49,846 bases of DNA from an uncultured Oscillospiraceae bacterium (GTDB taxonomy: Bacteria > Bacillota > Clostridia > Oscillospirales > Oscillospiraceae), in NCBI GenBank assembly GCA_949948775.1, contig CATLHC010000012.1:1-49846 (forward strand), written 5' to 3'. This document shows, in pieces, positions 1 through 49,846 of this stretch; positions within the stretch are counted from its first letter, which is position 1, and each line of letters starts with the position of its first letter. A model generated the notes under the pieces. The model saw nothing but the letters and a program-made list of their open reading frames with translations, was not told the origin of the DNA and ran no database searches. Made by a program: the position numbers and the translations under genes.

Positions 1-38
1 CCGCCGACGAGGACGACCTCTTCGACGGTGAGGACTGA
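1..38 (+). CDS. rpoB: RNA polymerase beta subunit, C-terminal end (partial)
   Basis: Reading from base 3, the window opens with an acidic peptide, [11 protein letters not shown], and a TGA stop at 36-38. It lies 17 bases upstream of rpoC, the position rpoB occupies in nearly all bacteria, and acidic C-termini are common in Firmicutes RpoB. Only these residues are visible, so the identification depends on position and composition. Confidence 0.8.
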
Positions 39-55
39 GAAGGGAGGGTGAGACA

Positions 56-3940
<3,885 letters not shown>

Positions 3941-4003
3941 GCGCAAATCCCCTGATATGCTGTGGGCAGCGGCTGCCATCAGCCTCTGAATTTCATGAAT
4001 TTC

Positions 4004-4050
4004 AGATCCCCTGCGGACGACTCCTGTCCGCAGGGGATCTTTGCGTTTTC
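4004..4050 (+). terminator. rpoBC operon terminator
   Basis: A perfect 15-bp stem (4004-4018 with 4026-4040), a 7-base loop and a T-rich tail (tttgcgtttt) lie 63 bases after the rpoC stop. This is a strong Rho-independent terminator separating rpoBC from the glycogen locus. Confidence 0.92.
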
Positions 4051-4070
4051 CCTCGTTTTCGGCACATCTG

Positions 4071-4100
4071 TCCCGGCGGGCGCGGTCCTTTCCGCCGGGA
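4071..4100. other. GC-rich hairpin in the rpoC-glgB intergenic region
   Basis: TCCCGGCGG at 4071-4079 pairs with CCGCCGGGA at 4092-4100 across a 12-base loop. Its tail is less T-rich than that of the preceding terminator, so it may be a backup terminator. The 3941-4314 intergenic stretch holds only this, the main terminator, the glgB promoter and a leader hairpin; I see no convincing gene in it. Confidence 0.5.
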
Positions 4101-4202
4101 TGGAGGTTTTCTGACACATTCTCCCAGCTTCCCAAACACTTTCCACTGTTTTCTCATAAACAGACATAAAGATCCTACTTTTTCTTTTCTTTTTTGTGCA
4201 TC

Positions 4203-4231
4203 TTGACTTTGCTGTCATTGCGGTCTATAAT
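4203..4231 (+). promoter_or_regulatory. sigma-A promoter of the glycogen locus
   Basis: TTGACT at 4203-4208 and a perfect TATAAT at 4226-4231 are separated by 17 bases. The predicted start is near 4238, giving a leader of about 77 bases before glgB. The following genes are closely spaced, so this probably drives glgBCDA. Confidence 0.85.
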
Positions 4232-4280
4232 AACAATATTACTACGTGCCTGCGGCGCGTGAAAGCTATTCTCAGAATTT

Positions 4281-4298
4281 TCCGCCCCGCGAGGCGGA
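4281..4298 (+). promoter_or_regulatory. glgB leader hairpin before the ribosome binding site
   Basis: TCCGCC (4281-4286) pairs with GGCGGA (4293-4298) immediately upstream of the GGAGGG Shine-Dalgarno at 4304-4309. It may modulate ribosome access; this is inferred from position only. Confidence 0.35.
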
Positions 4299-4314
4299 GG
4301 TTTGGAGGGCACTT

Positions 4315-6489
4315 ATGATAAAAAAAGCAGACCAACTCAGCGAAGCCATCGCCCGCTTCAGCGACGGGACCAGCACGGACGCCTATCAGTTTATGGGCTG
4401 CCATCCCGCCGTGGTGGACGGTCAAGAGGGCTATGTCTTCCGCGTCTGGGCTCCCCACGCCAGGAGCGTGCGGGTGCTGGGCCGCTTCAACGACTGGGAC
4501 AAGGCGTCCCCGGCCATGGAGCGCATCGCCCCCGCCATCTGGGAGCGGTTTATCCCCGGCGTGCAGACCTACGATGAGTACAAGTACTACATCGAGCGGC
4601 CCGACGGCACCTTCGTGTTCCGGGCCGACCCCTACGCCACCCACTCCGCCACCCGGCCCGACAACGCCAGCAAGGTGTTTGACCTGGAGGGCTTCCAGTG
4701 GACCGACGGGGCCTACCGCCGGGCCAGGGGCCACAAGGATATCCTGCGCAGCCCGATGAACATCTACGAGATGCACCTGGGTTCCTGGCGGCGGCATGAG
4801 GACGGCAACTTCCTGTCCTACGTGGAGTGCGCCCAGCAGCTGATCCCCTATTTGAAGGACATGGGCTACACCCATGTGGAGCTGCTCCCCGTCAGCGAGT
4901 ACCCCTATGACCCCTCCTGGGGCTACCAGGTCACCGGGTACTATGCCCCCACCTCCCGGTACGGCACCCCCCACGACCTTATGAAGTTTGTGGACATGTG
5001 CCACGAGGCCGGCATCGGCGTCATCATCGACTGGGTGGGCGCCCACTTCCCCCGGGACGAGTGCGGCCTGTTTGAATTCGACGGCGGCTACTGCTACGAG
5101 CCCGCCGACCCTCTGCGCCGCGAGCATCCCGACTGGGGCACCCGCATCTTCGACTACGGCCGGTATGAGGTGCGCTCCTTCCTGATCTCCAATGTGGTCT
5201 ACTGGCTGGACAAATTCCACATCGACGGCATTCGGGTGGACGCGGTGGCCTCCATGCTGTATCTGGACTACGGCCGCCGGGGCGGCGAGTGGCGGCCCAA
5301 CAAGGACGGGGGCAACATCAATCTGGAGGCCGTCCAGTTCCTGCGGGACATGAACGCCGCCGCCCTCACCTTCGACCCCTCCGCCATCATGGTGGCCGAG
5401 GAGTCCACCGCCTTCCCCATGGTCACCAAGCCGGGGTATGACGGCGGGCTGGGCTTCAACTTCAAGTGGAACATGGGCTGGATGCACGACATGGTGGACT
5501 ACATGTCCACCGACCCGCTGTTCCGCAAGGGCAAGCACAACAACCTGACCTTCTCCCTTACCTACGCCTTCTCAGAGAACTTCGTACTCCCCCTATCTCA
5601 CGACGAGGTGGTCCACGGCAAATGCTCCCTGGTGAACAAAATGCCCGGCGACTACGGCGACAAATTCCAAAACCTGCGGGCTTTCTACGGTTATATGATG
5701 ACCCATCCGGGCAAAAAGCTGCTGTTCATGGGCGGCGAGTTTGCCCAGTTCATCGAGTGGGACGAGAAAAAGCAGCTGGACTGGATGCTGCTGGACTACG
5801 ACAAGCACCGCGAGATGCAGTCCTACGTCCGGGACCTGAACCACTACTACCTGGACCACCCCGCCCTGTGGCACAACGACACCGACTGGCAGGGCTTCCA
5901 GTGGATCTCCTGCGACGACTGGCAGCAGAGCGTCATCTCCTTCCGGCGCATTGACGACAAGGGCAAAGAGGTCATCGTGGTGTGCAACTTCTGCCCCGTG
6001 GAGCGCACCGGCTACAAGATCGGCGTGCCCAAAACCGGCACCTATGTCCCCGTGCTGTCCAGCGACGACGCCAAATATGGCGGCGCGGGTACGCCTCTGG
6101 TCCCCGTCAAGGCCAAGAAGGAGGAGCTGCACGGGCTGAAGTACACCGTGGAGCTCACTCTGCCCGCCATGTCCACCGTGTTCTATGAGCATAAGGCCAC
6201 CCGGGGCGCCAAGGACGAGGCCAAGGACGAAGCCCCCAAGGCCAAAAGGACGGTCAAGGCCGCAAAGGCCAAGGCGGAAAAGGCCGTGGAGGCCGCAAAA
6301 TCCGATCTGGAGGCCGCCGTGGACGCCGTCAAGCCCAAGCGGGGCCGCAAGGCAAAGACCGCCGACGCCGTCGAACCCGCGCCCAAGAAAAAGCCGGGTC
6401 CCAAACCCAAGGCGAAAAAGGCGGATGCCGCCGAAAAGCCTAAGACCACCCGTAAGTCCCGCGCGAAGAAAGCCGATTCCGATAACTAA
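4315..6489 (+). CDS. glgB: 1,4-alpha-glucan branching enzyme with Lys/Ala-rich tail
   Basis: Makes alpha-1,6 branches in glycogen. Of 724 residues, roughly the first 120 form a CBM48-type beta domain, followed by a GH13 barrel and the C-terminal beta domain. Catalytic residues fit the family: Asp309 (RVDAV), Glu362 (VAEEST) and His429-Asp430 ([10 protein letters not shown]); the 53- and 68-residue spacings match E. coli GlgB as I recall it. Asp309 lies about 96 residues earlier than in E. coli, so the extra N1 domain is absent. The enzyme proper ends near residue 627. The last 97 residues are about one quarter Lys and one quarter Ala with Pro, including PKRGRK and KKPGPKPK, resembling a histone H1 or AT-hook tail. 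ATG 4315 is chosen because GGAGGG precedes it; an earlier in-frame start would lie in the leader. First gene of the glycogen locus. Confidence 0.96.
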
Positions 6490-6509
6490 TTTTTGAGGGG
6501 GAGTTCAAC

Positions 6510-7700
<1,191 letters not shown>

Positions 7701-7713
7701 GGGGGTGTCCACC

Positions 7714-8838
7714 ATGAAAATGACTGGTATTATCTTCTCCGATCTGTACTCCGACGCGCTCAACTCCTTCACCCAGGACCGCAACATGGCCGCCATCCCC
7801 TTCGGCGGGCGCTACCGCCTGGTGGACTTCGCCCTGTCCAACATGGTCAACTCCGGCATCCTCAACGTGGGCGTGCTGGTCAAGCAGCACTACCACTCCC
7901 TGATGGACCATCTGAGCAACAGCCAGGAGTGGGATCTGAACCGCAAGATCGGTGGGCTCCAGCTCCTGCCCCCCTTCGCCACCCAGGACGGCAACACCAG
8001 CGGCAGCCGGGGCAAGCTGGACGAGCTGCGCAACGCCCTGGACTATCTGGAGGCCATCGCCTCCACCCCCTATGTTCTGCTGGCCGACGCCTACGTGCTG
8101 TGCAACATCGACTACCGCATCGCCCTGGAGGACCACATTGCCAGCGGCTGCGACATCACCATGCTGGCCACCAAGGAGAAGGAGGACTCCCAGATCAACT
8201 GCGCCTCCGTGATGAGGGCGGACGCCAGCCACCGGGTCACCGCCTACGCCCTGGACTGCCCCGCCAAGGCCGGGGACTACGCCAGCATGGGCCACATGAT
8301 CATCTCCCGGGAGTTCCTCATCAACGTCATCCGGGACTACACCTCCCGGGGTATCTACGACTTCCTGCGGGATTTCGTTCAGCACGAGTTCAACCGGGGC
8401 CGCCTGACCATCAATCTCCACGAGGTGGACACCACCGTTCTGCGCATCCGCAATGTGGAGGAGTACTTCCAGAGCAGTCTGGCCATTCTGGGTGACGACG
8501 TATCCGCCGCCCTGTTCCGGGGGGACCGGCCCATCCACACCCGCGTCACCGACGAGGTCCCCGCCTACTACGGCCTGGACTGCCAGGTGGACTGCTGCGT
8601 CATCGCCGACGGCTGCTTTGTGGACGGCAGCGTGGAACACAGTGTGCTGTCCCGGAGCGTGAAGATCGGCAAGGGCGCCAAGGTGAAAAACTGCGTCATC
8701 ATGCAGGGCAGCGTGGTGGGTGAGAACGCCTGTCTGGAAAATGTTATTGTAGATAAGTGGGTCACCATCAGCGACGGCGCCCAGCTCAAGGGGCTGTATT
8801 CCAATCCCGTTGTCATCCGCAAAGGAGTAACCGTATGA
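7714..8838 (+). CDS. glgD: glucose-1-phosphate adenylyltransferase, GlgD subunit
   Basis: A 374-residue GlgC paralogue. It keeps the fold (AAIPFGGRYRLVDFALSN, then C-terminal beta-helix repeats), but its first loop reads FSDLYSDALNSF in place of the GGxGxRL nucleotide loop. In Firmicutes GlgD is known as a partner that raises GlgC activity and is weakly active or inactive alone; loss of the loop fits that. ATG 7714 is chosen because it follows GGGGGTG by the usual distance; the frame is open further upstream only as a shadow of glgC. Its TGA overlaps the glgA start in ATGA (8835-8838), implying translational coupling. Confidence 0.95.
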   Translation: MKMTGIIFSDLYSDALNSFTQDRNMAAIPFGGRYRLVDFALSNMVNSGILNVGVLVKQHYHSLMDHLSNSQEWDLNRKIGGLQLLPPFATQDGNTSGSRGKLDELRNALDYLEAIASTPYVLLADAYVLCNIDYRIALEDHIASGCDITMLATKEKEDSQINCASVMRADASHRVTAYALDCPAKAGDYASMGHMIISREFLINVIRDYTSRGIYDFLRDFVQHEFNRGRLTINLHEVDTTVLRIRNVEEYFQSSLAILGDDVSAALFRGDRPIHTRVTDEVPAYYGLDCQVDCCVIADGCFVDGSVEHSVLSRSVKIGKGAKVKNCVIMQGSVVGENACLENVIVDKWVTISDGAQLKGLYSNPVVIRKGVTV

Positions 8839-10277
8839 AGATTCTGTTCGCGTCCGGCGAGGCCGCCCCTTATATCAAGACCGGCGGCCTGGGCGACGTG
8901 GCCGCAGCCTTGCCCAAGGCCCTGGCCGAATCCCCCAACACCGAGGTCTATATCTTCCTGCCCTACTACAAGGCCATCAAGGATAACCCGGAGTTTGAGA
9001 TCGAATACGTCACCAACTTCACCGTTCCTTTGGCCTGGCGCAACGTGTATTGCGGGCTGTTCCGGGCCGTTACCAAGAAGAAAAAGCTCCAGTATTACTT
9101 CATTGACAACGAGTATTACTTCTATCGGGACGGATGCTACGGCCACTACGACGACGGCGAGCGCTTCGCCTTCTTCTCCAAAGCCATCCTAGAGTCCTTG
9201 GAGCACCTGGAGTGGTACCCCGACGTGATCCACTCCAACGACTGGCAGACCGCCCTGGTGCCGGTGTTCCTGCGGGCCTTCTATATGGGTCTGGAGAAAT
9301 ACCGGCCCATCAAGACCCTGTTCACCATCCACAACATGGAGTATCAGGGCCGCTTCCCCAACTCCTTCGTGGACGAGGTGCTGGGTCTGCCCGAGGACTG
9401 GAAGGGTACGATGCACTTTGACACCTGCACCAATCTGATGAAGGCCGCCATCCACACCGCCGACCGGGTGAGCACCGTGTCCAAGACTTACGCCTTCGAG
9501 ATTCAGGACCCCTACTACGCCCACGGCCTCCACGACGTGCTGCGCCAGCACGCCTACAAGCTCAGCGGTGTGGTCAACGGCATCGACACCGAGGTGTTCG
9601 ACCCCACCACCGACCCCCTGATCTACACCAACTTCGACGCCTCCACCCTGGAGAAAAAGGCGGAGAACAAGAAGTTCCTCCAGGAGCGCCTGGGTCTGGC
9701 CGTCCGGGGCGAAACGCCCATGGTCATTATGATCACCCGTCTGGTGGGCCACAAAGGCGTGGACTTGGTTCAGGCCGTCATGGATGACTTGATGTGGGAC
9801 GACCTTCAGCTGGTTATCATCGGCACCGGTGAGCGGCAGTACGAGGATATGTTCCGCGCCTACGCCGCCAACTTCCCCGCCAAGATGTCCGCCAACATCG
9901 TGTTTGACAACACCCTGGCTCACCAGGCCTATGCCGGCGCGGACATGGTGCTCATGCCCTCCAAGCAGGAGCCCTGCGGCCTAACTCAGCTCATCGCCAT
10001 GCGCTACGGCACCATCCCCATCGTCCGGGAAACCGGCGGCCTGTTCGACACCGTCCCCGCCTACAACATTGAGACCGGCGAGGGCAACGGCTTCACCTTC
10101 AAAAGCTACAATGCCCATGATATGTTGGGCGCTGTGCGCCGGGCCGAAAATCTATTCCACGATAAGGAGCGCTGGGCCGCTCTGCAGAAGAGCGTCATGG
10201 GCTATGACAGCTCTTGGAAACGTTCCGTGCAGGAATATTGGGATATTTTCAACTCCTTGGTGGAAAAAAACGGTTGA
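8835..10277 (+). CDS. glgA: glycogen synthase (ADP-glucose)
   Basis: A GT5 glycosyltransferase that extends alpha-1,4-glucan from ADP-glucose. It has 480 residues, close to the typical 477-485. The KTGGLGDV motif (Lys15 to Val22) binds ADP-glucose. The C-terminal GT-B domain holds the conserved SKQEPCGLTQLIAMRYG stretch with the catalytic Glu, followed by RETGGLFDTV. The ATG overlaps the glgD stop and follows AAAGGAGTAACCGT. It is the last gene before the glgP leader, which has its own promoter. Confidence 0.97.
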   Translation: MKILFASGEAAPYIKTGGLGDVAAALPKALAESPNTEVYIFLPYYKAIKDNPEFEIEYVTNFTVPLAWRNVYCGLFRAVTKKKKLQYYFIDNEYYFYRDGCYGHYDDGERFAFFSKAILESLEHLEWYPDVIHSNDWQTALVPVFLRAFYMGLEKYRPIKTLFTIHNMEYQGRFPNSFVDEVLGLPEDWKGTMHFDTCTNLMKAAIHTADRVSTVSKTYAFEIQDPYYAHGLHDVLRQHAYKLSGVVNGIDTEVFDPTTDPLIYTNFDASTLEKKAENKKFLQERLGLAVRGETPMVIMITRLVGHKGVDLVQAVMDDLMWDDLQLVIIGTGERQYEDMFRAYAANFPAKMSANIVFDNTLAHQAYAGADMVLMPSKQEPCGLTQLIAMRYGTIPIVRETGGLFDTVPAYNIETGEGNGFTFKSYNAHDMLGAVRRAENLFHDKERWAALQKSVMGYDSSWKRSVQEYWDIFNSLVEKNG

Positions 10278-10361
10278 GCTTTTGATATTCTGGGCGGATT
10301 TTCTTCTTTTTCACACCTGCGGGAAATTTTGAAAATTTTTCGTGCACAACTCCTGCTTTTA

Positions 10362-10370
10362 TGGTATAAT
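10362..10370 (+). promoter_or_regulatory. extended -10 promoter of glgP
   Basis: TGGTATAAT (TGn plus a perfect -10, with TATAAT at 10365-10370) lies 115 bases before glgP. No good -35 hexamer is found 16-18 bases upstream, which is usual for extended -10 promoters. Confidence 0.6.
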
Positions 10371-10373
10371 AAT

Positions 10374-10461
10374 AGGGCGTATCATTGCGCCCTGTGTGAG
10401 CACAGTCCGCATGAGCGAACTGTGCTCACTTTATTCCATCAATTCTCCGGCCTTTCGCCGG
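10374..10461 (+). promoter_or_regulatory. structured 5' leader of glgP: three successive hairpins
   Basis: Three stems follow the promoter: AGGGCG/CGCCCT (10374-10379 with 10388-10393), a perfect 11-bp stem GTGAGCACAGT/ACTGTGCTCAC (10396-10406 with 10419-10429, then a short T-rich stretch) and CCGGC/GCCGG (10447-10451 with 10457-10461). The last sits six bases before the AAGGAG site at 10467-10472. The middle stem could be a weak terminator or attenuator; the function is not known. Confidence 0.5.
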
Positions 10462-10485
10462 TTAAGAAGGAGTTAATATAATATT

Positions 10486-12882
10486 ATGGATCAGAAACAA
10501 ATCATCAAACAGTTGGATGAAATGCTGTTAGTGCGCTATGGCTGTTCCACTGAGAACGCCTCCCCGCAGCAGGTCTACCGCGCCCTGTGCTATGTGGTCA
10601 ACAATGCGCTGGCCACCAAGAGCGCCGAGTTCTATCAGAAGAACAAGGGTAAGCAGGTGTACTACATGTCCATGGAATTCCTGGTGGGCACCTCCCTGCG
10701 CAACAATCTGTATAATCTGGGTCTGGAAGATGTGTTTACGAAAGCCCTGGCCAAGTGCGGCGTGGACATCCACGACCTGTACGAGATGGAGCCCGATGCG
10801 GGCCTGGGCAACGGCGGTCTGGGCCGTCTGGCTTCCTGTTACATGGACTCCGCCGCCAGCCTGGATCTGCCCATGACGGGCTACTCCATCCGGTATGAGT
10901 TCGGCATCTTCAAGCAGAAAATTGTGGACGGCTGGCAGGTGGAATTCCCTGACGACTGGCTGAGCATGGGCGACGTGTGGCTGGTCCCCCACGAGAGCGA
11001 GGCGGTGGAGGTCCGCTTCGGCGGCAGCGTCCACGGCTGGGAGGACGGCGGCAAGTACCGGGTAAAGCATGTGGACTTCCAGTCCGTCATGGCGGTGCCC
11101 AACGACATGTATATCTCCGGCTACAACAGCAAGGCGGTCAACCCCCTGGTGCTGTGGTCCGCCAAGTCCCCCAACAGCTTCGACATGTCCGCCTTCTCAC
11201 GGGGCGACTACGCCAAGGCCCTGGAGGGGGACACCATGGCCGAGGTCATCTCCAAGGTGCTCTACCCCGCCGACGACCACGTCGAGGGCAAGCGGCTGCG
11301 CCTGCGTCAGCAGTATCTGCTGGTGTCCGCCTCGGTGCAGACCATTCTCAAGAAGCACCTGCGGGTCAACAAGACCCTGGACAATCTGCCCGACAAGGTG
11401 TCCATCCACATCAACGACACCCATCCCGCCCTGTGTGTGCCCGAGCTGATGCGCCTGCTGGTGGATGAGCACAACTACCCCTGGGACAAGGCGTGGGACA
11501 TCACCTGCCGCACCCTCAGCTACACCAACCACACCGTCATGAGCGAGGCGCTGGAGCGCTGGAACGTGGATCTGTTCCAGCAGCTGCTGCCCCGCGTGTA
11601 CCAGATTGTGCAGGAGATCGACCGCCGCCTGCGCGTGGACCTGCACGGCTACTACGGCAACGACACGGGCAAAATTGAGTATATGGCCGTCATCAGCGGC
11701 AGAGAGATCCGCATGGCCAACCTGTGTTTGGCCTGCTGCCACAAGGTCAACGGCGTGTCCAAGCTCCACACCGAAATCTTGGAGAACAGCATCTTCCGGG
11801 ACTACTATCAGATGGAGCCCGACCACTTCTGCAACGTCACCAACGGCATCGCCTACCGCCGCTGGCTGTGCCAGTCCAACCCGAAGCTGACCGCTCTGCT
11901 GAAGGACCTGATCGGCGACGGCTTTGTCTCCGACTCCACGCAGCTGGAAAAGCTGCTGAAGTACAAGGACGACGCCGGGGTGCTGCAGAAGCTTCAGGAC
12001 ATCAAGCTGGACAACAAAAAGCGCCTGGCCGACCTGATCCTCAAGCGCAACGGCATCGTAGTGGACCCCAGCTCCCTGTTCGACGTGCAGATCAAGCGTC
12101 TCCACGAGTACAAGCGCCAGCTGCTCAATGTGCTCCAGATTCTTCATATGTATCTGGAGATTAAGGCCAACCCCGGCGCCCCCTTCCAGCCCCGCACCTT
12201 CATTTTCGCCGCCAAGGCGTCCGCAGGCTATATCATGGCCAAGCAGATCATCCAGCTCATCGTGTCCGTGTCCAGCATGATCAACCACGACCCGGACGTC
12301 CAGGATAAGCTGAAGGTGGTCTTCATGGAGGACTACAACGTCTCCCTGGCCGAGATCATTATCCCCGCCGCCGAGATCTCCGAGCAGATCTCCATCGCCG
12401 GCAAGGAGGCCAGCGGCACCGGCAACATGAAGCTGATGATCAACGGCGCCGTAACCTTGGGTACGCTGGACGGCGCCAATGTGGAGATTCACGAGCAGGT
12501 GGGCGACGACAACATCGTCCTCTTCGGCCTTAAAACCCCGGAGGTCAACGAGCTGTGGCAGCGGGGCTACAATCCCCTGGACTACGTGCGCAGCGACCCG
12601 GAGCTGAAGGCCGTCATGGACATGCTCATGGGCGGCATCGCCGGGATGCACTTCGACGACGTTGTGCGCTCCCTGACCACCAACCACAAGGGTCCCGCCG
12701 ACCCCTATATGTGCCTGGCCGATTTCCACGACTACGTCCGGGCCCAGCAGGATGTGTCCGCCATCTACGGCGACAAGCCCCGCTTCAACAAGATGTCCTT
12801 GGTGAATATCGCCAAGGCGGGCTTCTTCTCCGCCGACCGGGCCGTGGAGGAGTACGCCAAAAATATCTGGTGCCTCAAGTAA
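10486..12882 (+). CDS. glgP: glycogen/starch phosphorylase
   Basis: Degrades alpha-1,4-glucan with phosphate to glucose 1-phosphate, using pyridoxal phosphate. The 798 residues match the family. Visible signatures are GLGNGGLGRLASCYMDS, the IHINDTHPAL region, RLHEYKRQLLN and the cofactor motif EASGTGNMK, where Lys649 is the expected Schiff-base residue. It follows the synthesis genes after a separately promoted, structured leader, so breakdown can be controlled apart from synthesis. The gene ends 53 bases before glk; a small CCGCCC/GGGCGG hairpin at 12892-12907 lies between them. Confidence 0.97.
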   Translation: MDQKQIIKQLDEMLLVRYGCSTENASPQQVYRALCYVVNNALATKSAEFYQKNKGKQVYYMSMEFLVGTSLRNNLYNLGLEDVFTKALAKCGVDIHDLYEMEPDAGLGNGGLGRLASCYMDSAASLDLPMTGYSIRYEFGIFKQKIVDGWQVEFPDDWLSMGDVWLVPHESEAVEVRFGGSVHGWEDGGKYRVKHVDFQSVMAVPNDMYISGYNSKAVNPLVLWSAKSPNSFDMSAFSRGDYAKALEGDTMAEVISKVLYPADDHVEGKRLRLRQQYLLVSASVQTILKKHLRVNKTLDNLPDKVSIHINDTHPALCVPELMRLLVDEHNYPWDKAWDITCRTLSYTNHTVMSEALERWNVDLFQQLLPRVYQIVQEIDRRLRVDLHGYYGNDTGKIEYMAVISGREIRMANLCLACCHKVNGVSKLHTEILENSIFRDYYQMEPDHFCNVTNGIAYRRWLCQSNPKLTALLKDLIGDGFVSDSTQLEKLLKYKDDAGVLQKLQDIKLDNKKRLADLILKRNGIVVDPSSLFDVQIKRLHEYKRQLLNVLQILHMYLEIKANPGAPFQPRTFIFAAKASAGYIMAKQIIQLIVSVSSMINHDPDVQDKLKVVFMEDYNVSLAEIIIPAAEISEQISIAGKEASGTGNMKLMINGAVTLGTLDGANVEIHEQVGDDNIVLFGLKTPEVNELWQRGYNPLDYVRSDPELKAVMDMLMGGIAGMHFDDVVRSLTTNHKGPADPYMCLADFHDYVRAQQDVSAIYGDKPRFNKMSLVNIAKAGFFSADRAVEEYAKNIWCLK

Positions 12883-12935
12883 AGCCCTGACCCGCCCGGC
12901 TGGGCGGTATATTGAAAGAATAGGAGGTCCGGAGC

Positions 12936-13865
12936 ATGAAACAGGTGTGCTTTGGCGTGGACATCGGCGGCACCACCGTCAAACTGGGTCTGGTCAGCCA
13001 GGAGGGGGAGCTGCTGGACAAACGGGAATTTCCATCCTTCCGGGACTGCGGGGCCACGCTTGACGATATCGCCGACCATATGCGCCAGGTGATGGCGGAT
13101 TTCCACAGCATGCGCGACGTGGCCGACGAGTATCAGTGCGTAGGCGCGGGCGTGGGCGTTCCCGGCCCGGTGACGGAGCAATCCACCGTGGACAAGTGCG
13201 CCAATCTGGGCTGGGAAAACGTGAATATGGCCCAGGAGCTCTCCACCCGGTCCGGCGTCCCCGTCCGGGTGGCCAATGACGCCAATCTGGCCGCCTTGGG
13301 CGAGGCATGGCAGGGCGCGGGCAAGGGCTGCCGCAACTTGGTGATGCTCACCGTAGGCACCGGGATCGGCGGCGGCATTATCTGCGACGGCCGCATTATC
13401 GCCGGAGCCACCGGCGCGGGCGGCGAGGTGGGCCATATGTCCGTCCCCTTCCACACCGACTGGCAGTGCGGCTGCGGCAAGAAGGGCTGTCTGGAGGTCA
13501 CCGCTTCCGCCTCCGGCATCATCCGGGCGGCAAAGCAGTTCTCCCCCTTTAAGGAGATGGACAAGGTCACCGCCAAGGACGTATATGACGCTGCCGCCGC
13601 CGGGGACAAAAACGCCCTAACAGTGGTGGCGGAGGCCTCCGCCTCCCTGGGCTACGCCGCTGCCGCCATCAGCTGCGTGGTCAACCCGGAGGTCATCCTG
13701 CTGGGGGGCGGCGTGTCCGCTGCGGGCAGCGCCCTGCTGGACCCGGTGGAGGCCGCGTTCCGTGCCTACGCCTTCTCCGGCTGCGCCGGGGCCCGCTTCG
13801 CTCTGGCTCAGCTGGGTAATAACGCCGGCATCTTTGGCGGCGCGGCCCTGTTCTTCGCGGAATAA
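12936..13865 (+). CDS. glk: ROK-family glucokinase
   Basis: Phosphorylates glucose with ATP. The 309-residue protein starts with the phosphate-binding DIGGTTVK (Asp9 to Lys16). It has the second ATP motif GTGIGGGII and the ROK zinc-binding signature CGCGKKGCLE with Cys178, Cys180 and Cys185. The start is supported by the AGGAGG site at 12922-12927. Placed between glgP and pgi, it would handle free glucose from glycogen turnover. ROK proteins include N-acetylmannosamine and fructose kinases; glucose as substrate is inferred from family resemblance and neighbours. Confidence 0.88.
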   Translation: MKQVCFGVDIGGTTVKLGLVSQEGELLDKREFPSFRDCGATLDDIADHMRQVMADFHSMRDVADEYQCVGAGVGVPGPVTEQSTVDKCANLGWENVNMAQELSTRSGVPVRVANDANLAALGEAWQGAGKGCRNLVMLTVGTGIGGGIICDGRIIAGATGAGGEVGHMSVPFHTDWQCGCGKKGCLEVTASASGIIRAAKQFSPFKEMDKVTAKDVYDAAAAGDKNALTVVAEASASLGYAAAAISCVVNPEVILLGGGVSAAGSALLDPVEAAFRAYAFSGCAGARFALAQLGNNAGIFGGAALFFAE

Positions 13866-13921
13866 CGTGTTTTCCCCGATATGGGGCTGAATAACAGGAA
13901 ATCAATAAGGAGTGATCCAAC

Positions 13922-15184
13922 ATGCTCAAGCTTGACTTGTCCAACCTGGAAGGTGTGGTCTCCCAGGACCAGATCAGCGCCATGGCCTCCGAGGTGGAGG
14001 CCGCCCACGCCAAGCTCTATGACCCCGCCGCCCTCGGCTCCGACTTTGTGGGCTGGGTGCGCCTGCCCGAAAACTACGACAAGGATGAGTTCGCCCGCAT
14101 TCAGAAGGCCGCCGCCAAGATTCGCTCCGACTCCCAGGTGCTGGTGGTGATCGGCATCGGCGGGTCCTACCTGGGCGCCCGCGCCGCCCTGGAGGTGTTC
14201 CCCTCCGACGGGCCGGAGATCTGCTTCGTGGGCTGCTCCCTCAGCCCCAACGAGCTGGACAGCGTGATCCGCAAGCTGGATGACCGCAGCTGGTCCATCA
14301 ACGTCATCTCCAAGTCCGGCGGCACCACCGAGCCCGCCGTGGCCTTCCGCGTGTTCCGGGACCTGCTGGTGAAGCAGTACGGCAAGGACGCGGACAAGCG
14401 CATCTACGCCACCACCGACAAGGCCCGGGGCGCCCTCAAGACCCTGGCCGACTCCAACGGCTGGGAGACCTTCGTGGTGCCCGATGACGTGGGCGGCCGG
14501 TTCTCCGTGCTGTCCGCCGTGGGCCTGCTGCCCATCGCCGCCGCCGGTGTGGATATCGACGCGCTGATGGCCGGCGCCCGGGACGCGATGAACGCCTTTG
14601 ACAAGCGGGACATGTCCAATCCCGTGTGGCAGTACGTGGCCGCCCGGAACCTGCTCTACCGTCAGGGCAAGAAGATCGAGCTGTTCTGCTCCTATGAGCC
14701 TTCCTACTCCTTCGTGGGCGAGTGGCTCAAGCAGCTGTTCGGCGAGTCCGAGGGCAAGGACGGCAAGGGCCTCTTCCCTGCCTCCGCCCAGTTCACCACC
14801 GACCTGCACTCCCTGGGCCAGTATATCCAGGACGGCGAGCGGCACCTGTTCGAGACGGTGATCTACGTGGACAACACCGGCTGCGACATCGCCATCCCCT
14901 ACAGCGACGACAACGGGGACAACCTGAACTACCTGGCGGGCAAGCCCCTGAGCTTCGTCCGGGAGATGGCCTTCCAGGGAACCCTGGCCGCCCACAAGGA
15001 CGGCGACGCCCCCTCCATCGTGCTGCGCATGGACAAGATGGACGTCCACGCCCTGGGTGAGCTGTTCTACTTCTTCGAGCTGTCCTGCGGCATCAGCGGG
15101 CATGTGCTGGGGGTCAACCCCTTCAACCAGCCCGGCGTGGAGGCGTACAAAAAGAACATGTTCGCCCTGCTGGGGAAGCCCTGA
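13922..15184 (+). CDS. pgi: glucose-6-phosphate isomerase
   Basis: Interconverts glucose 6-phosphate and fructose 6-phosphate. The 420 residues are of the short Firmicutes type. Visible are GIGGSYLGARAALE, the sugar-phosphate loop SKSGGTTEPA, the catalytic region around EGKDGKGLFPASAQFTTDLHS (shortened here) and the C-terminal NPFNQPGVEAYK with the active-site Lys. AATAAGGAG precedes the ATG. It closes the glycogen-to-glycolysis series after glk. A palindromic repeat begins at the base after its stop, followed by a terminator at 15289-15324. Confidence 0.96.
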   Translation: MLKLDLSNLEGVVSQDQISAMASEVEAAHAKLYDPAALGSDFVGWVRLPENYDKDEFARIQKAAAKIRSDSQVLVVIGIGGSYLGARAALEVFPSDGPEICFVGCSLSPNELDSVIRKLDDRSWSINVISKSGGTTEPAVAFRVFRDLLVKQYGKDADKRIYATTDKARGALKTLADSNGWETFVVPDDVGGRFSVLSAVGLLPIAAAGVDIDALMAGARDAMNAFDKRDMSNPVWQYVAARNLLYRQGKKIELFCSYEPSYSFVGEWLKQLFGESEGKDGKGLFPASAQFTTDLHSLGQYIQDGERHLFETVIYVDNTGCDIAIPYSDDNGDNLNYLAGKPLSFVREMAFQGTLAAHKDGDAPSIVLRMDKMDVHALGELFYFFELSCGISGHVLGVNPFNQPGVEAYKKNMFALLGKP

Positions 15185-15285
15185 GTTCCTTTTTCTTGTA
15201 AGAAAAAGGAACCGAAAAAGAACTTTTGGCTCGCTGACGTTTGGGGCAAGACCTGCCAGGTTTCCGCCCGGTAACTATCGGTGAA
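15185..15285. repeat. partial copy of a MITE-like palindromic element (R1)
   Basis: Starts with a perfect 13-bp hairpin (15185-15197 with 15200-15212) directly after the pgi stop, then AAAAAGAACTTTT and, at 15260-15271, GTTTCCGCCCGG. The same blocks occur in the same order and at nearly the same distances (74 versus 71 bases) in the element at 23519-23688. The right inverted end of that element is not present here, so this looks like a one-ended remnant. Confidence 0.65.
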
Positions 15286-15288
15286 AAT

Positions 15289-15328
15289 AAGAGGAGCCTT
15301 CGGCATGGGCCGATGGCTCCTCTTTCAA
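15289..15328 (+). terminator. pgi terminator
   Basis: AAGAGGAGCC (15289-15298) pairs with GGCTCCTCTT (15315-15324), with an inner TCGG/CCGA extension, followed by a T-rich tail. It ends the glycogen locus. Confidence 0.85.
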
Positions 15329-15367
15329 TTTTGAACCTCACCGGGGATATGATTTCCGCTTCAGGGG

Positions 15368-15396
15368 TTGAAAAGTGAGCCGAAGTATGCTATATT
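15368..15396 (+). promoter_or_regulatory. sigma-A promoter of the yebC-family gene
   Basis: TTGAAA at 15368-15373 and TATATT at 15391-15396 with a 17-base spacer, 57 bases before the start codon. Confidence 0.75.
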
Positions 15397-15452
15397 GATG
15401 GGTGAATTTTCTGCCTATCCGGCTTACACCTCACAAGAAGGGAACGATTTCC

Positions 15453-16178
15453 ATGTCAGGACATTCCAAGTGGCATAACATCCAAAAGACCAAGGGCGCG
15501 GCGGACGCCAAGCGCTCCGCGGCGTTCACCAAGATCGCCCGGGAGATCATCGTGGCCGTCAAGACCGGCGGCTCCGGCGACCCCAACAACAACTCCCGCC
15601 TGGCCACCGTCATCGCCAAGGCCCGGGCGGCCAACATGCCCAACGACAACATCAAGCGCACCATTGAAAAAGCGGTGGGCTCCGGCAACGCCAACGACTA
15701 CGAGGCCATCACCTACGAGGGCTACGGCCCCGGCGGCGTGGCCGTCATCGTGGAGACCCTCACCGACAACCGCAACCGCACCGCCTCCGACGTGCGCCAC
15801 TACTTCGACAAGTTCGGCGGCAACCTGGGCGCCACCGGCTGCGTGTCCTGGTCCTTCGACCAGAAGGGCGTGCTGGTCATTGAGCGGGAGGATCTGGACG
15901 AGGAGACCGCCATGATGGACGCCCTGGACTGCGGCGCGGCGGACTTCGAGGCCGACGAGGACTGCTTCACCGTCTATACCGCCCCGGACGATTTCGGCGC
16001 GGTGCTGGCCGCCATGGAGGAGAAGGGTTACGTGTTCGCCTCCGCTAAGGTGGAGATGGTGCCCCAGAACTACGTCGCCCTGTCCGACGAGGGGGACATC
16101 AAGAACATGGAGAAGCTCATCGACACCATGGAAGACAACGACGACGTACAGAACATCTGGCACAACTGGGAGGAATAA
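15453..16178 (+). CDS. YebC/PmpR family protein
   Basis: 241 residues, the standard family length. The N-terminus carries the signature GHSKWHNIQKTKGAADAKR, followed by the conserved NNSRLATVIAKARAANMPNDNI helix region (shown in part) and YEGYGPGGVAVI. Family members were first described as DNA-binding regulators; more recent work ties some to translation of difficult peptide stretches, so the role here is open. ATG 15453 is chosen because the family begins with MSGHSKW and an AAGAAGGGA site precedes it. Monocistronic: its own promoter lies upstream and a strong terminator follows. Confidence 0.93.
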   Translation: MSGHSKWHNIQKTKGAADAKRSAAFTKIAREIIVAVKTGGSGDPNNNSRLATVIAKARAANMPNDNIKRTIEKAVGSGNANDYEAITYEGYGPGGVAVIVETLTDNRNRTASDVRHYFDKFGGNLGATGCVSWSFDQKGVLVIEREDLDEETAMMDALDCGAADFEADEDCFTVYTAPDDFGAVLAAMEEKGYVFASAKVEMVPQNYVALSDEGDIKNMEKLIDTMEDNDDVQNIWHNWEE

Positions 16179-16181
16179 GGC

Positions 16182-16221
16182 AAAAGATTCCCCTGCCGGG
16201 CGGCAGGGGAATCTTTTGTCC
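16182..16221 (+). terminator. terminator after the yebC-family gene
   Basis: A perfect 16-bp stem (16182-16197 with 16202-16217) with a GGGC loop, starting A-rich and ending in TTTT. Likely works in both directions. Confidence 0.92.
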
Positions 16222-16272
16222 ACACCTGGCGGACCAAAAAAACACATTCTTATACTTCTTCTCTCATTTCCC

Positions 16273-16320
16273 GACTCCCTTTCCGGACGCTTTTCCGTCC
16301 TGCTGGGAGTCTATCTTTTT
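16273..16320 (+). terminator. second terminator-like hairpin
   Basis: GACTCCC (16273-16279) pairs with GGGAGTC (16305-16311), with an inner GGACG/CGTCC stem and a TATCTTTTT tail. It lies between the convergent yebC-family and thioesterase genes. Confidence 0.6.
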
Positions 16321-16363
16321 CCCCGGCGTTTTCTTTCATTTTAGCACCGGCGGCGACAATTTC

Positions 16364-17122
16364 TCATTTATCCTGTCCCCGTACAGGCAGGTCGGCCAGC
16401 GCCAGCGTGAAATCAAACCGCTCGTCTCCCTTCTCCCCCTCGCCCCGGGCGAACAGCTCGTCCCCGCGGGCGGCGGTGTCCACAAAAATGGTCTCGCCCG
16501 CCTGACACTCGCTGACATAGCCGATTTGAAAGCGGCGCACAAACTTCTCCCGGCCCAGCCGCTCCAGGTGGAGGCTGTCGCAGGCGAAATCGGCGTAGTG
16601 GATGTTGTTCACGTGGCCGTTGATGTCGGTGTCGGAGTAACGCAGGTCCCGCCGGACCCGGCTGTCAAAGGTCTCCGGCATGGCCGGACGGCGGAGTTTT
16701 ATGCTCTTGCACAGCTCGCCCCCGTCGGTGCCCTGGAACTCCGCCAGGTTTTTCATGCGGAACAGCTTGCGCTCCTGCGCGTCCACCATTACCCACACCG
16801 AGACGCCCTGGCCGATGGGCTTTCCGCCCCGGAACAGATCGAAATCCCGGTAGGAGGACGCCCCGGAGGCTCCCCGGTGCCAGGTTCTCACGGTGATGAG
16901 GTCGTTCCAGCGCAGGGGGGCGTCCAGCTCCACCCAGTTTCGGGTGACCATCCACAGGCAGTTGTATTTTTTCAGAATTTGCGGCCCGGACACTCCCAGC
17001 TGCAGCGCCGCCTGGGTGGCTGCCTCCTGGAGATACCCCAGCACCGCCGACGGGCGGCACTGGTTGAACAGGTCCACATCCCGGGAGTCCACCCGGAATT
17101 CCATCTCGTAAAATGTGCTCAA
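16364..17122 (-). CDS. acyl-ACP thioesterase
   Basis: Releases fatty acids from acyl carrier protein. The 252-residue protein has the bacterial FatA-like double hotdog arrangement. The first half begins FYEMEFRVDSRDVDLFNQCR and contains WMVTRNWVELDAPLRW. The second starts at RRDLRYSDTDINGHVNN, where the Asp/Asn/His trio is typical of the catalytic region. The start is a TTG at 17120-17122: AGGAAGG lies 9 bases upstream and the TTG overlaps the stop of the preceding gene as TTGA, a coupling arrangement. The neighbouring zinc-ribbon gene has no known link to fatty acids. Confidence 0.85.
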   Translation of the reverse strand: MSTFYEMEFRVDSRDVDLFNQCRPSAVLGYLQEAATQAALQLGVSGPQILKKYNCLWMVTRNWVELDAPLRWNDLITVRTWHRGASGASSYRDFDLFRGGKPIGQGVSVWVMVDAQERKLFRMKNLAEFQGTDGGELCKSIKLRRPAMPETFDSRVRRDLRYSDTDINGHVNNIHYADFACDSLHLERLGREKFVRRFQIGYVSECQAGETIFVDTAARGDELFARGEGEKGDERFDFTLALADLPVRGQDK

Positions 17123-17742
17123 AGCGTTGATTCCTTCCTTCCAGGGATGATGAGAGTGTCCCTGACGCACAGATCGTCCAAGTCGTCGGGTGTAGCGGCG
17201 CTCAGGCGCAGGGTCGCCCCACAGCGGGCACACGTCAGGTCCACCGAGGAATAGCCCACCTTCACTCCGTAATCCGCTGAGCCGCAGGCGCAGCGCACCC
17301 CGCCCCGGGCGGCGATGTCCTTCAGCTCGCCCAGCACCTCGGCCATCACCGTCTCATCGAGGAACGCCCCCCGTTGGTCCGCCTGTTCGTCCAGCCGCAG
17401 CTTATCCACCGCCGCCTCCAGCTTTTCCATGGCACGGAACACCTGGCCCTCCTCGCCGATATAGCATGTGCCCAATCCCGACGCGGGGCAGCTGAGCGCC
17501 AGCAGGCTTTTGCGGAGCAGGGCGTCGTTTCCGCACACCGCCCGGTGGTCCTTGGCGCAGAACAGACAGGGCGCCGTCACCTCACAGCGGTCCCCCAACT
17601 GGTGAAAGCCCAGCTCCGACTTGCCGCAGGGGCACGGCAGCGTACTGTCCCCGGCGGCAAGCTGAAAGGCGGTGCGGGATGCGATCACCGCCTGGCCGCA
17701 CACGGGGCAGATATATCCTATGGTACGTGTCTCTTCGGGCAT
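17119..17742 (-). CDS. zinc-ribbon protein of unknown function
   Basis: 207 residues rich in paired cysteines: CPVCG near the N-terminus, CPCGKS, CLFC, then CACGSADYG and CARCGATL in the C-terminal third. These suggest two or more zinc-binding knuckles around a helical segment (residues ~120-160). I do not recognise a named family. The ATG at 17742 is preferred over an in-frame TTG six bases earlier because GGAGG lies eight bases before the ATG and only two before the TTG. It is the first gene of a two-gene operon with the thioesterase (stop/start overlap at 17119-17122), from an extended -10 promoter at 17775-17783. Confidence 0.75.
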   Translation of the reverse strand: MPEETRTIGYICPVCGQAVIASRTAFQLAAGDSTLPCPCGKSELGFHQLGDRCEVTAPCLFCAKDHRAVCGNDALLRKSLLALSCPASGLGTCYIGEEGQVFRAMEKLEAAVDKLRLDEQADQRGAFLDETVMAEVLGELKDIAARGGVRCACGSADYGVKVGYSSVDLTCARCGATLRLSAATPDDLDDLCVRDTLIIPGRKESTL

Positions 17743-17774
17743 GGCCAATTCCTCCCAAAAATTTTCCGGAGGGT

Positions 17775-17783
17775 ATTATACCA
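17775..17783 (-). promoter_or_regulatory. extended -10 promoter of the zinc-ribbon/thioesterase operon
   Basis: On the minus strand the sequence reads TGGTATAAT, with a perfect -10 and the TGn extension, 33 bases before the start codon. The -35 region is weak. Confidence 0.55.
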
Positions 17784-17840
17784 CTATCCTACCCATTTTT
17801 CCAGTGACAAAGCCGCTTTTATTGTCAAATCTTTCCCAGC

Positions 17841-17869
17841 GCATGAATTGGCTCCTATTGCGCAAACTA
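17841..17869 (+). promoter_or_regulatory. candidate sigma-G promoter of spoVAD
   Basis: GCATG at 17841-17845 and CAAACTA at 17863-17869 with a 17-base spacer resemble the forespore sigma-G pattern (GCATR, then CATnnTA) with one mismatch in the -10. spoVA operons are sigma-G dependent in characterised spore formers, which is the main support. Confidence 0.4.
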
Positions 17870-17947
17870 CCTGTAAACCACGCCGAACGCGTGTGCGCCC
17901 TCCTCTCCCACTGGAGTGGGAAACGGCGCGCGAAAGGAGTCACATCC

Positions 17948-18964
17948 ATGGAAAACAAAAAGCTGGGGCGGCAGACCTTCCAGCCCGGGTCGCCCCCTGT
18001 CATCATCGGCCACGGCTCCGCCGCCGGCAAAAAGGAGAGCCAGGGCCCCCTGGGGCGGCACTTTGACCACACCTGTGACGACGACACCTTCGGGGCCAAG
18101 ACCTGGGAGCAGTCCGAATCCGCCATGCAACAGCTGGCCCTGGACGCGGCGCTGAAACGGGCGGGACTCCACAGCCCGGACCTGGACCTGCTGCTGGCCG
18201 GAGACCTGCTCAACCAGTGCATCGGCTCGGGCTACGCCGCCCGGTCGGCCGCTCTCCCTTTCTTCGGGCTGTACGGTGCCTGCTCCACCATGGGAGAAAG
18301 CCTGGCTCTGGCCACGCTGCTGCTCAGCGGCGGGTACGGGAAGTACGCCGCCGCCGTCACCTCCTCCCACTTCTGTTCGGCGGAGCGGCAGTACCGCACC
18401 CCCCTGGAATACGGCAGCCAGCGCACCCCCACCGCCCAGTGGACCGCCACCGCCGCCGGGGCGGTCATCGTCACCAACGATGTGCGTCCCGGCCCCCGAG
18501 CGACCCGGGTCACCGTGGGCAAGGTGGTAGACAAGGGCATCAAGGACGCCAACAACATGGGGGCGGCCATGGCGCCTGCGGCCTATTCGACCTTGAAGGC
18601 CCACTTTGAGGACACCGCCCTCAGCCCGGACTACTACGACCTCATCGTCACCGGGGACCTGGGCAAGCTGGGCCACGAGATCGTGTGCGACTTCTTCGCC
18701 CAGGACGGCGTGGAGCTGGCCAACTACAACGACTGCGGCCTGCTGCTCTTCGACCGGGAGGAGCAGGACGTCCACGCCGGGGCGTCGGGGTGCGGGTGCT
18801 CCGCGTCGGTACTGTGCGGCTATCTGCTGCCGGGACTGCTGGCAGGGCGGTGGAAGCGCATCCTGTTTTGCCCCACTGGGGCGCTCCACTCCCCCACCGC
18901 CACCATGCAGGGGGAATCCATCCCCGGTATCTGCCACGCCATCGCGCTGGAAGGAGGCAAATGA
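17948..18964 (+). CDS. spoVAD: stage V sporulation protein AD
   Basis: A 338-residue thiolase-fold protein of the SpoVA channel complex, which moves dipicolinic acid into the developing spore and out at germination. Visible family stretches are PVIIGHGSAAGKKE, YGACSTMGESLALA, the GSQRTPTAQWTATAAGA region and CPTGALHSPT. ATG 17948 follows GAAAGGAG. Its TGA (18962-18964) overlaps the start region of spoVAE. In Bacillus and most clostridia spoVAC lies immediately upstream; here that place holds a divergent zinc-ribbon gene, so spoVAC is absent or elsewhere. Confidence 0.95.
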   Translation: MENKKLGRQTFQPGSPPVIIGHGSAAGKKESQGPLGRHFDHTCDDDTFGAKTWEQSESAMQQLALDAALKRAGLHSPDLDLLLAGDLLNQCIGSGYAARSAALPFFGLYGACSTMGESLALATLLLSGGYGKYAAAVTSSHFCSAERQYRTPLEYGSQRTPTAQWTATAAGAVIVTNDVRPGPRATRVTVGKVVDKGIKDANNMGAAMAPAAYSTLKAHFEDTALSPDYYDLIVTGDLGKLGHEIVCDFFAQDGVELANYNDCGLLLFDREEQDVHAGASGCGCSASVLCGYLLPGLLAGRWKRILFCPTGALHSPTATMQGESIPGICHAIALEGGK

Positions 18965-19320
18965 TGGACTATTTGAAAGCCTTTGTGGTGGGCGGCCTGT
19001 TCTGCGTCATCGGCCAGCTGCTCATCGACAAGACCAAGCTCACTCCCGCCCGCATCCTGGTGACCTACGTGGTGTCCGGCGTGGTGCTGGGGGCCGTCGG
19101 GGTGTATGAGCCCCTGGCCGAGTGGGCCGGAGCGGGCGCCACGGTCCCTCTCACCGGCTTTGGTTACAGTCTGGCCAAGGGCGTCAAGGAGGCGGTGGCG
19201 GAAAAGGGCCTGCTGGGCGCCCTCACCGGCGGCGTCACCAGCACCGCCGGGGGCATCGCCGCCGCCATCTTCCTGGGCGTGCTGGTGGCCTTCCTTTTCA
19301 AGCCCAGGCCAAAAAGCTGA
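18964..19320 (+). CDS. spoVAE: stage V sporulation protein AE
   Basis: A 118-residue membrane protein of the SpoVA channel, of usual length. There are three to four hydrophobic segments, starting with FVVGGLFCVIGQLL, then LVTYVVSGVVLGAVG and a final IAAAIFLGVLVAFLF. The conserved DKTKLTPARILV follows the first segment. Two adjacent ATGs (18961, 18964) are possible; the second is chosen because it lies six bases after AAGGAGG, against three for the first. Coupled to spoVAD by overlap, and closed by a bidirectional terminator. Confidence 0.93.
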   Translation: MDYLKAFVVGGLFCVIGQLLIDKTKLTPARILVTYVVSGVVLGAVGVYEPLAEWAGAGATVPLTGFGYSLAKGVKEAVAEKGLLGALTGGVTSTAGGIAAAIFLGVLVAFLFKPRPKS

Positions 19321-19323
19321 CCC

Positions 19324-19372
19324 GGCACAAAAGGAGGCCCCGGCAGCGCCGGAGCCTCCCACTTTTTGTGCC
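19324..19372. terminator. bidirectional terminator between spoVAE and HPr gene
   Basis: A long imperfect stem from GGCACAAAA (19324-19332) to TTTTGTGCC (19364-19372), with inner GGAGGC/GCCTCC and CCGGC/GCCGG pairing. A-rich and T-rich flanks serve both convergent genes. Confidence 0.85.
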
Positions 19373-19374
19373 GC

Positions 19375-19635
19375 TTACAGGTTATCCTTAAAAAACTGCT
19401 CCAAGTTAGCGGCGTTTGCGTCCTCATTGCCGCCCTCCACGGTGACGGTGACGGTCTCGCCCTGCTTAATGCCCAGGCCCATAAGCGCCATCAGCTTGGT
19501 CCCCACAGCGGACTTGCCGTCGGCCTTGGCGATGGTAATGGTGCTGTCCAGCGCCTTGATGGCCTTGACAAGCAGGCCGGCAGGGCGGGCGTGGATGCCA
19601 ACGGGATCGGTGATGGTGTAGGTAAACTGCTTCAT
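19375..19635 (-). CDS. HPr-like phosphocarrier lacking the regulatory serine
   Basis: An 86-residue HPr-fold protein of the PTS. The active-site histidine is present (GIHARPAG, His15). In Firmicutes HPr, Ser46 in the KSIMG motif is phosphorylated by HPr kinase for carbon catabolite control. Here that segment reads TKLMALMGLG and the position aligned with Ser46 is Lys47. The protein could accept phosphate from Enzyme I but should not be a normal HPr-Ser-P co-repressor. ATG 19635 follows AGAAAGGATCG; residues further upstream do not match HPr. It has a good promoter at 19758-19787 and a leader of about 115 bases, and is transcribed alone. It may be a paralogue rather than the main ptsH. Confidence 0.9.
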   Translation of the reverse strand: MKQFTYTITDPVGIHARPAGLLVKAIKALDSTITIAKADGKSAVGTKLMALMGLGIKQGETVTVTVEGGNEDANAANLEQFFKDNL

Positions 19636-20037
19636 GATGATCGATCCTTTCTTCTTAAGTTGAGTTAATTTTATCGGCAGGCGTCCCTGCCCGTTCACAC
19701 CTCTTCTGCGTCCGCGGACTCTGCCTCGGCGCTTTTCCAGCTTCTTTCCTGTTCCATATCATAACACCCATAGGCGGGAATATGCAAGCCCTCCAACACA
19801 TATTTTCCCCCAGGGGGGCGCCTCGGCAGTGCCCCACTGCCTCAGCATGTCGCAATCCAGCCCCAACCAATGCCGTCCCGACGGCGCAGGCAGTTTGGGA
19901 ATGCGCATTCTTCTGGCAGGCCGCCACTGTCCGGCTCCGGGCCTGGAACAGAACTCCCTCTTTTTTCGTCGTCCATAGTCCCTCCCACAATTCTTTCTTA
20001 TTCAGCGGAGAATTATGAAATCAATTTCTATCCGGGA
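19636..20037. other. intergenic region, HPr gene promoter side
   Basis: About 400 bases with no convincing gene. It contains the HPr gene leader and promoter, and a small hairpin GGCAGTG/CACTGCC at 19825-19831 with 19835-19841. A minus-strand open frame of about 110 codons across it has no recognisable motif and no ribosome site. Confidence 0.5.
19758..19787 (-). promoter_or_regulatory. sigma-A promoter of the HPr gene
   Basis: On the minus strand TTGCAT (19787-19782) and TATGAT (19763-19758) are 18 bases apart. The start site falls near 19751. Confidence 0.65.
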
Positions 20038-21009
20038 TCAACCCTCCCCCGTCCCCCGTTCAAGGCAGGCGGGTCTTCTCTTGCGCCTGTGTCCCCTGCT
20101 CTTACAGACGTGGACGCCGCCGTCCAGCGCCGCAGCGTACTCCTGGGCCAGCCCCGGCGTGATGGACGGAACAGACCGCCGTCCCTGCCACTGCCCATCC
20201 CTCCGCCGGGTCAGCGTCATGCGGCACAGAAACCGCCCGTGCTCCGGACAGGTGAACACCCCGTAAAACTGCTGAGGGACGCCCGCCTTAGGCACGACGA
20301 AATGCCACCGGGCCACCCCCAGCCGGCGGCCGCACACGGGACAGGCCAGCGTCCTGCTGCTCCGGGCGTCCAGCGCCTCCTCCGGGGTGGGGACAGGCCC
20401 TACCTTCTGCCGGTCCTGCCGTGGAAAGGAAAGCTTAGACAGCCGCAAAGCCGCCCTGTGCCGTCTGGGCGGAGCGGGCTCAGGCCGCCAGTCCAGGTCC
20501 TCCTGGGTCAGCCAGCCCCCCAGGACGGCGGTGTACATAGCGTCGTTTACCGCGCTGTGGTAGTCAAACACGTCGGGCAGACCGCAGTACTCCGCCGCCC
20601 GCCACAGGGCAATCTGCTGCCCGGTTCCCACCGCGTGGGCAAACGCCAGCTGGAAGTCAAAAAAACGCTCCGCCTCAAAGGGCGGCAGGCCCCAGTATTT
20701 GCAGTTCTCGTTCAGCGCCTCCACATCGCCGCCCCCCCAGCCCGCAAAGACCCGGTCCTCTCCGCACCAGGCGCGAAACGCCTCCGCCGCCGCAGGGAAT
20801 CTGGTGCGGGAGTTTTTGAACATGCTCAGATCCGGCAGCTTTCTCGCGCCAAGGTCAAACTTTTTGTGGACGGTGGGCCGAATGCAGGCGTTGAACACAT
20901 CCACAATGGGCCCGCCCGGCCGCTCGACACGCACCGCGCCGATTTGAAGGATCTCGTTCAGCGGCTTCTTGTCGTAGCCGCGGTTCCACTCCAGGTCCAG
21001 GACGATCAT
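20038..21009 (-). CDS. DEDD-type 3'-5' exonuclease with C-terminal zinc ribbon
   Basis: 323 residues. The N-terminal ~180 resemble DnaQ/ERI-1-like exonucleases: Asp5 and Glu7 in the first block (VLDLEWN), a central block with GGGDVEALNENCKYWG and a last block DYHSAVNDAMYTA with the His and Asp expected of the DEDDh class. The remaining ~100 residues contain CPVCGRRLG and a later CPEHG, suggesting a zinc ribbon, and end in a basic tail. Such fusions appear in Firmicutes genomes with undefined roles; DNA versus RNA substrate cannot be told. ATG 21009 has only a weak ribosome site. A branched palindromic element at 21096-21170 lies in its presumed leader. Confidence 0.78.
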   Translation of the reverse strand: MIVLDLEWNRGYDKKPLNEILQIGAVRVERPGGPIVDVFNACIRPTVHKKFDLGARKLPDLSMFKNSRTRFPAAAEAFRAWCGEDRVFAGWGGGDVEALNENCKYWGLPPFEAERFFDFQLAFAHAVGTGQQIALWRAAEYCGLPDVFDYHSAVNDAMYTAVLGGWLTQEDLDWRPEPAPPRRHRAALRLSKLSFPRQDRQKVGPVPTPEEALDARSSRTLACPVCGRRLGVARWHFVVPKAGVPQQFYGVFTCPEHGRFLCRMTLTRRRDGQWQGRRSVPSITPGLAQEYAAALDGGVHVCKSRGHRRKRRPACLERGTGEG

Positions 21010-21095
21010 CGGTTGACCACTTCATTTCTCTTTATAGCCATCGCACCGCAAACGAACCGAAAGGTTCTTTTGCAGTCTGCGTTGGACCTTATCAG

Positions 21096-21170
21096 CAAAG
21101 CACAGCCCATTTTGTGGCCCGGCGGACCTTGTCCGCCTTGAAAATCGGACGCCGATTTTCAAGTGCTTTG
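21096..21170. repeat. branched palindromic element upstream of the exonuclease
   Basis: Three nested or adjacent stems fit together without gaps on one side: an outer CAAAGCAC/GTGCTTTG (21096-21103 with 21163-21170), then GGCGGAC/GTCCGCC (21121-21127 with 21131-21137) and TTGAAAATCGG/CCGATTTTCAA (21138-21148 with 21152-21162). The second and third stems abut each other and the outer arm, giving a multi-branch junction in RNA or a cruciform in DNA. On the minus strand it would be in the 5' leader of the exonuclease gene; it may also be a dispersed intergenic repeat. Confidence 0.6.
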
Positions 21171-21241
21171 ACTATACTATGTCCTCTATTGTATTTCCTT
21201 CTCGCCTCTCCGTCAAGGGTAAAGGCTGGGAAATGTGCGCA

Positions 21242-21274
21242 AAAAGGCCCCGGAGCCGCCCTCCGGGGCCTTTT
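21242..21274 (-). terminator. terminator downstream of the CAP-domain remnant
   Basis: AAAAGGCCCCGGAG (21242-21255) pairs with CTCCGGGGCCTTTT (21261-21274) around a 5-base loop. The stem lies just after the stop of the decayed gene and could act in either direction. Confidence 0.8.
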
Positions 21275-21280
21275 GAGCCT

Positions 21281-21441
21281 TTAGTCCGCAAACATCTGGG
21301 TCCAATAGACGCGGTAGCTGCTGCCCGTGTACACGAAACCCACGCCGATCCGGCCGTTCAGAATATTGGCCCGGTGGCCGGGACGGTGAGTCCCAGGCAT
21401 AGAGCCAGGGCCGGTACAAGGGACAGCAGTCTTCTCTTCAC
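21281..21441 (-). pseudogene. CAP/SCP-domain secreted protein, internally deleted remnant
   Basis: On the minus strand an AAGGAG site precedes GTG 21441, which starts a clear signal peptide (MKRRLLSLVPALALCLGL) that soon reads into a TGA. In another frame the same stretch continues as HRPGHRANILNGRIGVGFVY and ends YWTQMFAD at TAA 21281-21283, the characteristic C-terminus of YkwD-like CAP domains. So the two ends of a secreted CAP protein are joined out of frame, with about 100 or more central residues missing. The terminator beyond the stop is intact. The gene cannot make a functional product. Confidence 0.8.
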
Positions 21442-21460
21442 GATTTTCCGCTCCTTTTCA

Positions 21461-22321
21461 CTAAGTAGAAAGCCCGCGCAGCGGACATTCCGATAAAGAC
21501 ACCCGGTCCACCAGGGCGCGGAGCCCATTGTCCCGGAGATAGTCCTGGAAGATGGACAGGGACTGGGTGGAATCCGGCCCGATGATGATCTCCGCCACCA
21601 GATCCTCCAGCCCGATGCCGATCTCCCGGCACATGGACTTCAAGTCCAAGGGATAGTATTTCTTGATCCGTTCTCTGGTGACATGGTAGCGGGGCCGCAC
21701 ATCAAATTCCTCCTTCTCAAAGGGGGACACCACCAGGCGCATCTCGTACTCCGACGCGAAGGATGGGTGCTTATAGGACACCGAGCAGGCCCAGGCCTCC
21801 CGCATGGCCTCCTTCACCTCCGGCTCCTCCGGGGACAGCGCGGCCGCGCTCCGCGCCAGGGCGCAGAACCGCTCCACCATGGGATGGTCCGCCATATTGT
21901 CCCGGTAAAAAACCAGCTGGAGGGACAGCGCCCCCCGGGCGAGCCTTTGCAGATACTCCCGCCGCAGGGCGATGCACACCCCCCGCCCCCGGTTGCCGTA
22001 CCGCTCCCACTGGGCCGCGTCGTCCCGGTGGAAGGAGAAGCAGGCGGCAAAAGCGGAGTACTCCTTTTTCAGCTCCTCCCGGAACAGGGTCCGGACCTGC
22101 CGGGCCTGCTCCACGCCGCCCTCCCGCTCCAGCCGGTCCACGATGGCGGCGCCCAGCCGGGTCATAAAGTGTTTCATTTCCGCCGAATCGTTCATGCGCA
22201 GCACGTTGTTTACCCGTAGCTCGGCGCAGCGCAGAATGCCGTCCAGGGCCTGAAAATCGGTGTAATGATAGAGAATTTTCCTGCTCAGATGGTCCATTCC
22301 GCCGTTTCGCTCTGCATTCAT
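21461..22321 (-). CDS. DUF2971 family protein
   Basis: 286 residues. The N-terminal ILYHYTDFQALDGIL, then RMNDSAEM, CFSFHRDDAAQWERYG and a C-terminal YKHPSFASEYEMRLV match the DUF2971 pattern. That family has no defined biochemical activity and is often found near defence or phage-related genes. ATG 22321 overlaps the stop of the VWA gene as ATGA, so it is translated with it as the last gene of the MoxR-VWA cluster. The connection to that cluster is from position only. Confidence 0.82.
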   Translation of the reverse strand: MNAERNGGMDHLSRKILYHYTDFQALDGILRCAELRVNNVLRMNDSAEMKHFMTRLGAAIVDRLEREGGVEQARQVRTLFREELKKEYSAFAACFSFHRDDAAQWERYGNRGRGVCIALRREYLQRLARGALSLQLVFYRDNMADHPMVERFCALARSAAALSPEEPEVKEAMREAWACSVSYKHPSFASEYEMRLVVSPFEKEEFDVRPRYHVTRERIKKYYPLDLKSMCREIGIGLEDLVAEIIIGPDSTQSLSIFQDYLRDNGLRALVDRVSLSECPLRGLST

Positions 22322-23493
22322 TTGCTCTCCCCCTTTACCAGCCCTTCCAGGCTCTGCCCCTTCAGGCACCGCTCCAGCAGCTCGGGCAGGCGCTCCGGCG
22401 CGCAGGCGAAGCAGGGCACGTCCAGGGCGGCGATGCGCCGGGCGGTCTCAGGGTCGTAGAAGGGCTTGCCCCCGTCCGCGATGGCCAGCAGCACCACCAC
22501 CGTCACCCCGGAGCTTTTCAGCTCCTCCACCCGGCGCAGCAGGGCCGCCCGGTTGCCCCCCTCGCACAAATCGGAGATGAGGAAGAACAGGGTCTTGGCC
22601 GGGGCCTCGACGAGCCCCTGGCAGTAGGCGATGGACTTGGCGATGTCGGTGCCGCCCCCCATCTGGAAGCCGAAGAGCAGGTCCACCGGGTCGGCGCACA
22701 AAGGGGTGAGGTCCATGATCTGGGTGTCGAAGGCCACCACGCTGGTCTTGACGGCGGACATGGAGGCCAGCACGCAGGCCATCACCGAGGAGTAGAGGAT
22801 GGACTGCCCCATGGAGCCGCTCTGGTCGATGTCCAGGATGATGTGCCAGCGGTTAATCCTGCTGGAGCGGTCGAAGAACCACACCCGCTCGGGGATGACG
22901 GTTTTCAACTGCGGGTCATAATTTTTCAGATTTCGTCGGATAGTATAGGGAAAGTCGATGGCGGAGGCGGATGGCAGCGGGGAGTGGGCCCGGCGGTTCA
23001 GCGCCGCCGTCACCGCCCGGCGCACGTCGTTCTCCAGCAGCTTGTTCAGCTCGTCCACGATTTTGCGGATGAACCTCCGGGCGGACTCCTTGGACTTTTT
23101 GGGGATCTGGTCCTTGAGCATCAGCAGGGTGGAGGCCAGGTTCAAATCGGGCTCCAGCCCCTCCAGCAGCTCGGGCTCCAGCAGCAGCTGCTTGAGGCCC
23201 TTGCGCTCGATGGCATCGTTTTGCACCACCGCCACCATCTCCGGGTCGAACAGGGTGCGCAGGTCCCCCAGCCATTTGGAGATCACCGGGGAGGGCGGCC
23301 CCTTCCCCGCCCCGCCGCCGGGGCCAGGCCCGCCGCCGAAGCTCTCCCCCGGCCCGCCGTAGATGGCCCCCAGGGCGCCGTCCATCAGCAGCTCCTCCTG
23401 GGACAGCCCGCCGCCCCCCATGGCTTGAAAGGAGTCCTCCGTCTCCGCGCCCAAGATCAGCCGCCAGCGGGAAAACTGTGTTGCCTGTGCCAT
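22318..23493 (-). CDS. VWA domain protein of a MoxR-VWA system
   Basis: 391 residues. The first ~200 form a helical region with a Gly/Pro-rich segment at 46-67. The VWA domain follows, with the metal-binding DxSxS at 223-227 (DIDQSGSMG), the downstream Thr in GGGTDIAKS and a later ISDLCEGG. This layout is like the CoxE/VWA partners of MoxR ATPases, which bind targets through the metal site and are thought to present them to the AAA+ ring. An AGGAGG-type site precedes ATG 23493. It is separated from the upstream DUF5682 gene by a palindromic element at 23519-23688; the other genes of the cluster are packed within 16 bases. Confidence 0.9.
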   Translation of the reverse strand: MAQATQFSRWRLILGAETEDSFQAMGGGGLSQEELLMDGALGAIYGGPGESFGGGPGPGGGAGKGPPSPVISKWLGDLRTLFDPEMVAVVQNDAIERKGLKQLLLEPELLEGLEPDLNLASTLLMLKDQIPKKSKESARRFIRKIVDELNKLLENDVRRAVTAALNRRAHSPLPSASAIDFPYTIRRNLKNYDPQLKTVIPERVWFFDRSSRINRWHIILDIDQSGSMGQSILYSSVMACVLASMSAVKTSVVAFDTQIMDLTPLCADPVDLLFGFQMGGGTDIAKSIAYCQGLVEAPAKTLFFLISDLCEGGNRAALLRRVEELKSSGVTVVVLLAIADGGKPFYDPETARRIAALDVPCFACAPERLPELLERCLKGQSLEGLVKGESK

Positions 23494-23518
23494 AAGATAC
23501 CTCCAGTCTGAGGTTGTT

Positions 23519-23688
23519 CATTCTTTTTCTTGAAAGAAAAAGAATCAAAAAGAACTTTTAGGCCGCCACAAACGTGGTGAGTTTCTGAAACGTTTCCGCC
23601 CGGCAGCCAACCAAAACGGCGCGAAACGCAGTTTCGCGTATAAAAGTTTTTCTTTTGATTCTTTTCTTTTTTCAAAAAGAAAAGAATG
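23519..23688. mobile_element. MITE-like element with long inverted ends (R2)
   Basis: About 170 bases. The left end (23519-23560) begins CATTCTTTTTCTTG and ends AGAACTTTTA; the right end (23640-23688), read on the other strand, begins CATTCTTTTCTTTTTG and ends AAAACTTTTA, giving imperfect inverted ends of 42-49 bases. Each end is itself a hairpin (left: TTCTTTTTCTT with AAGAAAAAGAA). The centre has CGCGAAAC/GTTTCGCG and other small stems. It has no coding capacity. It ends four bases before the DUF5682 stop codon and starts 25 bases from the VWA start, so it sits inside the operon. A partial copy follows pgi. Confidence 0.65.
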
Positions 23689-23691
23689 CCC

Positions 23692-25983
23692 TTAAATGTC
23701 GTCAAAGTCAAACTCCTCCAGGCTGTCCAGCACCGCCTGCTCCGCCTCGGTGACGTCGTTCATCAGCACCTCCGCCGCCTGCTGGGCGTTTACGCCCCAG
23801 ATCTCGCCCAAATTCTCGGCAATATCGTTCTTTTCCGACGGCGAGAAGTCGGCGAAGGCCCGGCGCAGGAACACCAGCGCCCGGCGGAAGCTCTCGTCGT
23901 CCAGGCCGCTGAGGTAGTCGTCCAGCTGCCGCCACAGGGACAGCCGGGCGATGAGGGCGTAGCGGTTTTTCCCCGCCAGCCCCTCGAACCACCCCGCCCC
24001 CAAATCGGCGGGTACGCCGGGGGACAGCCGCCGGGCCACCTCCCGGGACAGCAGCCCTTCGTCCGCGCGGCCCCGCTCCAGCAGGATGGCCATGGCGAAG
24101 CCGGAGCACCGGGTGTTCAAATCGTCCCGATCGGAGATGTCCGCCAGCAGATCCAGCCAGCGCCCCTCCTCCAGAAAATCGTGGCTGAGCTGGAGGGTGT
24201 TGAGCTGGTCCATGGCCTGGGTCACCGCCGGGGCGGCCTTGGCGTCGCAGGCACAGGCCCCCGCCAGAGTCAGGCACGAGCGCAGATAGAGCTGCTTGAT
24301 GAGCGGCACCACCGGCGCCGGGTCAAACCGCCGCAGATCGCCGTAGCGCACCACCAGACTGAGCCGAGCGGTCGTCTCCGCCACCTCCGAGATAGCGGCG
24401 GCGTCCACGCTCAGCCCCTGCAGCACGGACAGGGCGTGGGCGGCCGCGGCGGGCATGCCGCACAAAAAGGCGTCCTGGAAAATGGCGGCGGCCTCAGCGA
24501 TGGAGGCGCTGCCGTCCGCCCGCTCCTTGAGAGCAAAGGCAGCGGCCCCCTCCACGGTGTCCCCCATGAGGGCGGACTCCGCCACCTCAATCTCCGCCTC
24601 CGGGGTCCAGCGCAGCTCCCAGTATTCCCCCCAGTTGGCCCCCTCCTGCCGGGAGGGGAGCAGATGGGCGAAGTGCACCCCCAGCACCCGCAGGCGGTGA
24701 AGGAAGAAGGACCGGCGCAAATCGCCCAGGGCGGCGTTCTCCGACTTCACGTTCAGCTTTTCCCGCAAATCCAAATCCAGCCGCTGGAGTTCGGCGGCGC
24801 GGAATTTCTCCAACCGCAGCTCCTTGAGCTGGCGGTAAAAGTCCTCCTGCACCGAGGTCCGGGCCACCCCCTCCGGGAGAAAGCCGATTTTTGTGCCGAT
24901 TTCCGTATCCGCTGCCGCGACCGCCAGCTCAGAGAAGTTCCCGTGGCCCATGGTGGTGACGCTGGCGTCCCGCAGGTCGGACAGGGTGGGATATTTGCTC
25001 CCCCGCATGGCCGCCAGGGCGTCGGCCAGCCGCACCGCCTCGATGACCTCAGCGGAGGACACCAGGTTGCCCGCCTTCCGGTGGGCGGCGGCGAGATGGG
25101 TGAGGTAGCGGTACGCCGTCTCTCCCGGCCCGCCCCCGTTGAGGGCCTCCCACAGCAGCTCAAAGTAGGCGGGGGCCTTGTTGCCCGCGCCGTAGCCGGA
25201 GCGGGAGGACAGGCGGTAATAGGAATAGGGCATCAGGGTCGCGCAGCAGTCCGCGCGAGGCAGGGCCTTTTCCTCCTGATCGGTCATGGGCGTGTTTTCC
25301 TCCAGCCCTGCCACGTGGAAGGAGCCACACACGCAGAAGATCTTTTCCGGGGGAATGCCCGAGGCTACGGCCTGGGCCATCACCCGCTTCATGTACGCCT
25401 CCCGCACCACCGTCTCCGCCATGTCCCGGCGGCTGTCCACGGACGCGGCGCGCAGCTGCCGCCCGAAGGTGTTGTTCACCGCCTGGAAGTCCTCCCCCTC
25501 CAACTGCTCGAAGGTGCGCTCCCAGAAGGTGTCGTGGTCCTCGCCGGTCAGCGTCTCCAGCCGCTTGTAGACGCTCTCGGTGGTGGCGGGTCCCTCCGCC
25601 TCCTCTGTCCCGGCCTCCTCGTTCTCCCCGCTCTCCCCCCGGACCGGCTCAAACCAGGGCTTCAGCGCCAGGAACACCGACGACGGCAGATCCATGAACC
25701 GGCACTCCACCCCGTGCTCATGGGCCCACAAAATGGCCTGTGTCTCCGGGGAGTAGCGGGCAAAGGGCCACAAAATGGTCCTCACCGGCGGTTCCTTGGT
25801 ATAGGCCAGGATGGCGGCGGGAAACTGGGTGTCCGGGTGGCACAGCCACTTGATCTGACCGCTGAGGTCGCTGGGGCCTTCCACCAGCACCAGCTCCGGC
25901 CTGGCCGCGTCCAGCGCACCCCGCAGGTGGTACGCCGCCGCCGGGGACAGGTGGCGCACACCGAACAGTACCGGATGGCCCAT
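23692..25983 (-). CDS. DUF5682 family protein, TraB/EreA-like N-terminal domain
   Basis: 763 residues. The N-terminus (LFGVRHLSP with His11, then LVLVEGP with Glu35) and a later REAYMKRVM (194-202) followed by CVCGSFHVAGL (Gly220, His223) reproduce the order of conserved elements in TraB/PrgY/GumN and EreA/ChaN-like proteins, some of which are metal-dependent hydrolases. An acidic linker at 117-135 interrupts this part. The remainder is a long helical region without motifs I can name. DUF5682 genes are regularly found with MoxR, VWA and SWIM genes. The ATG shares a base with the upstream stop (TGATG); a GTG one codon earlier is possible. Confidence 0.85.
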   Translation of the reverse strand: MGHPVLFGVRHLSPAAAYHLRGALDAARPELVLVEGPSDLSGQIKWLCHPDTQFPAAILAYTKEPPVRTILWPFARYSPETQAILWAHEHGVECRFMDLPSSVFLALKPWFEPVRGESGENEEAGTEEAEGPATTESVYKRLETLTGEDHDTFWERTFEQLEGEDFQAVNNTFGRQLRAASVDSRRDMAETVVREAYMKRVMAQAVASGIPPEKIFCVCGSFHVAGLEENTPMTDQEEKALPRADCCATLMPYSYYRLSSRSGYGAGNKAPAYFELLWEALNGGGPGETAYRYLTHLAAAHRKAGNLVSSAEVIEAVRLADALAAMRGSKYPTLSDLRDASVTTMGHGNFSELAVAAADTEIGTKIGFLPEGVARTSVQEDFYRQLKELRLEKFRAAELQRLDLDLREKLNVKSENAALGDLRRSFFLHRLRVLGVHFAHLLPSRQEGANWGEYWELRWTPEAEIEVAESALMGDTVEGAAAFALKERADGSASIAEAAAIFQDAFLCGMPAAAAHALSVLQGLSVDAAAISEVAETTARLSLVVRYGDLRRFDPAPVVPLIKQLYLRSCLTLAGACACDAKAAPAVTQAMDQLNTLQLSHDFLEEGRWLDLLADISDRDDLNTRCSGFAMAILLERGRADEGLLSREVARRLSPGVPADLGAGWFEGLAGKNRYALIARLSLWRQLDDYLSGLDDESFRRALVFLRRAFADFSPSEKNDIAENLGEIWGVNAQQAAEVLMNDVTEAEQAVLDSLEEFDFDDI

Positions 25984-27074
25984 CACCCGTTCAGCTCCCG
26001 GCAGGCGCGGTACAGTGGGAGCCACTCATGGCCCCGCTTCTTCATCACGTTTTCCAGGTACTCCTTCCAGGTCACCTTGTCGCTGTCCTCGTCCTTCACC
26101 ACCGCCCCCTGGAGGGCGGCGGCCAGGTCCCCATCTGAGATGCGCCCGTCTCCGAAGCTCCCGGCCAGGGCCATGGAGTTGGCCAGCAGGGAGATGGCCT
26201 CGGCGGTGGACAGCACGCCGGAGGTGGTTTTCAGTTTCTGCTTGCCGTCCAGGGTGGCGCCGGAGCGCAGCTCCCGGAAAATGGTGACCACCTTCTCCAC
26301 CGTGTCCTCGTCAGGCTGGCGGGCGTTCAGGTCCAGGCCGCTGGACAGCTGGGCCACCCGGGTGCGCACGATATCCATTTCTGTCGCCATATCGGCGGGG
26401 GTGGGCAGCACCACGATGTTGAACCGCCGCTTCAGGGCCGCCGACATGTCGTTGACGCCCTTGTCCCTGGTGTTGGCGGTGGCGATGACGGAAAAGCCCT
26501 TGGCGGCGGGCACTTCCAGCCCCAGCTCGGGCACGCTGAGCCGCTTTTCCGACAGGATGGAGATGAGCGCGTCCTGCACCTCGCTGGCACAGCGGGAAAT
26601 CTCCTCCACCCGGGCGATGGAACCTGTCTCCATGGCCCGGTAGACCGGGCTTTTCACCATGGCCTGGGGACAGGGTCCCTTGGCGATGAGCATGGCGTAG
26701 TTCCAGGAGTAGCGGATGTGCTCCTCGGTGGTGCCCGCCGTGCCCTGGACCACCTTGGTGGAGTCCCCATTGACGGCGGCGGCCAGGTGTTCGGACAGCC
26801 AGGATTTTGCCGTGCCCGGCTCGCCGATGAGCAGCAACGCCCGGTCCGTCACCAGGGTGGCGATGGCGATCTCCACCAGCCGCTTGTTGCCCATATACTT
26901 GGGGGTGATCTCCACGCCCTTGACCTTTGTGTTCCCGGTGAGGTAGGTGAGCACCGACCGGGGGGACATCCGCCAGCCGGTGGGGACGGTTTCCGTCTCC
27001 GCCGAGATGAGGGCATCCAGCTCGGTTTGATAAAGCTCCTCCGCCGGGAGGCGCTGTACGTTTTTGTCTGCCAT
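25983..27074 (-). CDS. MoxR-family AAA+ ATPase
   Basis: 363 residues. Walker A is GEPGTAKS (84-91); Walker B appears as RVEEIS with Glu157-Glu158; sensor 1 is Asn201 in ATANTRD; the arginine finger is in ALKRRFN (216-217). MoxR ATPases usually work with a VWA protein as a chaperone or remodelling pair for cofactor insertion or conflict proteins. ATG 27074 is chosen because GGAGGAATG precedes it and the protein then starts at family length; the frame extends upstream only through the preceding gene. It is 16 bases after the HEAT-like gene and overlaps the DUF5682 start, indicating cotranslation. Confidence 0.92.
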   Translation of the reverse strand: MADKNVQRLPAEELYQTELDALISAETETVPTGWRMSPRSVLTYLTGNTKVKGVEITPKYMGNKRLVEIAIATLVTDRALLLIGEPGTAKSWLSEHLAAAVNGDSTKVVQGTAGTTEEHIRYSWNYAMLIAKGPCPQAMVKSPVYRAMETGSIARVEEISRCASEVQDALISILSEKRLSVPELGLEVPAAKGFSVIATANTRDKGVNDMSAALKRRFNIVVLPTPADMATEMDIVRTRVAQLSSGLDLNARQPDEDTVEKVVTIFRELRSGATLDGKQKLKTTSGVLSTAEAISLLANSMALAGSFGDGRISDGDLAAALQGAVVKDEDSDKVTWKEYLENVMKKRGHEWLPLYRACRELNG

Positions 27075-27090
27075 ATCACATTCCTCCAGT

Positions 27091-28995
27091 TCAACCCATA
27101 TTCCGGACCGTTTCAAAGGAAGGCACCGCTTTCCCCGCCTCCAACGCCGCGATGATATGGGGGTATGCCTTTCTGACCAAGCCCTGGTTCCCCGGCTGGT
27201 ACGCCTTGACCACAAACAGCTCCTTCGCCATCTGGACCACCTGGGCGGGCGGCAGGCGCTCCTGGGCCTGTGCCAGCAGGTCCAGCACATGGGACAGGTA
27301 GATCGTATTGCTGTGCTTCTGCATCGCGGGGCCCAGTACGCCCACAGGGTCGCCCCCCAGCCGAAAAATATCGCGGCAATAGTTGTACATACAGCAGCCC
27401 GCCGCCACCTGTTCCCGCAGGTGGGCGACCACGAGGCGGCGGTTTTCCTCATCGCTGGGGTCCAGCAGGCACATCAGAATCTTGTCATACTCCTCGATAT
27501 TCCCGCCGTAGCCGGTGGACGTTCTTTGCCCCGTGGTTTTCCACACGGCATGGGTGAGCCGCTTCACCCACCGTCCGTCCAGGGGCTGGGCGGCGGGCCA
27601 GGTGCCGTCAACCCGGTAAACTCCAGTGGTTTCGTCCCGCGTTAACCGCCCCAGTCCTTTGAGAACGGCGTTATGGAACGCCTTTTTCTGCTCCCCGCCC
27701 AGCAGGGGCTTGATGGTGAGCACATAGGGAGAAAAGGTATCGTACACCTCCGCCGCCGAGCGGGTCATCAGCGCCGCCACCACCGCGTGAGACAGATAGC
27801 GGGTCTGGTTCCGATGCTTTTCCCACAGCTCCAGGCACAGCGCGCAAAGTGGTCCCGGCCCCGCCAGACACAGGCTCTCCAGCAGCAGGGCCGTCAGCTC
27901 GGTGCCAAACCCAATGCGCTGTTCCTTTTCTCCCCGCAGATGGTCGATGTCCGCCAGCCTGGCGTCTGTCCAGCGCCAGAAATCCAGCATGGAGGGGGAG
28001 GATTTGCCCAAAGTCGCGGAAAACCACTGGCGAAGCTCGATCACCGCCGGATTGCTCAGGGACTCTTTCCGCGCCAGTATCTCCTCCATCCTGTCCCACA
28101 GCCTCCGGGCCACCAGATCGGAGGCCCAATCCGTCCGGGAATCCCCCAGGAAGCGGATGCTGTCGCCGTTTTTTTCCAGCTCCGCCTCCCAGAAATCCCG
28201 TACCGCCTCCCCGTCTTGCAGGGCCAGCCCCGCCAGGGCGGCCTCCCGGTTCTTGCCCCGCTCGGCCTTGGCCAGGTCCAGAAGAAGGCCGGCGTTCCCG
28301 CTGTCCCCGCCCAGGGCGGTGATGACGGCGGCGCGCACGTCCTTTTTCGCCTGGGGCAGCACCTCCCGCAGCCAGGGGGCGGCGTTCTCCCCCTCAATGA
28401 CGGCGACGACCTCCACCCGCCGGGCCATCTCCTTTTTCCCTGCGGGATCAAAGCCCTTTTTCAGCGTTGGCACAACGGAGGGCCCCAGCCTTTGCAACAG
28501 CTTGGCGTTCAGCTCCGCGATTTCTCCGTAGCTGTCCCCCAGCCCCGCCACCACAGCAGGCAGCACCCGGTAATCCTCAAAAAATTCGGGGTGGTTCTCC
28601 CAGGCGGACTTGATGGTCTCCATCCGCCCGCCGCCGGTGGTGGTCAAGGCGGTGAGCAGGGGCTGAATCTGCCCATAGGAGATGGGGTAATACCGCCCGC
28701 CGCCGGTGGGCAAGGGTTCCAGCTCCCCTTCTACCTCGGTCTTCGCCTGGGTGTAGGCCACCGCGTCCACCAGCGCCAACACGTCCAGCAGCAGCCCTGG
28801 GCGCTGCTCCGGCGGCGCGGCCAGCAGCTTGGTCAGCCCCGCGTCTATCTTGGCGAACACTGGGCTGGCCGCGGCCAGGGGCTTCAACCCCTCCACCGCC
28901 CGCTGGAGCCGGAAGTCCTCCCCCAGCAGAGATACGCCCGCGATAGCGGCATATTCCAGCCGCTCCTTCACGTCATAAAGAGGCTGCAAGTTCAC
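27091..28995 (-). CDS. HEAT-repeat-like helical protein of the MoxR-VWA cluster
   Basis: 634 residues, almost entirely helical by composition. Residues ~150-330 show HEAT-like repeats with alternating leucine and alanine (for example VPTLKKGFDPAGKKEM, APWLREVLPQAKKDVRAAV and LLLDLAKAERGKNREAALAG). No catalytic motif is recognised. The start codon is GTG 28995, supported by GAGGAGGTG upstream and a 12-base gap to the SWIM gene. In related clusters the gene between SWIM and MoxR is a large helical protein annotated as a domain of unknown function; a scaffold or target-binding role is my inference. Confidence 0.7.
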   Translation of the reverse strand: MNLQPLYDVKERLEYAAIAGVSLLGEDFRLQRAVEGLKPLAAASPVFAKIDAGLTKLLAAPPEQRPGLLLDVLALVDAVAYTQAKTEVEGELEPLPTGGGRYYPISYGQIQPLLTALTTTGGGRMETIKSAWENHPEFFEDYRVLPAVVAGLGDSYGEIAELNAKLLQRLGPSVVPTLKKGFDPAGKKEMARRVEVVAVIEGENAAPWLREVLPQAKKDVRAAVITALGGDSGNAGLLLDLAKAERGKNREAALAGLALQDGEAVRDFWEAELEKNGDSIRFLGDSRTDWASDLVARRLWDRMEEILARKESLSNPAVIELRQWFSATLGKSSPSMLDFWRWTDARLADIDHLRGEKEQRIGFGTELTALLLESLCLAGPGPLCALCLELWEKHRNQTRYLSHAVVAALMTRSAAEVYDTFSPYVLTIKPLLGGEQKKAFHNAVLKGLGRLTRDETTGVYRVDGTWPAAQPLDGRWVKRLTHAVWKTTGQRTSTGYGGNIEEYDKILMCLLDPSDEENRRLVVAHLREQVAAGCCMYNYCRDIFRLGGDPVGVLGPAMQKHSNTIYLSHVLDLLAQAQERLPPAQVVQMAKELFVVKAYQPGNQGLVRKAYPHIIAALEAGKAVPSFETVRNMG

Positions 28996-29007
28996 AAAAA
29001 CACCTCC

Positions 29008-30459
29008 TCAATACTGGAGCCGGATGATCTCCGACCGCGTCACCACGCTATAGGGGTGGAGGCACAGGGCCCTGTCCCGCCCGTCGTAAAACATCAGCCC
29101 AAACAGGGCGCTTTCCGCCGGAATTTCCTTCGGCAGCATGGACAGGCGCTCCACACAGGCGTGGTCCGCGCCGTCCTCTGGGCGGCTGCGCAAAAGGATG
29201 CGGGCCTCTTTGGGGTCCTCCAGCACAAATTCCTCCCCGATTTTGCCCAGTCTGCCGATGGGCGCCAGCACCGCCAAGAATTTAGGCGCCAGGGTGTTCT
29301 TGATCTTCCCTTTCACCAGCTTCACCGCCGCCGCCAGATCAGGCTGGGCCAGGGCGGGCAGGGCAGCCTGCTCCTGGGCCGTCAGGGACCGGGCGGACGC
29401 GCTGTCCCAGCGCACCCGGCGGTCGCCCTCGCCGGGGTAGATGTACAGGGCGGGGACCTCCAGCAGCCCAAACCGGCTGTCGTCCCCCTTCACGTATTTC
29501 AGCGCCTTCACCGGCCGCAAGTTCAGCGTCTGCCACAGCTCACCGGTGTCCGCGTCCATCCACCAGCCCCGCTCCACATACTCCTTTTTCGCCTCGTCAA
29601 AGGACACATCAAAAGACAGCTGGACCAGCCTGGCGTTTTCCTTGAACGACCCGATGGCCTTCAAATCCTCCAGCTTCCACACACCTCCCAGGGCTTCAAA
29701 CAGGGCGGAGTCCTCGGCGGAGAAGTTCCCCGCCTCCAGCCTTTCCGACAGGAACGCCCTCCCCTTCTTGATGGTGGAGCGCAGGGCCACCAGCAGCCGC
29801 AGGGCCTCGGCGTAGGCCGCGTCCGCCTGAGCCGGGTCCTTCTGCACCCTGCGCACCGTCAGGGCGATGCGGGTGAAGGCCGTCTGGGGTCCGGTGAGGT
29901 AACAGCCGCCCAGGTCCTTGGCCAGCTTGTCGAAGGTCTGGGCGGAGCTTCCCGCCAGCGTCCCCAGGCCGGAGGTCAGCAGGTCGTCCACCATTTTCTC
30001 CGCCATGTCCAGGCCCTCCAGCTGCTTGGCCAGCTTTTTCTTCCGGGCGGCGGCATTGGGCTTTTTTGGCGCGGCGGGCTTTTCCGGCCCATCGGCGGCA
30101 GCCTCCTTTTTCGCTGTCCGCGCCGCCTGCTTGGCCCGCTTCTCGGCAATGTCCTGGGGGATGTCCGCCGTCTCAAAGGGCTTTGCGCCCAAAATCTCAA
30201 ACATCAGCCCCAGGGCGTGCTTACAGGGAAACTGTCTGCTGGGGCAGGAGCAGCGGCAGGTGGGCGTGTCCCTGTTCGTAAAATCAATGGACACACGATA
30301 GGGATTTTTCCCGCTGCCCGCGCACTCGGCCCAGTACAGGGTGTCGTCGGCGGCCCTGCGGTGGGCGGAAAAGCTGCCCTTTTTCGACAGCTTACGCCCG
30401 TTCTCCGCCGCCGCAGGGTTGGGGGCCTGGAGGAGAATGAATTGCTCGGTCAGTTCCAT
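29008..30459 (-). CDS. SWIM zinc-finger protein
   Basis: 483 residues. The SWIM motif is visible as CxCx8CxH with Cys68, Cys70, Cys79 and His81 (CRCSCPSRQFPCKH). A Lys/Ala-rich linker follows (residues ~95-130), then a long helical and beta region with no motif I can name. SWIM fingers bind nucleic acid or protein. It is the first gene of the six-gene minus-strand cluster; AAGGAG precedes its ATG. A terminator for ktrA (30494-30530) lies just upstream and only a weak promoter-like pair (TTGGAG, 18 bases, TAATAT) overlaps it, so transcription may depend partly on read-through from ktrBA. Confidence 0.87.
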   Translation of the reverse strand: MELTEQFILLQAPNPAAAENGRKLSKKGSFSAHRRAADDTLYWAECAGSGKNPYRVSIDFTNRDTPTCRCSCPSRQFPCKHALGLMFEILGAKPFETADIPQDIAEKRAKQAARTAKKEAAADGPEKPAAPKKPNAAARKKKLAKQLEGLDMAEKMVDDLLTSGLGTLAGSSAQTFDKLAKDLGGCYLTGPQTAFTRIALTVRRVQKDPAQADAAYAEALRLLVALRSTIKKGRAFLSERLEAGNFSAEDSALFEALGGVWKLEDLKAIGSFKENARLVQLSFDVSFDEAKKEYVERGWWMDADTGELWQTLNLRPVKALKYVKGDDSRFGLLEVPALYIYPGEGDRRVRWDSASARSLTAQEQAALPALAQPDLAAAVKLVKGKIKNTLAPKFLAVLAPIGRLGKIGEEFVLEDPKEARILLRSRPEDGADHACVERLSMLPKEIPAESALFGLMFYDGRDRALCLHPYSVVTRSEIIRLQY

Positions 30460-30493
30460 GTCAAAAAGCTCCTTCCTGGGGTGATATTACGGC

Positions 30494-30530
30494 AAAACGC
30501 CCTGCCGCTCCAACGGATGGACGGCAGGGC
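30494..30530 (-). terminator. ktrBA terminator
   Basis: GCCCTGCCG/CGGCAGGGC (30499-30507 with 30522-30530) followed on the minus strand by GTTTTG. It separates ktrA from the SWIM gene. Confidence 0.75.
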
Positions 30531-30560
30531 GCAGGGCGTCAAGTTCGCGTTTGCCGTCCC

Positions 30561-31205
30561 TCACTTCATCATCTTGGACACGTCGTCCGGCCTGCCCGCC
30601 ACCAGGATGTGGGTGTCCGCCTTGAAGTGGAACCCGGCGTCGATAGGCAGGATGGCGCCGTCCTCCTTTCGGCCGATGACATTCACGTTCCACCGCTTGC
30701 GGATGTCCAGGTCGATGAGGGTCTGGCCCGCCCAGTGGTCGGGCACGTCCAGTTCGAAGATGGCATAGCCGGGGGCCAGCTCGATGTATTCCAGCGCCCC
30801 GTTGACGCTGAATCGCATGGCGGTGCGGGCGGCCATGTCCCGCTCGGGAAACACCACCTCGTCCGCGCCGATCTTCAGCAGCAGCCGGGCGTGGAGGTCC
30901 TTGTCCGCCTTGGACACCACCATGGGCGCGCCCAGCTCCTTGAGCAGCGAGGTGATCTCCAGAGAGGACTGGAAGTTGTCGCTGATGCACACGAAGCAGA
31001 AATCAAAGCTGGACGGGTCCAGGGAGCGCAGCACCTCCTCGTCCATGCAGTCGCCGATCTTGGCCTGGGTGACGTGGGGGGCGATGTGGTTGACCGCCTC
31101 CTCGTCGCTGTCGATCACCATCACCTCGCTGCCCGAGTCCATCAGCTTCAAAGCCAGGCTGGTGCCGAACCGGCCCAGGCCGATCACCAAAAATGTCGCA
31201 GCCAT
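30561..31205 (-). CDS. ktrA: potassium uptake regulatory subunit (RCK)
   Basis: A 214-residue cytosolic gating ring subunit of the Ktr K+ transporter. The RCK_N Rossmann fold has GLGRFGTSLA, with VIDSDEEAV ending the second strand; the last ~80 residues are a TrkA_C domain with VAGRPDDV near the end. Nucleotide (ATP/ADP) binding at the Gly loop and c-di-AMP at the C-domain are known for the family. ATG 31205 is chosen; a GTG four codons upstream overlaps the ribosome site. It lies 71 bases downstream of ktrB on the same transcript. Confidence 0.92.
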   Translation of the reverse strand: MAATFLVIGLGRFGTSLALKLMDSGSEVMVIDSDEEAVNHIAPHVTQAKIGDCMDEEVLRSLDPSSFDFCFVCISDNFQSSLEITSLLKELGAPMVVSKADKDLHARLLLKIGADEVVFPERDMAARTAMRFSVNGALEYIELAPGYAIFELDVPDHWAGQTLIDLDIRKRWNVNVIGRKEDGAILPIDAGFHFKADTHILVAGRPDDVSKMMK

Positions 31206-31276
31206 CGCGTTACACACCTTTCCGATATATTATGTTGTTTTTCCACCTCAGGGGACGGAAAACGCCGAAATTTCCC

Positions 31277-32614
31277 TTATCCGATGGAGATGCGCTCCAT
31301 GGGGTCCTTGATCCGGGGCGCTCTGCGCTCCGCCAGGGCCATCATCATGGTCAGGCTGCCGATGCGCCCGCAGAACATCATGACGATGAGCACCGCCCGG
31401 TTGAGGCTGGATAAATCCCGTGTGATGCCGGTGGACAGCCCCACGGTGCTCATGGCGGAGAACACCTCGAACAAGGCGTCCTGGAGGGGGAAGGGCTGGG
31501 TGGTCAGAATCAAAAAGCCGCCGCCCATGGCCAGGGTGAAATAGAGGGTCACCGCCGCCGCCGAGCGGTGAATCTGCTCCTCGTCCAGCCGGCGGTTGAA
31601 GGCCCCCACCTCGTGCCTGCCCCGAATATAGCTGAACAGGGTCAGCAGGCACACCACCACGGTGGTGATCTTCACGCCGCCGCCGGTGGAGCCGGGCCCC
31701 GCGCCCACGAACATCAGCACGATGGTCAGCAGACCGCCCCCGCTGGTGAGCTTGGCCAGGTCCACGGTGTTAAAGCCCGCCGTCCGGGGGGACACCGCCT
31801 GGAACAGAGACACCAGGGCCTGCTGGCCCGGACTCATCCCCGCCAGCAGGTTGTCCCGCTCCGCCAGCCAGAACAGGGCGGTGCCGCCCAGGGTTAGGAC
31901 CGCGCTGGCCGTCAAAATCAGCTTGGAGTGCAGGCAGTAGTGCCGGAAGCGCAGCCCGTGCTCCAACACGTCCCGCCACACCAGAAAGCCCAGCCCGCCC
32001 AGCAGGATCAGCGCCACGGCGGTCAGGTTCACCAGCGGATCGAACACGTAAGCGGTCAGGGAGCTGTAGGGCTCCCGGAAACCCATCAGGTCGAAGCCCG
32101 CGTTGCAGAAAGCGGATATGCTGTGGAAGATGGAGTACCAAATTCCCCGGGCCACGCCCAGCTCCGGGATGAAGCGGATGGACAACAGCACCGCCCCAAG
32201 CCCTTCGATGGCGGCGGTGCCCCCCAGGATATAGCGCAGGAGGGTGAGCACGTCGCTCAGGCGCTCGGCGCTGACGCTCTCCATCATCAGCGAGCGCTGG
32301 CGCAGGCCGATCTTCCGGCCCAGGAACAGCGACGCCTGGAGCATCATCGTCATATACCCCAGCCCGCCCACCTGGATGAGCACCAGCAGGATGATCTGCC
32401 CCAGCAGGTTGAACTGGGTCCAGGTGTCCGCCACCACCAGCCCCGTGACACAGGTGGCGGAGGTGGCGGTGAACAGGCTGTCCAGGAAGGACAGCCCATG
32501 TCCGGTGCGGTTGGCGAAGGGCAGCATCAGCAGCAGCGCCCCCGCCAGGATGATGCTCAAAAAGCCCAGGGCAATGGCCCGGTTGGGGGACAGACCAGCA
32601 GGTTTCTTCTTCAC
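31277..32614 (-). CDS. ktrB: potassium transporter subunit (Trk/Ktr family)
   Basis: A 445-residue membrane channel subunit of Ktr. It has several hydrophobic segments in the four-fold MPM pattern, with selectivity-filter-like TSATCVTGL, SISAFCNAGFD, SPRTAGFNT and AMSTVGLSTG in the expected order. The GTG start at 32614 follows GAGGAG by nine bases and gives the usual length; the frame reads further upstream without a supporting site. It has a strong promoter at 32646-32674. No c-di-AMP riboswitch fits in the short leader. Confidence 0.94.
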   Translation of the reverse strand: MKKKPAGLSPNRAIALGFLSIILAGALLLMLPFANRTGHGLSFLDSLFTATSATCVTGLVVADTWTQFNLLGQIILLVLIQVGGLGYMTMMLQASLFLGRKIGLRQRSLMMESVSAERLSDVLTLLRYILGGTAAIEGLGAVLLSIRFIPELGVARGIWYSIFHSISAFCNAGFDLMGFREPYSSLTAYVFDPLVNLTAVALILLGGLGFLVWRDVLEHGLRFRHYCLHSKLILTASAVLTLGGTALFWLAERDNLLAGMSPGQQALVSLFQAVSPRTAGFNTVDLAKLTSGGGLLTIVLMFVGAGPGSTGGGVKITTVVVCLLTLFSYIRGRHEVGAFNRRLDEEQIHRSAAAVTLYFTLAMGGGFLILTTQPFPLQDALFEVFSAMSTVGLSTGITRDLSSLNRAVLIVMMFCGRIGSLTMMMALAERRAPRIKDPMERISIG

Positions 32615-32645
32615 GGCTGTGGCTCCTCTTTTTGTAGTCTCTCTT

Positions 32646-32674
32646 ATTATAAATAGCCGTGGTATATTTTGCAA
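32646..32674 (-). promoter_or_regulatory. sigma-A promoter of ktrBA
   Basis: Minus strand: TTGCAA (32674-32669), 17-base spacer, perfect TATAAT (32651-32646), 32 bases before the GTG. Confidence 0.82.
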
Positions 32675-32693
32675 GATGGAATCGTCCTTCCCC

Positions 32694-32730
32694 ACGCAAA
32701 AGAGAGCGGACACAACCGTGTCCGCTCTCT
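32694..32730 (-). terminator. glycerate kinase terminator
   Basis: A perfect 13-bp stem (32701-32713 with 32718-32730) with a 4-base loop. On the minus strand it is followed by a T-rich stretch, 15 bases after the glycerate kinase stop. Its other strand also ends T-rich. Confidence 0.88.
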
Positions 32731-32745
32731 CTGCTTTTTCTTCGA

Positions 32746-33975
32746 TCAGCGCAGCAAGGCCACCGCCACGTCGTTGACATTGGTGCCCGTGGGTCCGGTC
32801 ATCACAAGGCCGTCCACCGCCTTCAGGGCGTGGTAGGCGTCGTTGTCCGCCAGCACCGCGAACACGTCCAGCCCCTTGGCCTTCAGCTCGGCCAGGGTGC
32901 CGCCGTCCACACAGCCGCCCGCGGCGTCGGTGGGGCCGTCGGTGCCGTCGCTGCCCACGGAGAACACCGCCGCGTTCAGCCCCGCGATGCCGGGGGCCGC
33001 CGCCAGGGCCAGCTCCTGATTGCGCCCGCCCAGGCCCTTGCCCGTCAGGTGTACCACCGTCTCGCCTCCGGCGATATAGGCCAGGGGCCTGCCGTCGGCG
33101 GCGTGGGTGCGCAGGATATTGGCCAGGAAAGCCCCCGCCTCCCGCGCCTGGCAGGACAACTGGTCGGTGAGGTACACCGGCTCATAGCCCAGCGCCCGGC
33201 ACTCCTTGGCCGCCGCGGCGCACAGCTCCCGCACGCTGCCGGTGATCTGAGTGGTCACATTGCCCAGCTCCTTGGGCGTCTCCTGGGTCAGCAGCTCCAG
33301 CGCCTGAGCGCTGAATTTCAAGCCGTACTTCTCCACAATGGCCAGCGCCTGCTCACAGGTGGAGCCGTCGGGATAGGCCGGGCCGCTGGCAATCATGTCC
33401 AGCGGGTCGCCCAGCACATCGCTGAGCACGATGCTGAACACCCTGGCGGGGGCGCAGGCCTGGGCGAACCGCCCGCCCTTCACCCCGCTCAGCCGCTTGC
33501 GGATGGTGTTCATCTCCACGATGTCCGCCCCGCAGGCCAGCAGCTGCTTCGTCACGTCCTGGAGCTCTTCGCCGGGGATCAGGGGCTTTTCAAACAGGGC
33601 GCTGCCGCCGCCGGACAGCAGGAAAATCACCCTGTCTTCCGCCGTCAGGCCGCTCACCAGCTCCAGGGCCTTCTCAGTGGCGGAAAAGCTGTTCTCATCG
33701 GGGACGGGATGGCCCGCCTCGTAGCAGGCCACGCCGGGGATGTCCCCCTTCACATGGTCGTACTTGGTGACCACCACGCCGCCGTCCACACGGCCCAGGG
33801 CGTCCACCGCCGCTTTGGCCATCTGCCAGCCCGCCTTGCCGGCGGCCACCAGCAGAGTCCTGCCCGCTCCGGGCCGGAACTCCTTCAGCGCCCGCTGGAC
33901 CGCCTCGTCGGGCAGAACCGCCTTCAGGCTGGCGGATATGATCTGCTGGGCGTCCTGCCGCAATTTTTTGTTCAT
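32746..33975 (-). CDS. glycerate kinase, MOFRL/type-2 family
   Basis: 409 residues. Phosphorylates D-glycerate, most likely at position 2 as in GckA/TtuD relatives. The N-terminal DUF4147 part has LLVAAGKAGWQMAKAAVDA and the glycine loop FLLSGGGSALFEKP; the C-terminal MOFRL part contains AGGETVVHLTGKGLGGRNQELAL (cited in part) and SVGSDGTDGPTDAAGG. It has its own promoter but neighbours the glucarate genes. Glycerate is the expected end product when 5-keto-4-deoxyglucarate is cleaved to pyruvate and tartronate semialdehyde, so the placement supports an aldolase route. Confidence 0.9.
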   Translation of the reverse strand: MNKKLRQDAQQIISASLKAVLPDEAVQRALKEFRPGAGRTLLVAAGKAGWQMAKAAVDALGRVDGGVVVTKYDHVKGDIPGVACYEAGHPVPDENSFSATEKALELVSGLTAEDRVIFLLSGGGSALFEKPLIPGEELQDVTKQLLACGADIVEMNTIRKRLSGVKGGRFAQACAPARVFSIVLSDVLGDPLDMIASGPAYPDGSTCEQALAIVEKYGLKFSAQALELLTQETPKELGNVTTQITGSVRELCAAAAKECRALGYEPVYLTDQLSCQAREAGAFLANILRTHAADGRPLAYIAGGETVVHLTGKGLGGRNQELALAAAPGIAGLNAAVFSVGSDGTDGPTDAAGGCVDGGTLAELKAKGLDVFAVLADNDAYHALKAVDGLVMTGPTGTNVNDVAVALLR

Positions 33976-34068
33976 CGTCTCACCCTTTCTCCTCCGCCGC
34001 AGGGCGGAGCGTTCCGCGCTCGGCCTCCAAGGTCCGCTCTGCGGCCCATTTCGATCCGTACTACGCTT

Positions 34069-34096
34069 ATTTTATCAGCGCCGCCCCGTCTGTCAA
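34069..34096 (-). promoter_or_regulatory. sigma-A promoter of the glycerate kinase gene
   Basis: Minus strand: a perfect TTGACA (34096-34091), 16-base spacer and TAAAAT (34074-34069), about 94 bases before the ATG. Confidence 0.75.
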
Positions 34097-34119
34097 GCGA
34101 TATACCGTATTTTTCCGTC

Positions 34120-35463
34120 TTATCTCACCAGGCAGGGCTTTTTGTGGTCGTATTTCCAGTTGGGGATGAGGTACTGCATGGCCATGGCGTCGTCCCGGTC
34201 GTGGCTGGGCAGCTTGTTGTAGAGGGCGTTGGCCTCCATCACCCGCTCCATGTTGAGGCGCACGCCCAGGCCGGGGCCCTCCGGCACCTGGAGCTTGCCG
34301 TTCACGATCCGGGGCGCGTTCTCCAGCAGATTCTGGCCGTCCTGCCAGATCCAGTGGGTGTCCAGCGGCGCGGGCTCCCCCACGGCGGCGGCGCCCACCT
34401 GGGCAAAGGCGGCCAGCGTGACGTCGAAGTGGTTGTTGGAGTGGACGCCCCAGGTCAGCCCCCAGCTGTCCAGCAGCTGGCTCATGCGCACCGCCCCGTC
34501 GAAGCCCCAGAAGTGGGGGTCGGCCAGGATGATGTCGCAGGCGTTCAGGCTCACCGTGTGGTAGAACTGCCGCCAGTCGGTGGCAATCATGTTGGTGGCC
34601 ACCTGGAACTGGGTGGCGTTTTTGAACTCCCGCATGATCTCCCGGCCGGAATAGCCCGCCTCGGGGCCGCAGGGGTCTTCCACGTAGGTGATGACGTCGT
34701 GCATGTCCTTACACAGCGCGATGGCCTCGTCCAGACTCCAGGCCCCGTTGGGGTCGATGTTGATGCGGGCGTCGGGGAACCGCTTTTTCAGCGCCCGCAG
34801 GGCCTCCATCTCCTCCACTCCCGCCAGCACGCCGCCCTTCAGCTTGAAGTTCTGGAAGCCGTATTTATCCGCTAGGGCCTGGGCCTCCTCCACAACGCGC
34901 TCCGGGGTGAGAATCTCCTCCCGGCGCAGGCGGAACCAGGGATCGGAGCTGCCGCTCTCGTCCAGGTACTGCATCTGCCCGGCGGGGACCTTGTTTTTGT
35001 CGGAGACGTAGAACAGGTAGCCCAGAACCTCCACTTCTTTTCTCTGCTGACCCTCGCCCATCAGCTGGCACATGGGCACGCCCAAGTGCTGGCCCAGCAG
35101 GTCCAGCATGGCGCACTCGATGGCCCACTCGCTCTTCACCACGAACTTCAGCTTGGAGATGTCCAGGGTCTGGATGTCGCCCCCCTCCCCTGCACCGGGC
35201 TTGGACAGCTTGTGGATGGTCTGGAGCACCTGGCGGCACTCGGACACCGGCCTGCCCTCCACCAAGGGGCGCACCGCGTTCAGGCAGTCGCAGGTGTAGT
35301 CCCCGCCGTGAATCTCGCCGATGCCGGTGTGGCCGGCGCTGTCGGTGAGGATGACCAGATTGCGGGTAAAACAGGGGGCGTGGGCCCCGGAAAGGGTCAT
35401 GAGCATGCTGTCATACCCGGCCACCGGGATGACCTGCATTTTGGTAATCACGGGACAGTCCAT
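34120..35463 (-). CDS. enolase-superfamily dehydratase, GudD/GudX-like
   Basis: 447 residues, a paralogue of the next gene. It retains the mandelate-racemase-like catalytic features of glucarate dehydratases: NFKLKGG (Lys base), DPNGAW and VEDPCG metal ligands, ATNMIATDWRQ and GVHSNNHFD with the general-base His. Elsewhere it differs. The segment that reads [18 protein letters not shown] in the neighbour is LDISKLKFVVKSEWAIEC here, and two positions of the capping region are changed. It may act on another aldarate or diastereomer, or be a GudX-type auxiliary. AAGGAGGAAT precedes the ATG and directly follows a terminator-like hairpin (35478-35507), so its expression is probably attenuated. Confidence 0.85.
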   Translation of the reverse strand: MDCPVITKMQVIPVAGYDSMLMTLSGAHAPCFTRNLVILTDSAGHTGIGEIHGGDYTCDCLNAVRPLVEGRPVSECRQVLQTIHKLSKPGAGEGGDIQTLDISKLKFVVKSEWAIECAMLDLLGQHLGVPMCQLMGEGQQRKEVEVLGYLFYVSDKNKVPAGQMQYLDESGSSDPWFRLRREEILTPERVVEEAQALADKYGFQNFKLKGGVLAGVEEMEALRALKKRFPDARINIDPNGAWSLDEAIALCKDMHDVITYVEDPCGPEAGYSGREIMREFKNATQFQVATNMIATDWRQFYHTVSLNACDIILADPHFWGFDGAVRMSQLLDSWGLTWGVHSNNHFDVTLAAFAQVGAAAVGEPAPLDTHWIWQDGQNLLENAPRIVNGKLQVPEGPGLGVRLNMERVMEANALYNKLPSHDRDDAMAMQYLIPNWKYDHKKPCLVR

Positions 35464-35477
35464 GGGGATTCCTCCTT

Positions 35478-35507
35478 AAAAAAGGGCCGGCGGCGATCCG
35501 CCGGCCC
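35478..35507 (-). terminator. attenuator-like terminator between the two dehydratase genes
   Basis: A perfect 10-bp GC stem (35484-35493 with 35498-35507), loop of four, followed on the minus strand by TTTTTT. The T-run adjoins the Shine-Dalgarno of the downstream dehydratase. Confidence 0.8.
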
Positions 35508-35524
35508 GTCTGATCTGGCCGCGC

Positions 35525-36859
35525 TCAGCGCACCATGCAGGGCTTCTTATTGTCGAAGGTCCAGCCGGGGATCAGGTACTGCATGCCCACGGCGTCGTTG
35601 CGGGCGCCCTTGCCGTAGCACTTGTCCATGTACAGCTGGTGGGCCTTCATCACCTGATCCCGGTCCACCTCGACGCCCAGGCCGCCCTTACGGGGCAGGT
35701 CGATGCAGCCGCCCACGATCTCCATGGGCTGCTTGGTGAGCCGCTCCCGGCCCTCCTGCCAAATCCAGTGGGTGTCGATGCCATTCATCTTGCCGGGGAT
35801 GGCGGCGGCGCACTGCACCACCATGGCCAGGGAGATGTCGAAGTGGTTGTTGGAGTGGCAGCCCCACATCAGGCCGAAGTCGTTGCACAGCTGGCCCACC
35901 CGGACGGAACCCTCCATGGTCCAGAAATGGGGGTCGGCCAGGGGGATATCCACGCTCTGCAGGGCGATGGCGTGGGTCATCTGCCGCCAGTCGGTGTTGA
36001 TCATGTTGGTGGCGGTGGGCATCATGGTGGCCTTGCGGAACTCGGCCATCACCTCCCGGCCGGAGAAGCCCTCCTCGGCGCCGCAGGGGTCCTCGCAGTA
36101 GGCCAGCACCTTCTTCAGCTCGGGGGCCACCTCCAGCGCTTCCTTCAAGCTCCAGGCGCCGTTGGGATCCAGGTCCACCCGGGCGTCGGGGAAGGCGGCC
36201 TTGATGGCCTGGACGGCCTTCAGTTCCTCCCAGGGAGAGAACACGCCGCCCTTGAGCTTGAAGTCCTCAAAGCCATACTTCTCGTGGGTGGCCTTCGCCA
36301 AGGCCACGATGGCCTCGGGGGTCATGGCCTCCTCGTGGCGCAGACGGTACCAGTCGCAGTCGGAATCGGGCTCCTCCTCGTACTCCAGGTCGGTCTTTTT
36401 CCGGTCGCCCACGTAGAACAGATAGCTGAGGAACCGCACCCGCTCCCGCTGGATGCCGTCGCCCATCAGCGCGGCCGCGGGCACGTCCAGGAATTTGCCC
36501 ATCAGGTCCAGCAGCGGGGCCTCAATGGCGGTGACCACATGGACGCCGGTGCGCAGGTCGAAGGTCTGCAGGCCCCGCACGTCGTCTTTGATGTTCTCGT
36601 TCAGCCAGGCCCGGACCTTGTTCAGCGTCTGCTTGTAGTCGGCGATGCGGGTGCCCACCACCAGGTGCTTCACGTCCTCCAGGGCCTGGGTGATCTTCTC
36701 GCCGCCGGGGACCTCGCCCACCCCCTCCACGCCGTTGGAGTCGGTGAGGATGACGATGTTGCGGGTGAAATAGGGGGCGTGGGCCCCGGACAGGTTCAGC
36801 TCCATGCAGTCGTGGCCGGCCACGGGATAGACTTCCATTTTCGCTACGGTGGGAATCAT
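35525..36859 (-). CDS. gudD: glucarate dehydratase
   Basis: Converts D-glucarate (and usually L-idarate) to 5-keto-4-deoxyglucarate. 444 residues, close to E. coli GudD (446), with near-identical stretches: [90 protein letters not shown] and [14 protein letters not shown]. All catalytic motifs are present. ATG 36859 is chosen over an in-frame GTG nine bases earlier, which would sit two bases from the AGGAG site. It lies 16 bases downstream of the DHDPS-family gene, in the same transcript. Confidence 0.95.
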
Positions 36860-36875
36860 GTTCAGCACTCTCCTT

Positions 36876-37793
36876 TTAAATCAAACCCATGTCGGCCAGA
36901 ACCCGGCGCAGCTTATCCTTCTCCTCGGGCGTAAGCTCCTGGATGGGCTCCAGGCACTTGCCCACGGGGATACCCTGGAGGACCAGGCCCTCCTTGATGA
37001 CCTCGGGGAAGGTGCCCATGCCGGTGGCGATGCGCAGAGGCGCCAGCCGGTACTGGGCCTCCAGAGACCCGGCCAGGTCGCCGTCCCGGAACTTGTCATA
37101 GATGTCCGCCACCAGCCGAGGCGCTACGTTGGCGCAGCTTGCCACCGCGCCGGAGCAGCCGTACACCAGTCCGGCGGTAATCATGGTGTCCCGGCCCATC
37201 ATCACGTTGAAGCGGTCCCGGTACTCCATGGTCAGGCGCAGGTACTCCTCGCAGTTGGTCATGTCGCCGGTGGAGTCCTTCACGCCGATGATGTTGGGGC
37301 AGTCGTGGGCCAGCTTGGCCACGGTGGCGGGGGCGATGGTCACGTTGGTCTTGGGCTTGTTGTTGTACATGATGACGGGCAGGGAGGTGTTTTCCGCGAT
37401 GGTGCGATAGTATGTATACAGCTCATCCTGAGTCTGGCTGACGAACATGGGGGTGAGCACGGAGATGGCGTCGTAGCCGCCCACCTGCTCCACCAGCTTG
37501 GCCAGGCGGATGACGCCCCGGGTGGTGATGTGGCTGCACCCGGCCAGCAGCTGCACCGGATTGCCATAGCGGTCCTTGCGGCCCTTGGCCGCATCCCGGA
37601 CAGTCTCCAGGGCCTTGACGAACTCGTCGTCGTTCACCGCGTAGAACTCGCCGGTGGTGCCGAAGGGGAACAGGCCGTGGACGCCGCCGTCCAGCAGGTA
37701 CTTGCTCATCTGGGCCAGGGAGTCATAGTTGACGCTGCCGTCCCCGTTGAACGGCGTGATGATGGGGGGGATAATACCATAGGGCTTATACAT
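36876..37793 (-). CDS. DHDPS/NAL-family lyase, likely acting on 5-keto-4-deoxyglucarate
   Basis: 305 residues, a class I aldolase-fold barrel. Visible: FPFGTTGEF (pyruvate-binding TTGE), MYNNKPKTN (the conserved Tyr region) and [10 protein letters not shown], where the Lys should form the Schiff base. The family includes dihydrodipicolinate synthase, N-acetylneuraminate lyase and 5-dehydro-4-deoxyglucarate dehydratase (KdgD). Placement beside gudD indicates the aldarate pathway. Either KdgD chemistry (to alpha-ketoglutarate semialdehyde) or aldol cleavage is possible; the glycerate kinase nearby favours cleavage. No semialdehyde dehydrogenase or GarL homologue lies in the window. Confidence 0.85.
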
Positions 37794-37833
37794 GAATGTT
37801 CACTCCTTATTCAATGATGATTCCAAATTGCTC

Positions 37834-38703
37834 TCAGCGCTCCTCGGCAGAGAACCAGAACCGAAACAGGTCCCATAGATCGTCCCGCTCGGCCAGAGTG
37901 TTCTCCCGCAGCTGGACGGCGCTGGGATGGGTGGAGGGATAGGAGGAGCCGGTGTAGAACCGCAGGTCCAGGTAGGCCGCCGCCCCATCCTGGGTCAGAC
38001 GCAGGGCGCCCAGGCGCTTCATCTCCCCGCACAGCTTGGTGACGCGGCGGGTGAGGTAGTCCGGCAGCCGGGCGTCCGGACGGTGGGCATACAGCGCATA
38101 CCCCTCCGGCGCGCCTTGGGCGGCGTGGTAGCCGTTGGATTGGAGAAACGCCTCCCGCGCCCCCGCGTCCAGCAGGCTCTGGGACAGAAGCAGCCAGTCC
38201 CCCCGCCGGTCATCCCTTCTTCCGCGGGCGGTGAGCACCGTGCCGCTCAAAAAGCGCTGCTGGTCCCTGCGCTTGACCGCGTCCACCGCGTAGTGGAAGG
38301 TGACCTCACAGCAGGCCAGGTCCATGTCCCGCTCCCTGCCGGTGACATAGTGGCGGCACAGCAGACCGTTCCCCTCCCCTTCCAGGGGCAGCATGGCCCA
38401 CTGCTCCAAATCCGCCTGGGTCATACCGTCCTTGGGCTGGTAGGCCATATCCTCCAGCCCGGCGCACAGGCCGAAGCGCAGGTTGGCCGCGGTGGCCCTC
38501 TGGGCATAGAAGCCCAGCACCCGCCGCACGATCAAAAAGTAGAGGACCAGGTTCGCCGCCAGCACCACCAGTGCCCGCGTCCACCTGCCGAACACAAACA
38601 GCAGCAGCGCCGCGGCATAGACGGCGACATGGATCGCCACTACGCCCAGGGTGCGTCGTCTTTGGGACTCCAGCGCCTCAACGGCGGCGGCCACTTCGTC
38701 CAT
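37834..38703 (-). CDS. membrane protein of unknown function
   Basis: 289 residues. Two adjacent hydrophobic segments near the N-terminus (about 20-40 and 45-64: VVAIHVAVYAAALLLFVFG and LVVLAANLVLYFLIV) are followed by a soluble domain. The soluble part has an order of features loosely like DUF3137 proteins (a LPLEGEG start, CCEVTFHY and then a LSGTVLTARG strand), but I am not sure of the family. AAAGGAGG precedes the ATG. It lies 21 bases after the MBL gene and 40 before the lyase gene, within the aldarate transcript; no role in that pathway is evident. Confidence 0.65.
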   Translation of the reverse strand: MDEVAAAVEALESQRRRTLGVVAIHVAVYAAALLLFVFGRWTRALVVLAANLVLYFLIVRRVLGFYAQRATAANLRFGLCAGLEDMAYQPKDGMTQADLEQWAMLPLEGEGNGLLCRHYVTGRERDMDLACCEVTFHYAVDAVKRRDQQRFLSGTVLTARGRRDDRRGDWLLLSQSLLDAGAREAFLQSNGYHAAQGAPEGYALYAHRPDARLPDYLTRRVTKLCGEMKRLGALRLTQDGAAAYLDLRFYTGSSYPSTHPSAVQLRENTLAERDDLWDLFRFWFSAEER

Positions 38704-38724
38704 ACCGCGTTCCTCCTTTAATAA

Positions 38725-39606
38725 TCAATTGTTGGCCGGGTCGGACATAAAGGCCAGCAGCTCGTCCCGCTTCTGGTCCAGATAGCTGCCCCACAGCTTC
38801 TCGTCCAGGAAGGGATTGGGCCCCTCCGGGTCGGCCAGCTGCCGTTCCCGGCGGCCCAGGGTGTCGTTGTTCACGCAGTGGTTGCCCAGAAACAGCTCCA
38901 CCTTCTGCTCCCGCACCTTGGCCAGGGAGTTCAGGTAGACCGTCCGAGTACGGTACTCCGGGTCGCCGATCTCAATGAGGAAGTCCTTCTGAAGCGTATT
39001 GAAGCCAAAGCCGCCGTAGTAGCCGCAGCGCTTTTTCCCCTCTGGGCCGTCCGCGTCGAAGAAGCAGGCGATGCAGCCGTCGGTGTGGCCGGGCACCAGG
39101 TAAAAGGTCATGGTGATATTGCCGAAGGTGAGCACATCGCCCTCTTTGATCTCATAATCAGGGGTGAACAGAATATCGCAGTCGTTTCGGCTGTCCTGAA
39201 TGAAGGACAGCTCCGGCCGCTCCCGGTACATCCGGGCGTCCGGCTCCCCCAGGTACAGCTTGGTACCGTACATCCGCTTGAAGAAATTGGCTCCGCCGAT
39301 GTGGTCCACGTGGCCGTGGGAGTGGACGATCCACTTCACATCGGCGGGGTTGAAGCCCGCCTCCCAGACGGCGTTCACCAACATGGCGGTGGCGCCGCAG
39401 TTGCCCGAGTCGATGAGCAGCAGGCCGTCGCCGGTGTCGATCAGGTGGACGCACACCCAGCTGTCGCCCACATACCACACGTTGCCGTAAATTTGGAAGG
39501 GATGGACGTACCGGCTCTCCTGGTTCAGCCAGTAATGGGCCATGCGGTCCCGGGCCAGCTCCTCCCGGCGGGACAGGTAGGCCTCGTAAGATTCACGTGA
39601 TGTCAT
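38725..39606 (-). CDS. metallo-beta-lactamase-fold hydrolase
   Basis: 293 residues. The zinc motif HxHxDH is seen in VHSHGHVDHIGG, with LIDTGDGLLLIDSG before it and LVPGHTDGCIACF giving the next His. The N-terminus resembles B3-type and glyoxalase-like hydrolases. ATG 39606 follows AAGGAG by eight bases. It is the first gene after the tct transporter; a hairpin (39630-39661) separates them. Lactone or ester hydrolysis of aldarate derivatives is inferred from the operon, not from the sequence. Confidence 0.85.
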   Translation of the reverse strand: MTSRESYEAYLSRREELARDRMAHYWLNQESRYVHPFQIYGNVWYVGDSWVCVHLIDTGDGLLLIDSGNCGATAMLVNAVWEAGFNPADVKWIVHSHGHVDHIGGANFFKRMYGTKLYLGEPDARMYRERPELSFIQDSRNDCDILFTPDYEIKEGDVLTFGNITMTFYLVPGHTDGCIACFFDADGPEGKKRCGYYGGFGFNTLQKDFLIEIGDPEYRTRTVYLNSLAKVREQKVELFLGNHCVNNDTLGRRERQLADPEGPNPFLDEKLWGSYLDQKRDELLAFMSDPANN

Positions 39607-39629
39607 AATAAAAACTCCTTCGCTCATAG

Positions 39630-39661
39630 AAAGCCGGGACCGCCGGCGCGGTCCCGGCTTT
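39630..39661 (-). terminator. hairpin between tctA and the MBL gene
   Basis: A perfect 14-bp stem (39630-39643 with 39648-39661). The minus-strand tail (tttctat) is only weakly T-rich, so partial termination is likely. Confidence 0.65.
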
Positions 39662-39705
39662 GTGACAGGCGTCTTAACAGTCCGCGCCGGCGTCGGGGAA
39701 TCTGT

Positions 39706-41208
39706 TTATGCTTTGTCGGCGGGCGTCTTCTTCAGCTTGCCCAGCAGGGCCTTGAGCACCGGGGAGAACACGCAGATGATGGCGATGACCATCAGCACAC
39801 CGGACACGGGGCGGGTGAAGAAGCTGGTCCAGGTGCCGCTGTACTGGAAGGCGCGCAGCATGTTCTTCTCCATGATGGGGCCCAGGATGAAGGACAGGAT
39901 CAGCGGAGAGGCGGGCAGGCCGCCGAACTCCATGAGGATGCCCACGGCGCAGAACACCATCATCATGCCGCATTTATACAGGCTGCCGGAGTCCACGTAG
40001 GCGCTGGCCAGGCAGATGATGAGCAGGGCGGGGTACATGTAGTGGCTGGGCACCTTGAGGATATAGGGGAACCAGCGCTTGCCGAAGCTCTGCATGATCA
40101 GCACCACCAGAGCCACCACCATGACGGTGAAGAACATCAGGTACACCACGTTGCCGCTGTTGGCGAACACCATGGGGCCCATCTCCAGGCCGTGGATGGT
40201 CAGCGCGCCGATGAGCAGGGCGGTGGTGGAGTCGCCGGGAATGCCCAGGGCGGCCATGGGGATCATGGCGCCGCCGATGGAGGCGTTGTTGGCCACCTCG
40301 GGGGCCCAGATGCCGCCCGCGGCGCCGTGGCCGTACTCCTCAGGATGCTTGGAGGCGTTCTTGGCGGAGGAATAGGCCACCAGGTTGGAAAGGCCGGAGC
40401 CCATGCCGGGCAGGAAGCCGATGCCCAGGCCGATGAGGAAGGAGCGGATGATGTTGGGCAGCTCCTCCAAAATGTCCTTGGGACCCAGGCCGAAGCCCTT
40501 CAGGCCCTCGCGGCTCACCTCGGGGGTGGGGTCGAAGCCCTTGCCGAAGGTGACCACAATGTGGCTGACGGCGAAGATGCCGGTGAGCACCACGATCATG
40601 CCCAGGCCGCTCATCAGGTACATGTTGCCGAACACGAAGCGGGGCTCGGCGTCGATGGGGGAGTAGCCCACGCTGGCCAGCATCAGGCCGATGCAGGTGG
40701 AGGCCAGGCCCTTGAACATGTTGCCCTTGGAGATGGCCAGCACCATGGTCATGGCCACCAGGCACAAAGCGGTGTACTCCCAGGGACCCATGGCGAAGGC
40801 GAAGTCGGCCACCACCTCGGCCAGCAGGCCGGCCACCAGGGCGCTGAAGAAGGTGCCCATGAAGGAGGCGGTCATGCCGATGGCCAGGGCCTTGCCCGCC
40901 TGGCCCTTCTTGGCCATGGGATGGCCGTCCCAGCAGGTGGACACGGCAGAGGCGGAGCCGGGGATGCCCAGCAGCACCGAGCCGATGAACGCGCCGGAGC
41001 AGCCGCCGATCCACAGGGCCAGCAGGAAGATGATGGCCGCGCCGGAGTCCATGGTATAGGTCAGGGGCATGAAGAGCATGACGGCCATGGTGCCGGACAG
41101 GCCGGGGATGGCGCCGAAGATGATGCCCACGAAGGTGCCCACGATCAGCAGAACCAGATTCATGGGGACGATGAACTGGGAAAGGATATACGGCAGATGT
41201 TCTAACAC
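39706..41208 (-). CDS. tctA: tripartite tricarboxylate transporter, large permease
   Basis: A 500-residue membrane protein with about 12 hydrophobic segments. Visible TctA landmarks are GTFVGIIFGAIPGLSGTMAV, FIGSVLLGIPGSASAVSTCWDG, FLPGMGSGLSNLVAY and GIPGDSTTALLIGAL. It forms the pore for binding-protein-dependent, proton- or sodium-driven carboxylate uptake with TctB and TctC. The start is GTG at 41208 after AAAGGAGGGGATC, 14 bases downstream of tctB. The Gly-rich CxDGxPM and NxAxIGG parts suggest a functional copy. Confidence 0.95.
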   Translation of the reverse strand: MLEHLPYILSQFIVPMNLVLLIVGTFVGIIFGAIPGLSGTMAVMLFMPLTYTMDSGAAIIFLLALWIGGCSGAFIGSVLLGIPGSASAVSTCWDGHPMAKKGQAGKALAIGMTASFMGTFFSALVAGLLAEVVADFAFAMGPWEYTALCLVAMTMVLAISKGNMFKGLASTCIGLMLASVGYSPIDAEPRFVFGNMYLMSGLGMIVVLTGIFAVSHIVVTFGKGFDPTPEVSREGLKGFGLGPKDILEELPNIIRSFLIGLGIGFLPGMGSGLSNLVAYSSAKNASKHPEEYGHGAAGGIWAPEVANNASIGGAMIPMAALGIPGDSTTALLIGALTIHGLEMGPMVFANSGNVVYLMFFTVMVVALVVLIMQSFGKRWFPYILKVPSHYMYPALLIICLASAYVDSGSLYKCGMMMVFCAVGILMEFGGLPASPLILSFILGPIMEKNMLRAFQYSGTWTSFFTRPVSGVLMVIAIICVFSPVLKALLGKLKKTPADKA

Positions 41209-41222
41209 AGCGATCCCCTCCT

Positions 41223-41693
41223 TTACTCAAACAGTATGCCCGTCGGCAGGGTCATACTGAACAATTTCACATACATAAACCAGATGAACAAGGATACCGC
41301 CACGGAGAACACGATGTTCACCCACAGCTTGGTCTTGACCCCGCTGCCCGCGGAGAAATAGGTGGTGATGCCGAAGAGCACAAAGGGAGTGACGATCAGG
41401 AAGCCCAGGTACTTCATGGCGAAGATGTAAACGCACAGAATAGCGAAAGTGATGAGCATGCGGACCCAGCCCGCTTTGGTGACGAAGGTCTTGTCCTCGG
41501 ATTTCTGGCGGAAGCCGTTGACCATGATGCCCGCGCCGCAGACGATCAGGCCGAACACGCCGATGCCCGGCAGCAGCATGGGGCCGGGGTATTCCGGGGT
41601 GAAGGGTTTTTTAAACTGGCTGATGAGGACGGCGAACACTATGCCCAGAATAATCAGCACCAGCCCGGTAACTTGGTCGCGTTTGATTTTCAC
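41223..41693 (-). CDS. tctB: tripartite tricarboxylate transporter, small permease
   Basis: 156 residues with four hydrophobic segments (LVLIILGIVFAVLIS, MLLPGIGVFGLIVCGAGI, ILCVYIFAMKYLGFLIV, WVNIVFSVAVSLFIWFMYV), as in TctB. The GTG start at 41693 follows AAAGGAG by seven bases. It lies between tctC and tctA; a hairpin precedes it. Confidence 0.92.
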   Translation of the reverse strand: MKIKRDQVTGLVLIILGIVFAVLISQFKKPFTPEYPGPMLLPGIGVFGLIVCGAGIMVNGFRQKSEDKTFVTKAGWVRMLITFAILCVYIFAMKYLGFLIVTPFVLFGITTYFSAGSGVKTKLWVNIVFSVAVSLFIWFMYVKLFSMTLPTGILFE

Positions 41694-41739
41694 GGGAACG
41701 CTCCTTTCTCTCAATCAGAAAAAATCGCGGGGAAAGCAA

Positions 41740-41778
41740 GGCACGCCCTGCCGGGAGCAACGGGGGGCAGGGCGTGCC
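41740..41778 (-). terminator. hairpin between tctC and tctB
   Basis: GGCACGCCCTGCC (41740-41752) pairs with GGCAGGGCGTGCC (41766-41778). The T-tail is poor. Such stems after binding-protein genes often stabilise the message or lower permease expression. Confidence 0.6.
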
Positions 41779-41809
41779 TCAAAAGGTCGGTCAGAGGCGA
41801 TCAGATTGA

Positions 41810-42868
41810 TCAGCCGGCCAGGCCCAGATCGGCGCAGACCTGAGTCAGCATCTCCTGCTGGGAGGCGGCAATACCGGCGGCCTCCTCATAGGGGACGAAG
41901 TTCATGGTCATGCCGGTGCCGTTCAGGACCTCGCGGGTCTCGGGGTCGTTGGCGGCGGCGGTGAACAGGTCGCCGATGGCCTTAGCGGTGGCGTCGTCCA
42001 TGTCGGGGTTGGCCAGGACATAGAAGTAGGTGCCGTAGACGCAGTCGTAGCCCTGCTCCTTGAAGGAGGGCACGTCGGGCAGCAGGCTGAAGCGGCCGCC
42101 CTCGTCGCTGGAGGAGAAGCAAGCCAGGGCGTTGACCTTGTTGGCCTCAATGTACTGCTTGGCCTGGTTGCCGTTGACCAGGGCGCAGTTGATGCTGCCG
42201 CCCACCAGAGCGGTGAGCTTCTCGGTGTCGGGGCCGGCCTCCACGTAGTTCAGCTCAATGCCCAGCTTGTCGGCCATAATGCCGGCCATGATGTGGGAGG
42301 AGCCGCCGGTCTCCACACCGATCATCATGGAGCCGCCCGCGTCCTTGGCCTTGGCGATGAAACCGTCCAGGTCGGTGATGCCGCTGTCGGCGGGAACCAC
42401 CAGCACGTACCCGCCGGGATCTTCGGGCAGGCCCGCAGCGCAGACCTTGAAGTCGTTGATGCTCTTGTCATACAGGCCGGTGGCGCTCTTGATGCACAGG
42501 GTGCTGTGGAAGAAGAGGATGGTGCTGCCGTCGGCCTTGGCGGTGCGGGCGGTCTCATAGGCCACCACGCCGCCGCCGTCGGTATTGTTGACGATGGTCA
42601 TATTGGTGTCGCCGCTCTGGTTGATGTAGGAGGTCAGAGCGCGGCCGGCCACATCGGTGCCGCCGCCGGCGGAGGCGGGCAGCTGGACCTCAATGTTCTT
42701 GGGCAGGGTCACGTCGCCGCCGCTCTGCTCGCCGCCCCCGGCGTTGTCGCTGGCGGCGGGCGCACTGCTGGGGGCGCTGCTGTTGGTGCTGGCGTTGTTG
42801 CCGCAGGCTGCCAGGCTGACGCACAGGGCCGCCGCCGCAAACAGGGAAACCACTTTTCTCAGTTTCAT
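41810..42868 (-). CDS. tctC: tripartite tricarboxylate transporter substrate-binding lipoprotein
   Basis: 352 residues, Bug-family solute-binding protein. The signal peptide ends in a lipobox (SLAAC) with Cys22 as the lipid anchor, followed by a Ser/Asn/Ala linker with a GGGEQSGG stretch. Bug features are VQLPASAGGGTDVAGRAL, VNNTDGGGVVAYE, HIMAGIMADKLG and FKEQGYDCVYGTYF. Members bind carboxylates such as citrate, tartrate and aldarates; with gudD and garD around it, an aldarate or derivative is likely. ATG 42868 follows AAAGGAAAAG. First gene of the minus-strand arm. Confidence 0.93.
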   Translation of the reverse strand: MKLRKVVSLFAAAALCVSLAACGNNASTNSSAPSSAPAASDNAGGGEQSGGDVTLPKNIEVQLPASAGGGTDVAGRALTSYINQSGDTNMTIVNNTDGGGVVAYETARTAKADGSTILFFHSTLCIKSATGLYDKSINDFKVCAAGLPEDPGGYVLVVPADSGITDLDGFIAKAKDAGGSMMIGVETGGSSHIMAGIMADKLGIELNYVEAGPDTEKLTALVGGSINCALVNGNQAKQYIEANKVNALACFSSSDEGGRFSLLPDVPSFKEQGYDCVYGTYFYVLANPDMDDATAKAIGDLFTAAANDPETREVLNGTGMTMNFVPYEEAAGIAASQQEMLTQVCADLGLAG

Positions 42869-43039
42869 AATGACTTTTCCTTTCTTTTCCTCGGCCTCCA
42901 AGCCGATTATTGATGGGACCTGGGTGCTGCGCTTTTGTCTTGCTGATCTTAAGAATATCACTTCGTTCAAAGAATCACAATGCACAAAAAAGCGAAAGCG
43001 CGGCCCGATTTTTTATGCTTTTTTCAATATCCCATATTT

Positions 43040-43055
43040 TGAAATGGAGATTTCA
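43040..43055. promoter_or_regulatory. candidate operator 1, TGAAAT-N4-ATTTCA
   Basis: A perfect 6+6 inverted repeat around GGAG, in the divergent region facing the PrpR-like regulator's likely targets. Single TTTCA boxes at 43063-43067 and 43109-43113 lie nearby. Confidence 0.4.
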
Positions 43056-43159
43056 TTTTCTGTTTCACTTCCGATCCTTTCCAAATTTATATGGAAATCC
43101 ACAGCAAATTTCACAAAATATTATCTTTTTTATCACTTTTTCCATCAGTTTTTTAGTTC

Positions 43160-43178
43160 TGAAATCTCGGCCGTTTCA
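43160..43178. promoter_or_regulatory. candidate operator 2, TGAAA-N9-TTTCA
   Basis: A second inverted pair of the same pentamer, about 120 bases from the first. Shared sequence and paired arrangement suggest one regulator binding both. Confidence 0.4.
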
Positions 43179-43330
43179 TCTCGAAGTTTTTTTGTTCATC
43201 ACGCCTGTTTTTCCCCCCTTTTTTAATGGATTTTGCCGATTGCGGCATTTCCTTTTTTGCCCTACACTTATTATTACAGAACTCTCGAGACCCAGCCTTC
43301 ACCAAAAATCAAAAAGGAAGTGCAGACGCT

Positions 43331-44176
43331 ATGGAAAAGAAGATTTTCTACGCTCCCGTCAACCACCCCCGCTGCGGCGACGATCTGGAACACCCCTGGA
43401 AGTACGCCGTCCCCGCCTACCGGGCGGCTCCCCACGTCTGGAACGTGGGTGGCCAGGATGATGTGTGCGCCTATCTGCTGGACACCGGCGAGGGCCTGAT
43501 CCTCATCGACACCGGCTACCGCGCCTCCCTCTACCTGCTCATCGACCGCATCTACAGCATCGGCTACCGGCCCCAGGACATCAAGAAAATCCTCATCAGT
43601 CACTGGCACTGGGATCATGTGAACGGCTGCGCCGCCCTCCAGGCCCTCAGCGGCGCGGAGGTGTGGATCTCCAAAGAGGACGAGGTCTACCACCAGCGCT
43701 TCAAGGACGACACCCGGGACCTGCCTATGGTGGACTACACCGCCACCCACTTTTATGATGATAACATTCCTATCACCTTGGGCCGCTTCACCATCCACAC
43801 GGTACTCACCCCTGGCCACACCCCCGGCTCCACCAGCTTCCGCTTTGAGGACACCGACGAGGAGACCGGCAGAACTTACCGCTGCGCCATGCACGGCGGC
43901 ATCGGCGTGGGGCTGATGACCCCTGAAATGCTGGAGCGCTTCGGCGGCCACGTGGAGGACGCCTATCGCTTCGTGGACGACTGCGAGAACAAGCTGGCCA
44001 ACTGGGACGTGGACCTTCCTCTGCCCAGTCATCTCAACCAGGGCAACGTGCTGCCCAACATTCCCGAGGATAAGAGCGACTACTCCGTGTGGATCGCCGG
44101 CTACGCCTGGAAGGACTCCATGCTCAGCCGGGCGGAGGCCGTCAAGCAGATGTACCCGGAGGTATACGGCAAATGA
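43331..44176 (+). CDS. metallo-beta-lactamase-fold hydrolase, second copy
   Basis: 281 residues. It has the zinc motif HWHWDH (ISHWHWDHVNG), LLDTGEGLILIDTGY before it and LTPGHTPGSTSF after. It shares the same general layout as the minus-strand MBL protein (VWYVGDSW / VWNVGGQD starts) but is clearly divergent, so the two are paralogues with possibly different substrates. ATG 43331 follows AAGGAAG by ten bases. Its stop overlaps the alpha/beta hydrolase start as ATGA, so the two are coupled. Role inferred from the aldarate operon. Confidence 0.85.
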   Translation: MEKKIFYAPVNHPRCGDDLEHPWKYAVPAYRAAPHVWNVGGQDDVCAYLLDTGEGLILIDTGYRASLYLLIDRIYSIGYRPQDIKKILISHWHWDHVNGCAALQALSGAEVWISKEDEVYHQRFKDDTRDLPMVDYTATHFYDDNIPITLGRFTIHTVLTPGHTPGSTSFRFEDTDEETGRTYRCAMHGGIGVGLMTPEMLERFGGHVEDAYRFVDDCENKLANWDVDLPLPSHLNQGNVLPNIPEDKSDYSVWIAGYAWKDSMLSRAEAVKQMYPEVYGK

Positions 44177-45102
44177 GGCATGTCATTGATCCCGGCAGGG
44201 CCCGAAAAAGCGTGAACATGACCGACAACATCCGCTACTCCCGCGTCACCGACCTGGAGGGGGCGCCCCTGGACCTGTATCTGTCCATCTGCTCCAAGGA
44301 CGGCAACAGCGAGATGCGCCTAGCCGCAGGCCGGGACGACGAGCCCCCCATGGATCCCATGCCCTGCATCGTCTGGGTGCCCGGTGGCGGCTGGCGGGGG
44401 TGTGACAAGAACCTGATGGTGCCCGAGATGCAGTTTCTGGTGGAGCGGGGCTATGTGCTGGCCTCCATCTACTACCGCAGCAGCGCCCAGGGGCACTGGC
44501 CCGACCAGCTCACCGACGTCAAGACCGCCATCCGCTTTCTCCGCGCCCACGCGGAGGAATACCACATCGACCCGGAGCGCATCGGCGTCATGGGCCGTTC
44601 CGCCGGGGGGCATCTGGCCTCCATGGCGGCCATGAACCTGGACAACGCGCCCCGGACGGAGTGGACCGCGTACTCCGACAAGGTCCAGGCCGCCTGCGAC
44701 CTGTTCGGCCCGGTGGAGCTGCCCAGCCTCATCGAATACGACCGCAGAATGATCCATGACCCTGGCTACCGCTGGCACACCATGGAGGAGACCCACGCCG
44801 GAGCCCTGCTGGGCGTCCCCGACGCCCAGATGGACGAGGCGGGGAGAAACGCCAGCCCTGTCTTCTTCATCAACGAGGGGATGTGCCCCATTCTCATCCT
44901 CCACGGGGACAGCGACCTGCTGGTCCCCTGCTCCATCAGCGAGGACTTCTACCGCCGCATTGCGGAGGCGGGCCTCGAGGACCGGGCGGAGCTGTACATC
45001 CTCCAGCACGCCGGGCACGGCACCCGGGAGTTCTTCCAGGACAGCACCAAAGAGATCATCGCGGACTTTTTTGACCGCGTCCTCCAGCCGGAATCAATTT
45101 AG
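44173..45102 (+). CDS. alpha/beta hydrolase (esterase/lipase-like)
   Basis: 309 residues. The nucleophile elbow is GRSAGG (Ser in MGRSAGGHLAS), with an oxyanion region VPGGGWRGC upstream, the acid in ILHGDSDLLVP and the His in HAGHGTREF. This resembles BD-FAE/HSL-like esterases. ATG 44173 overlaps the preceding stop and follows GGAGG by ten bases; a later ATG at 44218 lacks a site. Situated between the MBL gene and garD, it may cleave esters of aldaric acids or open lactones. Confidence 0.85.
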   Translation: MRHVIDPGRARKSVNMTDNIRYSRVTDLEGAPLDLYLSICSKDGNSEMRLAAGRDDEPPMDPMPCIVWVPGGGWRGCDKNLMVPEMQFLVERGYVLASIYYRSSAQGHWPDQLTDVKTAIRFLRAHAEEYHIDPERIGVMGRSAGGHLASMAAMNLDNAPRTEWTAYSDKVQAACDLFGPVELPSLIEYDRRMIHDPGYRWHTMEETHAGALLGVPDAQMDEAGRNASPVFFINEGMCPILILHGDSDLLVPCSISEDFYRRIAEAGLEDRAELYILQHAGHGTREFFQDSTKEIIADFFDRVLQPESI

Positions 45103-45117
45103 AAGGGAGTGTTCCCC

Positions 45118-46638
45118 ATGCCGGAACGCCTTACCATTCAGATCAAGCCCCAGGACAACGTGGCCGTGGCCGTCCACGACCTGGACGCCGGCACCGTCAT
45201 TGAGTGCGGCGTCGCCACCCGGGACCCCATCCCCCAGGCCCACAAGATCGCCTTGGCCGACATCCCCGCGGGCGGCGAGATCATCCGCTACGGCGTGGTG
45301 CTGGGCTACGCCAAGGACTCCATCCCCGCTGGGAGCTGGATCAACGAGCACATGCTCGCCCTGCCCCAGAGCCCCTCTGTTGACGACATGCCCTGGGGCA
45401 CCAACCTGGTAAAAACCGAGGACCTGCCCCAGCCGCCCCGCACCACCTGGATGGGCTACCGCAATAAGACCGGCCCCGCCGGCACCCGCAACCTGCTGGG
45501 CATCGTCACCACGGTGCAGTGCGCCGCGGGCGTGCTGAAGGTGGCGGTGGAGCGCATCAAGGCCGAGCTGCTGCCCAAGTACCCCAGCGTGGACGGCGTG
45601 GTGGCGGTCACCCACCCCTACGGCTGCGGCGTGGCCATCAAGGCCCGTGAGGCCCACATTCCCATCCGGGCCGTCACCAATGTCATCCGCCACCCCAACT
45701 TCGGCGGAGAGGTCATGGTGGTGGGCCTGGGCTGCGAAAAGCTGACCTATGACATGGTGCTGCCCCCCGAGGACATCACCCCGGACAACGTGCTCACCCT
45801 CCAGGACTACGCCGGGCACGACGCCATGATGGACGCCATCCTGGCCATGGCGGACAAAAAGCTGCAAAAGCTCAACCAGCGTGTCCGGGAGGAGCTGCCC
45901 CTCAGCGAGCTGCTCATCGGGATGCAGTGCGGCGGGTCCGACGCCTTCTCCGGCATCACCGCCAATCCCAGCGCGGGCTACGCCGCCGACATGCTGGTGC
46001 GGGGCGGCGCCACGGTGATGTTCAGCGAGGTCACCGAGGTCCGGGACGGGGTGCACCTGCTGGCCCAGCGCTGCGTCAGCCCCGAGGTCCGGGACAAGCT
46101 GGCCGCCGAGATGCGCTGGTACGACGAGTACCTGGACGCGGGCGGAGTGGACCGGGACGCCAACCCCACGCCGGGCAACAAAAAGGGGGGCCTTGCCAAC
46201 ATCGTGGAGAAGGCCATGGGCTCCATCGCCAAGAGCGGCACCAGCCCCATTGTGGAGGTCCTCTCCCCCGCCGAAAAGCCCACCAAGCACGGCCTCATCT
46301 TCGCCGCCACCCCCGCCAGCGACATCGTGTGCGGCCCCTCCCAAGTGGCCAGCGGCATCGGCCTCCAGGTGTTTATGACCGGCCGGGGCACTCCCTACGG
46401 GCTGGACATCGCCCCGGTCATCAAGGTGTGCTCCCGCAACGAGATGAAGGCCCATTGGTTTGACATGATCGACATATCCGCCGGGGCCGTGGCCACCGGG
46501 GAGCGGACCATTGCCGACGTGGGCGCGGAAATTTTTAACTTCATCCTGGACGTGGCCAGCGGCGTGAAGCAGCCCTACTCCGACCAGTACGGCTTCCACA
46601 ACGACATGTGCATCTTCAACCCCGCCCCCATCACCTGA
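45118..46638 (+). CDS. garD: galactarate dehydratase
   Basis: 506 residues, UxaA/GarD family. The N-terminal SAF-like part (VAVHDLDAGTV, then HKIALADIPAGGEIIRYG) is followed by GYRNKTGPAGTRNLLGI, GEVMVVGLGCEKL, GMQCGGSDAFSG, ATVMFSEVTEVRD, NKKGGLANIVEKA and a final FNPAPIT, all matching E. coli GarD as I recall it. It dehydrates galactarate to 5-keto-4-deoxyglucarate with Fe2+. ATG 45118 follows AGGGAG by eight bases; an upstream GTG is too close to that site. Last gene of the plus arm. Confidence 0.94.
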   Translation: MPERLTIQIKPQDNVAVAVHDLDAGTVIECGVATRDPIPQAHKIALADIPAGGEIIRYGVVLGYAKDSIPAGSWINEHMLALPQSPSVDDMPWGTNLVKTEDLPQPPRTTWMGYRNKTGPAGTRNLLGIVTTVQCAAGVLKVAVERIKAELLPKYPSVDGVVAVTHPYGCGVAIKAREAHIPIRAVTNVIRHPNFGGEVMVVGLGCEKLTYDMVLPPEDITPDNVLTLQDYAGHDAMMDAILAMADKKLQKLNQRVREELPLSELLIGMQCGGSDAFSGITANPSAGYAADMLVRGGATVMFSEVTEVRDGVHLLAQRCVSPEVRDKLAAEMRWYDEYLDAGGVDRDANPTPGNKKGGLANIVEKAMGSIAKSGTSPIVEVLSPAEKPTKHGLIFAATPASDIVCGPSQVASGIGLQVFMTGRGTPYGLDIAPVIKVCSRNEMKAHWFDMIDISAGAVATGERTIADVGAEIFNFILDVASGVKQPYSDQYGFHNDMCIFNPAPIT

Positions 46639-46648
46639 TCCGGCAATA

Positions 46649-46691
46649 TGCAAAAGGGAGCCTCCGGCATGGCCGAAGGCTCCCTTTTGCA
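46649..46691. terminator. bidirectional terminator between garD and the regulator
   Basis: A perfect 15-bp stem (46649-46663 with 46677-46691), A-rich at its left and T-rich at its right end, with inner CGGC/GCCG pairing. Serves both convergent genes. Confidence 0.88.
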
Positions 46692-46705
46692 TCGGAATGA
46701 GCGGC

Positions 46706-48607
46706 TCAATAGGTGAAATCCGGCTCGATCCCGTACTTTTTGATATACCGCCACAGGGTGGTCTTGCTCACTCCCAGCTCCGCGGCCACCTTCTCCCGGT
46801 TGCCGCCGTACTTGCGCAGCAGCGCGGCGATCTCCACGCCCTTCTGGTCCTTGAACACCACCGTCTTTTCCGTACCCGGCACCAGCCGGGGCGTCACCCG
46901 CTCCAGCTGACGGCGGACAAACACCTCGTCGATGGACCGCTTTTCCGTCAGCAGGACGATGCGCTCGCACACGTTGTTCACCTGGTCCAGATTGCCCGGC
47001 CAGTCATACTTTTTCAAAAACTCCCTGGCCCCGTTGGTCAGGTGGACATAGCGCTTATACCGGTCCTGCCACGTCTCCAGATAAAAGTCCACCCAGTTGA
47101 GCACATCCTCCGGACACCGGCGCAGGGGGGGCAGCTCCACGGTGAGGGCGCTGACGGCGTAATACAGGTCGCTGCGGAAGGTGCCCTGCTCAATCTTGGC
47201 GATCAGGTTGGCGTCCGTGGCGGCGATGACCCGCACATTGGCCGTGGTGGGCCGGTTGGAACCGTTGTGCAGAAATCTGCCCTGCACCAGACTGAGCAGT
47301 TTGTACTGCGTCTCCATGGGCAGGGCCTCCACATGGTTCAAATACAGCGTACCGTCCTGGGCCAGCTCCGCCATGCAGGCGGGGCTGTCTTTTTTGGTGG
47401 TGTAGTTGCCGAACAGCATGTTGTCCAGCGTCTCCGGCAGCCACGCGCTGCAGTCCAGCGGGACGAAGGCGTTGCCCTTGGCCATGCTCTCGTTGTGGAT
47501 GCACTGGGCCATCATGTTCTTGCCGCAGCCCGTCTCGCCGGTGAGCAGGATGGGCGCGGGGTACTTGGCCACCCGCTTGGCCAGGGCCACGGCGGGGGCG
47601 ATGTCCGGGTTTCGGTCATAGATGCGCTCAAAGGTGAACTTGGCGATGTAGCCCCGAAGATACAGCTCCCGGCGCAGCTCGCTGTCCATCTCAATAATCC
47701 TCTGCCCCTCCTGGAAGGTCAGGATGGCTCCGTCCTGGCCGTCCTCCGCGGGTATGGGGGCTACGTTCACCATCACCGCCCGGCGCTGTATGTCCATCAC
47801 CAGGGAGTAGGCCTCCTTGCCCTCCCGGAGCGTGTCCTCCAGCACCTGGCCGCTCAGACCGGGCAGCACCTCCGCGGCGGGCAGGCCCAGCACCTGGTCC
47901 GGCCTGAGGCCCAGAATGTTGTAGCCCGCCCGGTTCACCCGGCGGATCACGCCGCCGCTGTCCACCTGGGCGATGCCGCTGAAGATATTGTCCAGCATCA
48001 CGTTCATCTGGCGGCTGTTGCTCTTTTCCAGGTCGATGGCGTAGCACATGCGCGCGGCCGTATCCAGCGCGTCGATCATGCTCTCCTTCCCGGAAGGCAG
48101 AAAACGGCTGGGCAGGCCCAGGGCCTGGGCGCGCCCACATACCAGGTCGCCGCCGATCACGGCGCGGCACCCCTCCCGCACCGCCTGCTCCACCGAGGGC
48201 AGCAGCTCCCGGTTCTGCTTCACCGGAAAACGGCGCAGGTCGATGCCAAGCAGTTCGTTGAGCCGGGCGGTATCCCCCACCATATTGTCAAAATGGATCA
48301 GGCCGATGCTGGGGCGCTCCAGCCCCAGCTCCCGCTTCAGCTCCAGGATGATCCCCCCCAGTTCCTGGGTGGTGACCCGCATCTCCACCAGAGGGATCTC
48401 CACTGTGGCCTTGATGATCCTGGCGTGGAGTCCCCGGGCGATAATGAGCTCACAGCCCTGCCGTTCCAGCTCCCGGACCCGCTGGGCAATCCTGTCCGAC
48501 TTGGAGTATTCCACGCACATCACGTTGAGATTGCGGTAATCGCCCACCAGAGGGCGGGCGATCTCACACATCTCCAGATAGGGCAGCAGGATCGCGACCT
48601 TAGCCAT
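46706..48607 (-). CDS. PrpR-like regulator with degenerate sigma-54 AAA+ domain
   Basis: 633 residues. A PrpR_N-like sensor occupies ~1-170, a PAS domain ~200-300 (IFSGIAQVDSGGVIRRVN), an AAA+ domain ~320-545 and a Fis-type HTH ~593-625 (NREKVAAELGVSKTTLWRYIKK). Walker A is intact (GETGCGK, 357-363). After LFG (398-400), where enhancer-binding proteins have the sigma-54-contacting GAFTGA loop, the sequence is NYTTKKDSPAC. Walker B reads TLYLNHVEALP, with Asn424-His425 replacing Asp-Glu, and FRSDLYYAV has Ala484 in place of the second finger Arg. It probably cannot activate sigma-54 and may act as a repressor or a sigma-A regulator. ATG 48607 is selected by its AAAGGATG site and the MAKVAILLPY start. 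Confidence 0.88.
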   Translation of the reverse strand: MAKVAILLPYLEMCEIARPLVGDYRNLNVMCVEYSKSDRIAQRVRELERQGCELIIARGLHARIIKATVEIPLVEMRVTTQELGGIILELKRELGLERPSIGLIHFDNMVGDTARLNELLGIDLRRFPVKQNRELLPSVEQAVREGCRAVIGGDLVCGRAQALGLPSRFLPSGKESMIDALDTAARMCYAIDLEKSNSRQMNVMLDNIFSGIAQVDSGGVIRRVNRAGYNILGLRPDQVLGLPAAEVLPGLSGQVLEDTLREGKEAYSLVMDIQRRAVMVNVAPIPAEDGQDGAILTFQEGQRIIEMDSELRRELYLRGYIAKFTFERIYDRNPDIAPAVALAKRVAKYPAPILLTGETGCGKNMMAQCIHNESMAKGNAFVPLDCSAWLPETLDNMLFGNYTTKKDSPACMAELAQDGTLYLNHVEALPMETQYKLLSLVQGRFLHNGSNRPTTANVRVIAATDANLIAKIEQGTFRSDLYYAVSALTVELPPLRRCPEDVLNWVDFYLETWQDRYKRYVHLTNGAREFLKKYDWPGNLDQVNNVCERIVLLTEKRSIDEVFVRRQLERVTPRLVPGTEKTVVFKDQKGVEIAALLRKYGGNREKVAAELGVSKTTLWRYIKKYGIEPDFTY

Positions 48608-48632
48608 GCCGCACACATCCTTTCCCATTTTG

Positions 48633-48645
48633 TCAGATGCTCTGA
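48633..48645. promoter_or_regulatory. candidate autoregulatory operator at the regulator start site
   Basis: TCAGA-TGC-TCTGA is a perfect 5+3+5 inverted repeat abutting the -10 of the regulator promoter, near the expected transcription start. Confidence 0.35.
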
Positions 48646-48673
48646 TTATACCCTCCAAAGGCCGCCGCGTCAA
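48645..48673 (-). promoter_or_regulatory. sigma-A promoter of the PrpR-like regulator
   Basis: Minus strand: TTGACG (48673-48668), 17-base spacer, perfect TATAAT (48650-48645), 38 bases before the ATG. Confidence 0.8.
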
Positions 48674-48735
48674 CAAAAAGGCGGGGACCGGGGGCACGGG
48701 CAGCCGTTACTATTAGTTTGCAGGGAGCAAGAACC

Positions 48736-48768
48736 AGTTAGCTTGCTACCAGCAAGCTAACTTTTTTT
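48736..48768 (+). terminator. terminator hairpin before the last gene
   Basis: A perfect 12-bp stem (48736-48747 with 48751-48762), three-base loop and seven T's. It lies 22 bases before the next start codon, so it is either a leader attenuator or marks the border of an inserted element. Confidence 0.8.
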
Positions 48769-48790
48769 ATACCTAAAAGGGGGATTCACC

Positions 48791-49846
48791 ATGAAAAAGC
48801 AGAACGAAGTTCGCTATATCGTGACCGATGTAGTCAGTATCCCGGTTTTCCGGCTGGCACGCAAGACGGAAGCGTACCGCCAGGCCGTGAAGCCCGGCTG
48901 GGGCACGGTGGAATGGTACAGCGCGGCGGACGGCTACAAGAACCCCGTTTCCCGCGACCGCAGCGACAAAACGCAGCAGCTTGTTTGCGATGAAGACAGC
49001 AGCGCGGATCTCTACACGAAGAACGGCGGCTATTTCGGGATCTCCCCCTATGAGGAAATCAACACGAAGGAAATGCCGAAACAGGCGGAGTGCGCGGCGA
49101 TCATTCACAGCGATTCTTGCGGCTATGACTTCTGGACGGAAGACGGCCAGATCCGGATCTTTGTTACCTACGATGCAAACGGCCTGATTGATTCCTACCG
49201 CCTGGAATACGGCGCGGACGTGCAGCCCTATGACGGGGAAACGGAAATCCGCTTTGAAGACCTCTACGAGCGGGCGGAAGAAGACTACCGGGAAACCTAC
49301 CGGGCGGAGATCCCCGGAACGGTGGAATACCAGCACAAGCAGGAAGCCGCAGAAGTGGCCGCCCAGGCGGCGGCCACGGCGGGCCAGAAGGAAACCTGGA
49401 TGGACGAAGCCCAGCAGGAACAGTTCCGGCAGATTTGCAGCATGATCGACACGATCAAGAGTGGGCGGGACTTCTACCGGGTTATGAACCGGATCAACTA
49501 TGGCAGGTACAGCGTGGACGTGATCAACGCGGCGCGGGAGTTTAAGAAGTGCTTCAATTCCGCCCAGTATGAGCCGGAAGCGCCCAGCGCAGGAACGCTG
49601 GTGGCCGTGGCGGCGGACATGATGGAGCGGGACACGGCGGCGGACGTGGAGCGGGACACAGCCCCGGCGCTGGCCCACACGGACGATCTGGGGGTTGCCA
49701 GGTGCGGGGAGTGCGGCGCGGAACTGCTGTGCAGCGGAACCGGGGATATGCCGGACGTGTGCCCGGAGTGCGGGCGGCGGCTGGAATATGACAGCTTCAT
49801 GGAGCCGGACGGGCCGGACGCGGACAAATACCGCACAAGGGCAGAC
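48791..49846 (+). CDS. hypothetical protein with C-terminal zinc ribbon (partial)
   Basis: Opens with ATG 48791 after AAAAGGGGG and stays open to the window end (352 codons). The protein begins MKKQNEVRYIVTDVVSIPVF. A Glu/Ala/Gln-rich helical part lies around residues 180-215. CGEC (~311-314) and CPEC (~328-331) look like a zinc ribbon. I do not recognise the family. Codon use differs from the rest of the window: GAA rather than GAG for Glu and ACG rather than ACC for Thr are favoured. This suggests horizontally acquired DNA, perhaps the edge of an integrative element. Confidence 0.7.
   Translation, partial: MKKQNEVRYIVTDVVSIPVFRLARKTEAYRQAVKPGWGTVEWYSAADGYKNPVSRDRSDKTQQLVCDEDSSADLYTKNGGYFGISPYEEINTKEMPKQAECAAIIHSDSCGYDFWTEDGQIRIFVTYDANGLIDSYRLEYGADVQPYDGETEIRFEDLYERAEEDYRETYRAEIPGTVEYQHKQEAAEVAAQAAATAGQKETWMDEAQQEQFRQICSMIDTIKSGRDFYRVMNRINYGRYSVDVINAAREFKKCFNSAQYEPEAPSAGTLVAVAADMMERDTAADVERDTAPALAHTDDLGVARCGECGAELLCSGTGDMPDVCPECGRRLEYDSFMEPDGPDADKYRTRAD

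Follow-up and report, generated by a model that had tools for sequence, protein, structure and literature searches.

MoxR-VWA modules are widespread, and the locus described here raises the question of which neighbouring genes belong with such a pair and what task the set may carry out. The locus lies in a stretch of 49,846 nucleotides from an uncultured Oscillospiraceae bacterium (contig CATLHC010000012.1), the whole of which is referred to as the window. An earlier sequence-only reading had proposed a six-gene cluster on one strand, in which a MoxR-VWA machine is joined by SWIM, HEAT-like and DUF5682 partners and a DUF2971 protein may be an added effector. All six genes were confirmed as open on the minus strand at the coordinates it gave (Table 1). 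The junctions measure, from SWIM to DUF2971, 12 bp, 16 bp, a TGATG overlap, 198 bp and an ATGA overlap. The 198-bp gap between DUF5682 and VWA is explained by an extra stretch that is a dispersed repeat of the genome itself: in the closest relative (L043) both matching blocks are only 9 bases apart, and the repeat element is missing from that site in L043 as well as in L044. Its insertion is accidental to the module.

Table 1. Coordinates of the features of the locus within the window.
Feature	Positions	Strand	Remarks
SWIM zinc-finger protein	29008..30459	-	483 aa; Pfam SWIM above cut-off
HEAT-repeat protein	27091..28995	-	634 aa, GTG start; proposed specificity subunit
HEAT gene, hypervariable block	27091..28174	-	about residues 274-634
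MoxR-type AAA+ ATPase, probable YehL kind	25983..27074	-	363 aa; Pfam AAA_5 above cut-off
DUF5682 protein (YehM family)	23692..25983	-	763 aa; Pfam DUF5682 above cut-off
Dispersed repeat element between DUF5682 and VWA	23497..23690	.	45 matches in its own genome, itself included
VWA (CoxE-like) protein	22318..23493	-	391 aa; Pfam VWA_CoxE above cut-off
DUF2971 gene	21461..22321	-	Pfam above cut-off; neighbour, outside the module

Extent of the gene set

The locus was compared with 80 relatives from Clostridia, Paenibacillus, Treponema, Desulfovibrio and others; counts refer to the 45 with at least 6.5 kb on either side of MoxR, the other 35 having been dropped. SWIM, HEAT, MoxR, DUF5682 and VWA are all present in 43 of these 45 and stand in identical order in 36, and the stretch of DNA in common with L043 and L044, the nearest two relatives, extends from the SWIM start codon to a point some 20 bases short of the VWA stop. 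By these sequence comparisons, the five genes form a co-conserved unit, and the real cluster consists of five genes, not six. The proposed association of the MoxR-VWA machine with SWIM, HEAT and DUF5682 partners is thereby upheld; the HEAT gene is kept with the other genes in this branch and the gene order is not restricted to this genome, two points on which the earlier proposal might have failed.

The place given to DUF2971 did not survive. The gene is present in none of the 45 well-covered relatives, is without a tblastn match at E 1e-5 in 98 loci, and lies outside the DNA block shared with L043 and L044 (E 1e-3), which stops short of it. Other loci carry extra genes inside the operon that are unrelated and stand at varying places; since blastp (E 1e-4) detects similarity only between L060 and L061 and between L095 and L096, these genes are not counted as parts of the module, and recurrent cargo was rejected. 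Although DUF2971 overlaps the VWA stop and weakly matches PADLOC PDC-S31 models (best E 6.4e-4), it is, on sequence grounds, a neighbour rather than a module part; a six-gene system with DUF2971 as its added effector is very improbable, and the idea of a constant effector is largely refuted by the relatives' loci.

The occurrence of the module is patchy, with 11 of 200 family genomes and 8 of 398 phylum genomes above cut-off (its own genome being included in both). In an empty-site comparison with two same-genus genomes, the TrkA-like flanking protein was 40-47% identical and the exonuclease-like one was not found. Within the set, MoxR and VWA keep their predicted nucleotide- and metal-binding motifs (Walker A in 98 of 98 MoxR proteins; a DxSGS MIDAS motif, intact in the window, in 89 of 89 VWA homologues). 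The SWIM protein carries a C-x-C-x6-C-x-H motif at residues 70-81, found in 78 of 79 homologues, together with a conserved C-terminal region that is without a Pfam model.

Sister clusters and other MoxR-VWA pairs

The yehLMPQ genes of E. coli likewise unite MoxR (YehL), DUF5682 (YehM), VWA (YehP) and SWIM (YehQ) in one operon, and the corresponding genes of the window lie together on one strand, as they do there. Window MoxR is 38% identical to YehL, with operon partners in common, YehM is among the 63 proteins matching Pfam DUF5682, and YehQ is weakly related to the window SWIM protein (hhalign Prob 38). The gene order of yehLMPQ, however, differs from that of the window, and a HEAT gene of the window's family was not found there, DUF4132 (YehI) lying upstream instead; the yehF-yehI region is presumably MolR. 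MoxR-DUF5682-VWA accompanied by SWIM/YehQ-like and DUF4132/YehI-like genes occurs in E. coli and in six loci of the window's phylum. With a presence in 5162 of 5426 E. coli genomes, yehLMPQ is core, unlike a typical accessory defence system.

Clusters containing DUF5691 share order and neighbours with the window and have DUF5691 where the window has its HEAT gene. The arrangement SWIM-DUF5691-MoxR-DUF5682-VWA is found in Deinococcus, Rhizobium and Methylosinus (in the last with VWA in separate open pieces), and SWIM and DUF5691 are fused in Hymenobacter. The SWIM proteins of these clusters are clearly homologous to that of the window (hhalign Prob 99.9). Homology between HEAT and DUF5691 is weak, DUF5691 being listed for 3 of 71 HEAT members (best E 2.9e-4) with a profile-profile Prob of 2-3. 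The HEAT family matches DUF4132 over 76 HEAT-repeat columns (Prob 70, P 4e-5), which may be generic repeat similarity. The description of the system as undescribed stands in part: the YehL subfamily of MoxR ATPases has already been named in print, while a literature search covering partial texts found no functional study of the set and no task for the YehL branch, even in E. coli.

One conceivable task is a response to stress or DNA damage, with SWIM and the sister-branch WGR/DUF4132 proteins acting as sensors of stalled complexes or damaged DNA and the ATPase clearing what they detect. In the portion of PMC8533742 drawn upon here, DdrO depletion strongly raises a WGR gene and an operon with DUF4132 in Deinococcus, and E. 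coli MolR, with its WGR domain, is mentioned alongside the LexA regulon. Pfam, however, gives no DUF4132 or WGR match among the window proteins scanned, and the damage response would leave the exchanged HEAT block described below unexplained. Sites resembling the Firmicute LexA box, in the pattern that we take it to have, number 50 in the window against 68 expected, with none in the interval separating the SWIM start from the gene upstream; a LexA box upstream of SWIM was rejected, as nothing above chance was found. A damage-response machine is an improbable account of the module.

NorQ-NorD, CoxD-CoxE and RavA-ViaA also pair a MoxR ATPase with a VWA partner, as in the window, but their partner genes differ; the clients named for them in the available parts of PMC7159879, PMC3893208 and PMC13036017 are respiratory, metal-cluster or decarboxylase complexes. 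NorQD and RavA-ViaA are described as maturation chaperones (PMC13036017 and PMC3893208, in excerpt), and the window set might similarly be a housekeeping chaperone whose MoxR-VWA pair metal-loads or folds a dedicated enzyme, either DUF5682 or an outside client. The HEAT protein would then be a client adaptor, its C-terminus varying because the clients vary. The core status of the module in E. coli speaks for this, as does the finding that the five genes are without a TIR, peptidase or similar effector domain (Pfam), and the DUF5682-VWA fusion reported below would fit it as well as the reading preferred here. Its patchy occurrence among family and phylum genomes speaks against it, and if the chaperone had one fixed client, the exchange of HEAT halves across lineages and the divergent ends of tandem copies would be odd. 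A maturation chaperone is somewhat unlikely.

The DUF5682 and HEAT proteins

The TraB-like domain that the sequence-only reading had suggested is borne out for DUF5682 by profile comparison: the DUF5682 N-terminus matches TraB with a hhalign Prob of 95.5 (P=1.4e-8, against P=0.03 for the reversed control), and four controls of the comparison were negative (Prob 0.1-1.7). Only three other Pfam families match more than 2 of 63 DUF5682 members, among them TraB (5) and ChaN (4), both of the Tiki superfamily. His11, Glu35, Glu195 and His223 are invariant in 63 of 63 members, set in G-x-R-H and G-x-x-H motifs, and the TraB/Tiki superfamily is reported, in a source available in part, to have a 2His/2Glu motif. 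When DUF5682 is aligned with TraB, H11, E35 and H223 coincide with the His, Glu and His that the TraB family conserves, whereas E195 stands opposite Asp, so that E195 is only a presumptive second Glu. The GxRHxSP pattern is found in 86 and the Glu pattern in 87 of 92 homologues, and the wording around the key residues therefore varies. These profiles place the N-terminal ~245 residues of DUF5682 in the TraB/Tiki hydrolase superfamily and make the protein a likely hydrolase. The placement appears to be new and would provide the module with a testable enzyme and four residues to mutate. In Streptomyces, a single 1257-aa protein comprises DUF5682 (E 9e-203) and VWA_CoxE (E 2e-64), a fusion that ties the VWA to the putative hydrolase.

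The HEAT label is weak in the window protein alone (HEAT_2 E 0.015) and correct all the same. Of the 71 family members, 63 have HEAT_2 listed (threshold E 10, best E 2.5e-11), and positions ~143-280 of the family profile match designed alphaRep HEAT repeats (best E 1e-16), so that tandem HEAT repeats are found at the level of the family. The N-terminus and repeats (~1-280) are conserved, the first ~200 residues being kept, and the C-terminal half is hypervariable. Against L043, the block yields a single 90-base match (72%), whereas the flanking DNA is 84-87% identical; a comparison of L043 with L044 gives a DNA similarity of 91-95% over the first half of HEAT, 54-69% over the block and 91-97% over MoxR. 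Of 85 close pairs, 66 have a HEAT C-half that falls short of even the least conserved among the other four genes by more than 0.2 (L051, which repeats L030, is omitted from this count and from the triple test below, and pairs with MoxR at least 99.5% alike are omitted from this count).

The core tree supports the clade of the window with L043 and L044 at 100/100, and HEAT 1-200 supports it at 98/92. The clade is rejected for HEAT 285-470 (AU p=0.00027) and not rejected from 470 to the end (p 0.066), the clade so tested having been picked after the pairwise identities had been seen, though it is also a clade of the core tree. A triple test on 59 single-copy loci with genes near full length gave an exchange signal in 3 of 4019 triples at the chosen threshold, every one with L043. 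On these trees, the HEAT C-half has been exchanged in one lineage and the rest of the operon has not; exchange is well supported in that lineage only, and much of the remaining variation could be due simply to rapid evolution. Tandem HEAT copies, too, diverge chiefly in the C-terminal half: of 13 full-length pairs, 12 have a last quarter whose likeness is lower than that of the first by 0.3 or more. The copies of L094 differ far less, one pair going from 0.87 to 0.74. For 11 pairs in which the C-halves can still be aligned well, a dN/dS of 0.05-0.19 marks the C-half as a selected region. DGR-driven diversification was rejected, the window's own genome (89% complete) being without an RVT_1 match.

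The hypervariable, exchanged half appears to be a new point, and the exchangeable block offers a place to seek what the machine recognises. We read the HEAT protein as a candidate specificity subunit of a MoxR/VWA-controlled hydrolase. Block exchange was found neither in a small number of compared pairs of DUF4132 and of DUF5691 nor in six Rhizobium records holding the whole cluster, and a role in recognition may therefore hold for the HEAT branch only.

A proposed recognition machine

The reading preferred here, with a probability of roughly 0.4, is that the five genes encode one ATP-driven machine with a hydrolase as its output and a variable recognition protein as its input. The HEAT N-terminus would dock on the common machine. 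SWIM may be its partner there, given that Hymenobacter has a fusion of SWIM with DUF5691, the protein that replaces HEAT elsewhere. A changing ligand would be bound by the variable C-terminus. Upon ligand binding, the MoxR hexamer would remodel DUF5682 via VWA and so switch the hydrolase domain on; the step might consist in seating a metal, in the way that NorQ-NorD acts on nitric oxide reductase. This metal step is weakened by the report, in a source available in part, of at least one metal-independent enzyme of the Tiki superfamily. The hydrolase would then cleave some protein or small molecule. If the block binds cell proteins, the machine would be a chaperone whose client set is unusual and evolving; if its ligands come from phages or competitors, the machine would be a bacterial immunity of a new kind.

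A recognition or immune system, in which MoxR-VWA gates a Tiki-type hydrolase, the exchangeable HEAT half sets the target and E. coli YehLMPQ is a cousin of fixed specificity, is a tentative and rather doubtful proposal. If it is true, HEAT halves move between lineages and are stocked as tandem copies in some genomes, in analogy to the exchangeable recognition domains that set restriction-enzyme targets, and a protein-recognition conflict or immune system spans Clostridia to spirochaetes.

Pfam has models for VMAP, iSTAND and beta-propeller components, and a scan of the six proteins at E 0.01 matched none of these, nor any TIR, peptidase, CHAT or similar effector domain; of the models for conflict systems of this type, only bpMoxR touches window MoxR, at 29.3 bits over 55 residues. 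PADLOC 2.0 gave no strong match to a module gene, the best (E 1.3e-4, 18.7 bits) lying over the SWIM finger region. A candidate conflict role for the module is plausible. The vWA-MoxR ternary conflict systems, as set out in the portion of PMC7159879 used, consist of a MoxR-VWA pair and a further component, as here. In the DGR-diversified sensors of PMC10907252, likewise available in part, a hypervariable putative sensor is joined to a MoxR-VWA system, which resembles the case of the window, where, however, the variable part is half a HEAT protein rather than a C-type lectin domain.

Composition and boundaries of the module

The six genes listed by the sequence-only reading are matched by six minus-strand genes in the window, five of which carry Pfam matches above cut-off. 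The exception, the HEAT-like gene, has no Pfam match at E 0.01 when searched alone (HEAT_2 at 0.015); HEAT_2 is listed in 63 of its 71 relatives (Pfam, threshold E 10; best E 2.5e-11), and the family profile, over its positions of about 143-280, matches alphaRep proteins, which consist of designed HEAT repeats (best E 1e-16). The Walker A motif (GxPGTAK) is present in 98/98 MoxR proteins, the MIDAS motif DxSGSM in 89/89 VWA proteins and C-x-C-x6-C-x-H in 78/79 SWIM proteins. The sole wide junction of the cluster, 198 bp between DUF5682 and VWA, is an insertion: blocks matching its two sides lie only 9 bases apart in L043, one of the two closest relatives, and the stretch is a dispersed repeat with palindromic ends and 45 matches in its own genome (itself included, mostly partial). 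Right after DUF2971, a short GTG frame with a signal-peptide-like start stops after 27 codons, possibly the beginning of a disrupted gene.

Features of the cluster in the window
Feature	Coordinates	Strand	Evidence
SWIM gene	30459-29008	minus	Pfam above cut-off
HEAT-like gene	28995-27091	minus	family-level HEAT evidence
MoxR gene	27074-25983	minus	Pfam above cut-off
DUF5682 gene	25983-23692	minus	Pfam above cut-off
Dispersed repeat	23497-23690		own-genome matches
VWA gene	23493-22318	minus	Pfam above cut-off
DUF2971 gene	22321-21461	minus	Pfam above cut-off
Short GTG frame	21441-21358	minus	

Genomes of named species were scanned with the MoxR alignment, and the best 80 loci of at least 566 confirmed relatives were used; being the top matches to the window's MoxR, they yield counts that describe this branch rather than MoxR genes at large. 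Gene content was counted in the 45 of these 80 with at least 6.5 kb on either side of MoxR. All five genes (SWIM, HEAT, MoxR, DUF5682 and VWA) occur in 43 of these 45 well-covered loci, 36 of them in the order SWIM-HEAT-MoxR-DUF5682-VWA; an additional HEAT match is found in six further loci (a short fragment only in L053), and HEAT precedes SWIM in one. The two exceptions are a Rhodopirellula locus (L112) with MoxR, DUF5682 and VWA, and L048, with MoxR and DUF5682 only over about 10 kb each side, perhaps a decaying module. DUF2971, which had been taken for part of the cluster, is absent from 45/45 loci, and tblastn gave no match at E 1e-5 across the 98 loci searched; judged by gene content, the module consists of five genes, not six. 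Besides Clostridia, the best 80 of at least 566 include Paenibacillus, Cohnella, Treponema, a Desulfovibrio and a verrucomicrobial genome, the last two with all five genes at loci incomplete on one side and hence outside the 45.

DNA common to the window and its two closest relatives, L043 and L044, is 84-88% identical. Its start coincides with that of SWIM (30460 or 30458), and its end (22338 or 22337) falls about 20 bases short of the VWA stop; outside this block no blastn match was obtained at E 1e-3 in either locus, so the module occupies different surroundings in near relatives. DUF5682 scores above cut-off in 11/200 genomes of the family and in 8/398 of a phylum-wide draw, own genome counted in both, and in neither of two other genomes of the genus; the distribution within the family is patchy. 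Genes inserted within the five-gene operon, often in the DUF5682-VWA interval, were seen at L061 8246-9970, L069 2792-7697, L088 3568-4483, L097 3484-6836, L098 4315-5529, L105 9253-10248, L108 10835-13103 and L117 4761-6098, and among them, judged by eye, are an AAA ATPase, an RtcB-like protein, a restriction-subunit-like protein and a toxin-antitoxin-like pair.

Constant and changing halves of the HEAT protein

The window and L043 are 97% identical in MoxR, 89% in VWA, 88% in DUF5682 and in SWIM, and 89% over HEAT positions 1-150, as against 38% over 290-460 and 32% over 460-634; the corresponding later parts are 88% and 36% identical to L044. Among 85 locus pairs with MoxR at least 90% alike, mean identity is 0.93 for MoxR, 0.87 for VWA, 0.81 for DUF5682 and 0.77 for SWIM, and 0.72, 0.63, 0.48 and 0.47 for successive HEAT quarters, the C-terminal half lying more than 0.2 under the least conserved other gene in 66. 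In a second set of 96 pairs with core identity of at least 0.80, neither SWIM nor the N-terminal HEAT half ever falls below 0.5, as the C-terminal half does in at least 75. Ranked against core identity across 517 pairs, SWIM correlates at 0.91, HEAT-N at 0.84 and HEAT-C at 0.56. Taken in steps of 150 bases, the DNA of L043 agrees with that of L044 at 83-95% in SWIM, 91-95% across the earlier half of HEAT and 91-97% in MoxR; through the HEAT block, which is preceded by one 75% step, agreement drops to 54-69%. Tandem full-length HEAT copies behave likewise, similarity being lower by 0.3 or more in the last quarter than in the first in 12 of 13 pairs (0.77 versus 0.26 in L050; the exception, in L094, has 0.87 versus 0.74). 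Three tandem HEAT genes stand in one operon at L094 3151-9818 and at L050 4257-9979. In the window's own genome, 89% complete, this HEAT family has a single member, and no RVT_1 reverse transcriptase is present.

The trees give good support to one exchange between lineages, since the clade of window, L043 and L044 is kept by the core (100/100) and by HEAT 1-200 (98/92) and is rejected by HEAT 285-470 (p-AU 0.00027), where L043 groups with L025, L050, L029 and L032 at 100/99; for HEAT 470-end it is not rejected (p 0.066). As a general rule, exchange was not recovered: incongruence at the set threshold was limited to 3 of 4019 triples, every one with L043, so that fast change and exchange look the same in most pairs. 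For the C-terminal half, dN/dS is 0.05-0.19 in 11 pairs with well-aligned C-halves; the region is not decaying. Within the block, which is hard to align and gives only rough values, dS is raised in window-L043 (0.98) and L043-L044 (0.84) relative to 0.21-0.54 in the other four genes, with dN/dS of about 0.6 in both pairs, the pattern expected if a foreign block had taken its place; window-L044, where the block differs only in part, shows no clear rise (dS 0.56).

Related architectures and the assignment of DUF5682

MoxR, DUF5682 and VWA are common to three architectures, the first being that of the window, with HEAT. The second, SWIM-DUF5691-MoxR-DUF5682-VWA, has DUF5691 in the place of HEAT and is found on plasmids of Deinococcus, Rhizobium (six plasmid records with the whole cluster at 79-100%) and Methylosinus (VWA in separate open pieces). 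A 1009-aa Hymenobacter protein carries DUF5691 at 499-1000 and, ahead of it, a SWIM region matching the family profile at E 7.6e-33, with Pfam SWIM under its cut-off. In Deinococcus and Hymenobacter, MoxR and DUF5682 of the DUF5691-type cluster are separated by a small gene that has no Pfam match (L124 6756-6992, L127 7362-7973).

The third architecture is yehL-yehM-yehP-yehQ of E. coli, which shares the MoxR, DUF5682 and VWA core and has yehI (DUF4132) upstream. YehL is a named subfamily of MoxR ATPases (PMC3893208), and the gene set is of a kind already known by name, the YehL-type MoxR module. yehLMPQ is present in 5162/5426 complete E. coli genomes (at least 80% of query), and in six loci of the window's phylum MoxR-DUF5682-VWA is accompanied by one gene resembling YehI and another weakly resembling YehQ. 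The yehI-yehLMPQ-yehR-btsSR stretch, chromosomal in K-12, also occurs on the conjugative IncF plasmid p11A_p2 of E. coli (L129). A Streptomyces plasmid carries DUF4132, MoxR, a gene whose SWIM match falls below threshold and a gene for one 1257-aa protein (L126 7947-11717) fusing DUF5682 (E 9e-203) to VWA_CoxE (E 2e-64), the best single hint that VWA acts on DUF5682.

In profile comparisons, SWIM of the first architecture is clearly homologous to that of the second (Prob 99.9) and weakly related to that of the third (Prob 38). HEAT aligns with DUF4132 along 76 columns at Prob 70 (0.2 for the reversed control) and is scarcely like DUF5691 (Prob 3), whose model is listed for 3/71 HEAT proteins (best E 2.9e-4). 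From these comparisons, a large repeat-type protein of changing family may be a constant feature beside the MoxR core, in the DUF5691 case by position more than by sequence. The small number of DUF4132 and DUF5691 pairs examined showed no comparable variable block, although of the genes shared by Rhizobium and Methylosinus DUF5691 is the least conserved (0.34).

DUF5682 matched no solved structure by sequence at E 1. When 63 members were compared with Pfam, just three other families were listed for more than two: TraB/PrgY/GumN (5/63, best 0.013), AAA_lid_2 (5/63) and ChaN (4/63, best 0.025), the last placed by Pfam in the Tiki superfamily. The TraB-like domain previously called from sequence alone is borne out by a profile match of residues 1-245 to 26 TraB proteins (Prob 95.5, P 1.4e-8, 195 columns); as controls, the DUF5682 C-terminal part, the profiles of HEAT and SWIM, and the TraB profile in reverse gave Prob 0.1-1.7. 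The two GxxH motifs coincide, as do the EGP-motif Glu and the Arg that precedes the last helix, and H11, E35, R194, E195 and H223 are invariant in 63/63 members. These profiles place DUF5682 in the Tiki superfamily, for which a 2His/2Glu motif is described, with metal not required by every member (PMC6254334); E195 would be the second Glu of this set, and TraB has Asp at the aligned place.

Proposed action of the module

Characterised MoxR-VWA pairs remodel a client, and in NorQD iron insertion into the target via twisting of the VWA partner is proposed (PMC13036017). Since DUF5682 is the one enzyme-like partner that all three architectures share, and is fused to VWA in Streptomyces, the plainest and most likely reading is that MoxR and VWA would act on DUF5682, with the HEAT protein informing the machine when to act or on what. 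The constant first half of HEAT would fit a docking part and the changing second half a ligand-binding part; docking, activation and ligand binding are steps that we infer. In DGR-diversified MoxR-VWA systems, too, the proposed sensor is a hypervariable protein (PMC10907252). Patchy occurrence and exchange lean towards a foreign ligand, as in a conflict system, and core status in E. coli towards a ligand of the cell's own, as in a client chaperone.

In the literature searched, with most subscription journals outside its scope, no study of the function of the five-gene or yehLMPQ set was found, nor a Tiki placement of DUF5682 or a changing HEAT half; relative to that literature, these last two appear to be new. 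A full-length DUF5682 match, 51% identical, lies at 10530-12770 of MT835988.1, a 14.2-kb record labelled Bacteriophage sp.; this may be a contig from a bacterium under the wrong label, or the module may be carried by a phage.
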